The notes below the pieces were generated by a model. That model worked only from the letters and a program-made list of their open reading frames with translations, was not told where the DNA came from and did not search any database. From assembly GCA_040218145.1 (NCBI GenBank), contig JAVJQK010000082.1:62001-126000 (forward strand): 64,000 nt of DNA, written 5' to 3'. The position numbers were made by a program, and so were the translations under genes. The DNA is from Sandaracinaceae bacterium (GTDB lineage Bacteria; Myxococcota_A; Polyangia; Polyangiales; Sandaracinaceae). Positions 1 through 64,000 of the stretch are shown one piece after another (the first letter of the stretch is position 1; each line of letters begins with the position of its first letter).

Positions 1-81
1 GCCGCGGGGACCGGGCGCGCGCCGCTCTGGGCGCTGCTCGCGCTGGGCGCGTTCGCGTGGTGGCGCCGGCGATCGGCCTGA
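1..81 (+). CDS. C-terminus of a surface protein with MYXO-CTERM-like tail (partial)
   Basis: Only the last 26 residues are in the window, ending at a TGA. They read as a short hydrophobic helix (PLWALLALGAFAWW) followed at once by an Arg cluster (RRRSA) and the stop. This is the shape of a MYXO-CTERM or similar C-terminal sorting signal: hydrophobic span, then a basic end. Proteins with such tails are exported and anchored at the myxobacterial cell surface. The catalytic or binding part lies upstream of the window, so no function can be given. The defining Gly-Cys segment of the signal would lie just outside the window, so the assignment rests on shape alone. Confidence 0.6.
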   Translation, partial: AAGTGRAPLWALLALGAFAWWRRRSA

Positions 82-127
82 AAGGGGCAATCTCCGGCGT
101 CTCCCACTATTCTGTCCGACGGGAGAC

Positions 128-3100
128 GTGGCCGACGTGCAATCACGGGTCGCGCCGAAGGCGGTCTTGCTCGCTGGGAGCGGGGAGCGACTGACGGACG
201 CGCTGGTCGAGGCGCTCGAGAGGCGTCGCGTGGGCGTGGACCGCGCGGGGCGCGACGAGCTCGTCGGACAGGCCTATGTGCTCGCGCCCGATCTGGTCGT
301 GCTCCTGGGGGACGCCGCCGCCGATGGGGGGCGAGAGGCCGCGGCCGCCCTGGCCGGCAAGCGCGCGACGGCGTCCATCCCGGTCGCCGTCGTGCGGGAG
401 GCGGGCGCGCTCGAGGACCGGCTCGACACCTTCCGCCACGGGGTGGTCGCCATCGTTCCGCGCAGCGCGAGCGCGGACGAGATGGCGGAGCGGATCGCCA
501 GCATCGCGCGCGAGGTGCCGGACCGCTCGGGCGAGGTGACCCGCGGCGGGACCGAGGCGAGCGTCGACGAGCTGGTGGCGCTCTTCGCCGAGCAGCTTCG
601 CACCGGCATCCTCAGCGTCGCGGCGGGGGGCGACGACGTCAGCGCCCAGGTCGTGCTGCGCGCGGACAAGCCCGTCGAGGAGATGGTCGGCGAGCTCGTC
701 GATCGCCTGCGTCCGCTCATGAAGCGCGCCCAGGGGCCGCTCCGCTACGAGTTCTTCGAGAGCGCCGCGCCCCACCTCGCCGCGCTCGACCTCGACCTCG
801 AGCCCGAGGAGGGCATCGAAGCGCTCTCGGGCGTCCGCATCGTGCTCGTCGAGCAGCGCGCGCACCGCGCCGACAGCCTCGCGCAGGATCTCCGCGCGGC
901 GGGCGCCCAGGTGGTGGTCGCGGATGGCGCCGGGGTGGGGCTCGAGCGGGCGAAGCGCCTCGAACCGCAGGTCGTGGTCATCGACGGGGCGGGCGACGAC
1001 GGCTGGGCGCTGGGCGCGCTCCGCAAGCTCCGCCGCGACGTCCACCTGCGTTGGGCGTCGCTGCTCGTCGTGCGCGAGGAGCAGCTCTGGCGGCGCGCCG
1101 ACGGGCGCCCGGACCTCGCCGCGCTCGCGGGGGCCCTCGGCCCGCTCGTGCAGGGCGAAGCGGAGATCGCGGCCCGCGCCGCGCGCGAGGAGACCTTCGG
1201 CGTCCGCATGGAGCTGGTCGGGCCCGTGCGGCTCCTGCGCGCGCTGGCGGGGACGGGCGGCGGGCTGCGGCTCACCGTGTCGCACCCGAGCGTGCAGGTG
1301 CAGCTCGACCTCGCCGACGGCCTCGTGGCCGGGGCGCTCGCGAAGGATCCGGGCAGCGCCAACCCGCGCGCCCAGGGCCCCGCCGCCCTCGCGACGTTCT
1401 GCGCGCTGAGCTCCGGGCGCGTCACCGTCGAGCGCAAGGAGGCGCCCGCGTCCACCAACATCATGGCGCCCGTGGGCGACGCGCTCGCGCAGGCCGACGC
1501 GGAAGAGGCGCTGATCCGACCGTCGCTGCCGCCGAGCTTCCCGCCCGGGCCGGCGGTGCAGATCCCGAAGGCGCCGGCCGTGCCCCGCACGGACTCGGGC
1601 GACGAGCGCGTGGCGGAGAAGCTCGAGACGCTCCTCGCACGATTGCAGAAGATCTTGCCCGAGGCCGAGGCGATGGTCTCGCGCGCGCCGCCGCCCGCCG
1701 CCTCCGCCCCGCCCAGGCCGTCCTCGCCCCGCGCGCAGGCTCGGGTCCCGGCGCCGCCGAGCGCGGCGTCTCCGCCCAGCGAGCCGCGGCGATCGGGCCA
1801 GGCGCTCCCCGCGGCCGCTTCGAATCCGCCGAGCGCTTCGATGCCACCCGGCGCGGAGCTCCCGAGCGCGCCTCTGGGCGCTGCGCCTTCGGGTGCGGCG
1901 CCTTCGGGCACGGCGACTTCGGGCGCTGGGTCTTCGGGTGCTGCGCCTTCGGGTGCTGGGTCTTCGGGTGCTGGGACTTCGGGGGCTGGGACTTCGGGCG
2001 CTGGGTCTTCGGGCGCTGCGTCTTCGGGGGCTGGGGCTTCGGGTGCTGGGTCTTCGGGTGCTGGGTCTTCGGGTGCTGGGTCTTCGGGTGCTGGGTCTTC
2101 GGGTGCTGGGTCTTCGGGTGCTGGGTCTTCGGGTGCTGGGTCTTCGGGCGCTGCGTCTTCGGGCGCTGCGTCTTCGGGTGCTGCGTCTTCGGGTGCTGGG
2201 TCTTCGGGCGCTGGGTCTTCGGGTGCTGGGTCTTCGGGTGCTGGGTCTTCGGGTGCTGGGTCTTCGGGGGCTGGGTCTTCGGGTGCTGGGTCTTCAAGGA
2301 CTGCGCCTTCGGAGACTGCGCGTTCGGGACTGTCCGGCGGAGAGCTCCCTGGCGCAGCGCTCTCTGGCGTGGGCGCTCCGCCCGCTCCCACGCCGCGCGC
2401 GGCGGCGCCGTTCCCTCCCGTTCCGCCCTCCGAGCCGCTCCCGTCCGCGCTCGCCGCGTCGCCGGCGCCGCCCATCCCGTCGCCGCCATCGCCCATGTCT
2501 TCACCGGCGGAGGAGTCCGGGCTGGTGACCCAGCGAGCGCCCGCGCGCCCGGCGTCCCTCCAGGACATGGACCTCCACGGCGCCGACACCCAGCGTCCGC
2601 CCCCGTCCGCCCCGCGGCTGACGGAGCGCGGAGACGAGTCGACGGCCCGCCTCGGCACGCCCGACGCCTGGAAGTCCGACACCGAGCTGCCGATGATCGC
2701 CCGGGACGCGATCCCGCGCCGCCGCGGCGGCGCGGGGCGCTGGATCGCGATCGGCGTGGCGGGGACCTTGCTCCTGCTCGTCGGCGCTGGCGCGGCGGCG
2801 TGGCTGGCGTCGTCGGGCGAGCGGGCCGCCGCCGCCCCGCCCGTGGAGACGCCTCGCGGTCCGTCGTCGCGCGAGGCGGCGCCGGTCAGCGTGGCCGCCG
2901 CGGGGCCCATCGAGGCGACCGAGGCGAGGGATCCCGAGGGCGCCGGCGAAGAGGGCGCCGCGCCGCCCGCCGAGGAGGAGCCGGCCGAGCCCACGGCGGC
3001 GCCGGACACGGCGGTCTACGGGCCCCTGGACGACGCTCCGATCGAGGGCAGCTCGGACGACTTCTCGCTCGAGGCGCTCGGGATCGAGGAGGCGCCTGCG

Positions 3101-3475
3101 CCGTCGAGCCGTCGGCGTCGCGCTCGCACCGTGCGCGAGCTGATCCGCACCGCGAACATCCTCCGCAACCGCCACGAGCTCGGCCGCGCGGAGGAGCTCT
3201 ACCGACGCGTGCTCTCTCTCGAGCCTGACAACACGCGCGCCACGGCGGGCCTCACGCGGGTCTACATGGAGCGCGAGGACGCCGCGCAGGCGATCCTCTT
3301 CGCGCAGCGCCTCGTCCGCCTGCGGCCCGGCTTCGCCAGCAACTATGTCCTGCTCGGCGACACCCTCGAGCAGGGGCGCAACCCCGCCGCGGCCCGCCGC
3401 GCCTGGACCCGCGCGGTGGAGATCGAGCCGCGCTGGGGCCCCGCCCGCGCCCGCCTCGCCCGCGGTCCCCAGTGA
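128..3475 (+). CDS. Receiver-like/PATAN-like membrane protein with long Gly-Ser-Ala linker and C-terminal TPRs
   Basis: A 1115-residue multidomain protein. Residues about 12-128 and 235-315 each look like response-regulator receiver folds (hydrophobic beta strands ending in acidic turns such as VVLLGD and VVVIDGAGDD). Residues about 350-465 resemble the DUF4388/PATAN domain often paired with receivers in delta-type bacteria. Residues about 585-725 are an almost pure Gly-Ser-Ser-Gly-Ala repeat. A transmembrane helix follows near residues 872-895, then an acidic linker and two to three TPRs (about 1004-1112). The start used is GTG at 128, but GGGAG at 121-125 is better spaced for the in-frame GTG at 137. 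I infer a membrane-tethered signalling scaffold; no enzymatic domain is visible. Confidence 0.8.
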   Translation: MADVQSRVAPKAVLLAGSGERLTDALVEALERRRVGVDRAGRDELVGQAYVLAPDLVVLLGDAAADGGREAAAALAGKRATASIPVAVVREAGALEDRLDTFRHGVVAIVPRSASADEMAERIASIAREVPDRSGEVTRGGTEASVDELVALFAEQLRTGILSVAAGGDDVSAQVVLRADKPVEEMVGELVDRLRPLMKRAQGPLRYEFFESAAPHLAALDLDLEPEEGIEALSGVRIVLVEQRAHRADSLAQDLRAAGAQVVVADGAGVGLERAKRLEPQVVVIDGAGDDGWALGALRKLRRDVHLRWASLLVVREEQLWRRADGRPDLAALAGALGPLVQGEAEIAARAAREETFGVRMELVGPVRLLRALAGTGGGLRLTVSHPSVQVQLDLADGLVAGALAKDPGSANPRAQGPAALATFCALSSGRVTVERKEAPASTNIMAPVGDALAQADAEEALIRPSLPPSFPPGPAVQIPKAPAVPRTDSGDERVAEKLETLLARLQKILPEAEAMVSRAPPPAASAPPRPSSPRAQARVPAPPSAASPPSEPRRSGQALPAAASNPPSASMPPGAELPSAPLGAAPSGAAPSGTATSGAGSSGAAPSGAGSSGAGTSGAGTSGAGSSGAASSGAGASGAGSSGAGSSGAGSSGAGSSGAGSSGAGSSGAGSSGAASSGAASSGAASSGAGSSGAGSSGAGSSGAGSSGAGSSGAGSSGAGSSRTAPSETARSGLSGGELPGAALSGVGAPPAPTPRAAAPFPPVPPSEPLPSALAASPAPPIPSPPSPMSSPAEESGLVTQRAPARPASLQDMDLHGADTQRPPPSAPRLTERGDESTARLGTPDAWKSDTELPMIARDAIPRRRGGAGRWIAIGVAGTLLLLVGAGAAAWLASSGERAAAAPPVETPRGPSSREAAPVSVAAAGPIEATEARDPEGAGEEGAAPPAEEEPAEPTAAPDTAVYGPLDDAPIEGSSDDFSLEALGIEEAPAPSSRRRRARTVRELIRTANILRNRHELGRAEELYRRVLSLEPDNTRATAGLTRVYMEREDAAQAILFAQRLVRLRPGFASNYVLLGDTLEQGRNPAAARRAWTRAVEIEPRWGPARARLARGPQ
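1876..2325 (+). repeat. 15-bp coding minisatellite (Gly-Ser-Ser-Gly-Ala units)
   Basis: About 28 tandem copies of a 15-bp unit, approximately GGGTCTTCGGGTGCT, lie in frame inside the receiver/TPR protein. The copies differ mainly at single third-codon positions (GGT, GGC or GGG; GCT or GCG). The array degrades at both edges into Pro-Ser and Thr-Ala variants. Because the unit is a multiple of three and lacks stop codons, several frames on both strands stay open through it. Such arrays gain and lose units by slippage, so the linker length probably varies between strains. Confidence 0.9.
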
Positions 3476-3488
3476 CAACGGGGGCGAC

Positions 3489-5651
3489 CTAGCGTCCCCG
3501 GTGAACGTGAACGGGGGCCCTCTCGGACGCGCAGAAGGGGTCGGCGTCGGCGCAGCGGCGGCGGAGGAGATCGAGCGCGTCCGGCGCGCGGTGCGTGAGG
3601 TAGGCGTGGCGCGCGGGCTCGCGTGTCGCGTCGTCGAGCGCGAGGTAGCGGCTGCGAAGCAGAGACTCGTCGCGGGGGGCCAGCAGGAGCCCTCGGCTCG
3701 CTGCGCGCAGCGCGCCCGCGTCGTCTCCCGCGCTCCCGAGCGCGCGCGCGAGATCCACCCAGCGGCTCTCGTCCTCCGGGGCGCCCTCGGCCGCGACCGC
3801 GTAGGCCTCCGCCGCGTCGGGCCAGCGCCACACCTGGGCGAAGGCGTCCCCCCGAAGGCGCGCCAGCGCGGGGTGCGGCCCGACGAGCGCCTCGGCCCGC
3901 GCGACGTCCGCGAGCGCGTGCTCGAGGCGCCCCTGCCGACCCTCGAGGCGCGCGCGCTGGGCGAGGATCTGGGCCCGCGCGCGGTCGTCCGGGGCGGCCG
4001 CGAGCGCCGCGTCGAGGACGGGGCGCGCGTCGTCGAGCCGCTCCTGCACGTCCGAGATCAGCCCGAGCGCGTGATCGAAGTGCCGCCGCCAGCGAGGGGC
4101 CGAGGCGGCGCCGCCCGTGGGGGCGCGCGCGTCGCTGCCTTCGCCCAGCCACACGGTGGCCTCGGCGAGCTCGGTCGTGGGCTGCGGCGCGCACGCGTCG
4201 AGGACTCTTCGACCGAGGGCCGCGCTCGCGGCGTCGAAGGCCCGGCCGCGCTCCGATCGCTGTGAGGCGCACGCGGCGCGGTGCAGCGCGCCCGGGTGCC
4301 TGCGGTGCATCAGCCGCGCGCGCGCGGAGAGCGGCGAGGCGACGTCCTGCGGTACCTCGAACGCGTAGCGCACCACCGCCGCGCCGCGCGGCCCGAGCGT
4401 GTGGTCGAAGACCTTCGCCCGGAAGCGGTGCACGCGATGGGTGCGCTGCGGCTCGCCGTCCTCGTCGACCAGCACCGCCTCGAGGCGGTGCGCGCCGTCG
4501 TCCTCGTCCCGCGCGTGGTCGACCCCGCTCGCGAACACCACCGCGCCGTCCGCGTCGCGCACCTCGAGCGCGATCCACGTGTCCTGGGCGTCCAGGGTGC
4601 CGCCCGGGAAGCGGTGGCCCGCGCCGAGGTTCCGGACGACGACGTCGAGCGTGGCCGCGTCGCCCGCTCGCAGCGGCGCGCCGTCCGCGGGGAAGAAGCG
4701 CCGCTCGCCTCGCGCCGCCGCCGCGACGTCGATCCGCGCCGCGTCGCGAAGCCGCGCCCGCACCGCGGCGAGCTGCGTTGGATCGCCCGCCGCCATCGCC
4801 GTCTGTCCACCCGCCACGCGGTGGCTGTGCACGCGGCCCCGCGCGTCCGCGGCGAAGTCGCGCCCGCTCACGCGCTCGAGCGGCATGTGACAGCCCTGGC
4901 AGGTCGCGGCCTCCACCGGCTCGTCGAGGCGGCTCGCCGTGCTGCCCGCGTATCCCGATCGGCGGAAGGGCGTGAGATCGTCGATGCCGCCGAGGTGGTG
5001 CGGGTTGCCCATGTGTGTGCCGAGGAAACCGCGGTGACAGCTGCCGCAGAGCGACGCGGTGCGGAGGGGCTCCGGGGTGAGCGCCGCGACGTGCGCCTCG
5101 ATCTCGCGCGGGTCGGCCGGGTCGGGGAGGGGGACGGCCCGCGTGGACAGGGTGTAGCTCCCGTTCCCGTCGGGCCGCGCCTCTCGCGTCCCGTGGCACA
5201 CCATGCACGTGACCCCGGCGTGCGCGCGCGGGTCGTCGGGCTGGATCTCCGCCTCCATCGCGCCCGCCACGAGCAGCACCGGGTCGTGGCAGCCCGCGCA
5301 GAACCGGCTCTCTTCGGCGCCGACGTCCTCCCTTATCGCGTCGACGGCCTGGCGATACCAGGGGTTGTCGAACGACGCGCGGGCGTGCGCGCTCGCCTGC
5401 CACGTGGCCAGCGCGTCCGGGTGACAGCTGCCGCAGGTGTCGACGTCGGCGAGACGGGCGACGTCCCGCGGGTCGTCGGGCGCGAGCCGCATCTGTGACT
5501 CGGGATAGAGGGGGAGCGACGCGTCCCGCGGCGCGGTCGGCGGCGTCGGCGCAGCCGGCTCCCCCGGCGGCGTCTCGGCCGACGCAGCCTCGCCGCACGC
5601 GCCGAGGGCGAGCGCGGCGAGGAGCCCGATCGATGCGACGCGGAGGCTCAC
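3489..5651 (-). CDS. Pentaheme c-type cytochrome lipoprotein with C-terminal TPR region
   Basis: A 720-residue exported protein. The N-terminus from the GTG at 5651 is a lipoprotein signal ending in LALGAC (lipidated Cys at residue 19). Five CXXCH heme-attachment motifs follow: CGSCH near residue 73, then CAGCH, CMVCH, a second CGSCH and CQGCH, all within about the first 235 residues. Their arrangement resembles the cytochrome c554-like multiheme family. The middle is beta-rich, and residues about 530-690 are helical TPR-like repeats. The start overlaps the stop of the upstream DUF2330 gene in a GTGA, so translation is probably coupled. I infer a periplasmic or outer-membrane electron carrier; the redox partner is unknown. 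The heme-plus-TPR fusion is known in environmental multiheme cytochromes. Confidence 0.85.
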   Translation of the reverse strand: MSLRVASIGLLAALALGACGEAASAETPPGEPAAPTPPTAPRDASLPLYPESQMRLAPDDPRDVARLADVDTCGSCHPDALATWQASAHARASFDNPWYRQAVDAIREDVGAEESRFCAGCHDPVLLVAGAMEAEIQPDDPRAHAGVTCMVCHGTREARPDGNGSYTLSTRAVPLPDPADPREIEAHVAALTPEPLRTASLCGSCHRGFLGTHMGNPHHLGGIDDLTPFRRSGYAGSTASRLDEPVEAATCQGCHMPLERVSGRDFAADARGRVHSHRVAGGQTAMAAGDPTQLAAVRARLRDAARIDVAAAARGERRFFPADGAPLRAGDAATLDVVVRNLGAGHRFPGGTLDAQDTWIALEVRDADGAVVFASGVDHARDEDDGAHRLEAVLVDEDGEPQRTHRVHRFRAKVFDHTLGPRGAAVVRYAFEVPQDVASPLSARARLMHRRHPGALHRAACASQRSERGRAFDAASAALGRRVLDACAPQPTTELAEATVWLGEGSDARAPTGGAASAPRWRRHFDHALGLISDVQERLDDARPVLDAALAAAPDDRARAQILAQRARLEGRQGRLEHALADVARAEALVGPHPALARLRGDAFAQVWRWPDAAEAYAVAAEGAPEDESRWVDLARALGSAGDDAGALRAASRGLLLAPRDESLLRSRYLALDDATREPARHAYLTHRAPDALDLLRRRCADADPFCASERAPVHVHRGR

Positions 5652-7288
5652 GAGCGGCGGCGGCTCACGAAGAAGAGACCGATCCCCAGCGCGCCCAGCA
5701 GCAGCACGGACGGCGCCGCGCTGCGTGGGTTCACGCGGCAGCCCATCATCGCCGCGCTCGCGCCGACCTCGCGCGCGGGCATGGGCGTCAGCGACGCCTT
5801 CCACCCGCTGCGGTCCAGCGGCGCAGGCGCGCGGCCAGCGCCACCGCGCCGACGGCGGTTGGGTCGGGCCAGCTCGGGGATCCCACGTCGCAGGAAACGT
5901 TGCAGACGCACACCGCGGCGCGGCTGCGTGGCGAGATCGAGCGCGGCCTCGGCGCGCGGCGCGGCGCCGTTCGGGGGGCCGCCCCAGATGCCGCGCCGCG
6001 GCTGCGCGCACGCGATCGGGCCACGCCAGCGATGGAGGATCGCGTAGCGGCCCTGGAAGTTGTTCACCGAGGACTGCTGGACGTCACGCTCGAAGCGCCC
6101 GCGCGGGTCGGGCGTGCCGCGGCCTCCGACGACCGCGGGTGCAGCGCGGAAGACGAGATCCGCGTCCGCGGCGCCCGGACCGTACCGATAGTGGAGCCGC
6201 GTGAGCGTGAAGGCGCTGGCCGGGTTGCCGAAGAAGCGCCGCCGACCGCGCCTCGGGCCGGGCGCGGCCTGACCGGCGCCGACCACGTCGCCGCCCAGCG
6301 TCATGATGTCGGAGCCGGTGAGCGTCGGACCCGGGCAGGGGTCGCACGAGCCGGCCTGCCAGCTGTACTCGGTCACCACCGCGCCCGGGTTCACCTCCAT
6401 CGTCTTGTCGAAGAGCGAGGCGTAGAAGGCGCCGAAGCGCGCGCGCGCGTTCGGGCGCACCTCGACGTTCGTCGGGATGAAGGCGTTCGGGTAGTTCGCG
6501 ACCTCGTAGCGCTGGTTGCGCGCCAGCACGTGCACGATGAGGTCCTGCGTGCCGCTCGAGTTGATCAGCCCGAGCCGGATCGGGAGGCTGAAGGTGTCGC
6601 TGTCGTAGTGGAAGCGGAGCGGCGAGAGCATCGCGCGGCCGTTCTCGAACGTGACGCGCGATGGGTCGACCCGCGCGACGAAGAACTTCGTGCCCTGCTC
6701 GACGTACGGCCGCAGCGCCGCCTCCGCGCCCTGCGGGATGTGGTAGCCCTCCTGGCGCAGCCAGGTGTCGAGCCCGCCCGAGTCGCGCGCGCTCAGGATC
6801 ACGATGTCGTACTCGCCGACCGAGAACTCCGCCTCGACGGTGACGCCGAGGTCGGCCCCGCCTCCGCCCGCGCGGCCACGGGCCGCCGACCGAGGCGCCA
6901 TGCTCCGCCGCCGCATGCGGCGCTCGGGACGGGGCGGCTGACACGGATCCTGCTCCCAGTACTCCACGAGCCGCGGCGCCGCGAGGCGATCGACCCGACC
7001 GAAGACGTCCCGCGGGAGCGTGCGCACGTCGTCCTCCTGCAGCACCACGGGGACCGGCACGACCATCGCGAAGCGCTCGGGCGGGCCCTGATAGCTGTTC
7101 TGCACGGACAGCACGGTGCGCGTGCCCTCGCGCATCAGCACCACCATCGACGCGTCGTTGTAGAGCGACGTCTCCGCGCCGCCCACGTAGAAGCCGCAGA
7201 AGGCGTGCGCGCCCGCGGGCACGAACACCGACAGCGCGATCAGCAGCGGCGCCAGCGGCCGGGACATTCTCGACACGAGCTCTGTCAT
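5648..7288 (-). CDS. DUF2330 domain surface protein with MYXO-CTERM-like tail
   Basis: A 546-residue protein with a cleavable signal peptide (hydrophobic stretch ending AGAHA, then FCGFYVGG). The segment after the signal, with ASMVVLMREGTRTVL, NSYQGPPERFAMVVPVP and the following region, matches the DUF2330 family. The C-terminus has a Gly-Cys (MGCRVNP) followed by a hydrophobic helix and SRRRS, a good MYXO-CTERM sorting signal, so the protein should be surface anchored. GGGGGAGAG sits immediately upstream of the ATG at 7288; an in-frame ATG at 7267 is an alternative start. It is the first gene of a two-gene unit with the pentaheme cytochrome, which suggests a shared cell-surface role. DUF2330 has no established biochemical function. 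Confidence 0.85.
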   Translation of the reverse strand: MTELVSRMSRPLAPLLIALSVFVPAGAHAFCGFYVGGAETSLYNDASMVVLMREGTRTVLSVQNSYQGPPERFAMVVPVPVVLQEDDVRTLPRDVFGRVDRLAAPRLVEYWEQDPCQPPRPERRMRRRSMAPRSAARGRAGGGGADLGVTVEAEFSVGEYDIVILSARDSGGLDTWLRQEGYHIPQGAEAALRPYVEQGTKFFVARVDPSRVTFENGRAMLSPLRFHYDSDTFSLPIRLGLINSSGTQDLIVHVLARNQRYEVANYPNAFIPTNVEVRPNARARFGAFYASLFDKTMEVNPGAVVTEYSWQAGSCDPCPGPTLTGSDIMTLGGDVVGAGQAAPGPRRGRRRFFGNPASAFTLTRLHYRYGPGAADADLVFRAAPAVVGGRGTPDPRGRFERDVQQSSVNNFQGRYAILHRWRGPIACAQPRRGIWGGPPNGAAPRAEAALDLATQPRRGVRLQRFLRRGIPELARPNRRRRGGAGRAPAPLDRSGWKASLTPMPAREVGASAAMMGCRVNPRSAAPSVLLLGALGIGLFFVSRRRS

Positions 7289-7446
7289 CTCTCCCCCATC
7301 TCTCTCGGTCCTCTCGGCGTCTTTTCCTCGAGGTCTCCTCGAGGGTGGCGACGACGCGTCGTTTCGTGACGAAGATCTTCGCCCGTCACGCGGTGGGACG
7401 TCGAGCGGGTCTCCCGCATTGGCAAAGGCGCTATGTTCTCGCCGCC

Positions 7447-9111
7447 ATGTCGAGACGCGCCAGCTGTGCCTTCGGTCTGCTCCTCCTGGCCTGCGGCGGC
7501 ACGCCCGCGCCCCCGGCGAGCCCCGCGGCTGATGCCGTCGTGCTCAGCGTGGTCGGCACCAATGACCTGCACGGCCGCGTGCACGCGCTGCCCGTCTTCG
7601 GCGGCTATGTTCGAGCCCTGCGCGCGGCCCGCGCCGACGACGGCGCCGTGATCCTCCTCGACGGCGGCGACATGTTCCAGGGCACGCTCGAGTCGAACCT
7701 GGCCGAGGGCGCGCCCGTCGTCGCCGCGTATCAGGCGCTCGGCTACGACGCGGTCACGATCGGCAATCACGAGTTCGACTACGGCCCCGAGGGCCCCGCG
7801 TCCGTGCCGCAGGAGGAAGGCGACGATCCCCGCGGCGCCCTGCGCGCCCGCGCTCGCGGCGCGTCGTTCCCCTTCCTCACCGCGAACCTGCTGCAGGAGA
7901 GCGGGGAGCGCGTGGCGTGGGAGAACGCGCCTCCGTCGGTGCTGCTCGAGCGGGTCGGCGTCGCGGTCGGCGTGATCGGCGTGACCACCGAGGAGACCCT
8001 CCGCACGACCATCGCGGCGAACGTGGCGGATCTCCGCATGGCGCCCCTCGCCGAGCGCATCGCGCGCGAAGCCGAGGCCCTGCGTGGACGCGGGGCGCAG
8101 GTGATCCTCGTCGCCGCGCACGCGGGCGGCGAGTGCGAGGCCTTCGAGGATCCGGACGACCTCAGTTCGTGTGATCCGTCGGCGGAGATCTTCGCGGTGG
8201 CCCGCGCGCTCCCCGCGGGAGCGGTCGACGTGATCGTCGGCGGGCACACCCACGAGGGCGTGGCGCACGTCGTCAACGGCATCGCGATCATCGAGTCCTA
8301 CGCCTACGGGCGCGCCTTCGGCCGGGTGGATCTCGTGGTCGCGCCCGATGGAGCCGTGCTCGAGCGGCGCGTGCACGCCCCGCGGGAGCTCTGCGCGACG
8401 GGCGAGCCGAGCGCGGGCGACTGCGTCCCGGGCGACTACGAGGGGCGCGCGGTGACGCCCGATCCCGAGGTCGCGGAGCTCGTCGCGCCCGCGATCGAGG
8501 CCGCGCGTGGCGCCCGCGAGCGTCCCTTGGGCGTCACGCTGACGGCGCCCTTCACCCAGACGCGCTACGCGGAGAACGCGCTGGGCAACCTCTTCACCGA
8601 TCTGATGCGCGCCGCCCACCCGGAGGCCGACGTGGCGCTGACCAACGGCGGCGGCCTGCGCGCCGATCTCCCGGCCGGGCCGCTCACCTACGGCGCGCTC
8701 TACCTCGCGTTCCCGTTCGACAACCGCTTCGCCACCCTCGAGGTCACGGGCGCGCAGCTCGCCGCGATCGTGCGCGAGAACCTCGAGGACGACGGCAGCT
8801 TCTTCTCGCTCTCGGGCGTGCGCGCCGTGGCCCGCTGCGAAGGCGGCGCGCTGGAGGTGACGCTGACGCGCGAGGACGGCGCCCCCATCGCGCCCGACGC
8901 GCGCCTCGTGCTGGTCACCACCGACTACGTCGCGACGGGCGGGGACGGGTTCGAGGCGGCGGACGTCACGGTGCACGAGGCCCGCACGGTCCGCGACGGG
9001 ATGTCCGTCGCGCTCGAGGCGGTCGGCGGCCAGCTCGCGCCGGGCGAGCGCTTCGACCCGCGCGCGCCGCGGGTCTTCTACGAAGGGAGTCGGCCGCTCC
9101 GCTGCCGGTGA
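7447..9111 (+). CDS. 5'-nucleotidase/UshA-type metallophosphoesterase lipoprotein
   Basis: The ATG at 7447 gives a 554-residue protein beginning with a lipoprotein signal (lipobox LLLLAC). The metallophosphoesterase domain shows the classic ligands in order: GTNDLHGR, DGGDMFQG, GNHEFDYG, AHAGGE and GGHTHEG. The C-terminal 5'-nucleotidase substrate domain is present (TRYAENALGNLFTD, TNGGGLRADLP). The family hydrolyses nucleotides, UDP-sugars or cyclic nucleotides in the periplasm to salvage nucleoside and phosphate. The reading frame is open upstream to 7345, but the lipobox argues for the internal ATG. It is divergent from the DUF2330 gene and abuts the next gene, which converges on it with no spacer. 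Confidence 0.88.
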   Translation: MSRRASCAFGLLLLACGGTPAPPASPAADAVVLSVVGTNDLHGRVHALPVFGGYVRALRAARADDGAVILLDGGDMFQGTLESNLAEGAPVVAAYQALGYDAVTIGNHEFDYGPEGPASVPQEEGDDPRGALRARARGASFPFLTANLLQESGERVAWENAPPSVLLERVGVAVGVIGVTTEETLRTTIAANVADLRMAPLAERIAREAEALRGRGAQVILVAAHAGGECEAFEDPDDLSSCDPSAEIFAVARALPAGAVDVIVGGHTHEGVAHVVNGIAIIESYAYGRAFGRVDLVVAPDGAVLERRVHAPRELCATGEPSAGDCVPGDYEGRAVTPDPEVAELVAPAIEAARGARERPLGVTLTAPFTQTRYAENALGNLFTDLMRAAHPEADVALTNGGGLRADLPAGPLTYGALYLAFPFDNRFATLEVTGAQLAAIVRENLEDDGSFFSLSGVRAVARCEGGALEVTLTREDGAPIAPDARLVLVTTDYVATGGDGFEAADVTVHEARTVRDGMSVALEAVGGQLAPGERFDPRAPRVFYEGSRPLRCR

Positions 9112-10053
9112 TCAGCGCCTCGGCAAGAGGATCGCGGGCGCGGGACGTCGCCGCCGGAAGCGCGCTCCGACCCAGCGCCACGCCCGGCGGATCCAGCTCG
9201 GCCGTCGCCGCGGGATGCGGTCGACCGCGACCCGGACGCGCTGGCGCGAGCTCGTGTGCGCCTCGAGGTCCCGCGCCACGTCGCGGGTGCGCTCGAGCTG
9301 CGGGAAGTGGCCCACGCCGGGGTAGAGCCGGAGCGCCAGGCCATCGAGCCAGCGCGAGGCCCCGTGCGCCTGCGTCACCGGCAAGATCGGGTCGGCGTCG
9401 CCCCAGAGCATCGCGGTGGGAGGCAAGCTCTCGAGCTCGTGCGCGCGCTCCGCGATCATGCGCGTCTGCCCGCCGAGATCGATGACCGCCCTCGCGGTGT
9501 GCACCAGCGCGCGGGCGCTGCCCGGCTTGCTCGCGAGCCACCCCGCGTGCGCCGCCTCGGCGCGGCTGAGCGGCGTGCTCGGCATCGTGGTGTGGAAGAG
9601 GCGCATGCCGAAGCCGAGGAAAGGCTGGATCACGCGATCGGCCCCCGGGAGCGTCAACAGCTTGAGGGCCAGGCCCGCCTCGGGGCCGTGCCCGCCGGGC
9701 GCGATCAAGGTCATCGTCGACACCCGCTCGCCGCGCGACAGCAAGAGGAGCTGCGCGAGCGCGCCGCCGAACGAGTGGCCCACGAGGTCGACGTCCTCGA
9801 GGCCCAGCCCGTCCCACCAGTCGCCCAGCACGTCGCCGTACCACTCCGGGGTGTAGGCCGCCTCGGGGCGGCCGCTCAGCCCGTGCCCCGGGAGATCGAC
9901 GAGCAGCAGCCGGCGCCGCGGGAACGCGCGCGCGAGCGGAAGCCAGCTCAGGTGCGAGTCGGCCATGCCGTGGAGAAAGACCATCGGCCGGCCCCGCCCG
10001 TGCTCCCGCCAGTGCAGCTCGGTGCCGCGCGTCGTGATCCATCGCGATTCCAT
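9112..10053 (-). CDS. Alpha/beta-fold hydrolase
   Basis: A 313-residue hydrolase with no signal peptide. It shows the oxyanion HG (VFLHGMADS), the nucleophile elbow GHSFGG (Ser near residue 92), an acidic residue in GDADPI and the catalytic His in GVGHFPQLE, all in canonical order. A cap domain of about 80 residues lies between strands 6 and 7. The last 40 residues are strongly basic (RRRPSWIRRAWRW, RFRRRR), which is unusual and may bind membrane or nucleic acid. The substrate cannot be read from the sequence. The ATG directly abuts a near-perfect inverted repeat that also fills the gap to the upstream HAD gene, so the gene is probably repressor controlled. Confidence 0.85.
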   Translation of the reverse strand: MESRWITTRGTELHWREHGRGRPMVFLHGMADSHLSWLPLARAFPRRRLLLVDLPGHGLSGRPEAAYTPEWYGDVLGDWWDGLGLEDVDLVGHSFGGALAQLLLLSRGERVSTMTLIAPGGHGPEAGLALKLLTLPGADRVIQPFLGFGMRLFHTTMPSTPLSRAEAAHAGWLASKPGSARALVHTARAVIDLGGQTRMIAERAHELESLPPTAMLWGDADPILPVTQAHGASRWLDGLALRLYPGVGHFPQLERTRDVARDLEAHTSSRQRVRVAVDRIPRRRPSWIRRAWRWVGARFRRRRPAPAILLPRR

Positions 10054-10080
10054 GTCACACAGCGTGATACGCCGTGTGAC
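10054..10080. promoter_or_regulatory. Inverted repeat abutting hydrolase start codon (candidate operator)
   Basis: The arms are GTCACACAGCGT and ACGCCGTGTGAC around GAT, complementary at 11 of 12 positions. The repeat ends on the base next to the hydrolase ATG. On the coding strand a TTGACT element, overlapping the HAD stop codon, lies just upstream. No Shine-Dalgarno sequence is visible, because the palindrome occupies that position. This could be a TetR-type operator over a near-leaderless promoter, or an RNA hairpin that blocks initiation. Confidence 0.55.
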
Positions 10081-10084
10081 AAAG

Positions 10085-10726
10085 TCAAGCTCCGCCCCCG
10101 AGGAGGGCCAAGATGTCCTCCGGGTGGCTCACGAGGTGGTCCGCCCCGGCGAGCTCCGCCGGCCGCCGCATGCCCCACCTCACGCCCACCGCCACCATGC
10201 CCGCCGCGTGCGCAGTGCGGAGGTCCACGCGCGTGTCTCCCACGAAGAGGATCTCCGCCGGGGGGAGGGCGAGCCGCTCCGCCAGCTCGAGGGCGGCCGC
10301 CGGGTCCGGCTTGCGTCGCACCGAGGGGCGCTGGCCGAGCACCTCCACGAACGGGTGGTGACCGAAGAGGGCCTCGACCACGCGTCGCGTCATCGGGTGC
10401 GGCTTGTTGGAGAGGACCGCGGTCGGGGTCGAGCGCGCCGCGAGCGCGTCGAGCAGCGCGTGCACCCCCTCGAACGCGCGCGTGTGCACGACGAGCGCGT
10501 CGTCGTAGGCGGCGCGGAATCGCTCGAGCGCCTCCTCCTCGAGGTGCGCCCGGTCGCCGAGCGCGCCCCGGACCAGCATGCGCGCGCCGTGGCCGACGTG
10601 TCGCTCCACCGCGGCCCGATCCAGGGCTTCGAGCCCGAGCTCCCCGAACGCCCTCGCGAGGGCGGCCGTGATGTCGTCGAGGCTGTCGACGAGGGTTCCG
10701 TCCAGATCGAAGATGACGCCGCGCAT
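10085..10726 (-). CDS. HAD-family phosphatase, phosphoglycolate-phosphatase type
   Basis: A 213-residue HAD hydrolase of the Gph/PgmB kind. Motif I is FDLDGTLVDS (nucleophile and acid Asp at residues 7 and 9), motif II is LSNKPH, motif III is the Lys of RKPDP, and motif IV is GDTRVD. The helical cap sits between motifs I and II, as in subfamily I phosphatases. These enzymes remove phosphate from small molecules such as 2-phosphoglycolate or sugar phosphates; the exact substrate is not predictable here. The length is normal for Gph. The gene is followed, after a short palindrome, by the alpha/beta hydrolase on the same strand and is divergent from the MpaB-family gene. Confidence 0.85.
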   Translation of the reverse strand: MRGVIFDLDGTLVDSLDDITAALARAFGELGLEALDRAAVERHVGHGARMLVRGALGDRAHLEEEALERFRAAYDDALVVHTRAFEGVHALLDALAARSTPTAVLSNKPHPMTRRVVEALFGHHPFVEVLGQRPSVRRKPDPAAALELAERLALPPAEILFVGDTRVDLRTAHAAGMVAVGVRWGMRRPAELAGADHLVSHPEDILALLGGGA

Positions 10727-10755
10727 GGCTCCAATCTACTCGCTATCCTGAAGCC

Positions 10756-11703
10756 GTGACCGTCTCGGCCGACGACCTCGAGCGGCACCTCGCGAAGCTC
10801 TCGGGGCGCATCCAGAATCGACGCGCGGGCATCTACGGCCCGGGCACGCTCTCGTGGGAGATCAACCGCGAGGGGGCGGTGATGCTCGGCGGCGGCGCGG
10901 CCGCGCTGCTGCAGCTCGCGCACCCGTTCGTGGCCCACGCGGTCGATCAGCACAGCGACACCCGGAGCGACCCGGCGGGGCGCTTCCAGCGCACCTTCGA
11001 GCACGTCTTCGCGATGGTCTTCGGCGACCTCGATCACGCCCTCGTCTCCGCGCGCCGCGTGCACGCGCTCCACCGCACGATCCGCGGCCGCATCACCGAG
11101 GACGTCGGTCGCTTTCGCCGGGGTGACCGCTACGAGGCGAACGACGAGCGCGCGCTCCTCTGGGTGCACGCCACCCTCGTCGACACCGCGCTCCGCGTGT
11201 ACGAGCACCTGGTCACGCCGCTCCACCCGCACGAGCGCAACGCGTACTACGCGGAGTCGAAGCTCTTCGCCTACCTCTTCGGCATCCCCGACTCGGTGCT
11301 GCCCGACAGCTGGGAGGCGTTCGAGCGCTACTACGCGGACGAGATCGCCTCGGACACGATCGCGGTCGGCGAGCCGGCGAGGCAGATGCGCCGCTTCCTG
11401 TTCACCGCGCCGAGCCCCGCGCTCTCGCCGCTGATGCGATGGTACGAGGCCTTCACCGCGGGCCTCCTCCCTCGGAAGCTGCGCGCGCAGCTGGGCTTCT
11501 CCTGGGGACCGATCGACCGCGCGCTCTTCGCCCGCTCCGTCCCCATCCTGCGCGCCGCCTACCGCGTGACGCCGAGCCGCTTCAAGCGCTTCCCGGCCTA
11601 CACCGAGGCCGAGCGTCGCCTCGCCGGTCAACCTCCCCACGACCTCGTCGGCCGCTCCATCGAGCGCCTCGCGCTCGGCCTCCTGTCGACGCGGCGGGCC
11701 TGA
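10756..11703 (+). CDS. Oxygenase MpaB/Lcp family (DUF2236) protein
   Basis: A 315-residue cytoplasmic protein starting at GTG. It matches the DUF2236 family, which includes the rubber oxygenase Lcp and the fungal MpaB oxygenase. Visible hallmarks are WEINREGAVMLGGGAAALLQLAHPFVAHAV near the N-terminus and WVHATLVDTAL in the middle, with several His residues (AHPFVAH, LDHALVSARRVH) that could supply heme ligands. Family members are b-type heme proteins that oxidatively cleave or oxidise hydrophobic substrates. The role here is unknown. The gene is divergent from the HAD phosphatase and convergent with the fructosamine kinase gene, with 6 bp between stops. Confidence 0.82.
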   Translation: MTVSADDLERHLAKLSGRIQNRRAGIYGPGTLSWEINREGAVMLGGGAAALLQLAHPFVAHAVDQHSDTRSDPAGRFQRTFEHVFAMVFGDLDHALVSARRVHALHRTIRGRITEDVGRFRRGDRYEANDERALLWVHATLVDTALRVYEHLVTPLHPHERNAYYAESKLFAYLFGIPDSVLPDSWEAFERYYADEIASDTIAVGEPARQMRRFLFTAPSPALSPLMRWYEAFTAGLLPRKLRAQLGFSWGPIDRALFARSVPILRAAYRVTPSRFKRFPAYTEAERRLAGQPPHDLVGRSIERLALGLLSTRRA

Positions 11704-11709
11704 GCGAGA

Positions 11710-12561
11710 TCAGACCAGCGCGGCGAGGGCGCGCTCGACCGAGGAGACGTAGCCGCCGCCGAAGAGGTTCACGTGCACCATCAGCGGGTAGAGCTGGTAG
11801 AGCGGCACGCGCGCGTCGGCGCCCGGGGAGAGCGGCGAGGCCTCCTCGTACGCCGCGAACACCGTGGGCGAGAACCCGCCGAAGAGACGCATCATCGCGA
11901 GATCGACCTCCCGGTGGCCGCCGTAGACCGCGGGGTCGATGAGGACGGGCGCGCCCGCGTCGTCCGTGAAGCAGTTCCCGCCCCAGAGATCGCCGTGCAG
12001 CCGCGCCGGCGGCTCGGGCTCGCCGACGAGCTCCTCGAGCTGCGCGAAGAGCCGCGCGAAGCCGTCCCGCATCGCGCGGCTGACGAGCCCGCGATCGGCC
12101 GCGCGCGCGAGCTGCGGCTCGAGGCGGCGGGCCCGGTAGAACGTCGCCCAGTCGGGCTCGCGCCGGTTGTCCTGCGGGAGATCGCCGATGAAGTTGTCGC
12201 TCGGGCCGCCGAAGCCGTCCGCGCCCGCGGCGTGGATCGCGGCCAGGCCCCGCCCGAGGCGCGCGTCGTGATCGGGCGCGGCGCGACCGGGGGAGAGGAG
12301 CTCGAGCACGAGCACGTCCTCGCTCACCGCGAGCACCTCGGGGACCCGGAGCGCGCCCGGCTCGCGCAGCCAGTCGAGCCCCTCGGCCTCGCGCGGGAAC
12401 ATCGTCGGCGCGGCCCCGGGGTGCGTCTTGGCGAAGGCGCGTCGCCCGTCCGAGAAGGTCAGCGCCCACGCCTCGTTGATGTCCCCGCCGCCCACCGCGC
12501 GGACGTCCTCGATCTCGGCGCCGAGCACCTCGGCCACGAAGGCGCGCACCGGCGCCCGCAT
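11710..12561 (-). CDS. Fructosamine/ribulosamine 3-kinase
   Basis: A 283-residue kinase of the fructosamine-kinase family. It has GGGDINEAWAL near residue 24 (nucleotide loop), AFAKTHPGA (catalytic-site Lys), ARLHGDLWGGNCF (the HGDLWxGN catalytic loop) and VLIDPAVYGGHREVDLAMMRLFGGF (metal-binding Asp and the diagnostic YYGHREADLAM-like motif). Family members phosphorylate ketoamine adducts on proteins so that they become unstable and fall off (deglycation). The ATG overlaps the LMW phosphatase stop by one base (TGATG). This gene pair recurs in bacteria and has been linked to removal of ribulosamine-type adducts, so the two products probably act in sequence. Confidence 0.88.
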   Translation of the reverse strand: MRAPVRAFVAEVLGAEIEDVRAVGGGDINEAWALTFSDGRRAFAKTHPGAAPTMFPREAEGLDWLREPGALRVPEVLAVSEDVLVLELLSPGRAAPDHDARLGRGLAAIHAAGADGFGGPSDNFIGDLPQDNRREPDWATFYRARRLEPQLARAADRGLVSRAMRDGFARLFAQLEELVGEPEPPARLHGDLWGGNCFTDDAGAPVLIDPAVYGGHREVDLAMMRLFGGFSPTVFAAYEEASPLSPGADARVPLYQLYPLMVHVNLFGGGYVSSVERALAALV

Positions 12562-13043
12562 CAGATCGCGTGCTCGCGGCGAAGCTGCGCGAGGAGGCCC
12601 TTCGCCGCCGCCTCGCAGATGTCGTAGACGAGGCCGAAGCCGCCCTCGTAGTAGGGATCCGGCACCGACTGTCCCGTGTCTCCGTCGGCGTCGAAGTCGC
12701 GGAAGAGGTGCACCTTCTCCCGGTCCGCGTCGCTGCGCGCGAGGGCGAGCACGTTGTCCCGGTTGCTGGTGTCCATCACGACCACGTAGTCGAAGCGGTC
12801 GAAGTCGGCCGCCTTCCACTGGCGCGCGACCGAGCGGATCTCGATGCCGCGGGCCTCGGCCGCCGCGCGCGTGTCCGGATGCGCGCGCTCGCCGACGTGC
12901 CAGCTCCCGGTGCCCGCGCTGTCGACCGCGAAGCGCGCGGCCACGCCCTCGCGCTCGATCAGATCGAGGAAGACCGCCTCCGCGGTGGGGGAGCGGCAGA
13001 TGTTGCCGAGGCACACGAAGCAGACACGGATCGGGTCGGACAT
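12561..13043 (-). CDS. Low-molecular-weight protein-tyrosine phosphatase
   Basis: A 160-residue enzyme with the LMW-PTP signature VCFVCLGNICRSPTAEAVF (nucleophilic Cys of CLGNICRS, residues about 11-18) and the general-acid loop DPYYEGG near residue 131. The length and fold order are typical. Eukaryotic LMW-PTP-A and bacterial relatives such as YfkJ can dephosphorylate ribulosamine 5-phosphates. The translationally coupled fructosamine-kinase homologue downstream favours that deglycation role over tyrosine-phosphate signalling. Signalling remains possible, because the genome also carries many kinases. Confidence 0.9.
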   Translation of the reverse strand: MSDPIRVCFVCLGNICRSPTAEAVFLDLIEREGVAARFAVDSAGTGSWHVGERAHPDTRAAAEARGIEIRSVARQWKAADFDRFDYVVVMDTSNRDNVLALARSDADREKVHLFRDFDADGDTGQSVPDPYYEGGFGLVYDICEAAAKGLLAQLRREHAI

Positions 13044-13070
13044 GTCACCTGCTCAATCGGTTACGAGCGC

Positions 13071-14579
13071 TCAGTCGGTCACGAGAACCCTGGAGCCCTG
13101 GAAGCCGGCCCCGCGCTCGGTCGAGACGCCGTGCCAGCCCTCGGGGACCTCCGGCCAGGTGTGCTCGAACACCCGGCGCGCGTCGCGGGGCGCGAGGTTC
13201 ACGCAGCCGTGGCTGCGCTGGAGGCCGAAGCGCGAGTGCCAGAAGGCGCCGTGCAGCGCGAAGCTGCCCTCGAAGTACTGCGTCCACGGCACGTCGTCGA
13301 TCCGGTAGGAGTCGTCGCCCGCGTCGGGGCCGAGGTTGGCCATGGTGTCGGAGACGAACTTGCGACGGATCCGGAACTCGCCCCGCGGCGTGTCGTGGCC
13401 GTCGAGCCCGCTCGAGACGAGCGTCGCGTAGATCGGCTGGTTGCCGCGGTAGAGCACGAGGGTCTGCTCGCCGATGTCGACGTGCACCCAGGGCTCGCCG
13501 GCCGCGACGCCGCGTGGCGGGTCGATGCGCTCGGCCACGCCCGCGAACCAGGCCCGCAGATAGCGCGGCTCTCCGTCGGGCCCCTCGAGCACGTGGTAGA
13601 CGCGGTCCCCGATCCGCTCGCGCCTGAGCCACGGCAACCTCGCCTGACGCTCCCAGGCCTCCATCGACTCGTCGTCGGTGAAGCGCGTGGTGCCGTCCTC
13701 GCGCTCCACACGCCGGAGCGGACGGGCGGTGCGCACGGCGAACGCGAGCGGCAGCTGCGTCCCCTCGTCGAGCTCGACGCCCGCGAAGTCGCTGCCCGTC
13801 GTCTCGAGCAGCTGCGCCTCCTTGATGTAGCTGCCGCGCACCGTGCGCGCGAAGCGCCGCTGCGAGCGGACCTCGGTCCCGTTGCTCGCGACGTAGAAGC
13901 TGCGGTGCAGGTAGCGAGCGACGACCGAAGGCATCCGGGGCTCTCCCGCGAGCCGTCCGTCGCGCAGCAGCTCCGCGCGCCGCTCCTGACCGTCGTTGAG
14001 GAGCTCCGCGTAGCGGCGCCCATGCGCGGTGGCGTCCCGCTGATCGTCGCGCGACGGCAGCTGGTGGTACTCGGGCACCTGCGGCTCGCGCACCATCATG
14101 TAGCGGTAGGGCAGCGGCGCGTCGGTGTCGGCGGCGCTCTCCCCCGCGGCGCCGTCCGGCGGCGTCTCCGCCACGTCCACACCCTGGCCCGCGCAGGTCC
14201 AGCCGCGCGGGTAGAGCTCGTAGAACCCGGTGTTGCAGCGCGGCGTCTGCACGCGCGCCGACTTCAGGCGCACCCGACCGCCGAGGCGGAGCCAGCCGAT
14301 CACCTGCGACTCCGGATCGGCCTCGGCGCGCACGGGGATCTGCGCCGCGGTCACCAGGCCGTGCATCGGGAAGTCCCGGTCGAGCATCGCGCGGTGCGCG
14401 GCGCGGCGGCGCTCCTCGAGTGCCTCGTCGGTCTCGCCGGGGGCGCGCTCGATCTCCGGGATCGGGGAGATCGTCTCCTCGGGCGCGGATTCTTCGGCTC
14501 CGAAGAAGGTGGACAGACCGACGGCCCCTCCGATCGAGAGGAGCGCCAGGCCGGGGATGATGAGGGTGCTGCGCTTCAT
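13071..14579 (-). CDS. L,D-transpeptidase (YkuD) with SH3-like N-terminal region
   Basis: A 502-residue exported protein. An N-terminal hydrophobic segment (LIIPGLALLSIGGAVGL) acts as signal or anchor. An SH3b-like region follows at about 75-140 (IPVRAEADPESQVIGWL), and the YkuD catalytic domain is at about 365-490. The active site reads HGAFWHSRFG then RSHGCVNLAPRDA, with the catalytic Cys in SHGCVN. Such enzymes make 3-3 cross-links in peptidoglycan or attach proteins to it. The ATG at 14579 is preferred because it puts the basic MKRS directly before the hydrophobic core; an in-frame GTG at 14591 adds four residues. It is about twice the length of minimal YkuD enzymes, with an uncharacterised middle region. 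Confidence 0.87.
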   Translation of the reverse strand: MKRSTLIIPGLALLSIGGAVGLSTFFGAEESAPEETISPIPEIERAPGETDEALEERRRAAHRAMLDRDFPMHGLVTAAQIPVRAEADPESQVIGWLRLGGRVRLKSARVQTPRCNTGFYELYPRGWTCAGQGVDVAETPPDGAAGESAADTDAPLPYRYMMVREPQVPEYHQLPSRDDQRDATAHGRRYAELLNDGQERRAELLRDGRLAGEPRMPSVVARYLHRSFYVASNGTEVRSQRRFARTVRGSYIKEAQLLETTGSDFAGVELDEGTQLPLAFAVRTARPLRRVEREDGTTRFTDDESMEAWERQARLPWLRRERIGDRVYHVLEGPDGEPRYLRAWFAGVAERIDPPRGVAAGEPWVHVDIGEQTLVLYRGNQPIYATLVSSGLDGHDTPRGEFRIRRKFVSDTMANLGPDAGDDSYRIDDVPWTQYFEGSFALHGAFWHSRFGLQRSHGCVNLAPRDARRVFEHTWPEVPEGWHGVSTERGAGFQGSRVLVTD

Positions 14580-14642
14580 GGATCCGCTCACGCGCGAACG
14601 GAAGTTGTACCCCGGGGACCGCGTCCCGCAACGGATTCGGGG

Positions 14643-14672
14643 TTGACCCAGCCGCGCGCCTTCGGAGATAGA
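14643..14672 (+). promoter_or_regulatory. Possible sigma70-type promoter
   Basis: TTGACC and GATAGA are separated by 18 bp in the divergent gap between the L,D-transpeptidase and PIN-like genes. The predicted transcript would start just ahead of the GGAGG ribosome site. The match is modest, and promoter consensus in this lineage is loose. Confidence 0.25.
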
Positions 14673-14692
14673 GGGGGTGGAGGTCGAACGAC

Positions 14693-15130
14693 GTGAACAT
14701 CCTGCTGGGTCCGGACGTGTACGTGAACGCCTCGGTCGCGGGGGCCGGGACTGCGCCAGAGCAGGTGGCCAACCGCGTGCTGGGCAACCAGAAGTCCCGC
14801 AGCAAGACCACCGAGTGGATCCTCGCGCGGACGCGCGGGATGCTCGAGGCGCACCCGAACTTCGTGAACGACAACCTCGAGCCGCACATGGCGCGCATCC
14901 GCGAGCTGGTCGACGTGGTCGAGCTGGAGGCGGAGCTCGAGGTCGACGACTGGAAGGGCGCGCTCTTCGAGAGCGCCAAGGCCGCAGACGTGACGCGCGT
15001 GGTGACCGATCACCCCGATCTCGCGGACAAGGACGAGATCGATGGGATCGAGTTCCTCTCGACCGACGCCTGGCTCATCGAGCAGCAGACCCCGCCCCCG
15101 CCTCCGCCTGGCGCCGCGAAGAAGGCCTGA
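14693..15130 (+). CDS. Divergent PIN-like domain protein
   Basis: A 145-residue protein starting at GTG, with GGAGG at 14679-14683 and nine bases of spacing. The N-terminus (NILLGPDVYVNASV) and C-terminal part (TRVVTDHPDL, DGIEFLSTDAWL) follow the pattern of the PIN_3/COG1569 nuclease-toxin family, in which an early Asp and a late T-x-D hold the metal. Here the usual first Asp position is Gly, with an Asp two residues later, so catalysis is uncertain. The C-terminus is an unstructured proline run ending in GAAKKA. No antitoxin-like gene is adjacent. The PIN assignment is by pattern only and could be wrong. Confidence 0.6.
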   Translation: MNILLGPDVYVNASVAGAGTAPEQVANRVLGNQKSRSKTTEWILARTRGMLEAHPNFVNDNLEPHMARIRELVDVVELEAELEVDDWKGALFESAKAADVTRVVTDHPDLADKDEIDGIEFLSTDAWLIEQQTPPPPPPGAAKKA

Positions 15131-15158
15131 AGTCCACGCGCTCTCGTAGGGCTGTGCT

Positions 15159-16088
15159 ATGAGCCTAGGGACGGGTCTGGGTGGCCAGGAGGCCGCCCGC
15201 CCGTCCTCGACAGCGGCACCCATCCGCGAGCGGCACGTGAACCGTCAGAGCCTTCCCTCAGCGAGCATCGACTCGGGCGAAGAGGTCTTCACCCTCGAGG
15301 TGCCGGCGGTGAACGAGACGGCCGTGCTGGTCGAGGTCCCCCACGCGGGGCTGGCCGTACCGGACGCGGTCCGGCCGCAAGTCGCCGTGACGCGCGAGGT
15401 CGTGCTTCGCGACAGCGACATCTACGTCGACAAGCTCTACGCGCGCTCGGCGGATCTGGGCGCCTCGTACCTCGCGGCGAAGGTCTCGCGCTACGTCGTC
15501 GACCTCAACCGAGCCCCGGACGACGTCGATCCCCAGACGGTGCCCGACCACCCGGACCCCCGGGGCGTGCAGCCGCGCGGCGTGGTCTGGAGGGTCACCA
15601 CCGACGGCCGCCCCGCGCTGCGCGAGCCGCTGACCTACGCCGCGCTCGAGCGCCGGCTGAGCCTCTTCCACGCGCCCTATCACCGCGCGCTCGTCGAGCA
15701 GCTCGAGCGCAAGCGGGAGCGCTTCGGCGACGCCATCCTCCTCGCGGCCCACTCGATGCCTTCGGTCTCGCGCGCCGGGCGCAATCACTCACCGCGCGCC
15801 GACGTCGTGCCCGGCACCCGCGGCCGCACCACCGCGGACGCGCGCATCATCGAGTGCGTCGACGCGCACTTCCGCGCCGCGGGCCTGAGCGTGCGCCACG
15901 ACGACCCCTATCGAGGCGGCTGGTCGACCGCCCACTACGGCCGCCCGAGCGAGCGCTGGCACGCCGTGCAGATCGAGCTGAACCGCGCCCTCTACGTCGA
16001 CGAGGCGACCAGCCGCCCCAAGGACGGGGACTTCGAGAAGCTGGCCGAGATCTGCCACGCGCTCGTCGCCGAGCTGGGCAAGCTCTGA
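15159..16088 (+). CDS. N-formylglutamate amidohydrolase family protein
   Basis: A 309-residue member of the N-formylglutamate amidohydrolase family. The conserved core begins near residue 53 (VLVEVPHAGLAVPD) and continues with RDSDIYVDKLY, VVDLNRAPDDVD, AAHSMPS, NDPYRGGW-like DDPYRGGWSTAHYG and VQIELNRALYVDE. The family hydrolyses N-formyl-L-glutamate in histidine degradation, but many paralogues act on other amides. No hut genes are nearby, so the substrate is open. The first roughly 45 residues before the core are not conserved; a GTG at 15238 would remove 26 of them. The gene converges with the next gene at a 12-bp gap. Confidence 0.82.
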   Translation: MSLGTGLGGQEAARPSSTAAPIRERHVNRQSLPSASIDSGEEVFTLEVPAVNETAVLVEVPHAGLAVPDAVRPQVAVTREVVLRDSDIYVDKLYARSADLGASYLAAKVSRYVVDLNRAPDDVDPQTVPDHPDPRGVQPRGVVWRVTTDGRPALREPLTYAALERRLSLFHAPYHRALVEQLERKRERFGDAILLAAHSMPSVSRAGRNHSPRADVVPGTRGRTTADARIIECVDAHFRAAGLSVRHDDPYRGGWSTAHYGRPSERWHAVQIELNRALYVDEATSRPKDGDFEKLAEICHALVAELGKL

Positions 16089-16100
16089 CAGCGGCTGGCT

Positions 16101-16382
16101 CTAGCGCGCGACCGGGGCTTCGAGCGCGACCGGGTCACCGGAGCGGATCTCGAGGCGGTAGCGGCTGTTGGCCGTCTGGAGGTAGTAGACGTCGCGGCTG
16201 CCGGCCTCGCCTTCGGTCTTCGCGCAGAGGCGAAGGATCCGCTTGACCGGGGTCGTGACGTACTCGTGCAGGCCGTCGGGAAACTCGATCACCAGGACAG
16301 ACCCCTTGCGGGGCGCCCGGAGGAGCCTGCCGACCACAGCGCGGCCCGGCTTCCGACCGACCTTGCGCAGAACGACCTCCAC
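16101..16382 (-). CDS. Small hypothetical protein
   Basis: A 93-residue protein if translation starts at the GTG at 16382 (reads VEVVLRKVGRKPGR). The coding frame stays open further upstream, but the added sequence would overlap the thymidine kinase leader and is compositionally poor. It has alternating hydrophobic and basic residues suggestive of a small beta-barrel (GRLLRAPRKGSVLVIEFPDGLHEYVTTPVKRI). There is no signal peptide and no family that I recognise. The start is uncertain. Confidence 0.55.
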   Translation of the reverse strand: MEVVLRKVGRKPGRAVVGRLLRAPRKGSVLVIEFPDGLHEYVTTPVKRILRLCAKTEGEAGSRDVYYLQTANSRYRLEIRSGDPVALEAPVAR

Positions 16383-16549
16383 GGGATCCAAGCTAGCACA
16401 CCCCGCCCATGGGGCAAAAGGGCGTTGTGCGATGGACGGGGCCCGTCCCAGACGGTATGTGGGCGGGGGTCTCGCGGCCCGGGTCGTGGCGACCTGAGCA
16501 GCTCCGGGCAAGCCTCGGAAACGACGCGAGAATTCCGCCGGAGTCATCG

Positions 16550-17152
16550 ATGCACGTGATGCACGCGGAGGTGGGCTGGATCGAGGTGATCGTGGGCCCG
16601 ATGTTCAGCGGCAAGAGCGAAGAGCTCATCCGCAGGCTGCGAAGAGCCCAGATCGCGCGCCAGCCGCTGCAGGTCTTCAAGCCCGTGATCGACGACCGCT
16701 ACCACGCGTCGCGCATCGTCAGTCACTCGGAGGCCAGCATCGAGGCGATCCCCGTCAAGGACGCGCGCGAGCTGGCGGAGCGGGTGCGTCGCGACACGCG
16801 CGTGGTGGGCATCGACGAGGCCCAGTTCTTCGACGACGCCATCGTCGACGTGGCGCAACGCCTCGCGAACCAGGGCCTGCGCGTGGTGATGGCCGGCCTC
16901 GATCAGGACTACACGGGCAAGCCGTTCGCGCCCATGCCGACGCTGATGGCGGTGGCCGAGTACGTCACGAAGTCCCTCGCGATCTGCACCCGCTGTGGCT
17001 CGCCCGCGAGCCGCTCGCAGCGCCTCGTCCCGGCCGGGGCCCAGGTGCTCGTCGGCGCCACCGAGGCGTACGAGGCGCGCTGCCGCGCCTGCCACTCCCC
17101 GCGGGCCGAGAACACCACCCGAGACCTGTTCGCGGAGCGCGACGAGCCGTGA
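16550..17152 (+). CDS. tdk: Thymidine kinase
   Basis: A 200-residue type II thymidine kinase. It has the P-loop [17 protein letters not shown] (residues about 15-31), the Walker B motif DEAQFF, the lid and thymidine-binding region ([12 protein letters not shown]), and a structural zinc site formed by CTRCG and CRACH. It transfers phosphate from ATP to thymidine in pyrimidine salvage and acts as a tetramer in known homologues. The ATG at 16550 is chosen because GGAG lies six bases upstream at 16540-16543; the frame is open further upstream without supporting sequence. Its stop codon overlaps the next gene in GTGA. Confidence 0.93.
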
Positions 17153-18033
17153 GCCTCGAGGTCCAGATCCCCACCGACGACGGTCCTCGCGCCTGGTCGG
17201 TGGCGCTCGTGGCGATCGTCGGGCTCGCGGTGGGGCTGGGGCTCGCGGCGTGGGGAATGGAGACCGAGCGAGGAGGGGGGGAAGAGAGAGGCGGGGAGAA
17301 CGCCTCCGCGGCGGATCGCGATCCCGATTCCGCTTCCGCTGCCGAGTCCGCCTCCGCTTCCGCCTCCGCTGCCGAGTCCGCTTCCGAGTCCGCTTCCGCC
17401 TCCGCTTCCGAGTCCGCTTCCGAGTCCGCTTCCGAGTCCGCTTCCGCCTCCGCTTCCGAGTCCGCTTCCGAGTCCGCTTCCGAGTCCGCTTCCGAGTCCG
17501 CCTCCGCTGCCGATCCCGAGCGCGATCCCGATCCCGAGCGCGATCCCGATCCCGATCCCGACCCCGACCCCGATCCCGATCCCGATCCCGCGTCCGGATC
17601 CGCGGTTGCGGTCGCCTCCGAATCCGCGTCCGCGGACGAGCGGGGGACGGCGACTGGGGGCGGCGCGGCGCCAGCGGCCTCCACCGCCACGGGGAGGGTC
17701 AGCCCGGGGCGGGTCGCGTACCTGCGCTGTGATGGGATCGGGCGCTCGGGGCGCTGTCCTCGCGATCCCGCGCTCGAGGCCGCGGTGTGGGAGATCGTGC
17801 GTGGGCTCGGCGTCTGCGGGGGGCGACCGGCCGCGGCCGGGGAGGGCGACATTCGACTGGACTACCGCGGGGGCGGGGCGCCGGAGATCCGGTGGCGCGA
17901 CACCTTCGCCGACGACGTGGTGCGCCTCGACGGTGAGGCCACGCTCGGGTGCCTGCGTGCGCCGCTCGCGGCGACCCGACAGAGGCTCGGCGCGGAGCGG
18001 CTGCTCGTCTCGTTCCGCTTTCGATACGAATGA
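17149..18033 (+). CDS. Membrane protein with Ser/Ala/Glu repeat linker and conserved C-terminal domain
   Basis: A 294-residue protein coupled to tdk by a GTGA overlap. One transmembrane helix (residues about 18-38) is followed by a low-complexity linker. The first part of the linker is built of SASE and SASA units and the second of DPDP units. Residues about 185-294 form a compact Cys-containing domain ([22 protein letters not shown]) ending in [10 protein letters not shown]. That last segment resembles the TonB_C-like or AgmX/PglI C-terminal domains common in myxobacteria, which suggests a periplasmic protein-interaction module on a stalk. The resemblance is weak, and no function can be assigned. 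Confidence 0.7.
17322..17592 (+). repeat. Hexanucleotide-type coding repeats (Ser-Ala-Ser-Glu, then Asp-Pro)
   Basis: Alternating TCCGCT, TCCGAG and GCCTCC-type units run to about 17512. They then switch abruptly to GATCCC units coding for Asp-Pro. The units are multiples of three within the linker of the membrane protein, so expansion or contraction would keep the frame. Confidence 0.85.
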
Positions 18034-18106
18034 GGGTTGCCTTCGTCCGGAGCGCCCCCACGTTCCTGACAGCGCCATTCGAAGCGCCCGCTCCGAGCGA
18101 CCTCCC

Positions 18107-18135
18107 TTCTGCCGCGGCAACTTGCCGCGGCAGAA
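18107..18135. promoter_or_regulatory. Perfect 14-bp-arm palindrome upstream of sigma factor gene
   Basis: The left arm TTCTGCCGCGGCAA is repeated exactly as its reverse complement after a single C. Each arm also contains the self-palindromic decamer TGCCGCGGCA, so the site is two tandem 10-bp palindromes spaced 13 bp centre to centre as well as one large palindrome. It lies 170 bp ahead of the sigma factor ATG and 74 bp after the previous stop. A dimer or tetramer operator is plausible. A terminator is less likely, because no T-run follows. Confidence 0.55.
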
Positions 18136-18304
18136 CCGCTTAAAGACCGCGGCGTTCGAGCGTGCTCCGCGCAGATGCTGCGCTCTCGCGGCGCAGGCAA
18201 CGACGGCACGGCCTTCGCACTGGGCGACGGGCGGGGAAACCACCACCGCCCAAGCCGAGCGACACCCGATTCAGGGCGTCCCCTCGGGCGGGAAAGGACA
18301 GCCG

Positions 18305-19117
18305 ATGACGCTCAACCGTCCCCTCAGCCTCGACTCCTACCGCCGCGATCTCGCCGACGTGCAGCCCCTGGATGGGGAGACCGAGATCGAGCTCGCCAAG
18401 CGCTGGCGTGAAGGTGACCAGAAGGCCGGCGCGCGGCTGGTCGAGTCGAGCTTGCCTTTCGTGATCAAGATCGCCCGCGAGTACCGTCGCTGGGGCGTCC
18501 CGATGGAGGACCTCATCCAGCAGGGCAACCTCGGGCTCCTGCGCGCGGCGCTCAAGTTCGACCCCGAGCAGGGCTGCCGCCTGATCACCTACGCCGTCTA
18601 CTGGATCCGCGCGGAGATCCGCGAGTACGTCGTCCGCACCTACCGCATCGTGCGCCTCGGCACGACGCGCACCGAGCGCAAGGCGATGCGCGCCTATCGC
18701 CGCGACGGCATCGAGACGGTGGACGAGCTGGTCGAGATCAGCGGCATGCCCGAGGCGCGCGCCAGGAAGCTCTGGCCCATCCTCACCCAGCGCGACTTCT
18801 CGCTCGACGCCGAGACCGACGAGCGCGGCCCGGCGGTCGGTCGGCTGCGCGACGTGGCCGAGTCGCCCGAGGACGCCTTCGCGCGGGCCGAGGAGATCAG
18901 CGGCGTGCGCGAGAAGCTCGGCGCGGCCATGGAGCTGCTGAGCGCGCGCGAGCGCCGCATCATCGAGCAGCGCCTCCTCGTCGACGAGCCGCGCACCCTC
19001 GAGTCGCTCGGCCAGGAGATGGGCGTGTCCAAGGAGCGCGTCCGGCAGCTCGAGGCCCGCGCGCGGACCAAGCTCCGGGGCGCGCTCGCGGAGTGGTACG
19101 AGCCCGCCGCGGCCTGA
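18305..19117 (+). CDS. RNA polymerase sigma factor, RpoH/sigma-32 type
   Basis: A 270-residue sigma70-family factor. Region 2 is complete (SLPFVIKIAREYRRWG, MEDLIQQGNLGLLRAALKFDPEQG, then TYAVYWIRAEIREYVVRTYR), with no region 1.1. Region 3 is short, and region 4 holds the helix-turn-helix ESLGQEMGVSKERVRQLEARA. The length and region 2.4 (YWIRAEIREYV) fit the RpoH group, to which the Myxococcus SigB/SigC paralogues also belong; the RpoH box is degenerate (TRTERKAMRAYRR). AAAGGA at 18293-18298 precedes the ATG by six bases. It is expected to direct a stress or developmental regulon. The 271-bp upstream gap carries a large perfect palindrome. Confidence 0.9.
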   Translation: MTLNRPLSLDSYRRDLADVQPLDGETEIELAKRWREGDQKAGARLVESSLPFVIKIAREYRRWGVPMEDLIQQGNLGLLRAALKFDPEQGCRLITYAVYWIRAEIREYVVRTYRIVRLGTTRTERKAMRAYRRDGIETVDELVEISGMPEARARKLWPILTQRDFSLDAETDERGPAVGRLRDVAESPEDAFARAEEISGVREKLGAAMELLSARERRIIEQRLLVDEPRTLESLGQEMGVSKERVRQLEARARTKLRGALAEWYEPAAA

Positions 19118-19131
19118 CTGGAGCGCGTCTC

Positions 19132-20031
19132 TCACTCCACGCGTATCATCCCAAGACAAGCTGACGCGCCGAGGTGCCCGTCGCGGACCACGAGCCAGAT
19201 CGGCACCTCGCCGGGCTCCATCGGCGCAGTCCACTCCGTGTCTCGACCCGGCGGGCGCGTCGTCTCGAAGCCGAAGTCACCCGCGGTGGAGAACCACGAG
19301 TAGTAGGCGTCCTCGCGCCCGGTGATCACCTGGCCCTCGAGGTCGAGCGCGGGGAAGGTCTCGAGCCAGTCCTCGTCCGGCTCGGGCGAGAGCGTGACCG
19401 TCTCCCCGGGCGCCACGCGCGGGACGCCTCCCTCCGGCGCGCACACGGTCGGGTCTCCGCTCCGCGCGCTGAGCCACGCCTCCCCGACCCGGAAGCGCGG
19501 CGGCGGCGGGTTGGTGAGGCGCGAGGGAGCGGGCGACAGCGCGATCCGCTTGAAGCCCTCCATCGCGATCTCGCCGTTCACGCGCAGGGTGAACCGGGCG
19601 AGCAGGGTCAGCCCCACCGTCTCGTAGACGTAGCGCACGACGCCCTCCGGCGTGCCGAGCGGCGCGTCGTCGATCGCGGCGGACAGAGCGTCCATCGCCG
19701 CGCGCGTCTCCTCTCCCGGCAAGCGCGCCACGCCGTCGACGACCTCGAATCGCACCACGCGCGGCGCGCCCTCGAGGGTCTGCCCCGCCGCGGCCGCGAG
19801 GGCCGGGACCCCGAGATCGATCTCCCACTCGACCGCATGATCCACCGGGTCCGGAGACGCGACGACCGTGGACAAGCGCACGTCCTGCCCCGGGGTGGAC
19901 TCCGCGGGCGTGGCGACGGCGGCGATGACGCGCGGCGAGCGCACGATGGAGGAGGGCGCGAAGTCGGGGCCCTCGCAGCCCGCGAACAGCAGCGCGAACA
20001 GCAGGGCGCGTCTCATCGTGGAGCCAGTCAT
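19132..20031 (-). CDS. Lipoprotein of unknown function
   Basis: A 299-residue secreted lipoprotein. From the ATG at 20031, or the in-frame ATG at 20016, a short basic and hydrophobic signal ends in the lipobox FAGC. The rest is beta-rich with an immunoglobulin-like feel (VRLSTVVASPDPVDHAVEW, GGVPRVAPGETVTLSPEPDED) and ends in LVVRDGHLGASACLGMIRVE. It is the second gene of a unit with the TonB-receptor fusion, overlapping it in ATGA, so it is probably an outer-membrane partner of that receptor. No known family is recognised. Confidence 0.75.
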   Translation of the reverse strand: MTGSTMRRALLFALLFAGCEGPDFAPSSIVRSPRVIAAVATPAESTPGQDVRLSTVVASPDPVDHAVEWEIDLGVPALAAAAGQTLEGAPRVVRFEVVDGVARLPGEETRAAMDALSAAIDDAPLGTPEGVVRYVYETVGLTLLARFTLRVNGEIAMEGFKRIALSPAPSRLTNPPPPRFRVGEAWLSARSGDPTVCAPEGGVPRVAPGETVTLSPEPDEDWLETFPALDLEGQVITGREDAYYSWFSTAGDFGFETTRPPGRDTEWTAPMEPGEVPIWLVVRDGHLGASACLGMIRVE

Positions 20032-22394
20032 TGCAGGGTCCCCCGCACGCCGATCGAGGGGATGATCGGCAGCCCCCGAAGGAGTCCGCTCCGCGCGTAG
20101 TCGTACTGGAAGAGGCGGCCTTCGGGCAGCTCCGAGAAGTACACGTTGATCACGTCCAGGTAGACCGAGCCCTTCACCGCGCCGAGGTCGAACTCCCGGT
20201 CGATGCGCACGTCGAGCTGGTGGCTGTAGGGGACCCGCGGGCCGCGCGGCCCGAAGATCGCGAGGTACCCGCCCGTGTCGGCGTCGAAGCGCGCGCCCTC
20301 GGCGTCTCGCGCGGGCCGGCCGCTCGCGAGCTGGAACCGACCCCCGAAGCGCCACCCGTCGAAGCCGTAGCTCGCGACGACGTTGAGCACGTGGGTCTGA
20401 TCGAAGCCGAAGACCTCGGGCGCCTGCCCGGGGTGCCAGCGCTCCGCGCGCGAGAGCGTGTAGGTGACCCAGCCGTAGAAGCCCTCGTGCCGCATGCGCA
20501 GCATCGCCTCGAGCCCGAAGGAGTGCCCCTCCTGGTCGGCGCGAAAGAACACGCGGCGGAGCCCGTCGTCGGTGGGCACGATCTCGTCGGTGGCCCGCGC
20601 GATGTTCCACTGCCGGTTGTAGAAGCCCGTCAGGAAGGCCTCGAGGCCCATGGGGAGCGTCATCTCGAGACCGCCCGAGGACTGCCAGGCGCGCTCGGGT
20701 GGGATGGTGGGGTTGCCGCCGACCCTGAAGATGGTGAACGGGCTCGGCTGCTGGACGAACAGCCCCGACGCGACCTTGAGCGTGATCCACTCGGCGAGCG
20801 CGAGCCGCGAGACGAGCCGCGGATCGAAGACTGGCTCGAGCACGTCGCCGTAGCGCATCACGTCCACCCGCAGCCCCGCGCTCACCTCGAGCGGCGAGAA
20901 GTCGAAGACCTGCTCGTAGTACGCGGCCGCGAACGCCTCGACGACGCCCACCGACGCGTCGCTCGTGGTCAGCGTCGGCAGCGGCCGCGGCTGCTCGCCG
21001 AGCCCGGGCGGCACGGGCGCGGTGCCGAGGATCCGCGCGCTCAACGTGTTGACGTCCACGCCGGTCCGCGCGCGGAGGTTCCGGCTCATCGTCAGCTGCG
21101 CCTCGAAGCGCACGCCGGCGAAGAACGCCTCGAGCTCGAAGCTCAGAAGGCCCAGGCCCGGCTGCGACGCGTCGAAGCCGCTCGCGTCGCGGCCGACCAT
21201 GCCGCTGAGCGTCAGGCGCGTGCCGGGGTCCGGGGTCACGCGCAGGGTCGCGATCAGGCGCTGCAAGTCGAACGAGACGCGCGAGCGGCTGCCCTCGCTG
21301 ATGAACCCGCCGTCGCCGAGCTGCCCGCTCTGGTCGAGGTTGTCGTTGGCGCCGAAGAAGAAGAACCGCACCTCCATGCGGTCGTCGGGCGCGTACTCGC
21401 CGAGCACCTGGTAGTCCATGAAGGACAGCTCGAGCCCCGGCTGGACGAGCGGCAGGATGGCCTCGAAGTAGCTCCGTCGGAACGCCGCCGCGACCGCGCC
21501 GCGACCGTCCTCGCTGGGCACGACCGCGAGCACGCTCGCGCGCGCCGCGTCCAGGGAGGCCTCACCGAGCGGCGAGCCGACGTCGGGGATGCTGCTGTCG
21601 AGCGCGATGAGGCCGCCGCCGTAGCGCCCGTAGCGCACGGGGTAGTTGCCCGCGTAGAAGTTCATGCGGTCGACGAAGCGCGAGCTGAGGATCGCGGGCC
21701 CCGCGCCCACGTGGTACATCAGCGGGACCGGGAAGCCGTCAACGAGGAATCCGGTGTTCTGGAAGTCCGAGCCACGGACGAGGAAGAAACCGAGCCCGAA
21801 CGGCGAGCGCGCGACTCCGGGCAGGCTGGCGACCGCGCGGAGCGGCTCGCCGAACGTCCCGGGCACCGTGGTCAGCTCCTCCCCGCGGAGCGTGATGCGG
21901 CTCGCGGCGCCCTCCTCCTCGCGCTCGATGGTCGCGGTCACGCCGAGCTCGGGCTCCTCGGGCGCCTCGAACAGCGGCTCGGGCGGCGGCGCCGGCTCGG
22001 CGCGCGCTTCGAGCGGAGGAGGGGGCGGCGCGGTGACGACGTAGCGGAAGCGGATCCGCGCGCCGATGGGCTCACCGTCGCGCGTGGCCGGCTCGAAGCG
22101 CATGGCGCGCGCCGCCTCGAGGGCCAGCGCGTCGACGTCCTCGCGCACCGGCGCGGCGAGCTCGGCCGCCGTCACCGCGCCCTGCGCGTCGAGGGTCAGC
22201 ACCAGCTCGACCGACGCCCCCTCCGGGAGGGGCTCGGCGCCCTCGGGCAGCTCGAGCGGAGGCGCCTCGATCAAGCGCGGTGAGGTGAGCGCGTCCTCCG
22301 CTTCCGTCGCGTCCTGCGCCACCGCCGACGCGGTCATCGCGAGCCAGGCGACCAGGGCCAGGCGAGAGCGTCTCCCCACGCCTCCCGTTACCAT
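20028..22394 (-). CDS. TonB_C domain fused to TonB-dependent outer-membrane receptor
   Basis: A 788-residue protein. A signal peptide ends in SAVAQD. Residues about 40-118 form a TonB C-terminal-like domain (SVELVLTLDAQGAVTAAEL, ALEAARAMRFEPATRDGEPI). After a Pro-rich linker comes a receptor plug (ITLRGEELTTVPGTFGEPLRAV, then LVRGSDFQNTGFLVDGFPV). A beta-barrel of about 550 residues ends in GVRGTLQ. TonB_C normally belongs to the inner-membrane energiser that contacts receptors, so fusion to the front of a receptor suggests self-docking or a periplasmic sensing role. Related fusions occur in myxobacterial genomes. The substrate is unknown, and the downstream lipoprotein is translationally coupled. 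Confidence 0.85.
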   Translation of the reverse strand: MVTGGVGRRSRLALVAWLAMTASAVAQDATEAEDALTSPRLIEAPPLELPEGAEPLPEGASVELVLTLDAQGAVTAAELAAPVREDVDALALEAARAMRFEPATRDGEPIGARIRFRYVVTAPPPPPLEARAEPAPPPEPLFEAPEEPELGVTATIEREEEGAASRITLRGEELTTVPGTFGEPLRAVASLPGVARSPFGLGFFLVRGSDFQNTGFLVDGFPVPLMYHVGAGPAILSSRFVDRMNFYAGNYPVRYGRYGGGLIALDSSIPDVGSPLGEASLDAARASVLAVVPSEDGRGAVAAAFRRSYFEAILPLVQPGLELSFMDYQVLGEYAPDDRMEVRFFFFGANDNLDQSGQLGDGGFISEGSRSRVSFDLQRLIATLRVTPDPGTRLTLSGMVGRDASGFDASQPGLGLLSFELEAFFAGVRFEAQLTMSRNLRARTGVDVNTLSARILGTAPVPPGLGEQPRPLPTLTTSDASVGVVEAFAAAYYEQVFDFSPLEVSAGLRVDVMRYGDVLEPVFDPRLVSRLALAEWITLKVASGLFVQQPSPFTIFRVGGNPTIPPERAWQSSGGLEMTLPMGLEAFLTGFYNRQWNIARATDEIVPTDDGLRRVFFRADQEGHSFGLEAMLRMRHEGFYGWVTYTLSRAERWHPGQAPEVFGFDQTHVLNVVASYGFDGWRFGGRFQLASGRPARDAEGARFDADTGGYLAIFGPRGPRVPYSHQLDVRIDREFDLGAVKGSVYLDVINVYFSELPEGRLFQYDYARSGLLRGLPIIPSIGVRGTLQ

Positions 22395-22451
22395 GGGGCC
22401 CGAGCGACGGCGAGCCTCGCGCCAGCCTCGACAGGGTCGCTGCGCGGATGG

Positions 22452-24107
22452 ATGATGCCCGTCATGCGCAGGTGCCTCGCCTCCATGCTCGCGCTCGCCA
22501 CGCTCGCCGCTTGTGACGGCGGTGGGCACTTCGTCAGCACGCGGCTCCAGACCACCTACCGTCACCGCTTCCAGTTCGTGAGCGCGCGCGTCGAGCTCGT
22601 GCGGGTGGGCGCGGCCGAGCCCGAGCGCACCCGCGACGTCACCTTCCCCGCCGACGCCGCCACCGACGTGGAGCTGCTCACCGGGCGCACCCTCGCCGAC
22701 TTCGAGGGCGTCCCGACCGGCACCTACGACGTGCGCGTGACCTTGCTCGACGCGCTCGGCCGCGCCGTCGACAGCGGGAGCACGAGGGTGCCCATCGACG
22801 CGAACCGGAGCGTGCTCGTGGGTGTCAGCGAGGCGTGTGGGCTTCTGTCGTGTCCGACCGGGAGCGACCCGCCCGACGCGACGGCTTGCAGCTTCGGGCG
22901 CTGCGTCGCCCCCTCGTGCTTCGAAGACGAAGACGGCTGCGTCGAGCCCGAGTGCGCGTCGGACGCCGAGTGCGAGGGGACCTCGGCCTGCACGGTCGGC
23001 CGCTGCGTGGGCGAGCTGTGCGTCGCGGTGCCCGAGGACAGCCTCTGCCCCGCCGACGCGTTCTGCGCCGGGACGGAGGGCTGCGTCACCCGGCCCGTCG
23101 AGCCCACGATGGACGCGGGGCCTGCCGACTCCGACGCCGGGCCGCTCGACTCGGGCGTCGACTCGGGCACATGCACGCCGAGCGGCTGCGAGGACGGCGA
23201 TCTGTGCACCGCGCACGCGTGCGTCGACGGCGCCTGCGTCACCTCTCCGCTGTGCGGCGGCGGCGACTACTGCGTGGCGGGCGCGTGCCACCCCGAGCCG
23301 ACCTTCGCGCTGCAGACCAGCGGCGCGCCGGGCTGCATCGACCTCGGTGTGCCGCACGTCTCGCCGGACTTCGCCTATCGGCGCGTCATCACGGGGCGGG
23401 CTGGCCGGACCGCCGTGCAGACCAACCAGCAGGTGAGCTGCGCGGGCGATCCGCCCCAGGACGATCCCATGGTCTTCCCCCTCGGCCCCTCCGGCCGCTG
23501 GGAAGACACGCTCGAGACCGGCGCCGTGACCGACTGCGACTTCGGCCTCTACGGGCGCTGGGCGTCGTACGCGACGGTCTCCGGCCGCCGCAGCAACACC
23601 GTCGAGACGGTCTACTTCAACTCTCGATGCGCCAGCGTCGACACGTGCACGCGGGCGCGGACCTACTGCCCGCCGTGCCGGGGCTGCACCGCGTCGCAGT
23701 ACTGCTACGCGAGCAGCCGCTGCGCTCCGAGCCCGACGATCCGCATCGACACCGCCAGCGGCCCTGGCTGCGTGGATCTCGGGGTGCCGCACTCGAGCCC
23801 GCCCGCGATCGTCGTGCGCATCAACGGCCGCCCCAACGCCACGAGCACGCAGGTGAACGAGCGCGTCAGCTGCGGCGAGCCCGCGAGCGACGCCGAGGTG
23901 CGCATGCTCGACGGCTCGGGCGCCGTGGTCGATCCGCTCGGGCCGACCGGCGCGCTCTCCTGCGACGCCTCCGGGATCTACGGCCGCTGGCTCATCCGGG
24001 CGCGAGTGGACGGGCAGCTCTCCGCGCCGGCGGAGGTCGTCTACTACAACTCCGGATGCACGGGCATCGCGACCTGCGCGGCCGGCCGCACGGCGTGCGT
24101 GCCCTGA
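22452..24107 (+). CDS. Cys-rich surface lipoprotein with duplicated C-terminal domain
   Basis: A 551-residue lipoprotein with lipobox LAAC near residue 21. Residues about 25-125 form an Ig-like or carbohydrate-binding-like sandwich (FQFVSARVELVRVG, VPTGTYDVRVTLLDALGR). Residues about 130-280 are Cys-rich with C-x-G-x-C spacing and an Asp/Ser-rich spacer. The C-terminal part contains two copies of a roughly 100-residue domain. Each opens with PGC(I/V)DLGVPH, contains TxVNExVSC or TNQQVSC and (L/I)YGRW, and closes with VxYxNSxC. The high Cys content implies disulphide-stabilised export. No catalytic motif is visible; the copies look like a binding module. Confidence 0.78.
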   Translation: MMPVMRRCLASMLALATLAACDGGGHFVSTRLQTTYRHRFQFVSARVELVRVGAAEPERTRDVTFPADAATDVELLTGRTLADFEGVPTGTYDVRVTLLDALGRAVDSGSTRVPIDANRSVLVGVSEACGLLSCPTGSDPPDATACSFGRCVAPSCFEDEDGCVEPECASDAECEGTSACTVGRCVGELCVAVPEDSLCPADAFCAGTEGCVTRPVEPTMDAGPADSDAGPLDSGVDSGTCTPSGCEDGDLCTAHACVDGACVTSPLCGGGDYCVAGACHPEPTFALQTSGAPGCIDLGVPHVSPDFAYRRVITGRAGRTAVQTNQQVSCAGDPPQDDPMVFPLGPSGRWEDTLETGAVTDCDFGLYGRWASYATVSGRRSNTVETVYFNSRCASVDTCTRARTYCPPCRGCTASQYCYASSRCAPSPTIRIDTASGPGCVDLGVPHSSPPAIVVRINGRPNATSTQVNERVSCGEPASDAEVRMLDGSGAVVDPLGPTGALSCDASGIYGRWLIRARVDGQLSAPAEVVYYNSGCTGIATCAAGRTACVP

Positions 24108-24290
24108 TCACTCCCCGGCGTCTACGGGCGATCGGGTGCGGAAGCAGCGGCTGACGTTCGTCCGGCACACCAGCTCGGGCGGGCAGTCGTCGTCGACCTC
24201 GCACCCGAACACGCCCTCGGGGATCTCGGCCTCGCAGCCCAGAGACCCCAGCGCCAGCACCAGCCAAAGCGTCCGCAGCGGTTTGCGCAT
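24108..24290 (-). CDS. Small Cys-rich lipoprotein
   Basis: A 60-residue protein from the ATG at 24290, with a basic N-terminus, a hydrophobic core and the lipobox GSLGC. The mature part is about 40 residues and carries five Cys after the lipidated one or near it (GCEVDDDCPPELVCRTNVSRC). This is the Asp-Cys-Pro pattern seen in many myxobacterial surface proteins. An upstream in-frame ATG at 24314 would add eight residues before the signal. Its stop codon shares the palindrome TGATCA with the gene converging on it. The function is unknown. Confidence 0.7.
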   Translation of the reverse strand: MRKPLRTLWLVLALGSLGCEAEIPEGVFGCEVDDDCPPELVCRTNVSRCFRTRSPVDAGE

Positions 24291-24361
24291 CAGGTCGGAA
24301 CATAGCGCGACCATCGGTTATGCTTCGACCCGGTCGCGCCAGCTGGCGACCTGGAGGACCG

Positions 24362-25423
24362 ATGCGGCGCTTCTCGTGTGTGATGTTCGCGATGATTCTC
24401 GCCTCCTGCGGCCCGGACCTCGGGACCGCGGACGAGGCCGCCGCGGTGGAGATCGTCTACACGCCCGACGGCGTGCCGGCCTTCGCGGGCCAGGCGCTGA
24501 TGATCCAGAGCTGCGGCGCGGGCGGCTTCTGTCACAGCGAGGACATCGACGCGCAGGAGCGCTTCGGCGCCCCGCTCGGCCTCGACTTCGACCTCCGGCT
24601 CGCGGCCACCAACAACGAGGTGGAGCTGGACGCGGCGCATCGTCTCCTGCGCAATCAGCAGCACGTGCTGGCCATGCGCGGTGAGATCTGGGGCCAGGTC
24701 CAGTCCGGGCGCATGCCGCCGCAGGGCGAGGCGGGGCAGATGTACTTCGCGAGCGTCAACGAGCGCTTCGACCGCATCGACGACGACGGCGTGACGGCCA
24801 CCCCGCTCCCCGGGCTCGACACGGAGGAGGGCAAGGATCTGCTCCGCAACTGGCTCGCCTCGCGCGTGCCCGTCATCGAGCGCACCCAGGAGCGGGTGGA
24901 CCGCGAGCCGAACGTGACCGGCTTCACGGTCGCGGCGTGTGAGCGGAGCTGCGTCGATCTGACCTGGCCGGCGATCAACGCGCAGATCATCCAGCCCACG
25001 TGCGCGCTCGGGCGCTGTCACGACAGCTCCGACCCGGCCGGCTCCCTCGACCTGAGCGGGACCGACCTCGAGGTGCACGCGCGCATCCTCGACGCCGCGC
25101 CGGAGGGCACGCAGTGCACGGGTGAGGCGCCGCTCCTGACCGCCTCGGATCCCGACCAGTCGCTGATGTACCTGAAGGTCGCCGCGGCCAGCTCCGACGA
25201 CGTCTGCGGCTCGCGCATGCCGCTCAGCGGCAACCTCCTCAGCGAGCAGCGAGTCTGCGCGCTGCGGGCGTGGATCCAGTGCGGCGCGTGCGTCGAGGCC
25301 GACGGCGGAGACTGCGCCGATTGCATCGAGGGGGAGCGCGCGGCGTGCAACGTCGACGTCGCCACGCCGAGCCAGTGCATCGAGACGACGGCGTGCCCCA
25401 ACCGCGCCAGCCTCGACATGTAG
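24362..25423 (+). CDS. Lipoprotein with non-canonical CXnCH cytochrome-like motifs
   Basis: A 353-residue lipoprotein (lipobox ILASC) from the ATG at 24362, with GGAGG at 24353-24357. It carries CGAGGFCH (CX5CH) near residue 50 and CALGRCH (CX4CH) near residue 218, each followed by sequence like the planctomycete-type cytochrome C domain (MPPQGEAG; SDPDQSLMYLKV, then SRMPLSGNLLSEQRV). Met-Pro residues after each motif could be distal heme ligands. CX4CH can bind heme c in known proteins; CX5CH is much rarer, so one or both sites may be heme-free. The C-terminus is Cys-rich (CGACVEADGGDCADC). I infer surface redox or binding function. Confidence 0.72.
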   Translation: MRRFSCVMFAMILASCGPDLGTADEAAAVEIVYTPDGVPAFAGQALMIQSCGAGGFCHSEDIDAQERFGAPLGLDFDLRLAATNNEVELDAAHRLLRNQQHVLAMRGEIWGQVQSGRMPPQGEAGQMYFASVNERFDRIDDDGVTATPLPGLDTEEGKDLLRNWLASRVPVIERTQERVDREPNVTGFTVAACERSCVDLTWPAINAQIIQPTCALGRCHDSSDPAGSLDLSGTDLEVHARILDAAPEGTQCTGEAPLLTASDPDQSLMYLKVAAASSDDVCGSRMPLSGNLLSEQRVCALRAWIQCGACVEADGGDCADCIEGERAACNVDVATPSQCIETTACPNRASLDM

Positions 25424-25450
25424 GCGTTTTCGAGGCAGACCGCTCCCGCG

Positions 25451-27337
25451 ATGCCGGCCGAGAAGCTCATCGACGTTCTGCGCGCGCGTCCCGTCGTCTT
25501 CGATGGCGCGATGGGCACGGCCCTCTACGAGCGCGGCGTCCTCTACACGAACAACATGGACCAGCAGACGGTGACCAAGCCGGAGCTGGTGGCCTCGGTG
25601 CACCGGATGCACCTCGAGGCCGGCGCGGAGGTGCTGCAGACCAACACCTTCGGCGCCAACCGCTACCGGCTCTCGAGCCACAACCTGGAAGGCGACGTCG
25701 ACCGCATCAACCGCGCGGCGGTGAAGCTCGTCCAGGACGTCGCGGCGGGCAACGCGTGGGTCGCCGGCTCGGTCGGGCCCAGCGGCACCATCTTCAAGAC
25801 GGTGCCCGAGAGCGAGATGGACGCGCTGCGCAGCGCGTTCCGTGAGCAGGCCGAGGTGCTCGTCGACGCGGGCGTCGATCTCCTCGTGCTCGAGACCTAC
25901 CGCCAGCCCGACGAGCTGCAGCTCGCGATCGAGGGCGCGCGCGCCGCGTCGCAGGGCAAGGTGCCGATCCTGGCCAGCGTCAGCTTCGACGCCTTCGGCA
26001 CGATGTCCGACGGCACGGGCCCCGAAGAGATGGCGAAGCGCCTCGCCGATCTCGGCTTGGACGCGGTCGGCGTCAACTGCGCGGACGGACCGGCCGGGGT
26101 CTACGAGATGGCGGTGCGGCTGCTCGACGCGGGCCTCCCCGTGGTGGCGCAGCCGAACGCGGGCCTGCCGCGCCGGGTGGAGGGCCGCTTCGCCTACATG
26201 GCGACGCCCGAGTACTTCCTCGTCTACGCGCGCCGCCTCTACAAGGCCGGCGTGCGCGGGGTCGGCGGCTGCTGCGGCACGACCGCCGATCACATCCGGC
26301 AGATCGATCAGGCGGCGCGCATGCTCCGCGGCGACGACCCGCCGCGCGACTCGTCGCCCCCCGACGTGGCGGGTCAGGCGACGCGTGACTTCGAGCGCAT
26401 GCCCGAGGAGGAGATCGCGCCCGGCGTCGAGGTCACCCCGCTCTCGGACAAGGGCCTGATCGGCGAGCGGCTCGCGGCGAAGAAGTTCGTCGTCAGCGTC
26501 GAGGTCAACCCGCCGCCGGGGCTCAGCCTGGAGAAGGCGCTGGCCGGCGCGGCGCAGCTGAAGGCGGGCGGCGTCGACGTCATCAACGTGGCCGACGGCG
26601 CGCGCGCAACCGCGCGCATGGGCAACCTCGCGCTCTGCTTCCGCATCCAGGAGCAGCTCGAGATGCCGGCGTTGATGCACGTGACGACGCGCGATCGGAA
26701 CGTGCTCGGCCTCGTCGCGCATCTGCTCGCGTCGCACGAGCTGGGCGTGAAGAACCTGGTCGTCATCACGGGCGACCCGCCGAAGATGGGCGACTTTCCC
26801 GACGCGAAGGCCGTCTACGACCTCGACTCGATCGGGCTCCTGCGGCTCATCAACGGCATGAACCGCGGCTTCGATCCGGGCGGCAAGCCGCTCAAGGGCG
26901 CCACCTCGTTCCTCTGCGCGACGGGCGCGGAGCCGGCGGCGAAGGACTACGACCGCGAGCTGCGACGGCTCGAGCAGAAGCGCGACGCGGGCGCCGAGTT
27001 GGTGATGACCCAGCCGGTCTACGACCCCGTCGTGCTCGAGCGTTTCCTCGACGACGTCCGCCCCATGGGCATCCCCGTGCTCGTCGGGCTGCTGCCGCTC
27101 GCGAGCTACCGCAACGCGGAGTTCCTTCACAACGAGGTGCCGGGCATGAGCATCCCCGAGGACATTCGCGAGCGCATGCGCAGGGCGGGGAGCGGGCCCG
27201 ACGGCCGCGCCGAGGGCGTGCGCATCGCCCGTGAGATGCTCGAGGCGGTCAAGGGTCGCGTCGACGGCGCGTACATCATGCCGCCGTTCGGCCGCTACGA
27301 GCTGGCCCTCGAGGTCATCGACGGGATCGTGCGATGA
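25451..27337 (+). CDS. Bifunctional homocysteine S-methyltransferase / 5,10-methylenetetrahydrofolate reductase
   Basis: A 628-residue fusion. Residues 1-300 are a homocysteine S-methyltransferase: FDGAMGTAL, QTNTFGANR, and the zinc ligands in VGVNCADGP and GGCCGTT. Residues about 325-628 are a MetF-like flavin domain (VSVEVNPPPGLSLEKAL, MHVTTRDRN, VITGDPPKMGD, GAELVMTQPVYD). The same fusion (YitJ type) is known in Firmicutes and other phyla. It could make methyl-THF and use it, or another donor, to methylate homocysteine to methionine. Both active-site sets look intact. It overlaps the following lipoprotein gene by four bases (ATGA). Confidence 0.92.
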   Translation: MPAEKLIDVLRARPVVFDGAMGTALYERGVLYTNNMDQQTVTKPELVASVHRMHLEAGAEVLQTNTFGANRYRLSSHNLEGDVDRINRAAVKLVQDVAAGNAWVAGSVGPSGTIFKTVPESEMDALRSAFREQAEVLVDAGVDLLVLETYRQPDELQLAIEGARAASQGKVPILASVSFDAFGTMSDGTGPEEMAKRLADLGLDAVGVNCADGPAGVYEMAVRLLDAGLPVVAQPNAGLPRRVEGRFAYMATPEYFLVYARRLYKAGVRGVGGCCGTTADHIRQIDQAARMLRGDDPPRDSSPPDVAGQATRDFERMPEEEIAPGVEVTPLSDKGLIGERLAAKKFVVSVEVNPPPGLSLEKALAGAAQLKAGGVDVINVADGARATARMGNLALCFRIQEQLEMPALMHVTTRDRNVLGLVAHLLASHELGVKNLVVITGDPPKMGDFPDAKAVYDLDSIGLLRLINGMNRGFDPGGKPLKGATSFLCATGAEPAAKDYDRELRRLEQKRDAGAELVMTQPVYDPVVLERFLDDVRPMGIPVLVGLLPLASYRNAEFLHNEVPGMSIPEDIRERMRRAGSGPDGRAEGVRIAREMLEAVKGRVDGAYIMPPFGRYELALEVIDGIVR

Positions 27338-28164
27338 GGGCCATCTTCGTCGCGCTGGTTGCGCTCGCGCTCGTGGGCTGCCCGGGCCGACCGTGCCCTT
27401 CTCAGCCGTTCGCCGACGCGGAGAGCGCGCTCGACGCCTACCGCGACATGCGCCGGCCCGCGCGCGTGATCCGCGCGGAGGCGAGGGTGGACCGGCGCGA
27501 TCCCGAGGGGCGGATCCGCGGCACCGTGCTCATGTTCATCGCGCGCCCGGACCGCGTGCGCTTCGACGCGATGACCCAGTTCGGCCCCGCGGCGGTGTTG
27601 ACGAGCGACGGAGACCGCTTCGCGCTGATGGATCTCCGCGAGAACCACTTCTACGAGGGCCCCACCTGCCCGGCGAACATCGAGCGGCTGCTCGGCCTCC
27701 GCTTCAGCTCCACCGAGGTGACGCGCCTGCTGCTCGGCGAGACGCCGCGCATCGAGGCGGAGGAACGCACGATCCGTTGCGATGGCGCGACCTACCGCGT
27801 CGAGCTGACGGCGGCGGACGGACGCCGCCAGGAGCTCGACCTCGAGCTGCGCGAGGGCGACGAGATGGTGCCGCCCGAGGCGCAGCGCATGCGGCTGAAG
27901 CGCAGTGAGGTCTTCTCCGCGGATGGCCAGACCGAGTGGCGGGTGACCTACGACGAGTACCGCTTCATCGAGGACCCCGACGACACGCAGAGCCCGCGCC
28001 GCGGCGTGGTGCTGCCGTTCCGCGTCCGCTTCGAGGATCCCCGCCGCGACATCGACACGCTGGTCCGCTTCTCGAGCATCGATCTGAACGTGGAGATCCC
28101 GGCCGGCGCCTTCCGGCAGGAGACGCGCCCCGGCCTGGAAGTGCATCCGGTCACGTGTGATTGA
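27334..28164 (+). CDS. LolB/DUF4292-like outer-membrane lipoprotein
   Basis: A 276-residue lipoprotein with lipobox ALVGC. The body reads as a half-barrel of the LolA/LolB superfamily (ARVIRAEARVDRRDPEGRIRGTVLMFIARPDRVRFDAMTQ, in short pieces: beta strands ending in a lipid-cradling sheet), a pattern usually filed under DUF4292. Family members bind or transfer lipoproteins or hydrophobic ligands at the outer membrane. It is coupled by ATGA to the methionine-synthesis fusion, though a functional link is not obvious. The peptide-transport ATPases follow 27 bp later. Confidence 0.75.
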   Translation: MRAIFVALVALALVGCPGRPCPSQPFADAESALDAYRDMRRPARVIRAEARVDRRDPEGRIRGTVLMFIARPDRVRFDAMTQFGPAAVLTSDGDRFALMDLRENHFYEGPTCPANIERLLGLRFSSTEVTRLLLGETPRIEAEERTIRCDGATYRVELTAADGRRQELDLELREGDEMVPPEAQRMRLKRSEVFSADGQTEWRVTYDEYRFIEDPDDTQSPRRGVVLPFRVRFEDPRRDIDTLVRFSSIDLNVEIPAGAFRQETRPGLEVHPVTCD

Positions 28165-28191
28165 AGCCAGGCCTGGTATCCTCCGCGCCGC

Positions 28192-29201
<1,010 letters not shown>

Positions 29202-29205
<4 letters not shown>

Positions 29206-30179
29206 GCGACGGTCCCATCCTCGAGATCGAGAACGTCTCGAAGCACTTCACGCATCGCGAGGGCTTCCTCGGGATGAAGACGCGCCCGGTGCGCGCGGTC
29301 GACGGGGTCTCGCTGACCGTCGAGCGCGGCGAGACGCTCGGCCTGGTGGGCGAGTCCGGCTGCGGCAAGAGCACGCTGGGGCGCGTCGTGCTGCGCCTGA
29401 TCGACCCCACGGGCGGCCGCATCCGCTTCGAGGGCGAGGACATCACGACCGCGAGCCAGGGCCAGCTCCGGCCGCTCCGTCGTCGCATGCAGATCATCTT
29501 CCAGGATCCGTACAGCTCGCTGAACCCGCGCATGACCGTGCGCGCGATGATCGGCGAGGCGATGCGCATCCACGGCCTCGTGAAGAACGCGGACGAGGAG
29601 CGCGATCGGGTCGCCGCGCTGCTGAAGAAGGTCGGCCTCCGGCCCGAGCACGCGAGCCGCTACCCCCACGAGTTCTCGGGCGGCCAGCGTCAGCGGATCG
29701 GCATCGCGCGCGCGCTGGCGGTGGAGCCCACCTTCATCGTGGCCGACGAGCCGATCAGCGCGCTCGACGTCTCGATCCAGGCGCAGATCGTCAACCTCCT
29801 CGGAGAGCTGCAGGAGGAGCTGGGGCTCAGCTACCTCTTCATCGCGCACGACCTGAAGGTGGTGGAGCTCGTCAGCCGTCGCGTCGCGGTGATGTACCTG
29901 GGCAAGATCGCCGAGCTGACCACGAGCGAGGCGCTCTACCGCGACCCCAAGCACCCCTACACCCGCGCGCTCCTCAGCGCAGTGCCCGTCCCCGACCCGA
30001 CTCGTGACCGCAAGCGCATCGTGCTCGAGGGGGACGTGCCCAGCCCGCTGAACCCGCCGTCGGGCTGCCGCTTCCACCCGCGCTGCCCCATCGCGAAGAA
30101 GGGGCTGTGCGACCGCGAGGAGCCCGAGCTGCGGGAGCTCGCGCCGGGCCACGTGGTCGCCTGCCACCTCGCGGAGTAG
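29202..30179 (+). CDS. Oligopeptide/dipeptide ABC transporter ATPase (OppF/DppF type)
   Basis: A 325-residue ABC ATPase with Walker [10 protein letters not shown]-loop [14 protein letters not shown], signature FSGGQRQR, Walker [13 protein letters not shown] and H-loop IAHDL. The C-terminal Cys motif CRFHPRCP belongs to the OppF/DppF group. It should form a heterodimer with the preceding ATPase. The start ATG is inside the previous stop region (AATGAG), so the two are co-translated. A GC-rich hairpin 50 bp downstream may end the transcript. Confidence 0.93.
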
Positions 30180-30230
30180 AAAAATCCGAGTTCAGGGGAA
30201 GGAGGTCTGTGCAGCTCGCGTACACCAACC

Positions 30231-30251
30231 GCCTCCGTCCCCCGCGGAGGC
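30231..30251. terminator. Possible terminator hairpin after the ABC ATPase genes
   Basis: A 7-bp perfect stem (GCCTCCG/CGGAGGC) with a 7-nt loop, followed by a pyrimidine-rich, T-containing stretch (TCCCTCGTCGTTCTCGTCC). It is weak as an intrinsic terminator, because the T-tract is interrupted. Confidence 0.35.
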
Positions 30252-30303
30252 TCCCTCGTCGTTCTCGTCCTCGTTGCCCTGCCTCGAGGTTTTGGAGGTG
30301 TTC

Positions 30304-32631
30304 GTGCCCCAGCTCTGGCGCGCCCCGTTCGTCTTCCTCGCCGCGTCGCTCCTCTGCTCGTGCACCGAGGAGGGCGCGATCCTCACCGTCGATCTGCGCA
30401 CCGACTTCGTGCCCGGCGCCGAGTTCGTGCTCGTGGAGACCGTGCTCGAGCCCGAAGGCGCCGCGAGCCAGACCGCGATGCACGGCGCGCTGCAGGGGGC
30501 GGAGGTGGTCGAGGGGCTGCGCGTCGCGCGCTTCACCGGGATCGCGCCCGGCGACCAGCAGCTCCGCGTCGTGCTCCGCCGGCCCAACGGCCAGGCGCTG
30601 ATCACCCGCGAGGTCGACCTCGCGATCCAGCGCGACTTCGCGGTCACCGTCGTGCTCGACCGCCGCTGCGCGAACGTCTCCTGCGGCGACGGCGAGGCGT
30701 GCGTCAGCGGGGTCTGCGTGGACGCCGGGTGCACGCCGGAGACGCCCGATCGCTGCCCCGACCCCGCGTGCACCGGGGACACCGAGTGCGACGCCCCCGC
30801 GGCCTCGTGCGCCGCGGCGCGTTGCGTGGAGGGCGCGTGCTTCCAGGTCGGCCGCGCCGACGCCTGCGAGCCGACCGACTTCTGCAGCCCCGACGTCGGC
30901 TGCCTGGCGTACCCGACCCTGCCCGACGCGTCCCTGCCGGACGCGGGCATGGATGGAGGCACCGATGGAGGCGCCGATGGAGGGACAGGGCCGCTGACCC
31001 CGACCCTCGCCCGCCCCGTGCGCGGGGAGATGCTCGGGAGCGAGCTGCGCACCGACGACGTGCCCCGACCCAACCGCCCCAAGCTCCTGTTCTGGGGGAC
31101 CGGTGATCGGGATCGCGTGGAGATCGAGCTGCGCTCGTGCACCGCGGCCACCTTCCCGTGCGCGGGCGCGACCCCGACCACCTTCGAGCACATGGGCTCC
31201 GATGTGTTCACCTTCCCGCCCGCGCCGCTGGCGCGCGGCATGTTCGCGTGGCGCGCCCGCGCCTGCCTCGGCTCGGACTGCTCCGACTGGGCCGATCCGT
31301 CGTGGTTCGTCGTGGCCGACTCACGAGACGTTGACGGCGATGGACTGAGCGAGGCGGTGGTGGGCGCGCGCTCGAACCCCACGCCCGCGGGCGGCGAGGA
31401 GGGCGAGCTCTTCGTGACCCTCGGCGCGGATCTGGCTGCCTCCACACCGAGTCAGCGGATCCTGAGGAACAGCCTCGGCGGGCGCGGCTCGCTCGGCTAC
31501 GCCCTGACCACGGGCGACGTCACGGGCGACGAAGTGGCGGACATCCTCGCGGGCGCGCCCCTCCAGCAGGTGGACGCTGACACGCACCGCGGCTCGCTCC
31601 AGGTCTTCCGGGGCCGCGGGACGTGGGGCATGGACGTCCCGCTGGCCGACGACTTCCTCCCGAGCCCCGCGCTGGCGGGCGCGGTCGACGACCTCACCAA
31701 CCGCTGGTTCGGCGCCGCGGTGGCCTACGTCGGCGACGTGACGGGCGACGGCTTCGGCGACTTCGTGGTGGGCGAGCCAGGCGAGCACCCGACCTACCAG
31801 GAGGGCATGACGCGCGACGACGATCCCGGCCGCGTCCACCTCTACGCCGGGACCAGCGGGAGCTTCGGCGCGCCCGTGCGCAGCTTCACGGACCCCGACG
31901 GCGTCGCGGGCGACGGCTTCGGGGCCGCGCTCGCCGGCTGCGACGTCGACGGGGATGGCGTCAACGAGATCGTCGTCGGCGTGCCCGCGCGCGCCGCCGA
32001 GGCGGGCGAGGTGCTCGTGTTCGAGCCGGACGGAACCCTCGCCGCCCGCCTCCCGCCCCCCGCGCCGGGGCGCTTCGGCCACACCGTCGTGTGCCTGGGT
32101 GACGTCGACGAGGATGGCATCCCGGACCTCGGCGTCGGCGCGCCCACCACCGAGGGCAGCAGCGGGATGTTCGACGCGCGCGGCGCCGCCTACCTGTACT
32201 TCGGCCTCGAGGGCGCCGTCCGCACCGACCCCAGCGTCACGCTCGCGCCCCCGGTCGAGGAGCGCCGCATGGTGTTCGGCTGGAGCATGCGCGCGGCCGA
32301 CTACGACGGCGACAGCGGGCTCGAGGTCTTCGTCGGCGCGTTCGGCGCGGGCAGCTCCATGGAGGGTGCGGTCTATCGCTACGAGAGCGGCGACAACTGG
32401 GTCAGCCCCCCGGTCGTCGCGGCGCTCCCCACCTCCGCGGGCTTCGTGGGCAACTGCCTGTCCCCCCTGCGCCTCGACGGTGGCGCGGCCACGGCCATGC
32501 TCGTCGGCGCGGCGGGGCTCCCGTCGGACGCCCAGCCGGGCCGCGCGATCCTCGTGCGCGACCTCATGGGCGAGCAGGTGCTCACGAACCCCACCGCGGG
32601 CGGCCAGATGTTCGGCTGGGCCTGCCCCTGA
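30304..32631 (+). CDS. FG-GAP repeat (integrin-like propeller) surface lipoprotein
   Basis: A 775-residue lipoprotein. The GTG at 30304 with GGAGG five bases upstream gives a signal ending in the lipobox LLCSC. Residues about 18-120 form an Ig-like domain related to other lipoproteins in this window (GAILTVDLRTDFVPG). A Cys-rich segment follows, with an Asp/Gly-rich spacer (DGGTDGGADGG) near residue 220. Then come at least six FG-GAP calcium-binding repeats with DxDGDG or DVTGD cores (RDVDGDGLSEAVVGA, GDVTGDGFGDFVVG, CDVDGDGVNEIVVG, GDVDEDGIPDLGVG). This predicts a seven-bladed propeller displayed on the outer membrane, probably for adhesion. Confidence 0.85.
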   Translation: MPQLWRAPFVFLAASLLCSCTEEGAILTVDLRTDFVPGAEFVLVETVLEPEGAASQTAMHGALQGAEVVEGLRVARFTGIAPGDQQLRVVLRRPNGQALITREVDLAIQRDFAVTVVLDRRCANVSCGDGEACVSGVCVDAGCTPETPDRCPDPACTGDTECDAPAASCAAARCVEGACFQVGRADACEPTDFCSPDVGCLAYPTLPDASLPDAGMDGGTDGGADGGTGPLTPTLARPVRGEMLGSELRTDDVPRPNRPKLLFWGTGDRDRVEIELRSCTAATFPCAGATPTTFEHMGSDVFTFPPAPLARGMFAWRARACLGSDCSDWADPSWFVVADSRDVDGDGLSEAVVGARSNPTPAGGEEGELFVTLGADLAASTPSQRILRNSLGGRGSLGYALTTGDVTGDEVADILAGAPLQQVDADTHRGSLQVFRGRGTWGMDVPLADDFLPSPALAGAVDDLTNRWFGAAVAYVGDVTGDGFGDFVVGEPGEHPTYQEGMTRDDDPGRVHLYAGTSGSFGAPVRSFTDPDGVAGDGFGAALAGCDVDGDGVNEIVVGVPARAAEAGEVLVFEPDGTLAARLPPPAPGRFGHTVVCLGDVDEDGIPDLGVGAPTTEGSSGMFDARGAAYLYFGLEGAVRTDPSVTLAPPVEERRMVFGWSMRAADYDGDSGLEVFVGAFGAGSSMEGAVYRYESGDNWVSPPVVAALPTSAGFVGNCLSPLRLDGGAATAMLVGAAGLPSDAQPGRAILVRDLMGEQVLTNPTAGGQMFGWACP

Positions 32632-32634
32632 GCT

Positions 32635-33177
32635 TCACTGCTCGCAGAAGTGTGGTGCGTCCGGGAGCGTGACCTCGCACCAGGTCGTCGGGTTGCCCTC
32701 CCGGCATCCCTCCACGTCGCAACGCTCGATGCGGGTGACGGTCGCGGGGTCGGCGAGGGTGGACAGGGGCGTGAGCACCATGAGATCCACCTGGGTGTAG
32801 CGGCCCTGGTAGAAGGCCCGCTCGATCTCGAAGTAGGCCACGCGGTCCTCGTCCCGCGGGAGGCAACCGCGCTCGCGGCAGTACACCACGCGCACGGTCA
32901 GCGGCTCGGTCAGATCCGCGCCGCCCGCCACGACGCTCATGCGCTCGGTGCTCGGCGCGCTCGAGAGCGCGAAGGAGGCGTCGGACGTGTTGCCCACGCG
33001 GAAGAGGCTCCGGGGATCGTCCGACCGGCCAGACACCACCTGGACCAGCGCGAAGGTGGCGCCGGGCGCGCCGGCCGTCGCCGCGTCGGGCAGCTCCACC
33101 GTCAGCTCGAGGATCGCGTTCTCGGCGCAGCCGGCGAGAGCGAGGAGGGCGACGAGCGCGAGGATGCAGCGCCTCAC
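32635..33177 (-). CDS. Small surface lipoprotein related to the FG-GAP protein N-terminus
   Basis: A 180-residue lipoprotein from the GTG at 33177 (basic MRRC, hydrophobic core, lipobox LALAGC). The mature N-terminus (ENAILELTVELPD, PGATFALVQVVSG) is similar to the equivalent part of the neighbouring FG-GAP lipoprotein (EGAILTVDLRTD, PGAEFVLVETVL). This makes it a free-standing copy of that domain. Four Cys near the end (CDVEGC, TTWCEVTL, FCEQ) suggest disulphides. Its start overlaps the stop of the TPR-PEGA gene in GTGA. Confidence 0.72.
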   Translation of the reverse strand: MRRCILALVALLALAGCAENAILELTVELPDAATAGAPGATFALVQVVSGRSDDPRSLFRVGNTSDASFALSSAPSTERMSVVAGGADLTEPLTVRVVYCRERGCLPRDEDRVAYFEIERAFYQGRYTQVDLMVLTPLSTLADPATVTRIERCDVEGCREGNPTTWCEVTLPDAPHFCEQ

Positions 33178-33983
33178 AGGTCGATCCTCACGCCCGTGAA
33201 GTCGCCGCGCTCGGTCTGCCGCGGGCTCAGCTGGGCGTCGGCGTGCAGGAAGAAGCCGAGGGCCACCGCGGCGCCCGCGACGACCACACCGACGATCGTC
33301 CAGAAGACCGGCGACTCGTGGATCGCCTCGCCCTCCTCGGCCACGATGATCGGCGCCGGGGTGTCGATCGCGGTCAGCTCGACGTGCAATCGCGCGCGCT
33401 CGCCGTCCGTGAGCTGGAGCTCCTCTCGCCACGGCTCGAAGCCCTCGCGCTCCACGCGCACCGCGTGTCGACCGGGGTCCGTCTCGAGCTCGGCGGGGTC
33501 GCGCGCCTCGACCGTGACGGGGAGCCCGTCGAGCATGACCTCGGCGTCGGGCGCGTCCGCGAGCCCGGTCAGCAGGATCAGCGCGACGCGCCCGGCCTCC
33601 TCGTGGCGGCGCGCCTCGGCCTCCGCGCGCACCGAGGCGTCGAGGTCCGCGTGGTCGCTCAGCAGCTGATCGAACGCGTCGCGCGCGTCGCGGTGGCGGC
33701 CCATCGAGCGGAGAGTGGACGCCGCGTTGAAGAGCGCCGCCGCGATCCCGCTGATCCGATACGAGGCCTCGAAGCGCTCGAGCGCGTCCGCCCAGCGACC
33801 GGCCTCGACGTGCGAGAGGCCCTCCTCGTAGAGCGCCCGGGCCCGCTCCACGGTCGCTGCGTCGACCTCGCCCTCCGGGCGTTCGAGGCGGTAGCGCTCG
33901 CCCTGAGACTGGGCCGACGCGTCAGGCGTCGCTCCCAGCGAGGCGAGCGCGGCGAGCAGGAGACCGAGAGCGCGTGCCGTCAC
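33174..33983 (-). CDS. Exported TPR-PEGA membrane protein
   Basis: A 269-residue protein. The GTG at 33983 gives a signal peptide (hydrophobic core, then DASAQSQ). Residues about 45-130 are TPR-like helices (ARALYEEGLSHVEAGRWADAL, LFNAASTLRSMGRHRDAR). Residues about 145-215 are a PEGA domain (PDAEVMLDGLPVTVEA, GRHAVRVEREGFEPW). A C-terminal transmembrane helix (FWTIVGVVVAGAAVALGFFL) ends the fold. This layout is common in Myxococcota next to membrane kinases and may be a periplasmic scaffold. It lies upstream of, and coupled to, the small lipoprotein, and 22 bp downstream of the kinase gene on the same strand. Confidence 0.8.
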   Translation of the reverse strand: MTARALGLLLAALASLGATPDASAQSQGERYRLERPEGEVDAATVERARALYEEGLSHVEAGRWADALERFEASYRISGIAAALFNAASTLRSMGRHRDARDAFDQLLSDHADLDASVRAEAEARRHEEAGRVALILLTGLADAPDAEVMLDGLPVTVEARDPAELETDPGRHAVRVEREGFEPWREELQLTDGERARLHVELTAIDTPAPIIVAEEGEAIHESPVFWTIVGVVVAGAAVALGFFLHADAQLSPRQTERGDFTGVRIDL

Positions 33984-34005
33984 GGCGCCGAAGGGTAGCG
34001 CACTC

Positions 34006-35529
34006 TCAGCGGCCGAAGGCGTCTGAACCGAGCAAGACCGGCGACGGCCGGCGGGGCTGGGTGGGCGACTCGGGCTCCGCGGGGCTGTCCTCTTCCTCAC
34101 GCTCGGGGGCGGGCGCGGGGACCGCCCGCTCGACCACCTCGCGCGCGGCGCCGGCCAGTGGCCTCGGCGGCGGGTCCGGCTCGATGGGCGCGGGCGCCGC
34201 CTCGGGCGCGGCGCGGCGCGGGGTTTGGCGAGGCCGGGTGACCGCGGTGGACTCCCCCTCGGTCGGCGCCTGCACGTCTCGCGCGGGCGCCGGTCGTTCG
34301 GACGCCTCGGCGGGCGGCGGCGCGAGCCGGGCCTCGGCCTCCGGCGGCTCCGGCTCGGTCCCATCCACTCCTGTCCCGTCGAGCGCGGTTCCGTCGACGG
34401 CGCCGTCGTCAACGCGGTCAGCGGGCTCCGCGTCCCCTCCGAGCGCCAGCCAGCCGCCGAGCCCGAGCAGCCCGAACGCGACCAGCCCCGCGGCGAGCCA
34501 CGCCGGCGACGGGGCCCGCTGTGGCGGCGGCGGCACGCTCGGCTGCGGGACGCTGTCCACCGCCCCCACCCGCACCTGGGCGGACTCGCCCCCGTCGACT
34601 CCGGACCCGTCCAGCGCAGACGCGGGCGCCGTGTCGGCGTCCTCGGGCACCGAGCGCGGGGTCGCGAGCGGGAAGGGCGCCTCGAGCGCCTCGCCCTTCT
34701 CGAGCAGCGCGCGCAGGTCACGCGACACCGCGGCCGCGCTCGGGCGCCCCTCGGGCTTCTTGGCCAGGCACGCGTCGACCAGCTCGCCCCAGCCGGGCGA
34801 GAGATCCGCGCGCAGCTCCGTCAGCGGGCGGTGCGGCATCGTGACCGCCTCCACCACCACCGCGTGCGCGCTGGGCCCGTCGAACGGCCGCTCGCCGCCC
34901 AGCACCTCGTAGAGCATCACGCCCATCGCCCACACGTCCGCCGCCGGCCCCACCGCCTTGCTCGCCGTGGCCTGCTCGGGCGCCATGTAGAGGGCGGTGC
35001 CGACCGCCACCCCGGTGGTGGTCACGCTCGGCCCGGCGAGATCGCGCGCGATCCCGAAGTCGAGCACCTTCACCTCGATCCCGTTCGCCTGGTCCTCCAG
35101 GAAGAGGTTCTCCGGCTTGAGATCGCGGTGCACCACCCCCTGCGCGTGCGCGGCGACCATCACCTCGAGGGCGTCGGCCAGCCAGCGCACCGCGCGCTGC
35201 GGATCGCGGCCGGGCCGCTCCATGTAGTCGCGCAGGCTCTCGCCCTCGAGCAGCTCCATCGCGAGGTAGAAGCGCTCCGACTTCGCGTCGGTGCCCGCGT
35301 CGAAGACCTTCACGATGCCCGGGTGCCTGATCTTGGCCGCGACGCTCACCTCGAGCTTGAAGCGCCGCGCGATCGCCTCGTCCCCCGGGCCGACGTTGAG
35401 GACCTTCAGGGCGACGATCTGCTCGGTGAGGAGATGGCGCGCTCGGTACACCGCGCCCATGCCGCCCTCCGCCATCGGGGCGAGGACCTCGTATTTGCGA
35501 TCGACGATGGCGCCTGCGTCGAGCTGCAC
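34006..35529 (-). CDS. Transmembrane serine/threonine protein kinase
   Basis: A 507-residue Hanks-type kinase. The catalytic domain covers residues about 10-275: glycine loop AEGGMGAVYRA, catalytic Lys ALKVL, HRDLKPENL, DFGIARD, and activation-loop end TALYMAPEQ. A transmembrane helix sits near residues 345-365 (WLAAGLVAFGLLGLGGWLAL). The periplasmic tail is rich in Pro, Glu and Ala without a recognisable sensor. The start is the GTG at 35529, directly ahead of the conserved QLDAGAIVDRKYEV. It is divergent from the Crp/Fnr gene, with a 54-bp shared gap. Confidence 0.9.
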   Translation of the reverse strand: MQLDAGAIVDRKYEVLAPMAEGGMGAVYRARHLLTEQIVALKVLNVGPGDEAIARRFKLEVSVAAKIRHPGIVKVFDAGTDAKSERFYLAMELLEGESLRDYMERPGRDPQRAVRWLADALEVMVAAHAQGVVHRDLKPENLFLEDQANGIEVKVLDFGIARDLAGPSVTTTGVAVGTALYMAPEQATASKAVGPAADVWAMGVMLYEVLGGERPFDGPSAHAVVVEAVTMPHRPLTELRADLSPGWGELVDACLAKKPEGRPSAAAVSRDLRALLEKGEALEAPFPLATPRSVPEDADTAPASALDGSGVDGGESAQVRVGAVDSVPQPSVPPPPQRAPSPAWLAAGLVAFGLLGLGGWLALGGDAEPADRVDDGAVDGTALDGTGVDGTEPEPPEAEARLAPPPAEASERPAPARDVQAPTEGESTAVTRPRQTPRRAAPEAAPAPIEPDPPPRPLAGAAREVVERAVPAPAPEREEEDSPAEPESPTQPRRPSPVLLGSDAFGR

Positions 35530-35583
35530 GGAGACGGAGGGTAGAGCGCCAGTCAGTTTGAAACCACCGGAACCATCCCCCTG

Positions 35584-36303
35584 TTGTCCGCGATCGGTTG
35601 CCGTGCAGCTGGCTTCGCAGTACCACCTGCGGCCGTGGAGGATCTCGGGGAGGCGGAGCGCGCGAAGCTCTTCGAACGGTTTGGCCGTTCGTTCGACGCC
35701 GGGACGCAGATCTACGCGGAGGGCGACGCGGCCACGCACTGCCACCTGATCCAGGAGGGCCGCGTCCGGCTGGTCAAGCGCATCCGCTCCTCGGAGCGCA
35801 GCCTGACCGTGCTGCGGCCGGGCGATCTCTTCGGGGAGGACGCGCTGCTCAGCCGGGGCGCGCGGGGCGCCAGCGCGGTGGCGCTGACCGACGTCTCCGT
35901 GCTCGCGCTCGACCGGAAGACCTTCGGTGTCCTGCTCTCGAGCAACCCGGAGGTCGCGCTCCGGCTGGTCGAGCAGCTGGTGCGCCGCCTGCGGCACGCG
36001 GAGGAGCAGCTGGAGAACGCGATGCTCCGCGATCAGCCCTCGCGCGTCGTCAACACCCTGGTGCGCCTCGCGAGCGCGACCGAGCGGACGGACGACGGAC
36101 ACGTGCTGTCGATCTCTCCCCTCGAGCTGTCCAGCCGCGTGGGCCTGGACGTCGACGCGGTGAAGCGGGCCGTGCAGCAGCTCCGGGACGGCGGGTACCT
36201 CCGCATCCACGACGAGCGCATCATCCTGCCGGACCTCGCCGCGCTGCGGCAGCTCTACGAGCTGCTCGGCATGAAGGAGGAGGTGCGCGGTGGATTCCTC
36301 TGA
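35584..36303 (+). CDS. Crp/Fnr-family transcriptional regulator
   Basis: About 239 residues. The cyclic-nucleotide-binding beta-roll spans roughly residues 20-130 (IYAEGDAATHCHLIQEGRVRLVK, LRPGDLFGEDALL), then the dimer helix, then a winged helix-turn-helix (LSSRVGLDVDAVKRAVQQLRDGGYLRI). The Arg that binds cAMP phosphate in true Crp is not obvious, and no Cys cluster for an FeS centre is present, so the ligand is open. The TTG at 35584 and GTG at 35635 are both possible starts. The stop overlaps the next gene by 14 bp. Confidence 0.85.
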   Translation: MSAIGCRAAGFAVPPAAVEDLGEAERAKLFERFGRSFDAGTQIYAEGDAATHCHLIQEGRVRLVKRIRSSERSLTVLRPGDLFGEDALLSRGARGASAVALTDVSVLALDRKTFGVLLSSNPEVALRLVEQLVRRLRHAEEQLENAMLRDQPSRVVNTLVRLASATERTDDGHVLSISPLELSSRVGLDVDAVKRAVQQLRDGGYLRIHDERIILPDLAALRQLYELLGMKEEVRGGFL

Positions 36304-37183
36304 GCTCGCCCGCTCGTCACGGATCGCCTTGACGGACGCCCCCCGGATCCATCATGGTCCGGCCCGCCCCGCGCTCCGCGCGTGCGCTCCTTGCTTGATC
36401 GTCGCTCTCTTCACCGCCGCCAGTCTCCTGAGCTTCAGCCTCGCCGGCTGCAGCGGCGGGCCCACGCGAGAACAAGTGATGCGATCGCAGCGCGAGTACG
36501 ACCTCGGCGTCGGGCTCTACCAGGAGCAGAACGTCCCGGGCGCCTTCGAGCACCTGCTCGAGGCGATCACGCTCGATCCCGACAACGCCGAGGCCCACCT
36601 GATGCTGGGCAACATCTTCATGATTCACCGCGCCGACCACGAACGCGCCGAGCACCACTTCCGGGAGGCGATCCTCGCCAACCAGAGGCTGCCTACGCGT
36701 GCCGGGCTCGAGGCCGACGCGAACAACAGCCTCGGGGTGCTCTACATCCACGCCGAGCGCTACGACGACGCCGAAGTGGCGCTGCGCGCCGCCGCCCGCG
36801 ATCTGATGAACCGCGAGCCGGCCGTCGCCTGGACCAACCTCGGCTGGGCCCGCCTCGAGGCGGGTGACCACGACGGGGCGCTCGAGGCCCTGCGTCAGGC
36901 CGTGCAGCTCTCCCCGCAGCTGTGCCTCGCCTGGTACCGGATCGGACAGGCCCACACCGCGCGCGAGGAGCTCGACCAGGCCGAAGAGGCCCTCACCCGC
37001 GCCCTCTCGGTCGAGAACGAGACCTGCCAGCGCTTGCAGGCCGCCTGGCGCCTCCGTGGCGAGGTGCGCGCCCGCTCCGGCCACCGCGAAGAGGCCATCG
37101 GCGATCTCGAGCGATGTGTCGAATTGTCGCGAGACACGGACGATGGCAACGCCTGCGTGCGTCTGCTGGAGGCGAATCCTTGA
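36290..37183 (+). CDS. TPR lipoprotein, Tgl/PilF-like pilotin
   Basis: A 297-residue lipoprotein. GGAGGAGG ends at 36283, six bases before the GTG used. The signal is long, with a basic N-terminal region and the lipobox SLAGC at about residue 54; a shorter N-region start is possible. Six TPRs follow (QREYDLGVGLYQEQNVPGAFEHLL, NNSLGVLYIHAERYDDAEVAL, AWTNLGWARLEAGDHDGALEAL). This matches the PilF/PilW/Tgl family, outer-membrane lipoproteins that help the PilQ secretin assemble for type IV pili. The RodZ-like gene next door mirrors the pilF-rodZ order of Proteobacteria, which supports the assignment. Confidence 0.75.
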   Translation: MDSSELARSSRIALTDAPRIHHGPARPALRACAPCLIVALFTAASLLSFSLAGCSGGPTREQVMRSQREYDLGVGLYQEQNVPGAFEHLLEAITLDPDNAEAHLMLGNIFMIHRADHERAEHHFREAILANQRLPTRAGLEADANNSLGVLYIHAERYDDAEVALRAAARDLMNREPAVAWTNLGWARLEAGDHDGALEALRQAVQLSPQLCLAWYRIGQAHTAREELDQAEEALTRALSVENETCQRLQAAWRLRGEVRARSGHREEAIGDLERCVELSRDTDDGNACVRLLEANP

Positions 37184-37327
37184 GCGTGGCGATCACGACA
37201 AGCCCGCGGATCCATGGGCGATCCGCAGATTCCAACGCGACTGGATCGGACGTGACACCGGATCCGGCACCGCGTCGCCCCCAAAACGTGCTAGAAGCGT
37301 CGCTCCGACGCGTGGCGTCGGGGATTC

Positions 37328-37348
37328 CGGCACCTGCTTCAGGTGCCG
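37328..37348. promoter_or_regulatory. Perfect hairpin upstream of RodZ-like gene
   Basis: CGGCACCTG and CAGGTGCCG form a perfect 9-bp stem around a CTT loop, 50 bp ahead of the RodZ-like ATG in the 215-bp gap after the Tgl-like gene. No T-tract follows, so a regulatory RNA structure or protein-binding site is more likely than a terminator. Confidence 0.4.
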
Positions 37349-37398
37349 TCTCGCGTGTCGGGAGTGCGGGGGCCGACAGCGAGGTGGAGGACGGACAG

Positions 37399-37830
37399 AT
37401 GGAGTCCCTCGGAACCTATCTCCGGAACGAGCGTGAGCTGAGGCAGATCTCTCTCGAGGAGATCGCGCAGACCACGCGCATCCCGATTCGAATGCTGCAA
37501 CGCATCGAGGACGACGACCTCGACGCGCTGCCGGGTGAGGTGTTCGCCCGCGGCTTCCTCAAGTCCTACGCGACCAGCGTGGGCCTCGACGCCGAGGACG
37601 TGCTCGGCCGCTACGGCCGCCGGGACCAGCCCGAAGAGGACAGCGCGCCCGCCCCGATCACGGCCATCACGCCGCCGGAGAAGGGTCGCCGCTTCGGCAT
37701 CGCGATCGCGCTCGTGATCCTGCTCATCCTCTTCACGCTCGCGCTCTCCATCGTGCTGCGTCCGCGTCACCGCGACACGCCGATCGAGCTCTCGCAGGCG
37801 TCGACCCAGGTCCTGGACGCGCGCGTCTGA
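37399..37830 (+). CDS. RodZ-like helix-turn-helix membrane protein
   Basis: A 143-residue protein with GGAGG at 37386-37390. Residues about 1-75 are an Xre-type helix-turn-helix of the RodZ kind (ESLGTYLRNERELRQISLEEIAQTTRI, then LPGEVFARGFLKSYA). A transmembrane helix at about 103-125 (IAIALVILLILFTLAL) and a short periplasmic tail follow. RodZ links MreB to the cell envelope. This copy lacks the large periplasmic beta domain of E. coli RodZ, as many short homologues do. The order pilF/tgl then rodZ is conserved. Confidence 0.8.
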   Translation: MESLGTYLRNERELRQISLEEIAQTTRIPIRMLQRIEDDDLDALPGEVFARGFLKSYATSVGLDAEDVLGRYGRRDQPEEDSAPAPITAITPPEKGRRFGIAIALVILLILFTLALSIVLRPRHRDTPIELSQASTQVLDARV

Positions 37831-37861
37831 GCCAGCCACCGGATCGCTGCTACGCTGCGGC

Positions 37862-38641
37862 GTGGCCCGGACCGAGCGCACGGCGGCGGTGGTGCTTCGT
37901 TCCGTCGCCTACGGCGAGTCGGACCGCATCCTGACCCTCCTGACCGAGGCGCACGGCAAGCTCGCCGTGATGGCCCGCGGCGCGCGCAAGAGCACCCGCC
38001 GCTTCGGCGGCGCGCTCGAGCCGTACGCCCTGATCGAGGCCGACTGCGCGCTGGGTCGCGGCGACCTGGGCCGGCTCGCCGAGGCGCGCCTGGTCCGCGC
38101 CTTCCCGGGCGTGCTCGCGGACCTCACCCGGATGAGCGTCGCGGCCGCCGGCCTGGAGCTGGTCCGCGAGGTCTTGCCCGATCGGGAGACCCCCGACCCG
38201 CGCCTGCTCCCCACCGTGATCCGCTTCTTCGAGCTGTCGGAGCGGCTGGGCACCGACGCGCTGCGCTTCGCGTTCGCGCTCCGCGTGCTCAACATCGCGG
38301 GCCTCAGCCCCAACCTCGCGTCCTGTGGCCGCTGCGGCGTCGAGGCGCCCGAGGGACGCGCGGCGCTCTTCGATCCCGGCCTCGGCGCCATCGTGTGCCG
38401 GAGCTGCGGCGGGGGCCCGTTCAAGATCGGCGGCCGCCTCCGTACCTCCCTCGCCCACGCCTCCACCGGCAGATGGGAGCACGTGGCGGGAGAGGACTGG
38501 CTCGAGACCGACCGGGCGGCGGCGCAGCGCGTGCTCGACGCCTTCCTTGAGCGTCACCTCGGGCGCCGGCTGGCGGGCGGAGACGTCCTGTCGCAGGTTC
38601 GTGAGGTGAGGCGCAGTTACGATCGGAGCGTGGAAGAATGA
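37862..38641 (+). CDS. recO: DNA repair protein RecO
   Basis: A 259-residue RecO. It has an N-terminal OB fold (TAAVVLRSVAYGESDRILTLLTEAHGKLAVMARGARK in pieces), a helical middle, and a zinc ribbon (CGRCG at about 157, CRSCGG at about 182). RecO loads RecA onto SSB-coated DNA together with RecR. It starts at GTG and ends in ATGA overlapping the DUF971 gene. The length and motif order are standard. Confidence 0.9.
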   Translation: MARTERTAAVVLRSVAYGESDRILTLLTEAHGKLAVMARGARKSTRRFGGALEPYALIEADCALGRGDLGRLAEARLVRAFPGVLADLTRMSVAAAGLELVREVLPDRETPDPRLLPTVIRFFELSERLGTDALRFAFALRVLNIAGLSPNLASCGRCGVEAPEGRAALFDPGLGAIVCRSCGGGPFKIGGRLRTSLAHASTGRWEHVAGEDWLETDRAAAQRVLDAFLERHLGRRLAGGDVLSQVREVRRSYDRSVEE

Positions 38642-38982
38642 GCAGCCCCGAGCCGCTGGAATTGCGCGCCCCCGAAGGCGCGCGGCGCATGGAGATCGAC
38701 TGGGACGACGGCACCACGTCGGCCTACCGTCACGCGATCCTGCGTGGCTTCTGCCCCTGCGCGCACTGCCAGGGCCACCAGGGCCCCGTGCGCTGGGTGT
38801 CAGGCGCCGAGCAGGCCGACCTCGAGCTCTCCCTCATCGAGCCGGTCGGCAATTACGCCCTGCGGCTCGGGTGGGGCGATGGCCACTCGACCGGCATCTA
38901 CACCTTCCGCTTCCTCAAGGCCCTCGCCGAGGTGGGGGAGACCGACCCAGCCGAGCTGGGCGAGATCCGACTCTCCCGGTGA
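38638..38982 (+). CDS. DUF971 domain protein
   Basis: A 114-residue protein of the DUF971 family. Its core reads RMEIDWDDGTTSAY, ILRGFCPCAHCQGHQG, then IEPVGNYALRLGWGDGHSTGIYTFRFL. The two close Cys pairs (CPCAHC) suggest metal or FeS binding. The same domain is found with iron-sulfur assembly factors and in gamma-butyrobetaine-hydroxylase N-termini. It is translated with recO through an ATGA overlap, and precedes the chemosensory operon by 58 bp. Confidence 0.85.
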   Translation: MSSPEPLELRAPEGARRMEIDWDDGTTSAYRHAILRGFCPCAHCQGHQGPVRWVSGAEQADLELSLIEPVGNYALRLGWGDGHSTGIYTFRFLKALAEVGETDPAELGEIRLSR

Positions 38983-39040
38983 GGCCTGGCGTCGAATGCT
39001 CGACGAGCGGGCTCCGAATTTGCGACACTGACCGCATCCC

Positions 39041-39445
39041 ATGTCCGCCGGAGGTCCCCTGATCGCCCGCATCCTGGTCGTCGAGGACTCCAGCGCGATG
39101 CGCGCCTTCGTTCGCGCCGCGCTCGAGGAGGCCGGCGTGGTGCGCGAGGTGATCGAAGCGGCCAGCGGCTTCGAGGCGCTGCGCATCCTGCCCCGGGAGC
39201 AGGTCCAGCTCGCGATCGTCGACATCAACATGCCGGACGTGAACGGGCTCGAGCTGATCCGCTTCATGCGCAAGAGCGAGTCCCACAAGGACACCCCGCT
39301 CATCGTCATCAGCTCCGAGGCCTCCGAGCGCGACCGTGAGCGCGGGCTGATGCTCGGCGCCAACGCCTACCTGGCCAAGCCCTTCACCGCCGATGCCCTC
39401 ATCGCACTGGTGCGCGAGCTCGCTGCGGAGGGGGAGGGGGCGTGA
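39041..39445 (+). CDS. CheY-like single-domain response regulator
   Basis: A 134-residue receiver. The acidic pocket is VVEDSS, the phospho-acceptor Asp is in LAIVDINMPDVNG, the switch Ser/Thr is in VISSEA, and the conserved Lys is in YLAKPF. No output domain is present. It opens the chemosensory operon and overlaps the CheA start in GTGA, so it is most likely CheA's direct phosphorylation target. Confidence 0.9.
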   Translation: MSAGGPLIARILVVEDSSAMRAFVRAALEEAGVVREVIEAASGFEALRILPREQVQLAIVDINMPDVNGLELIRFMRKSESHKDTPLIVISSEASERDRERGLMLGANAYLAKPFTADALIALVRELAAEGEGA

Positions 39446-41562
39446 CGGAAGACGACGACGGCGACAGCGTCCGGAACGAGTTCGTCGCCGAGGCGCAGGA
39501 GATCATCGAAGCGCTCTCGCGCGATCTGCTCCTCCTCGACCACGGTCAGAAGGAGGGCCACCCGGATCCCGACCTGATCAACTCGGTCTTCCGAGGGGTG
39601 CACACGCTCAAGGGCATCGCCGGCATGTTCGGCTTCGCCGACCTGGGCGAGGTCGCGCACGTGCTCGAGGACCTGCTCGACCAGCTGCGCCTCGGCAAGG
39701 TCGATCTGACGCAGGGCGTGCTCGACGTGCTCTTCGAGGGCGTCGAGGTCCTGCAGCGCTTGCTCAGCGGCGGCCCCGACGCGCCCGAGGCCGACCTCGC
39801 CGGCTTCCGCGGGGCCGTGCAGGCCGTGATCGGGACCGCGTCGGAGAAGCCGGCCGACTTCGGCCCCTACGATCTCGACACCGGCGTGCTCTCGGTCCTG
39901 ACCGAGTACGAAGAGCACCGCCTGCGCACCAACATCGAGCAGGGCGTCCCGCTCTACCGGCTGCGGGTCACCTTCTCGCTGACCTCGATCGACAGCGATC
40001 TCGAGGAGCTCAAGGCGCGCGCGAAGCCGATCGCGGAGATCATCACCTACCTCCCCTCGATGGAGGGGGGCGACGACGACGCCATCGACCTCGAGGTGCT
40101 GCTCGCGAGCCGCGTCGTCATGGACGAGCTGCGCGACGCGCTGGCCGCGGGCGGAGAGGCGCTCCTCGAGCCCGTCTCCCAGCAGAGCCAGAACGCGGCG
40201 CGCCTGACCCCGCCTCCGCCGCCGTCGCCCACGCACGAGACGTCACACCCGCCGGCCGTCGTGCCCGAGAGCGCGCCGCCGCCCGTCCCGCAGCGCGAGA
40301 TGAGCGCCGACTCGCTCGCGCTCCGCTCGGTCACGAAGACCGTGCGCGTCGACATCAGCAAGCTCGACCACCTCATGAACGTGGTCGGCGAGCTGGCCAT
40401 CGTGCGGAGCAGCGTCGGCAAGATGCTCGACCGGATCCGCGGCGACACGGAGAACCGCGCCCTCGCGGCGGAGCTCCACCGCGTCCACCGCGCCTTCGAG
40501 CGCCACCTCGACGATTTGCAGGACGGGATCCTCGATGTCCGCATGGTCCCGCTCGGGCAGACCTTCGATCGCCTCGCTCGCGCGGTCCGGCAGGTCGCGC
40601 GCGAGCACGGCAAGGAGGTCCGCCTCCAGGTCAGCGGCGCGGACACCGAGGTCGACAAGCTGATCGTCGAGGAGCTGACCGACCCGCTGCTCCACATCAT
40701 CCGGAACTCGATCGACCACGGGATCGAGCGCGCCGAGGAGCGCGAGCGCATGGGCAAGCCGACCACGGGCACCCTCGCGCTCAACGCCTACCAGAAGGGC
40801 AACCACGTCGTCATCGAGGTGGAGGACGACGGCGCGGGCATGAACGAGGAGGCCATCCTCAAGAGCGCCGTCAAGCGCGGCGCGGTCACCCCGGAGGCGG
40901 GCGAGGAGATGGCGCGCCAGGAGAAGCTCGCGCTGATCTTCCTGCCCGGCGTCAGCACCGCCGAGACGGTCACGGATCTCTCCGGGCGCGGCGTCGGCAT
41001 GGACGTCGTCAAGACCCACATCTCGCGCCTCGGCGGCGTGGTCGACGTGCAGAGCCAGCTGCAGATCGGCACCAAGTTCACGCTCACCCTCCCCATCACG
41101 CTCGCGATCATCAGCGCGCTCGTGGTGCGCACGAAGGGCCGGACGTTCTGCATCCCGCTGACCGTGGTGCAAGAAGCATTGATTCTCGATCCCGCCTCGG
41201 TGCGGCGCGTGGAGGGCCACGAGGTGATCACCCTGCGCGGCGGCACCCTGCCCATCTGCCGCCTGGAGCAGCACTTCGGGCTCGCCCCGATGGAGAGCGA
41301 GGACGACAACGGCAAGGAGTACGTCGTCGTGACCGCGCTCGGCCAGCGGCGCCTCGGCCTCGTCGTCACGGGCCTCGAGGGGCAGCAGGACATCATCATC
41401 AAGCCGCTGGGCAAGAGCCTCTCGGACGTCAAGGGCTTCGCGGGCGCGACCGACCTCGGCGATCAACGCGTCGTGCTGGTCGTCGACGCGCCCGCGCTGC
41501 TCGAGGAGATCCTGGCCGGACCCGAGATGCGGACCGCGCTCACGCTGGGGGCGCCGTCGTGA
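39442..41562 (+). CDS. cheA: Chemotaxis histidine kinase CheA
   Basis: A 706-residue CheA. The Hpt domain has the phospho-His in GVHTLKGIAGMFG (about residue 53). A second helical segment and a Pro-rich linker follow, with no clear P2 CheY-binding domain. The dimerisation helices lie around residue 300-355, and the ATPase has LLHIIRNSIDHGIE (N box), VEDDGAGMN (G1) and GRGVGMDVVKTHI (G2). A CheW-like regulatory domain ends the protein (FCIPLTVVQEALIL, ITLRGGTLPICRL). It starts at a GTG inside the CheY stop and ends in a GTGA shared with the first CheW. Confidence 0.94.
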   Translation: MTEDDDGDSVRNEFVAEAQEIIEALSRDLLLLDHGQKEGHPDPDLINSVFRGVHTLKGIAGMFGFADLGEVAHVLEDLLDQLRLGKVDLTQGVLDVLFEGVEVLQRLLSGGPDAPEADLAGFRGAVQAVIGTASEKPADFGPYDLDTGVLSVLTEYEEHRLRTNIEQGVPLYRLRVTFSLTSIDSDLEELKARAKPIAEIITYLPSMEGGDDDAIDLEVLLASRVVMDELRDALAAGGEALLEPVSQQSQNAARLTPPPPPSPTHETSHPPAVVPESAPPPVPQREMSADSLALRSVTKTVRVDISKLDHLMNVVGELAIVRSSVGKMLDRIRGDTENRALAAELHRVHRAFERHLDDLQDGILDVRMVPLGQTFDRLARAVRQVAREHGKEVRLQVSGADTEVDKLIVEELTDPLLHIIRNSIDHGIERAEERERMGKPTTGTLALNAYQKGNHVVIEVEDDGAGMNEEAILKSAVKRGAVTPEAGEEMARQEKLALIFLPGVSTAETVTDLSGRGVGMDVVKTHISRLGGVVDVQSQLQIGTKFTLTLPITLAIISALVVRTKGRTFCIPLTVVQEALILDPASVRRVEGHEVITLRGGTLPICRLEQHFGLAPMESEDDNGKEYVVVTALGQRRLGLVVTGLEGQQDIIIKPLGKSLSDVKGFAGATDLGDQRVVLVVDAPALLEEILAGPEMRTALTLGAPS

Positions 41563-42086
41563 CGGGCAAGGTCCAGAAGCGGGCCACGCTCGTCCCCTCG
41601 GCGCCGCCCAAGGGCCGCGCCCTCAAGCCGTCCCGGGCCAACGAGATCAGCGAGTTCCTCGCCTTCGGGCTCGGGGGCGAGGCGTTCGCGCTGCCCCTCA
41701 ACACGGTGCGCGAGATCCTCAAGGTGCAGCCGATCACCGAGGTGCCGCGCGCGCGCCCCTACGTGCTCGGCATCCTCTCGGTCCGGGGTCGGATCACCAC
41801 CGTCATCGATCTGCGTCGCCGGCTGCGCATGGCCGACGCGACCTCGACCAAGCAGTCCCGCATCCTGCTCGTGGACAGCGGGGACGAGATCATCGGCATG
41901 CTCGTCGACGAGGTCTACCAGGTCTATCGCCTCCACGAGGACGAGATGGAGATGGCGGCCGTCGTGGCCGGAGATCTCTCCGAGTACGTCTTCGGGATCG
42001 GTCGCCCCGGCGGGGGCGCAGACGGCGAGCGAGAGACAGACGACATCCTGATCCTCCTCGACCCCGAGCCGCTCCTGAAGAGGTGA
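41559..42086 (+). CDS. cheW: CheW coupling protein 1
   Basis: A 175-residue CheW. The two subdomain hallmarks are present: FLAFGLGGEAFALPLNTVREIL and ITEVPRARPYVLGILSVRGRITTVIDLRRRL. About 30 extra residues at the N-terminus are basic and disordered. CheW bridges CheA and chemoreceptors. This one has an acidic insert near the C-terminus (GGGADGERETDD), unlike the second copy. Coupled by GTGA to CheA. Confidence 0.92.
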   Translation: MTGKVQKRATLVPSAPPKGRALKPSRANEISEFLAFGLGGEAFALPLNTVREILKVQPITEVPRARPYVLGILSVRGRITTVIDLRRRLRMADATSTKQSRILLVDSGDEIIGMLVDEVYQVYRLHEDEMEMAAVVAGDLSEYVFGIGRPGGGADGERETDDILILLDPEPLLKR

Positions 42087-42088
42087 GC

Positions 42089-42592
42089 ATGGTCAATCTC
42101 GCGAGACGACGCGGCGATCGCAGCAAGAACCTGGTGGGCTTCACCGTGGGTGACGTGCACTACGCCGTCGACATCCACCGGGTGCGAGAGATCATCACGC
42201 CGCTCGAGGTCGTGCCCATCACGCACGCGCCGCCGGCCGTGCTGGGCGTCAGCGATCACCGCGGCGAGGTCGTGCCCATCGTCGACGTGCGGCGTCGCTT
42301 CGGCCTGCCCGCCACCCAGCAGACTCGCCGCACCAAGTGGATCGTGGTGGAGCTCGGGGACCGCCTCGCGGGGCTGGTGGTCGACGGCGTCACCGACGTG
42401 TTCGGCGCGGGCGAGCCGGACCAGCGCTCGGTGCCGCAGATCGGCGTGGGCGACGCGGCCCGCGGCATCTCCGCCGTCTACATCTACGATGGCAAGCTCG
42501 TGTTCGTGCTCGACGTCGATCGGATCGCGGCCGTCACCGAGGTCATCGACATCGAGGCGATGCACGGCCTCATCGAACGGGGGGGCGCGTGA
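42089..42592 (+). CDS. cheW: CheW coupling protein 2
   Basis: A 167-residue CheW with FTVGDVHYAVDIHRVREIITP and ITHAPPAVLGVSDHRGEVVPIVDVRRRF. AGAGG-like AGAGG at 42079-42083 favours the ATG at 42089. The GTG at 42083, which overlaps the preceding stop in GTGA, is an alternative. Two different CheWs in one operon suggest distinct array positions or receptor contacts. It ends in GTGA with the HEAT gene. Confidence 0.9.
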   Translation: MVNLARRRGDRSKNLVGFTVGDVHYAVDIHRVREIITPLEVVPITHAPPAVLGVSDHRGEVVPIVDVRRRFGLPATQQTRRTKWIVVELGDRLAGLVVDGVTDVFGAGEPDQRSVPQIGVGDAARGISAVYIYDGKLVFVLDVDRIAAVTEVIDIEAMHGLIERGGA

Positions 42593-44637
42593 GCGAGCTC
42601 GAGGAGGCGATGCGGAGCGACGACCCGGAGGAGCGCCGCCGGGCGACCTCGGCGCTCCCCTCCGCGCCGGACGGGGATCGCGGCGCGCTGCTCATCCGCG
42701 CGCTCGGCGACGTCGACTGGCGGGTCCGCAAGGAGGGCGCGCGCGTCGCGGCCAGCGTGGCCGAGGACTGGGGGCTCCTGCCCGAGCTGGTCGACGGGCT
42801 CTGCCAGGGCGAGAACGTCGGGCTGCGCAACTCCGCGCTGGAGGTGCTCGAGCGGCTCGGCCCGCGCGCGGCGAACGCGCTGCTGGTGGCCTTGCCCCGG
42901 GTGCCCGAGGCGGCGCGCAAGTTCGTCGTCGCCGCGCTCGGCTTCGCGGGCGGCGCGGGCGTCGAGAAGCTCGCGGAGCTGTCGCGCGACGCGGAGCCGA
43001 ACACCGCGCAGGCCGCCATCGAGGCGCTCGCCCGCGTGGGCGGCGATCGGGCCGAGGAGGCGCTGCGGGGTCACCTCGAGGCGGAGGATCCCGTGCAGCG
43101 CCTGGCCGCGCTCGAGGGGCTGGAGCGCTTGCAGGCGCAGGTGTCGCTCGACGCCCTCGCGCCGCTCCTGGGAGACCGACTCGTGCGCCGCCTCGCGCTG
43201 CGCATCCTCGGCTACAGCGAGGAGCCCGGCGCGGCCGCGACCTTGCTCGGCGCGCTCGAGGACGGAGGCGCGGCGTCGCTCGAGGCGACGGTCGCGCTGG
43301 GGCGCCTGCTCACCCGCGGGGGCCCGGCCGCGCGTGAGATGGCGAAGCTCGCCGAGGGCCTGAGCGAGCCCGTGCGCAAGCACCTGCGGACCGTGGCCCA
43401 GAGCGGGCGGGACGAGGCGCGCCGCGCGGCGACGTGGGTGCTGCTGCTGGCGCGCGACGAGCACAGCCTGGGCGCGGCGGCGGAGCTCGCGGCGGACGAC
43501 CGGCTGCCTCCCGTCGCGCTGGACGTCATCCGTCGCTGGGGCGGCTCCGCGATCCGGCCGCTCGTCGACGCGTCGAGCGAGCTGTCCCCGCGGGGCCGCG
43601 CGATCGCGCTCCAGATGGCCAGCGACCTGGCCGCCCGCGCCGAGCCCGCGCCAGACGTCTTGCGGTCGTTGCGCGCCGCGCTCCGGGCGCTCCTGTCCAG
43701 CGACGAGGCCACCGTGGTCGCGGCGGGCGCAGAGGCGCTCGGCCGCTGGGCGGAGCCCGAGGACGCCAAGCTGCTGCTCCGCGCCGCGCGCGTGTTCCCC
43801 GAGCAGGTGGCTCGCGCGGCCGGCCGCGCCCTCGAGCGGCTCGCGTCCAGCGCTCCCGACGCGGTCGAGGCGGAGCTCTCGTCGGTGCCGCTCGACGGGC
43901 AGCTCGGCGCCGCGCTCCTCCCCGCCGTCGCCGCCCTCGGCGGGCAGAGCGCGACGGATCTGCTCCAGGCGACCCTCAACGCGGACGACCCGCGCGCGCG
44001 CCGCGCGGCGGTGATGGCCTTGCCGCGGCTGGGCGGCGAGCGCGCGGTCGAGCTGGCCGGGTTCGCTCTCGCCGACGAGGACGTCGACGTGCAGGTGGCG
44101 GCGGTCACCGTGCTCGCGCAGCTGAGCAAGAGCGGCGGAGACCTCGGCGTGGCGCCGCTCCGGCTCGCCCTGCGCGCGAGCTTCGAGCCCGTGATCGCGG
44201 CCGCCGCGCGCGCGCTCGGTCAGATCCGCGACCGCGCCTCGATCGCCACCATGCGTGAGCTCGTCAGCGAGGGGCGCCCCGGCGTGGCCGTCGCCGCGAT
44301 GGAGGCGCTGCGCGTGATGGAGGATCCCGCGCTCGACGACCTGCTCGTGGAGGCGCTCGGTCAGGAGGACGAGGAGCTGGTCAAGGAGGCCTTGCGCGCC
44401 ATCGCGCAGTCCGAGGCGCCGCGCCGCGAGGCCCGCATCGCGCTGGCCCTCGAGCACTCCGCGTGGGACGTGCGTCAGCTCGCCGCCTCGCTGCTCGGGC
44501 AGCTCGGGACCGACGAGGCGCGCGCCTCGCTCACGAAGCGGCGCGGCCGTGAGGGAGACAAGGGCGTGCGGGAGTCGATCGACTCCGCGCTGGACGAGCC
44601 GCTCGAGCCAGGTGACGACGCGGAGGAGGGCGACTGA
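42589..44637 (+). CDS. HEAT/PBS-lyase-like repeat protein of the chemosensory operon
   Basis: A 682-residue protein built almost wholly of about 20 HEAT-like repeats of 30-35 residues (LIRALGDVDWRVRKEGARVAAS, DDPRARRAAVMALPRLGG, ALEHSAWDVRQLAASLLGQLG). There is no signal peptide, membrane span or enzyme motif. Its place between CheW and CheR, with overlapping or abutting starts, makes it a probable component or regulator of the array. HEAT solenoids bind partners along their length. HEAT proteins occur in some myxobacterial chemosensory loci, but this role is inferred. Confidence 0.85.
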   Translation: MSELEEAMRSDDPEERRRATSALPSAPDGDRGALLIRALGDVDWRVRKEGARVAASVAEDWGLLPELVDGLCQGENVGLRNSALEVLERLGPRAANALLVALPRVPEAARKFVVAALGFAGGAGVEKLAELSRDAEPNTAQAAIEALARVGGDRAEEALRGHLEAEDPVQRLAALEGLERLQAQVSLDALAPLLGDRLVRRLALRILGYSEEPGAAATLLGALEDGGAASLEATVALGRLLTRGGPAAREMAKLAEGLSEPVRKHLRTVAQSGRDEARRAATWVLLLARDEHSLGAAAELAADDRLPPVALDVIRRWGGSAIRPLVDASSELSPRGRAIALQMASDLAARAEPAPDVLRSLRAALRALLSSDEATVVAAGAEALGRWAEPEDAKLLLRAARVFPEQVARAAGRALERLASSAPDAVEAELSSVPLDGQLGAALLPAVAALGGQSATDLLQATLNADDPRARRAAVMALPRLGGERAVELAGFALADEDVDVQVAAVTVLAQLSKSGGDLGVAPLRLALRASFEPVIAAAARALGQIRDRASIATMRELVSEGRPGVAVAAMEALRVMEDPALDDLLVEALGQEDEELVKEALRAIAQSEAPRREARIALALEHSAWDVRQLAASLLGQLGTDEARASLTKRRGREGDKGVRESIDSALDEPLEPGDDAEEGD

Positions 44638-45525
44638 GTGTCGATCCTCTTCGACACCGGCCCGCCGCTCCAGCCCGAGGAGTTTCGCCTCCTCCGCGAG
44701 CTGATCAACCGGTTCTGCGGCATGACCTTCTCGGACGACGCGCAGTACGTCTTCGAGCGGCGGCTGCGTGATCGCGTGCGCGAGCTCGGCCTCGATGATT
44801 ACACGCAGTATTACCACCACCTCCTCTACCATCCGAACGCCAAGGCGGAGATGGAGGCGGCGGTCGACGCGCTCGTCACGAACGAGACGTACTTCTTCCG
44901 CGAGGACTACCAGCTCCGCGCCTTCCGCTACGAGGTCCTGCCGCAGCTGCGCGAGCAGCTCGAGGCGGAGGGCCGCAAGAGCCTGACGCTCTGGAGCGCC
45001 GGCTGCTCCACCGGTGAGGAGGTCTACACGCTGGCCATCCTCGTGGAGGACTCGAAGCTCTTCGAGGGCTGGGACGTGCGCATCTTCGGCAACGACATCT
45101 CGCGGCGCGTGCTCGCGGTGGCGCGCCGCGCGACCTACTCCGCGTCGAGCTTCCGCGCGATGCCGCCGGAGTACGAGCAGTACTTTCTCGAGGCGCCGCA
45201 GGGGCGGCAGGTCGTCCCGCACATCCGCGGCATGTGCCACTTCGGGCACCTCAACCTCCTCGACCGCGACCGCAGCGCGCTCATCGGTCGCGCGGATGCC
45301 GTATTCTGCCGGAACGTGCTCATCTACTTCGACGAGCGCGCGCGGAGCCGGGTCATCGACACCTTCTACGAGCGGCTCTACCCCGGGGGGTATCTCTTCC
45401 TCGGCCACAGCGAGTCTCTGTTGAACTCCACCACCGCGTTCGAGCTGGTGCACCTCAGCACCGACATGGTGTACCGCCGACCGCGAACGAAGATCAGCTT
45501 CGGCAGGAAGGACGAATCGTCGTGA
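44638..45525 (+). CDS. cheR: Chemoreceptor methyltransferase CheR
   Basis: A 295-residue CheR. The N-terminal helical domain is followed by ETYFFRED, then the SAM site WSAGCSTGEEVYTLAI, the acidic GNDISRRVLAVARR, and CRNVLIYF. It methylates receptor glutamates using S-adenosylmethionine. The start GTG directly follows the HEAT stop codon. Presence of CheR and CheB implies that at least one methylatable receptor acts with this system, although none is encoded here. Confidence 0.93.
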   Translation: MSILFDTGPPLQPEEFRLLRELINRFCGMTFSDDAQYVFERRLRDRVRELGLDDYTQYYHHLLYHPNAKAEMEAAVDALVTNETYFFREDYQLRAFRYEVLPQLREQLEAEGRKSLTLWSAGCSTGEEVYTLAILVEDSKLFEGWDVRIFGNDISRRVLAVARRATYSASSFRAMPPEYEQYFLEAPQGRQVVPHIRGMCHFGHLNLLDRDRSALIGRADAVFCRNVLIYFDERARSRVIDTFYERLYPGGYLFLGHSESLLNSTTAFELVHLSTDMVYRRPRTKISFGRKDESS

Positions 45526-46592
45526 GAGAGCTCCGCGTTCTGGTCGTCGACGACTCCGCGTTCAATCGGAAGCTCATCGGCGAGATCCTCGAGACCATCG
45601 ACGGCGTGAAGGTCGTCGGGAAGGCCGCGAACGGAGAAGAAGCGCTCCGCATGCTGGGCGCGATGGAGCCCGATCTCATCACGCTCGACCTCGAGATGCC
45701 GAAGATGGACGGCTTCAGCTTCCTGCGCTTCGTCATGGCGCGCCGGCCGACGCCCGTCATCGTCGTCTCGAGCCACTCGGCCAAGCAGAACGTCTTCCGG
45801 GCGCTCGAGCTCGGCGCGCTCGACTTCGTGGCCAAGCCCGCCGCCGCGCCAGGCGAGCGCCTCAACGTCATCCGCGAGGAGCTCATCCAGAAGGTGATGA
45901 TGGTGCGGCAGCTGCAGCCTGCGCGCATCGGGCGCGACGCCGCGCGCTCCACCGTCAGCTCCATCCTCCGCACGGTGCCCAAGGCGGACGAGCGCCCGCT
46001 TCCGTCCCAGGACGCGCCCCGGCACCTGCTGGTGATCGCGTCGTCGACCGGCGGCCCGTCCGCGCTCGTCGACATGTTCGCGAGCTTCGACTCCGACCTG
46101 CCCGTGGCCGTGCTCGTCGTGCAGCACATGCCCGTCCGCTTCACCCGCACCTTCGCCGAGCGGCTCGACCGGCTCGGAGGGCTCCGCGTCACCGAGGCGG
46201 TCGACGGGGATCGCCTGCGCGCGGGCCGCTCGCTCGTCTGCCCGGGCGGTCGCTGCATCGAGGTGGCTCGCGTGCGAGATGGCTTCGCCGTGCGCGTGGT
46301 CCCGCCCGACCCCGACGACCGCTACGTGCCCTCGGCCGACCGCGCGCTCACCTCCGCGGCGCGCATCGCCGGCAAGCGCGTCACCGCCGTGGTGATGACC
46401 GGCATGGGCGACGACGGGTCCAAGGGCGTCGTCGACGTCAAGCGCGAGCACGGCCGCGTCATCGTGCAGGACCCCGAGGACGCCATCATCGACGGCATGC
46501 CCAAGTGCGCCCTCAAGACGGGCGTGGTGGACGAGTCGCTCCCCCTGAAAGTGCTCGGGAATCGCCTCGCCCGGCTCTTCGCCGACTCGTGA
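45522..46592 (+). CDS. cheB: Chemotaxis methylesterase CheB
   Basis: A 356-residue CheB. The N-terminal receiver has VVDDSAFNRKL and phospho-Asp in LITLDLEMPKMDG, Thr/Ser in VVSSHS and Lys in FVAKP. The C-terminal methylesterase has catalytic Ser in IASSTGGPSAL, His in VVQHMPVRFT and Asp in MTGMGDDG. It demethylates or deamidates receptors when phosphorylated. Coupled to cheR by GTGA. A perfect 9-bp-arm palindrome lies just downstream. Confidence 0.94.
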   Translation: MRELRVLVVDDSAFNRKLIGEILETIDGVKVVGKAANGEEALRMLGAMEPDLITLDLEMPKMDGFSFLRFVMARRPTPVIVVSSHSAKQNVFRALELGALDFVAKPAAAPGERLNVIREELIQKVMMVRQLQPARIGRDAARSTVSSILRTVPKADERPLPSQDAPRHLLVIASSTGGPSALVDMFASFDSDLPVAVLVVQHMPVRFTRTFAERLDRLGGLRVTEAVDGDRLRAGRSLVCPGGRCIEVARVRDGFAVRVVPPDPDDRYVPSADRALTSAARIAGKRVTAVVMTGMGDDGSKGVVDVKREHGRVIVQDPEDAIIDGMPKCALKTGVVDESLPLKVLGNRLARLFADS

Positions 46593-46599
46593 GAAATCT

Positions 46600-46618
46600 G
46601 TCGGCGCGGCGCGCCGAC
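46600..46618. promoter_or_regulatory. Perfect palindrome between cheB and the GAF gene
   Basis: GTCGGCGCG and CGCGCCGAC flank a single G, eight bases after the cheB stop. TATCAT follows at 46623-46628, a good -10-like hexamer. It could mark an internal promoter with an operator, or act as a processing hairpin. Confidence 0.35.
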
Positions 46619-46647
46619 CATGTATCATCTGCCGCGTCGGGATAGGC

Positions 46648-47526
46648 ATGTCGGACGAGGAATCGGAGAAGCAGCGCGGGCAGCGGACGAGCGACGTCCC
46701 GGTGGATCTCACCCGGGAGCGCGAGACGTTCGTGCGTCAGTTCTTGCGCAAGGGCGTCGAGCTGACCGAGACCGTGCTCGAGGAGAACAAGACCCTCCAC
46801 GACAAGCTCAACGCCGCGCAGCGCGAGATCGCGATGCTCCGCGCGCAGGTCGCGAGCGACGACGCCATCCGAGACCTGATCAAGAAGATCGACTCCCTCG
46901 AGTCCGAGCGGAACAAGCTCCTCGAGAAGTCCACCGAGCTCGAAGAGACCACGCGCCAGAAAGAGACGCGCAACGTCGAGGTGGAGCAGGAGCTGCACGA
47001 TCTGGCGAACCTCTACATCGCGAGCTCCCACCTCCACTCCACGCTCTCGGTGCGTGGGGTCGTCAAGCACCTGAAGGAGCTGCTCCAGCAGCTCGTCGGG
47101 GCCGACATCTACGCCATCTACCTGATGGACGGCGACGGCGAGGTGGCCCACCCGCTCGCGTGTGATGGCATCGAGCTGTCCGCGCTCTCCCCCGTCACCA
47201 AGGGCGAGGGCATGGTCGGCGAGGTGCTGATGACCGGCATCGCGAAGGTCAGCGAGCGCTGGGAGAAGGGCGGCACCCTCGAGGCGCCGCTCGCCGCCGT
47301 CCCGATCATGGTCCGCGACCAGGCGGTCGGCGCCATCGCGGTGGCCACCGTCTTCGAACAGAAAGAGCAGTGGGCGGCGGTCGACCACGAGCTGTTCAAG
47401 CTGCTCGGCAGCCACGCCGCGACCGCGCTCATCGCGGCCAATCTCTTCGCCGACGCCGAGGGCGCGCTCGTCGCGCTCTCGGGGGTGGCCGGACACCTGT
47501 CCAAACCTTCAACTTCTCCTTCCTGA
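46648..47526 (+). CDS. Coiled-coil GAF domain protein
   Basis: A 292-residue soluble protein. Residues about 20-115 form a continuous coiled coil (LTETVLEENKTLHDKLNAAQREI, LESERNKLLEKSTELEETT). Residues about 120-265 are a GAF domain (LANLYIASSHLHSTLSVRGVV, IYAIYLMDGDGE, VKGEGMVGEVLMTG-like TKGEGMVGEVLMTG, PIMVRDQAVGAIAV). It has no membrane span and no methylation helices. It may be a cytoplasmic sensor feeding the Che array, since no chemoreceptor is nearby. The ligand is unknown. Confidence 0.8.
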   Translation: MSDEESEKQRGQRTSDVPVDLTRERETFVRQFLRKGVELTETVLEENKTLHDKLNAAQREIAMLRAQVASDDAIRDLIKKIDSLESERNKLLEKSTELEETTRQKETRNVEVEQELHDLANLYIASSHLHSTLSVRGVVKHLKELLQQLVGADIYAIYLMDGDGEVAHPLACDGIELSALSPVTKGEGMVGEVLMTGIAKVSERWEKGGTLEAPLAAVPIMVRDQAVGAIAVATVFEQKEQWAAVDHELFKLLGSHAATALIAANLFADAEGALVALSGVAGHLSKPSTSPS

Positions 47527-47563
47527 GCCCGCCTTCTTTTCCGAGGAGCTTTCGAGAGCACCC

Positions 47564-47938
47564 ATGGCCGACTTCTCATGCCTGGTCGTCGAGGACTCGC
47601 CGATGATGCGGCAGCTCTTGGTATTCGCGCTGGCGCGCATCAAGCGCATCGCGGTCACCGAGGCCGAAGATGGCGTGGACGCGCTGCGTAAGCTCGCCAA
47701 CACGCGCTTCGACCTCGTAGTCACCGATATCAACATGCCGATCATGGACGGCCTGAAGCTCGTCAAGCGCATCCGCTCCGACGACACGCACAAGGACGTC
47801 CCGATCATCATCATCACCACCGAGGGCTCGACCGAAGATCGCCAGCGCGCGATGGCCCTCGGCGCCAACGCGTACATCACCAAGCCCATCCAGGCGCCGC
47901 AGGTGATCGCGAAGGTGAAGGAGCTGCTCGAGCTCTGA
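47564..47938 (+). CDS. CheY-like single-domain response regulator 2
   Basis: A 124-residue receiver with VVEDSPMMRQL, phospho-Asp in LVVTDINMPIMDG, switch Thr in IITTEG and Lys in YITKPI. It closes the chemosensory gene set. Two CheYs in one operon often split output and phosphate-sink duties; which is which cannot be told here. trpF begins 23 bp downstream. Confidence 0.9.
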   Translation: MADFSCLVVEDSPMMRQLLVFALARIKRIAVTEAEDGVDALRKLANTRFDLVVTDINMPIMDGLKLVKRIRSDDTHKDVPIIIITTEGSTEDRQRAMALGANAYITKPIQAPQVIAKVKELLEL

Positions 47939-47961
47939 CCGAGCGCGCCTCGACGCCGCAG

Positions 47962-48555
47962 GTGAAGATCTGCGGCATCACGACGCTCGACGACGCGCTC
48001 GCCTGCGTGCAGGCGGGCGCGAACGCGTTGGGGCTCAACTTCTGGCCCCGGAGCAAGCGCCGCGTGACCTTCGAGGTCGCCGCGCAGATCGCCCGCGCCG
48101 TCGACGTGCGCCTGGTCGCGGTCGTGGTCGACGCGTCCCCCGACGAGCTCGCGCGCATCCGCGCCATCGGCGTCCCGTGGATCCAGCTCCACGGCGCCGA
48201 GCCGCCGGCCGCGCTCGAGGCGCTCCTGCCCCACGCCTACAAGGCCCTGCACGTCGAGACCGAGGCCGACGTCGAGCACGCGCTCTCGTGGCCGGGGGAC
48301 GAGCTGCTGGTCGACGCGCGCACCGCGGAGCTGCCCGGCGGGACCGGCCTGCGGGCCGACTGGCGGCTCGCCGAGCGGGTCGCCGCGCGCCGCCCGACCT
48401 GGCTGGCCGGCGGCCTCGACCCCGACAACGTATCAGCCGCCATCGAGGCCGTGGCGCCGATGGGCGTCGACGTGGCGAGCGGCGTCGAGTCCAGCCCGGG
48501 CCAGAAGGATCTCGCGAAGGTCGAGGCCTTCGTACGCGCTTGCCGCGGCTCGTGA
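47962..48555 (+). CDS. trpF: Phosphoribosylanthranilate isomerase
   Basis: A 197-residue TIM barrel. The KICGIT motif holds the catalytic Cys near residue 4, [10 protein letters not shown] gives the family signature, and the catalytic Asp is in [16 protein letters not shown]; the phosphate-binding loop is AGGLDPDNV. It carries out the third dedicated step of tryptophan synthesis. The GTG start lies 23 bp after cheY, so trp genes may be read through from the chemosensory operon. trpC, trpD and trpE are not in the window. Confidence 0.93.
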
Positions 48556-48568
48556 TAAGCCTCTGTCC

Positions 48569-49737
<1,169 letters not shown>

Positions 49738-49738
<1 letters not shown>

Positions 49739-50535
49739 TGTCGCGCATCGCCGACGCGTTCGCCCGCGCGAAGTCCGAGGACCGCGCCGCGCTCGTCATC
49801 TATCTCTGCGCCGGGGATCCGAGCCTCGCCCTCACCCCGGACCTCATCGTCGCCGCGGCCGAGTCGGGCGCCGACGTCATCGAGGTCGGCATGCCCTTCA
49901 GCGACCCGACCGCGGACGGCCCGACCATCCAGCAGGCCTCCGAGCGCGCGCTGGCGGCCGGCGCGACCCTGCCCGGCGTGCTCGAGGCGGTGAAGGCGGC
50001 GCGCGCCCGCACCGACGTCCCGGTGCTGCTCTTCGGCTACTACAACCCCATCCTCCGCTACGGCGAAGACCGCCTGGTGAAGGACGCCAAGGCCGCGGGC
50101 GTGGACGGCTTCCTCGTCGTGGATCTCCCGCCCGAGAGCGCCGCGCCGCTCCTGGGTCCGCTGCGCGAGCACGGCCTCGACTTCGTGCCCCTCGTCGCGC
50201 CCACCAGCACCCCGCCCCGCATCGCGGCCGCGGCCGAGGTGGCCGGCTCGTTCCTCTACTACGTCTCGATGACGGGCGTGACCGGCAAGAAGGCCGCCAA
50301 CCTCGAGGACGCCGCCCGCCGCGCGGCCGAGGTCCGGGCCCAGACCGGCAAGCCCGTCGCGGTCGGCTTCGGCATCCAGAGCGCCGAGGACGTCGCCGCC
50401 GTCTCCGCCCACGCCGATGGCGCCGTGGTGGGCAGCGCCATCGTGCGCGCCATCCACGCGGCGGAGACCGACGAGGCGCGCGTCGAGGCGGTGCGATCGC
50501 TCGTGAGCGAGCTGGCGGGCGGCCTCGCGCGCTGA
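49738..50535 (+). CDS. trpA: Tryptophan synthase alpha subunit
   Basis: A 265-residue TIM barrel. The catalytic Glu is in VIEVGMPFSDPTADGP, which also contains the catalytic Asp, followed by FGYYNPI and the phosphate loops GVTGKKA and GFGIQSAEDV. It cleaves indole-3-glycerol phosphate and passes indole to TrpB. GGAGG lies just ahead of the ATG. A strong hairpin follows six bases after the stop. Confidence 0.95.
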
Positions 50536-50540
50536 CGGAA

Positions 50541-50580
50541 CGCCGAGACCCGGCGCCCCGAGAAGGGTGCCGGGTCGGCG
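50541..50580. terminator. Hairpin terminator between trpA and a convergent gene
   Basis: CGCCG, a 2-nt bulge, ACCCGGCGCCC, a 6-nt loop (CGAGAA), then GGGTGCCGGGT and CGGCG form about 16 pairs including one G-T. It lies between the ends of two convergent genes and can fold on either strand. There is no T-tract, as is usual at this GC content. It is the only convergent gap in the window with room for such a structure. Confidence 0.65.
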
Positions 50581-50596
50581 CGAAGGACCTCTCGGA

Positions 50597-51133
50597 CTAG
50601 GGGTGCTGCGAGCGGAGCTCGGTCACGTGAAGGGTCGAGCGGATGTTCTCGCTCGCGCGGTAGGAGCCGACCCAGATGTCGTACTGACCGGCCGGGGGGT
50701 TGGAGATGTCGACCGTCGGGTTGAGCCCGCCGTGCGAGTCGTCGTTGCAGTGCCAGCGGCCGGCCGCGTCGTTGATGACGAGCGTCGTGTCGCCCTGCGC
50801 CATGGCGTAGAAGCGCAGGAAGCTGGCCGGGTTGTCGTAGCGGACGATGAAGTCGGGCTGGCGGGTCACGAAGCCGCGGCAGCCGGGCGCGAGACCCTGC
50901 GTGCTCGCGTCCAGGTTGCCGCCGCTCGTGATCTGCCGCGTGTAGGGGTCGGGCATGAAGCCGCCGCGCAGGCGATGGCTGCCGAAGTTGCTGCTGCTAC
51001 CACCGATGGCCAGGCCGGCCTGGGCGATGGCGTCGCCGCCGAAGGTGACGGTGGCGAGCGCGAGGGCGGCGGCGGCGATGCCGATGGCGGCGCGGCGCGT
51101 GCGGGAAGGGCTGGTGCGGTTGGTGCGAATCAT
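50597..51133 (-). CDS. Secreted PPC-like domain protein
   Basis: A 178-residue exported protein. AGGAG lies about eight bases before the ATG at 51133. The signal peptide has a basic, Arg-rich start, then a hydrophobic core ending in AIAQA. The mature part includes DTTLVINDAAGRWHCNDD and NPPAGQYDIWVGSY, the pattern of the bacterial pre-peptidase C-terminal (PPC) beta-sandwich that often caps secreted proteases. Here it is free-standing. Two Cys (APGCRGF, WHCND) may form a disulphide. The role is unknown. Confidence 0.78.
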   Translation of the reverse strand: MIRTNRTSPSRTRRAAIGIAAAALALATVTFGGDAIAQAGLAIGGSSSNFGSHRLRGGFMPDPYTRQITSGGNLDASTQGLAPGCRGFVTRQPDFIVRYDNPASFLRFYAMAQGDTTLVINDAAGRWHCNDDSHGGLNPTVDISNPPAGQYDIWVGSYRASENIRSTLHVTELRSQHP

Positions 51134-51238
51134 CTTCTTCTCTCCTGGGGTTGGGCTTGGGTGCCTCGGGTGCCCAGAGAAGCTGCGTCGCCTGAGGGCT
51201 TCGCGCGATATCAGCCCGATTTCAGGACGCGAGCCGCT

Positions 51239-52249
51239 ATGATTCCGGCGATGAGCGGTGGCGGTTTCAGCTCCTGGTGGCTCCGCGCGGGTGAGGGCTC
51301 GGCGCGCAAGATCACGCCCGCTGGCCTGCTGCTCGGCCGCTCCGCCCACTGCGACGTCGTCCTTCCGAGCGAGCGGGCGAGCCGCCGCCAGGCCCTCGTC
51401 TACCTCGCGAGCGAGGGCCCGCGCCTCGAGGTGCTCGGCCAGGGCGAGACCCGGGTGGGCGAGCGGGTCGTCGAGCGGAGCGCCGACCTCGCAGACGGCG
51501 ACGTGATCGGCTTCGAGTCCCTGTCGCTGACCGTCTCGCGCGAAGAGAGCGCGGCCCCGCGCGTCCGCGCCCGCCAGCCCGTCTGGGTCCTGAAGGATCC
51601 CGACGGCGGCCTCTTCGGCATGGCCAGCTCGCCCTTCCTCGTCGGCGGCAGCGTCGAGGACGACCTCCGCGTGGCTGGCTGGCCCGACGCGGCGCTCTGC
51701 TTCCGGCTCGCCGAGGGCGGCGCGCTCGAGGTCGAGGCGCAGGCGGATGCCACCGTCGACGACACCCCGCTCCCGGCCGGCCAGCGCGCCCGCCCGCGCC
51801 GCGGCGCCCGCATCACCCTCGACGGCCGCACCCTCGAGGTCGTCACGGGCGGCGCCTTCGCGAGCGGCAGCACGGCCGCCAGCGGCGACGCGCCCGGCCT
51901 CGAGAAGGTCTCGCTCGAGTTCCTCCCCCGCGGCGGCCGGCTCACCCTCGTCCAGGGCGGCGAGGCGCAGACCGTCTACCTCTCCGACCGCCGCTGCGAC
52001 CTCGTGGCCGTCCTGCTCTCGCCGCCCGAGCCGCAGAAGGCGGGCGACCCCATCGAAGACGACGTCGTGATCGCGCGCGTGTGGGGCAAGCAGCACGCCG
52101 ACCGCACCAACCTCAACGTGCTCCTCCACCGCGTGCGCAAAGATCTCTCCCGCGTCGGCCTCGACGGCCACGCCCTGCTCGAGCGCACCGAGGGCGGCGG
52201 CGCCACCAGGTTTGCCGTGCATGATCGTACCGAGGTGGAGCTGGAATGA
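51239..52249 (+). CDS. FHA domain / winged-helix regulator
   Basis: A 336-residue protein from the ATG at 51239 (another in-frame ATG is at 51251). Residues about 25-100 are an FHA domain (GLLLGRSAHCDVVLPSERASRRQALVY), which binds phosphothreonine. Residues about 115-200 may be a second, degenerate FHA. Residues about 235-330 form an OmpR-type winged helix (LVAVLLSPP, IARVWGKQHADRTNLNVLLHRVRKDL). The following kinase gene is the likely source of the phospho-signal. The last codons and stop lie in the first copy of a 17-bp tandem duplication. Confidence 0.82.
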   Translation: MIPAMSGGGFSSWWLRAGEGSARKITPAGLLLGRSAHCDVVLPSERASRRQALVYLASEGPRLEVLGQGETRVGERVVERSADLADGDVIGFESLSLTVSREESAAPRVRARQPVWVLKDPDGGLFGMASSPFLVGGSVEDDLRVAGWPDAALCFRLAEGGALEVEAQADATVDDTPLPAGQRARPRRGARITLDGRTLEVVTGGAFASGSTAASGDAPGLEKVSLEFLPRGGRLTLVQGGEAQTVYLSDRRCDLVAVLLSPPEPQKAGDPIEDDVVIARVWGKQHADRTNLNVLLHRVRKDLSRVGLDGHALLERTEGGGATRFAVHDRTEVELE

Positions 52250-52267
52250 GGGTGGAGCTGGAATGAG
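52234..52267 (+). repeat. 17-bp perfect tandem duplication at a gene junction
   Basis: GGTGGAGCTGGAATGAG occurs twice back to back. The first copy encodes the last residues and stop of the FHA regulator; the second supplies the ribosome site and ATG of the kinase. The unit itself contains an ATGA, so a single copy would give the overlapping stop/start used at many other junctions in this window. Confidence 0.95.
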
Positions 52268-53177
52268 CGAGGACCCCTCCTCGGTCCCCCTCGCCGCCGC
52301 CTTCGCCGAGCGCTACGAGCGCCTCGGCCTCCTGGGGGAGGGCGCCATGGGCGAGGTGCGCCTCTGCCGCGACCGCGTGATCGGCCGCGAGGTCGCCATG
52401 AAGGTCATCAAGAGCGTGCGCGTCGACAGCCCACACCGCTGGCGCTTCATCCGCGAGGCCCGCGTGCAGGGCCAGCTCGAGCACCCCGCCATCGTCCCCG
52501 TCTACGACCTCGGCGTCAGCCCCGAGGGCCACCCCTTCTTCACCATGAAGCGCCTGCACGGCGAGAGCTTCGGCCAGGTCCTCGAGAAACTCCGCGCCGG
52601 AGACCCCGAGGCCCCGACCCGCTGGACGCGCAAACGCATGTTGCGCATGTTCGCCACTGTCTGCCTCGCCGTCGACTTCGCCCACGCCCGCGGCGTCGTG
52701 CACCGCGACCTCAAGCCCGACAACCTCATGCTCGGTGAGTACGGCGAGATCTACGTGCTCGACTGGGGCATCGCCAAGCTCCTCGCCGAGGCCGTCCAGA
52801 AGAGCGAGGCGCGCCTCCTCGACGCCTCGCGCGCCACGCGCACCGACCAGGGCTCCGTGCTCGGCACCCCCGGCTACATGTCCCCCGAGCAGCTCCGCGG
52901 CGAGGTCGCCGCCGTCTCCTCCGCGGCGGATGTCTACTCCCTCGGCGCGCTCCTCTTCGAGCTGTTGACGCTGCGCCCCCTGCACGACCAGGAGCGCATG
53001 CAGGACAAGCTCATCTCCGTGCTCCAGACCGACGGCGCGCGCCCGAGCGAGCGCGGCGCCCGCGTGAACCCCGCCCTCGACGCCGCCTGCCGCGAGGCGC
53101 TCCGGCTCGACGCCGCCCGCCGCCCCACCGCGCGCGCCCTGCACGACATCGTCGAGGGCTGCCTCGACGCGGGCTGA
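52263..53177 (+). CDS. Soluble serine/threonine protein kinase
   Basis: A 304-residue kinase that is almost only catalytic domain: LGEGAMGEVRLCRD, catalytic Lys in AMKVIKSV, HRDLKPDNLML, DWGIAK in place of DFG, and GTPGYMSPEQL. The DWG variant is found in a subset of bacterial Hanks kinases and does not preclude activity. It has no transmembrane helix. It starts just after the FHA regulator and shares the duplicated junction with it. Its stop shares TGATCA with the convergent kinase. Confidence 0.88.
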   Translation: MSEDPSSVPLAAAFAERYERLGLLGEGAMGEVRLCRDRVIGREVAMKVIKSVRVDSPHRWRFIREARVQGQLEHPAIVPVYDLGVSPEGHPFFTMKRLHGESFGQVLEKLRAGDPEAPTRWTRKRMLRMFATVCLAVDFAHARGVVHRDLKPDNLMLGEYGEIYVLDWGIAKLLAEAVQKSEARLLDASRATRTDQGSVLGTPGYMSPEQLRGEVAAVSSAADVYSLGALLFELLTLRPLHDQERMQDKLISVLQTDGARPSERGARVNPALDAACREALRLDAARRPTARALHDIVEGCLDAG

Positions 53178-54623
53178 TCAATCTTCGGTCAGCGGGTGCA
53201 GCAGCTCGAACGGGTTGGGCAGGGAAGGGCGCTCTCCCTCGGGAGGCGGCGGCGGAGGCGGCGGGCTCTCCTCGTCGCCGTCGGGCGCGGGGCGTGGGGT
53301 CGCCCTCGGCGCGCGCGCGGGCCGCTCGCGCGTCTCTGCCGGACGCTCGATCTCGCCAGCCGCGCTGCCCTCCGGAGGTGGAGCGACCGCGGGCTCCATG
53401 GCCGGCATCATCGGCGCGACCTCGTCCGGCTCGACCGCTGGCGTCGGCGGGGGCGGCGTCTCCTCCGCGCGCGGGCTCGGCTCCGCGCGAACGCCGCGAC
53501 CCATCCAGAGCGCGGCGCCGATCGCCGTGACGCCCATCGCGCCGAGCAGCCCGAAGGCCACCAGCCACGGCCAGATCGCGCGGCGTCGAGGCGCGGCCGG
53601 CCGCGTGGGGGGAAGGCCAGCGGGGATCGGCCCCGAGACCGGCATCACCGTCGTCGCCGCCTCGAGCGTCGCGGGATCCGTCGCCGCCATGACCGTCGTG
53701 GCCGCGCGGGACGACGCCGGGATCTCCACCCGCGGCATCTCGCGGATCGTCACCGCCGCGCTCTGCGCGTCCAGCTCCGCCAGCACCGCGCGCAGCCCCG
53801 CCATCAGCGCCGCCGCGTCCGCGGGCCGCTCGCTCGGCTCCTTGCGGAGGCACGACTCCACCAGCGCCATCAGCGCGGGCGGCAAGGTCGGCACCCGCTC
53901 CTCGAGCGGCACGTGCGGCGCGGTCAGCACCGCGAGCATGAGCGCGTGCGACGTCGCGCGGAACGGCGGCTCTCCGGCCAGCGCCTCGTAGAGCATCGTG
54001 CCGAGCGCCCACACGTCGGCGGGCGGCCCGGCCGACTTCGAGTCCATGAACTGCTCCGGGCTCATGTAGCGCGGCGTGCCGATCGCGGTCCCCGTCTCCG
54101 TCACCGACGGACTGTCGTCGCGCCGCACCAGCCCGAAGTCGAGCACGCGCAGCTCCCGGCCTCGCTTCGTCGCGTGCACGAACACGTTGTCGGGCTTCAG
54201 ATCGCGGTGCACGAAGCCCGCGCCATGCGCCGCGTCGAGCGGCTCGAGCAGCTTCACGAAGAGCTCCAGCAGATCCCGCAGCGACAGCTGCCCGCGCTCG
54301 AGCAGCTCCCGGAGCGTCTCCCCCTCGAGCCACTCCATCGCGAGGAACGGCCGCCCCTCCTCGTCGATCGCCGCGTCGAGCACCTCCACGATGCCCGGGT
54401 GCTCGATCGACGCGGGCGCCGCCACCTCCCGCGCGAAGCGGGCCCGGGTCGGCTCGTCGTGGGCCATGTGCGCGTGGAGCACCTTCAGCGCCACCACGCG
54501 CTGCGTCACGATATGTTGCGCACGGTAGACCGTCCCGTAAGCGCCCGCGCCCACCTCTTCGAGGACGCGGTACCGCTCACCGACCACATCTCCCGGCTCG
54601 AAATCACCACGCCGCCTGCGCAC
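53178..54623 (-). CDS. Transmembrane serine/threonine protein kinase
   Basis: A 481-residue kinase: VGAGAYGTVYRAQ, Lys in ALKVLHAH, HRDLKPDNVFV, DFGLVRRD and GTPRYMSPEQF. A transmembrane helix lies at about residues 352-372 (WLVAFGLLGAMGVTAIGAAL), followed by a Pro/Glu-rich tail ending in PFELLHPLTED. There is no recognisable extracytoplasmic sensor. It resembles the kinase at 34006-35529 in layout. It starts with a run of Arg (MRRRRGDF). Confidence 0.9.
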   Translation of the reverse strand: MRRRRGDFEPGDVVGERYRVLEEVGAGAYGTVYRAQHIVTQRVVALKVLHAHMAHDEPTRARFAREVAAPASIEHPGIVEVLDAAIDEEGRPFLAMEWLEGETLRELLERGQLSLRDLLELFVKLLEPLDAAHGAGFVHRDLKPDNVFVHATKRGRELRVLDFGLVRRDDSPSVTETGTAIGTPRYMSPEQFMDSKSAGPPADVWALGTMLYEALAGEPPFRATSHALMLAVLTAPHVPLEERVPTLPPALMALVESCLRKEPSERPADAAALMAGLRAVLAELDAQSAAVTIREMPRVEIPASSRAATTVMAATDPATLEAATTVMPVSGPIPAGLPPTRPAAPRRRAIWPWLVAFGLLGAMGVTAIGAALWMGRGVRAEPSPRAEETPPPPTPAVEPDEVAPMMPAMEPAVAPPPEGSAAGEIERPAETRERPARAPRATPRPAPDGDEESPPPPPPPPEGERPSLPNPFELLHPLTED

Positions 54624-54637
54624 CCGCCGAGGTTACC

Positions 54638-55720
<1,083 letters not shown>

Positions 55721-55753
55721 ACTGAACGGAAGTTAAGGCGTTTCGGCCAACGA

Positions 55754-56251
55754 TCAATCGCGACGCGGCCGCACGTTCGGCTTGCCGAGCGACATGCAGG
55801 CGGCCTTCGTCACCGCGTCCCGCAGCGCGTCGTCCCCGATCTGAGCCAGCTCGCGCGCCACCCGCGGGGGCAGCTCCGCCGCGTTCAGGGGCACCACCGC
55901 GGGCGGCGGCTTCTCGGGCGGCGCGGGCGGATCCGCGAACGGCCCCACGCGGATGCGCAGCCGCTTGATGGCCGGCACCGCCTTCTGCACCGACGCGAGC
56001 AGATCTTGCTCGTGGAACGACAGCTCCTGCGCCCACGCCGCGCTCCGCGTGTGCACCACCAGCGTCCCGTACGACAGCTTCACCGGCCGCGCCGCCTGCG
56101 CGATCCGCGGCGACACCGTCCGGTCCCACCAGCTGAACGTCCGCAGCAGCGGCTTGTCCTCGGCGCGCCCCGGGTACGTGCGATCGAGCAGATCCGCGAT
56201 CCGCACCATCGACCCCTGCCGTCGCTTCCGGAACTTCCGCTTCTTCGCCAT
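55754..56251 (-). CDS. DUF721/DciA-like protein
   Basis: A 165-residue protein from the ATG at 56251 with a very basic N-terminus (MAKKRKFRKRRQGS). The core RIADLLDRTY, WWDRTVSPRIAQAARPV, GTLVVHTRSAAWAQELSFHEQDLL matches DUF721, the family of DciA. DciA is a helicase-operator protein that assists DnaB loading in many bacteria. The C-terminal extension (PPAPPEKPPPAVV, then a short helical region) is not part of the usual domain. Confidence 0.78.
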   Translation of the reverse strand: MAKKRKFRKRRQGSMVRIADLLDRTYPGRAEDKPLLRTFSWWDRTVSPRIAQAARPVKLSYGTLVVHTRSAAWAQELSFHEQDLLASVQKAVPAIKRLRIRVGPFADPPAPPEKPPPAVVPLNAAELPPRVARELAQIGDDALRDAVTKAACMSLGKPNVRPRRD

Positions 56252-56355
56252 CGGCCGCCCGAAGCATAGCGCGCCCCGCCCGCCGAGGCCTCGTCCGTGC
56301 GACCGGGCACCATTCGCGGGGACGGTCCCGGACAGCGTCGCGCACGGAGCGCCCT

Positions 56356-56571
56356 TCACTCGAAGCCGTACTTGTCACGGATGCGGCGCCGGGCTTCCGC
56401 CCAGTCGATCGCCTCCGTCTCCCCCGCATCGAAGCGGTCGACGCGCTGTCGAACCTCGTCGAGCCACGCGCGCTCCAGGTCGGCAGCCGGCTCGTGTTCG
56501 AGGCTCGTCGTCAGCACTTCGACGAGGGCCTCGCTCCGCTCGGCGGGTTTCGTGGGCCTCGAAGCGCGGGA
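56356..56571 (-). pseudogene. Addiction-module antitoxin-like remnant
   Basis: About 70 codons read as the addiction-module component family (TIGR02574-like): PAERSEALVEVLTTSLE, then ERAWLDEVRQRVDRFDAGE and WAEARRRIRDKYGFE. The N-terminal ten or so residues are not preceded by a usable start codon in this frame. Upstream, the frame runs into sequence of the oppositely oriented BRCT gene. No RelE/ParE toxin adjoins. It is most likely a truncated antitoxin. Confidence 0.6.
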
Positions 56572-56701
56572 CCCGGGGCCTCGCAGAGCGTGACACCGCC
56601 CCTCTCGACGCGCGCCAGCGGATCGACGAACGCCGTGCGGCCCCACACGGCGACTTGGCATGAGAAGTGATTGCCTGCCTCCAACCGGAGGTCGAATCGA
56701 T

Positions 56702-58408
56702 ATGGCACGAGCACTCGAGGGCAGGACGGTCGCGGTCACCGGCACGCTGAAGACGATGAAGCGGGCGGACGCGCACGCGAAGCTCGAGAGGCTCGGCGCG
56801 ACGGTCGCCAAGTCTCTCTCGAAGAAGGTCGACATCCTGGTCGCCGGGGAGAAGGCCGGCAGCAAGCTGCTCAAGGCCGAGCAGCTCGGCGTGGGCGTGC
56901 GCGATGAGGCGTGGCTGGTCGCGCTCGTCGCCGGCGAGACGGGAGAGCCAGAGCCCGCCCCCGCGCTCGCGCCGATCGAGGGGCCGCTCGCCGACTGGGT
57001 GGCGCGGCTGGAGGCGCTCGCCGAGCGGCTCCGCAAGGATCCGCGGGTGAACGTGACGTTCCGACTCGGCGAGCCGATCCCTCCCGCCACGTTGGCCCGG
57101 ATCGAGTCGAGCTGGAAGGTCGACGCCTTCGAGCCGGCCATCCGCAACGTCTACCTGCAAGCAAACGGAGTGTGCCTTCTCTGGATCTCGACGCACCACC
57201 CCAACTACGAGCGCGTGAGGAAGCACTGGCGAAAGAGCGACCTGCCCTTCGTCCACGGGGTCTCGCACATGCCCAGCCCCCGCGAGGTCGACGGCTTCGC
57301 CGGCGTCTGGTGGGAAGGCCCCGGCCCGCTGCCGGGAGGGACCCCGCCCTGGGGGGCCATCTACCTGCCACCGCTCGAACGGGTCGCGGGCCGCTCGGGC
57401 GGCCTCTTCCAAACCAACTTCGACACCGTCCCGAGCGACGAGGAGCGACGCATCGCCGGCAAGACGTGGCGGGGGAGCGACTTCGAGGACGCGCTCCGCG
57501 TCTTCGACTACCCGAACGACTTCTGCCCGGCCGCGTGGGTGATGGAGGAGGGGGTCAGCGCGCCCCCCGTCGTGCTCGCCGACGACCACACCAACTGGGC
57601 CAGCGGGCGGTACGCGAGCTTCGAGAGCTATATGGAGCACGTGCTCGGCACGCTCGGGACGACCCAGGCGCGCATGGACTGGTTCGATCTGCTCCACCGG
57701 GCGACCGACGAGCCCGTCGGCTCCCCGCGCTCGCTCGCGCTCGACGAGCTCCTGCCGCCGTCGGTCGAGCTCGTGCCCGCCGCGGACGGCGCGACGTTCG
57801 AGGTGCGCGTGGAGGCGGTCGAGGGTCAGGGCGGTGGAGGCGAAGATCCCCGCGTCGTCGCGCTGGCGAAGCTGATCCCGGGGCACCGGGTGAAGAACGT
57901 GGCGAAGGTCCTCGGGCTCGGACCCTACAACCGGAAGAACGAGGCGTTCCTGCCGGAGATCGCGGCCGCGACCGCCGACCCCAAGGCGATCGACGCGAAG
58001 ACCGCGGCCAAGCTGATGGGCGCCGCGAACCAACGGAAGAAGACCAAGGGGGCCTTCCTCGAGGCCTTCGCGGTGGGCATGGGTGCGGCTGGCGAAGGCG
58101 AGACGCTGACCCTGCGCGCCACGACCTGCTTCGACCGCTCGTCGCTCAGCGCCGAGGACCTCGACTGGAGCTTCGGGTCCGAGCACATCGTCAAGGAGTG
58201 GCTCGCCGCGCTCGGGCTCGAGGATCCGGAGGGCGCGTGGGTCGCGTGCGAGGTCGCCGAGGCGAAGGGACGCAAGGAGCGCACCGCCAAGGTCGTCGTC
58301 ACCCTCGCGCGACCGAGCGGTCTCGAGGTCGGCCAGAGCGCGCGCTCGAGCGTGGTCCCCATCGGCTTCCGGGAGCTCGGGACGCAGATCGTCCGCTCGA
58401 TCCGGTGA
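56702..58408 (+). CDS. BRCT domain protein with undescribed C-terminal regions
   Basis: A 568-residue protein with GGAGG at 56687-56691 and the ATG at 56702. Residues about 3-78 are a BRCT domain of the NAD-ligase type (LEGRTVAVTGTLKTMKRADAH, KLERLGATVAKSLSKKVDILVAGEKAGSKL). Residues about 155-300 have a SUKH-like feel (YLQANGVCLLWIS, YASFESYMEHVLG) but lack a clear family. Residues about 385-568 are of unknown type, with a Lys/Gly-rich segment (GHRVKNVAKVLGLGPYNRKN). It sits between an antitoxin remnant and an LRR gene, in the accessory part of the window. Confidence 0.75.
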   Translation: MARALEGRTVAVTGTLKTMKRADAHAKLERLGATVAKSLSKKVDILVAGEKAGSKLLKAEQLGVGVRDEAWLVALVAGETGEPEPAPALAPIEGPLADWVARLEALAERLRKDPRVNVTFRLGEPIPPATLARIESSWKVDAFEPAIRNVYLQANGVCLLWISTHHPNYERVRKHWRKSDLPFVHGVSHMPSPREVDGFAGVWWEGPGPLPGGTPPWGAIYLPPLERVAGRSGGLFQTNFDTVPSDEERRIAGKTWRGSDFEDALRVFDYPNDFCPAAWVMEEGVSAPPVVLADDHTNWASGRYASFESYMEHVLGTLGTTQARMDWFDLLHRATDEPVGSPRSLALDELLPPSVELVPAADGATFEVRVEAVEGQGGGGEDPRVVALAKLIPGHRVKNVAKVLGLGPYNRKNEAFLPEIAAATADPKAIDAKTAAKLMGAANQRKKTKGAFLEAFAVGMGAAGEGETLTLRATTCFDRSSLSAEDLDWSFGSEHIVKEWLAALGLEDPEGAWVACEVAEAKGRKERTAKVVVTLARPSGLEVGQSARSSVVPIGFRELGTQIVRSIR

Positions 58409-58460
58409 GCGAGCCGGCCATCGTCACCCCGACCCCAGTCCTCTACCGTCCCCCATCCGC

Positions 58461-59894
58461 ATGAGCGCCACCCAACGAGTCCAGGTCCTGTCGCGCGACA
58501 CTGACGCCGTCACGCTGCGCGTCTTCGTCATCCACCCCGACGAGGGCGACCTCGTCCCCGATCGCTCGACCGCGCTCCAGTGGCTCGTGGCGGCGCTCCC
58601 GGCGGCGGCATGGAGCCTCGGCGAGAGCGCGCGCCCCAGCGAGGAGGGGCCGGCGCTCGCGCGGCTCCTGCGCGAGGCGCGGATCGAGACCTTCGCCCAG
58701 CTCGCGTGGTGGCTGCTCGAGAACGAGCGGCGCGTGGTCGACGTCGAGCTCCTCGCGGAGCGCAACGTCGACGCGGTCGACGAGGACGGCGCGTGGGTCA
58801 TCGATCTCTCGCGGCCCGAGACGCTCCCTCAGGCCGACGTGCGGGTCCGCGTCGGCGCGGCCTCCTTGCTCGACCATGTCGACCCCGGCGCCCAGTGGGA
58901 GTGCGCGCCCTTCCCGCCGCTGTCCGCGAACCCCGAGGCCCCGCCGCCGCGGCCCTCCGCGCCCGCGCCGGAGCGCTTGGGTCTTCGAGCGACGTTGGAG
59001 GCCCACTCGGGCGAGACCCTCGATCTCGGCTGGCAGCTCCGGTGGGAGAAGGGAGACGCGGAGCGGCTCGCCGAGTGGCCGGGGCTCGAGGAGATCACGC
59101 ACCTCTGCCTCCGCCGTCCGATCGGCGACGAAGGCGCCGAAGCGCTCGCCGCGTCCCCGCACGCGCGGGGTGTGCGCCGGCTCGCGTTGGAGGCCGTCGG
59201 GCTGGGCGGGTCGGGGCTCGGCGCGATCGCGCGCAGCCCGGCCTGGCCGGAGCTCCGCGAGCTCGCCCTGGCCGAGGACGCGCTCGGCGAGGCCGTCCTC
59301 CGAGTGCGCGGGACGCCGCTCTGGGGGCGCCTGACGGCGCTGGAGCTCTCGTGCATCGAGCTGCGGGACCAAGATGCGCTGGGGCTGCTCGACGACCCGC
59401 CTCCCGCGCTGCGCGCGCTGACGCTGAACAGCAACGGGCTGCGGGACCCGGCCGTGATCGAGGCGGCGCTCCGGATCCCGAACCTCGAGGCGCTCGACCT
59501 CGGGGGGGAGGACTTCGACGAGAGCGCGCTGCTCCTGCTCTTCGCGGCCGACGCGCGCCCGCTCGCCCGCCTGGGGCTGGCCGGGACGGCGCTCTCGAGC
59601 CGGGGCTCGACGCGTCTCTCGTCGTCCCCGCACTGGCGCCGGCTGCGCGCGCTGGATCTGACGAACACGGCCCTCTCGGACACCGACCTCGCGACCCTCG
59701 TCAACGGCCCGGTGGCCCCCGAGCTCGAGGAGCTCCGGCTCTACAACCTCCCCCTCGGGCTCGGCACGCTGAGCCGGCTCGTCGCCTCGGCGTCCCTGCC
59801 CGCGCTCCGACGGATCCGGCTGGGATCCAACGGCTTCGATCCCTCGGACGCCGGTCACCTCGGGGACGGGGTCGAGCTCTCGTTCGATCCCTGA
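58461..59894 (+). CDS. Leucine-rich repeat protein
   Basis: A 477-residue cytoplasmic protein. The first 150 residues are a separate domain of unknown type (VTLRVFVIHPDEGDLVPD, TALQWLVAALPAA). After a Pro-rich linker, residues about 195-470 contain about ten leucine-rich repeats of the ribonuclease-inhibitor kind (RLALEAVGLGGSGLGAIA, ALTLNSNGLRDPAVIEAAL, ALDLTNTALSDTDLATLV). Such repeats bind protein partners. No signal peptide is present. It lies 52 bp downstream of the BRCT gene, in the same direction. Confidence 0.82.
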   Translation: MSATQRVQVLSRDTDAVTLRVFVIHPDEGDLVPDRSTALQWLVAALPAAAWSLGESARPSEEGPALARLLREARIETFAQLAWWLLENERRVVDVELLAERNVDAVDEDGAWVIDLSRPETLPQADVRVRVGAASLLDHVDPGAQWECAPFPPLSANPEAPPPRPSAPAPERLGLRATLEAHSGETLDLGWQLRWEKGDAERLAEWPGLEEITHLCLRRPIGDEGAEALAASPHARGVRRLALEAVGLGGSGLGAIARSPAWPELRELALAEDALGEAVLRVRGTPLWGRLTALELSCIELRDQDALGLLDDPPPALRALTLNSNGLRDPAVIEAALRIPNLEALDLGGEDFDESALLLLFAADARPLARLGLAGTALSSRGSTRLSSSPHWRRLRALDLTNTALSDTDLATLVNGPVAPELEELRLYNLPLGLGTLSRLVASASLPALRRIRLGSNGFDPSDAGHLGDGVELSFDP

Positions 59895-60204
59895 GCGGCG
59901 CCCGCACCCCGCATCCTCGAACATCTCGGCCTCCCGCGGCGCGCGTCTGCGCCACCCCCGCGCGCGCGCCGCCCGCTCAGGACGGCGCCTTCCGTCCCGG
60001 TGCTCCCCTACCAAGCCCTGATACGATAGAGCGGCGTGGGCCTCACTCCGAGGTAAACCACGTAGGTCCCGCCTCCTTTCTCAGGGAAGGTCACGGCTTC
60101 GCGACAGTCCGGAAGCCACGCGGTTCGTTGAGAGTCAGGGTAGGCTCCGCGGTCAACCGACCCGCTAGTGGTGCGGTCGCGGGCAAGAACCATGAGAGGC
60201 GTTG
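59895..60204. other. Gap before the SUKH gene, with gene debris
   Basis: No intact gene is seen here. On the minus strand, codons from about 60150 down to a TAG at 60008 read plausibly as the end of a protein (TAWLPDCREAVTFPEKGG, then VVYLGVRPTPLYRIRAW), but the frame further upstream overlaps the SUKH gene and looks random, so this may be debris. One copy of the flanking direct repeat lies at 59990-60012. GAGAGG at 60194-60199 is the likely ribosome site of the next gene. Confidence 0.45.
59990..60012 (+). repeat. Direct repeat, left copy, flanking the SUKH gene
   Basis: Begins TTCCGTCCCGG and continues TGCTCCCCTACC. A near-identical copy, differing by one inserted G and one A-to-G change, lies about 770 bp downstream on the other side of the SUKH gene. 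Confidence 0.6.
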
Positions 60205-60687
60205 ATGGGCAAAGGCCGCGCTGTTGTGTACTTCCACGGGGGTCAGTGGAGTGGCTGTCGATCTCCGACACGGGAGGAGTTGGAGTATTCGGAGAAGACA
60301 CTCCAACAGCGCTTCCCGCGCACGGTTCGTCAACTCTTTCAACAATGCGCCCTAGGGCGGCCGGCGAAGTCTCTCTTCGTCTCGGACAAGTATGACGCTG
60401 AGGTGGCGGTCGGCTACGTTCTCGATGTCGGAAGGCCGTCAGGAGACGTTACTACCGTCGTTGAGGCATGGGAGCACATCTTGCGCAATGCGGAGCACAA
60501 GGGGGACGCAGCAGAGCCCTCGCTGCTGCCATTCGCTATCGACTACGGGCATGCGAACTACTTTTGTCTCGATAGTGTGGGTCGGGTCGTCTACCGTGTC
60601 CTGGATGAGGAGGCTGGCAGAGGCCGGAAGGTGGTGGCGGATTCCATCGAGGAGTTCATCGACGGTCTCGAGGAGCTGAGCTTCTGA
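60205..60687 (+). CDS. SUKH (SMI1/KNR4) family protein, possible immunity protein
   Basis: A 160-residue protein from the ATG at 60205, with GAGAGG upstream. Its shape is that of SUKH domains: TREELEYSEKTLQQRFPRTVRQLFQQC early, then FAIDYGHANYFCLDS and VVADSIEEFIDGL at the end. In bacteria, SUKH proteins commonly act as immunity proteins against polymorphic toxins. GC content is visibly lower (near 55-58%) and codon use differs from all neighbours, so it was probably acquired. The next gene is an RHS-repeat protein, the usual toxin carrier. Direct repeats flank it. Confidence 0.75.
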   Translation: MGKGRAVVYFHGGQWSGCRSPTREELEYSEKTLQQRFPRTVRQLFQQCALGRPAKSLFVSDKYDAEVAVGYVLDVGRPSGDVTTVVEAWEHILRNAEHKGDAAEPSLLPFAIDYGHANYFCLDSVGRVVYRVLDEEAGRGRKVVADSIEEFIDGLEELSF

Positions 60688-60761
60688 GGTCTCTGCGCCT
60701 CCGCGCTCCGCCTCCCGCGCTTTCAGTCCCTCGCTCGGCCCTCCCTCCGCGCTTCGCCCTT

Positions 60762-60785
60762 TTCCGTCCCGGGTGCTCCCCTGCC
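60762..60785 (+). repeat. Direct repeat, right copy, flanking the SUKH gene
   Basis: Begins TTCCGTCCCGGG and continues TGCTCCCCTGCC. It is the counterpart of the copy upstream of the SUKH gene and lies 75 bp past its stop codon. Confidence 0.6.
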
Positions 60786-60901
60786 CAGCACCTCGCCTTG
60801 CGTGTTCCACGCAGCGTGACCAGCCGCTTTGCCGTCTCGTCACCGCCGGTCTGCACCCGCGTCGATTCCTTGCGCGTCACCGACATGAGTCGCCCGCCAG
60901 G

Positions 60902-63900
60902 ATGCCGCGCTGCGCTTTCCGCCGGGCTGCGCTTTCCGCCGCGCTGCCGCTCGTCGCGCGGAGCGGCGCTCGGTCGACGTCGCGCGGCGGCTGGGGCTTC
61001 GGCGTGTCAGTCCCGCTCTGGAGACTTCTCGGAGTCGCCGCCCTGGTTGGTAGAGACGCCCTCTCGACGCGCGAGGGCGCGGACGGCAGCGTCTACGGCC
61101 ACACCACGCCGTACTACGACGAGTTCGGCCGGCTCGTGCTCTCGGAGACCAGCGCCACCCTGCCGGCGAGCCACCCCACGGGCTACGAGTTCGGCGGCGA
61201 CAGCAACGGCGCCCAGGCCTTCACCCAGGGCAGCCAGGTCGTCGAGTCCTCGAGCTCCTACGACGCCTGGGGCAACGCCGAGGCGAGCTGCGCGGGGGCC
61301 AACCTCGCCAGCGGCACGTCCGGCTGCCTCCGCTACGGCGAGGTCGACTACGACACCGACTACGACATGTTCCCCACCACGGAGCGCATCGCGCGCGACG
61401 GCACGGGGGGCGCGTTCACCTACCTCGAGACCAGCGGCATCTGGGACCGCGGCCTGGGCGTCCTGACCTCGATGGCGGACCCCACGGGCGAGTCGACGAG
61501 CGTCGGCTACGACGGCTTCGGCCGGCTCACCCAGGTCACCCCGCCGCCCGCCGAGAGCTGCAGCGCCATGCCCGTGCAGCGCTTCGTCTACGACCTCGCG
61601 CCGGGCGGCGCGCCGATCAGCGTGGTGACGACCTACGCGGAGCAAGACTGCGCGGCCATCGGCGCCGACCAGATCGAGGCCCGCACCTACGTCGACGGCC
61701 TCGGCCGCACGCGGGCCTCGCTCTCGCCCGCCTCCGCGGCAGACCCCGGCGCGTGGATCCAGTCGGGCATCACCATCCTGAACCAGCGCGGCACCGTGAA
61801 GCGGGCGTATCAGCCCGAGTGGGTGATGGAGAGCGACCCCTCCATCGCGCGGGCCCTGCGCATCCCGTCCACCCCCTACGAGTGGGCCGGCTACGACAGC
61901 TTCGACCGCCCTCGCTGCGCCACGAGCGCGTGCGGCCAGATGAGCTGCACCACGTACCACGCGTTGACCGTCGACGAGTGCGACCACCTCGACATGTCGA
62001 GCGACCCGCTGCACGCGGGCACCTGCACCACCACGCGCACCGACGGCCACGGCCGCACCGTCGACCAGGTGCTCCGCAACCGGCAGGTCCCCCACGGCCC
62101 CATCGAGTACTACCGCCTCTGGAGCGACTACCGCGCCGACGGCGCAGTCACCCTGCTGACCCGCGCGGAGACCACCACCGACGGCCTGCGCAGCGCCGCC
62201 CCCGTCGTGGCCGGCCACCAGGTGCAGCGCACCTTCACCTACGACAGCGTCGGCCGACGCATCGGCACCACCGACCCCGACAGCGACTCGCTCGACGCCG
62301 CGTGCACCAGCCGCAACTGCACCTGGCGCTACCTCTTCAGCGAGGTCGGCGACCTAATCGCGGTGCGCGACCCGCGCGGCTGCGGCCAGAACTTCTACTA
62401 CGACCGCCTCGGCCGCCTCATCGGCGAGGACTACGTCGAGTGCGGCGAGTCGCAGGGCTCGGCCGAGATCAGCGCCGAGACCGTGCCCGCCACCGCGGTG
62501 GCCATGGAGGAGCTCGGCGCCGCGCGCACCGTAGACGTCCGCTACCACTACGAGACCGCGCCCGGCTGGGCCGGCTACACGCAGGTCACCGCGAACCCGA
62601 GCCGCTACCGGGGTCGCCTCGTGGCGGTGGCCGACCGTGGGCAGCGCAGCGCAATGGCCTACGACCGGCGCGGCAACGCCACCTGGTCCGTGCGCGAGAT
62701 GGCGGTGATCCCCGACGCCGGCTCCACCACCGTCATCAACGCCGACCCCGGCGACGGCATGCCGCCCACCGTGAGCGACACGCCCGCCGCGCCGACCACG
62801 CGCGAGTACGACACTGCGCACCCCTACGTCCGCACGGCGTCGTTCGACCACGCGGGGCGGCCCACCAGCATGACGCTCCCGTCCGACCCGGACTGGACGG
62901 GGACGGGGCTGGCGCCGGAGATCGGCGGCACCATCGCGTACGACGAGCGCGGCCTGCCCAGCAAGGTGGAGCTCACGGTCGACAACGCACCGCGCACCAT
63001 CGTCGAGTCGATTCGCTACTCGGAGCACGGCCTCGTCGAGCGCGTCCAGTACGGGGACGACGACGGCCGCATGCCGACCGTCAGCACCACCACGTACGAC
63101 GCGTGCCTTCGCCCGCGCGAGTTCGAGACCAACCGCGCGCCGACCGCGGGCACCGGCACCGACCTCGCGCTGGTGACCACGCCGATGCACCAGCGGCTGA
63201 CGTGGGACGAGGCGAACAACCTCGTGCGCATCGAGGACCTGCGCGACGCGAGCGAGTGGCCCGACGGGTACCGCCCGCAGACCGTCGACGTCTTCCACGA
63301 CGCGCTCTACCGCGTGGTCAACGCGCACTACACCTACGCGGGCGGGATCGCGGGCGGCGACCAGTCGAGCAACTGGCGCAGCGACATGGCGACGCACCGG
63401 GCGGACGACCCGATGCGCACCACGCCCGCGCCGATGGCCGCGGCGCTGCCGCCCGAGCGCGTGCGGAGCCTGACGTGGCAATACGACTGGCTCGGCAACA
63501 TGCAGGAGTGGACCGACGACGCGCACGCGTTCTACGAGCGGTCCCTCGGCGACATCGAGAACGGCGCCGACCGCGCCGCGCACGAGCGCCCCGCCGCGCT
63601 GCACCTCGCGACCGACATCCGGCAGTCGAGCCAGCCGCCCGTCAGCATCGACGTCGGCGAGGACCGCGGCGGCTGGGTCGAGCTGACCTACGGGCAGAGC
63701 GGCAACGTCGTCGAGATGACGGTGCACGGCCAGTGCCGCGACCCCAGCGCGAGCTCGGCCTGCTGGGACGACCTCGACCTCGAGGGCAGCGCGCGGGCGA
63801 GCCACCTGCGGGCGAGCTGCTTCTGCGCGACCGAGCAGCACTACGCCTACCGCTGGGACGAGCTGAACCGGCTCGCGGAGGCGCGCCGCTACGACCGCAT

Positions 63901-64000
63901 GGGCGGGTCCACCGGGAGCTGGGTCGCCGCCGTGCGACAGCGGTATCGGTACGACTCCGCCAACCGGCGCACCGTCAAGCAGACGCTCGACGTGCGCGTG
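60902..64000 (+). CDS. RHS-repeat protein (partial, continues beyond window; probable 5' truncation)
   Basis: The frame is open from at least the ATG at 60902 to the end of the window (over 1030 residues). YD-type RHS repeats recur throughout: YDEFGRLVL, YDGFGRLTQV, YDSVGRRIGTT, YDRLGRLIGE, FDHAGRPTSM, YDERGLPSKV, YDWLGNMQEW, WDELNRLAEARRY. RHS proteins form a beta-cocoon that encloses a C-terminal toxin or effector. The first repeats appear about 60 residues after the ATG, and the preceding residues are a basic, unrelated-looking stretch. The usual long N-terminal region is therefore missing, and the gene may be a 5'-truncated copy. The toxin end is outside the window. Confidence 0.8.
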   Translation, partial: MPRCAFRRAALSAALPLVARSGARSTSRGGWGFGVSVPLWRLLGVAALVGRDALSTREGADGSVYGHTTPYYDEFGRLVLSETSATLPASHPTGYEFGGDSNGAQAFTQGSQVVESSSSYDAWGNAEASCAGANLASGTSGCLRYGEVDYDTDYDMFPTTERIARDGTGGAFTYLETSGIWDRGLGVLTSMADPTGESTSVGYDGFGRLTQVTPPPAESCSAMPVQRFVYDLAPGGAPISVVTTYAEQDCAAIGADQIEARTYVDGLGRTRASLSPASAADPGAWIQSGITILNQRGTVKRAYQPEWVMESDPSIARALRIPSTPYEWAGYDSFDRPRCATSACGQMSCTTYHALTVDECDHLDMSSDPLHAGTCTTTRTDGHGRTVDQVLRNRQVPHGPIEYYRLWSDYRADGAVTLLTRAETTTDGLRSAAPVVAGHQVQRTFTYDSVGRRIGTTDPDSDSLDAACTSRNCTWRYLFSEVGDLIAVRDPRGCGQNFYYDRLGRLIGEDYVECGESQGSAEISAETVPATAVAMEELGAARTVDVRYHYETAPGWAGYTQVTANPSRYRGRLVAVADRGQRSAMAYDRRGNATWSVREMAVIPDAGSTTVINADPGDGMPPTVSDTPAAPTTREYDTAHPYVRTASFDHAGRPTSMTLPSDPDWTGTGLAPEIGGTIAYDERGLPSKVELTVDNAPRTIVESIRYSEHGLVERVQYGDDDGRMPTVSTTTYDACLRPREFETNRAPTAGTGTDLALVTTPMHQRLTWDEANNLVRIEDLRDASEWPDGYRPQTVDVFHDALYRVVNAHYTYAGGIAGGDQSSNWRSDMATHRADDPMRTTPAPMAAALPPERVRSLTWQYDWLGNMQEWTDDAHAFYERSLGDIENGADRAAHERPAALHLATDIRQSSQPPVSIDVGEDRGGWVELTYGQSGNVVEMTVHGQCRDPSASSACWDDLDLEGSARASHLRASCFCATEQHYAYRWDELNRLAEARRYDRMGGSTGSWVAAVRQRYRYDSANRRTVKQTLDVRV

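Follow-up and report, generated by a model that had tools for sequence, protein, structure and literature searches.

A 17-bp tandem duplication of a stop/start overlap between a regulator gene and a kinase gene in a Sandaracinaceae bacterium

In a stretch of 64,000 nucleotides from a Sandaracinaceae bacterium, a marine myxobacterium (GenBank assembly GCA_040218145.1, contig JAVJQK010000082.1, positions 62,001 to 126,000 of the forward strand; hereafter the window), the stop codon of an FHA-domain regulator gene and the start codon of the following Ser/Thr protein kinase gene lie in two adjacent copies of one 17-bp segment. A previous reading, made from the sequence only, took this as a duplication that had split a formerly overlapping junction, had given the kinase its own ribosome site and had altered the coupling of the two genes, either as a recent event or as a phase-variable site. 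The locus raises the question of what the junction was before the duplication and of what the second copy changes in the translation of the kinase. Genomes and loci are designated below by our own labels (G and L numbers, with C for contigs), G000 being the assembly that contains the window.

The duplicated junction and its flanking genes

The unit GGTGGAGCTGGAATGAG is present twice at window positions 52234-52267, both copies being perfect, head to tail and with zero spacer between them (Table 1). Its description as a spacerless tandem duplication was thus correct, and so were the presence of ATGA in every unit and the separation of the regulator TGA from the kinase ATG (52263-52265) by 13 bp. 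The array measures exactly 2.0 units, so that no microhomology remains at its ends. When up to three mismatches were allowed, the unit had two matches in the window and no further copies were found in its 64 kb, while shuffled sequences gave a mean of 0.10 matches and reached two or more in 0 of 100 shuffles. In addition, 10 fifth-order Markov versions of the window were free of perfect two-copy tandems with a period of at least 17. The 34-mer formed by both copies occurs a single time in the 11.06-Mb assembly G000, with the same tolerance of three mismatches. Another period-17 array, of 2.6 copies with 92% matches, is located in the same window at 60904-60947.

Table 1. Features at the regulator/kinase junction (window positions).
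Feature	Position	Strand	Description and basis
Regulator gene	51251..52249	+	N-terminal FHA, C-terminal winged-helix-like domain; ends ...EVELE, TGA 52247-52249
17-bp unit, copy 1	52234..52250	+	SD-like stretch, regulator stop, ATGA (ATG at 52246)
Mini-ORF MRVELE (putative)	52246..52266	+	ATG AGG GTG GAG CTG GAA TGA; read from sequence; scripted relay scan
Intergenic gap, 13 bp	52250..52262	+	read from sequence
17-bp unit, copy 2	52251..52267	+	SD-like stretch, kinase ATG within ATGA
Ser/Thr protein kinase gene, 304 aa	52263..53177	+	Pfam Pkinase; ATG 52263; N-terminus aligned with orthologue

The same 34 bp, with two identical copies, were found in the MAG Sandaracinaceae bacterium MED-G138 (L039), which is reportedly the subject of a paper (PMC6931264). 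Given that it was assembled separately, an assembly artefact, which had been named as a way in which the duplication could prove false, is ruled out. Both genomes were aligned with MAFFT over 7,670 bp and showed 98.4% identity, with 110 mismatches and 3 indels. At this divergence, zero differences in 34 bp are expected with P about 0.61 without any constraint, and therefore the identity of the array says nothing on constraint. The presence of two copies in both strains does imply that the duplication is older than their split.

Counted from its start at 51251, the regulator has 332 aa. This start was preferred over 51239 because in MED-G138 a 1-bp insertion at 51245 throws the upstream ATG out of frame. 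The protein is an FHA-domain protein according to Pfam (E 3e-8, residues 27-88, 34.4 bits with respect to a cut-off of 20.7), and residues G29, R30, S44, and R45 of the FHA part were invariant in all 18 aligned regulator sequences, the window's included. Its C-terminus matched Trans_reg_C with an E of 0.034 and 14.7 bits, under the cut-off of 26.2, and so it is not assigned to the OmpR-type winged helices by this profile. In the AlphaFold model (mean pLDDT 79.7, pTM 0.59) helices and strands are seen at the C-terminal end, with a topology compatible with a winged helix, and there is an extra beta-rich part in the middle. A Foldseek search with this model matched many FHA structures, EmbR among them, the matches being to the FHA part. 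The kinase was recognized by Pfam Pkinase (E 5.4e-40, 137.9 bits, cut-off 31.7). A second kinase gene follows immediately downstream, convergent and on the minus strand, and the stop codons of the two kinase genes abut at 53175-53180 with 0 bases between them.

Orthologous junctions and the ancestral state

A match to the regulator with an E of 1e-30 or lower was present in 4 of 10 genomes of the family and in 12 of 183 of the order, the own species being counted in both. We compared the 18 regulator loci outside the species, each taken as the match plus about 1.5 kb per side, with the window kinase. A neighbor more than 50% identical to it was found at three of them (L002, L026, and L003), all from the same family and with L026 and L002 in one genome, and four other loci carried kinases of 29-39% identity. 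The nearest orthologous pair is L002, with 56% identity for the regulator and 60% for the kinase. Its junction is single, the GTG of the kinase overlapping the regulator stop as a 4-nt GTGA, and the kinase N-terminus aligns with that of the window kinase (VSAQPP vs. MSEDPS). The Shine-Dalgarno (SD) duplex at this junction is strong, at −10.8 kcal/mol with an assumed anti-SD. The expectation that a single copy would leave both genes overlapping is thus borne out by the closest pair, but the junctions of L026 and L003 are spaced, by at least 44 and at least 126 nt, respectively.

From the single overlap in L002, the closest by identity and one of the three related pairs, we infer that the ancestral junction likely had one copy and was overlapping. 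It was also correctly noted that stop/start overlaps are found at many other junctions here. The 4-nt overlap is the commonest junction class, both in the window (8 of 36 same-strand pairs) and in 845 kb of this genome (72 of 409), as determined with our own simple gene caller, which set the gene starts outside the window throughout this work.

Reading frames, ribosome sites and coupling

A consequence of the duplication that had been overlooked is the mini-ORF of Table 1. Since the unit length of 17 is 2 mod 3, the first ATG (ATG1) reads copy 2 in the frame that the regulator uses for copy 1, which results in a six-codon ORF ending at the second ATGA. This ORF, whose translation is putative, overlaps 4 nt with the regulator stop and 4 nt with the kinase start. 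Had the unit been 0 mod 3 in length, ATG1 and the kinase ATG (ATG2) would share one frame. Both flanking proteins are unaltered, with the first TGA still ending the regulator and the second ATG still opening the kinase.

In attention to these data, we consider it fairly probable that the locus results from a single, nearly neutral tandem duplication of the stop/start overlap together with its SD, in which a two-step relay is possible. The 17-bp segment carrying the ATGA overlap and the upstream SD would have undergone one duplication, prior to the divergence of the two sampled strains, and the gene spacing would have shifted from −4 to +13. A ribosome that terminates on the regulator could then start again at ATG1, translate MRVELE and, after stopping there, start once more at the kinase ATG, as a natural analogue of a bicistronic leader. 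Such a relay would bypass the 13-bp gap at the price of two reinitiation steps, and the kinase output per regulator would be somewhat lower or little changed, rather than switched on or off. The duplication is probably almost neutral and tolerated at an overlap.

It must be noted that the ribosome site attributed to copy 2 does exist but was not newly gained. The SD duplex was −7.4 kcal/mol before ATG2 and −7.2 kcal/mol before ATG1; given that copy 1 carries an equivalent SD, the single-copy junction already had a ribosome site. As a reference, the median in 676 called genes was −5.6 kcal/mol and random 20-mers gave −3.2 kcal/mol. The anti-SD was assumed for these values, as the canonical pattern of the 16S rRNA 3′ end (GGATCACCTCCTTT) was not found in the whole G000 assembly.

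The claim that the duplication altered the coupling is likewise correct in part. Both genes are spaced by 13 bp, but separated need not mean uncoupled, as the mini-ORF overlaps each of them. In the sections of PMC10666635 on spacing, three pairs of H. volcanii retain 40-60% of reinitiation at a gap of +13/+14 nt; in E. coli pairs such a gap costs 40-80%, one pair remaining below 20% of native. Therefore, the direct jump over the gap would be weakened but need not be lost. In a synthetic operon cited in the discussion of the same paper, +3 nt already lowers coupling about tenfold, by which measure little of the direct jump may be left. The coupling may have been weakened or relayed instead of lost.

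A plain uncoupling, in which the kinase would be initiated de novo at the site of copy 2 and the mini-ORF would be an untranslated accident of frame, is possible, although unlikely. The SD before the kinase ATG is stronger than that of about 71% of the 676 called genes (again with the assumed anti-SD), and slightly less energy is needed to open the start region with two copies (19.0 kcal/mol) than with a single copy (21.6 kcal/mol); for 150 other starts the median was 16.4 kcal/mol. The strong fall of reinitiation with distance, as described in those sections of PMC10666635, also agrees with it. Against this, ATG1 should load ribosomes too, its SD being equal, and the native pairs measured there keep from less than 20% to 60% of coupling at 13-14 nt.

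A site of phase-variable or VNTR-like nature, at which changes of copy number between cells would tune kinase expression, is very unlikely. Perfect tandem copies could slip, and variable copy number at a kinase/regulator junction has a precedent in the mycobacterial MIRU of senX3-regX3. In this regard, a 15-bp repeat differs between the same two strains: MED-G138 carries 15 additional bp (a diverged NTVLE repeat), absent from the window strain, at window position 49714, near the 3′ end of a gene that we take to be trpB, and adjoining a TGATG overlap with the next gene. However, the junction itself has exactly two copies in both same-species genomes (the window strain and MED-G138), and neither a one-copy nor a three-copy allele was present in this sample of two, drawn from a genome collection that may omit records near the window's own; the proposal of a recent or phase-variable site is thus not upheld. 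An upstream start of the kinase at ATG 52221 (or TTG 52212), in frame only through the duplication and making the protein at least 14 aa longer, is very improbable, for although the frame is open from 52212, the SD at 52221 is weak (−3.2 kcal/mol, assumed anti-SD) and the orthologue start aligns with ATG 52263.

Returning to the relay reading, we looked for mini-ORFs of this type in 845 kb of this genome; of the 249 same-strand junctions whose gap is 0-150 nt, 11 have one. Chance levels were a mean of 8.0 with re-paired gene ends (52 of 500 trials reaching 11) and a mean of 13.3 with shuffled gaps (464 of 500), so that a genome-wide selected feature is unsupported. The mini-ORF described here is a by-product of the duplication, and there is no sign of a general selection for relays. 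Nor did gaps of 1 mod 3 form a convincing excess, as a footprint of duplications, among junctions with gaps of 0-30 (86 of 226). Junction self-similarity at the aligned lag reached at least 12 of 20 matches in 8 of 402 junctions vs. 0-4 at the other 12 offsets, a difference inflated by the shared TGA.

Comparable duplications and known systems

Similar events were searched for in 2.445 Mb of three genomes (1.065 Mb of G000, 1.2 Mb of G001, and 0.18 Mb of G004), in which 1176 same-strand junctions were called, 204 of them at −4. For the 862 junctions with gaps from −30 to 100, the test accepted perfect units of 12-15 bp or units of 16-90 bp in which at most 12% of positions mismatched, and in four of them the stop or the start was spanned by a tandem duplication. 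The unit is 17 bp long, with ATGA and a gap of 13, in two of the four: that of the window and one in G001, where GAGCAGTCCGAATGAGA is present twice between other genes and in another genus (L154:13429-13462; G001 C1:1113429-1113462). The products flanking the latter are presumably an ATP-dependent zinc-protease-like protein and a lipoprotein-like product. A congener without the duplication, G006, is 89% identical to G001 over 3.45 kb aligned, and its downstream frame offers as candidate starts a GTG (−4), an ATG (−1), and a second ATG located 8 nt beyond the stop, this last one being the counterpart of the G001 start in the alignment. With these candidates, the ancestor of this junction may or may not have been overlapping.

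The common length of 17 bp makes a weak case for something special. Clean perfect duplications with periods of 10-60 numbered 110 in the 2.445 Mb, and 71 of them had periods of 12-18; the shared length therefore needs no special cause. The main periods were 12 (27), 15 (16), 10 (8), and 18 (6) inside called genes, and 12 (6), 14 (5), and 17 (5) outside genes or across their ends. Elsewhere in G000, a perfect 12-bp duplication, CCGCGGAGTGAT, lies across the stop of another gene and doubles the stop in frame (L081:5229-5255; G000 C109:145229-145255).

The pattern ATGA-N13-ATGA proved a poor detector of duplications, as none of 27 loci read (30 fetched) was a perfect tandem and in 3 of 27 the 13 nt that precede differed at 3-4 positions. 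Among the matches listed in this search of ten genomes, G002 C451:2401-2438 has two identical 17-mers in a row, each starting with ATGA, and G007 C591:13200-13237 has successive 17-mers started by ATGA that are two mismatches apart.

We propose the tandem-duplicated stop/start overlap with a self-made putative relay ORF as a kind of junction. The window junction presents a perfect tandem unit that holds the overlap, a unit length of 2 mod 3 with 4-nt overlaps on both genes, and a relative (L002) with a single overlapping junction. A wider proposal, which we regard as doubtful, is that 4-nt overlaps are recurrently duplicated in tandem with units of 2 mod 3, a route by which genes move apart while preserving their coupling, in which case some pairs at +7, +10 or +13 would be former overlaps and some tiny ORFs would be relays. 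If this were true, both proteins would be kept intact and a relay mini-ORF built in one step. The evolutionary account outlined in PMC10666635 has spaced pairs becoming overlaps, mainly when the upstream stop is lost; the opposite path in one step, leaving both proteins untouched and perhaps the coupling preserved, would be a simple and testable addition to it. In this operon, the change is probably only a modest shift in the ratio of the phospho-reader to the neighboring kinase. The event is real, shared and small, with a neat consequence in the reading frames and no sign of a switch; its interest lies in the mechanism of junction evolution, the biology of the operon being ordinary until measured. 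The same event was not found in print, as judged by titles and abstract openings, which is no proof of absence.

With respect to known systems, the regulator resembles those of the EmbR type in combining FHA and winged-helix-like parts and in being encoded beside a Ser/Thr kinase; the partner kinase of EmbR is PknH. It differs from the EmbR domain order in that the FHA comes first and an extra beta-rich part lies in the middle. The 4-nt termination-reinitiation pairs, which PMC10666635 gives as the commonest junction in prokaryotes, would correspond to the ancestral state proposed above, but the present junction is at +13 through duplication of the overlap.

Bicistronic designs (BCD), in the cassettes described in PMC10367133, share with this junction a short leader ORF with a second ribosome site and a stop overlapping the start of the gene. 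They are engineered constructs that use TAATG and have a longer fore-cistron, whereas this leader is natural, with ATGA and six codons, and would be fed by the upstream gene. Short ORFs that deliver ribosomes to a following gene are known, as summarized in the review PMC12548453. In its relevant paragraphs, MIRUs insert at start codons, and a 4-nt spacing couples the ORF within the MIRU to the gene that follows, an arrangement through which the insertion is probably tolerated with little consequence. Copy number of the MIRU varies at senX3-regX3 of mycobacteria, with units of 77 and 53 bp according to the data extracted from PMC4213456 and PMC2453075; these tandem repeats also lie at a kinase/regulator junction, and by our arithmetic both units are likewise 2 mod 3. 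However, MIRUs are dispersed, apparently mobile and copy-variable, while this 17-bp duplication is unique, local and the same in both genomes. A dispersed repeat family was absent from G000, and a 201-bp query gave only short matches of 77-86% elsewhere; a MIRU-like dispersed element was rejected on the single-copy 34-mer. The closest precedents are the mycobacterial MIRUs and the synthetic bicistronic leaders, and the present case, although a local duplication, would work like both.
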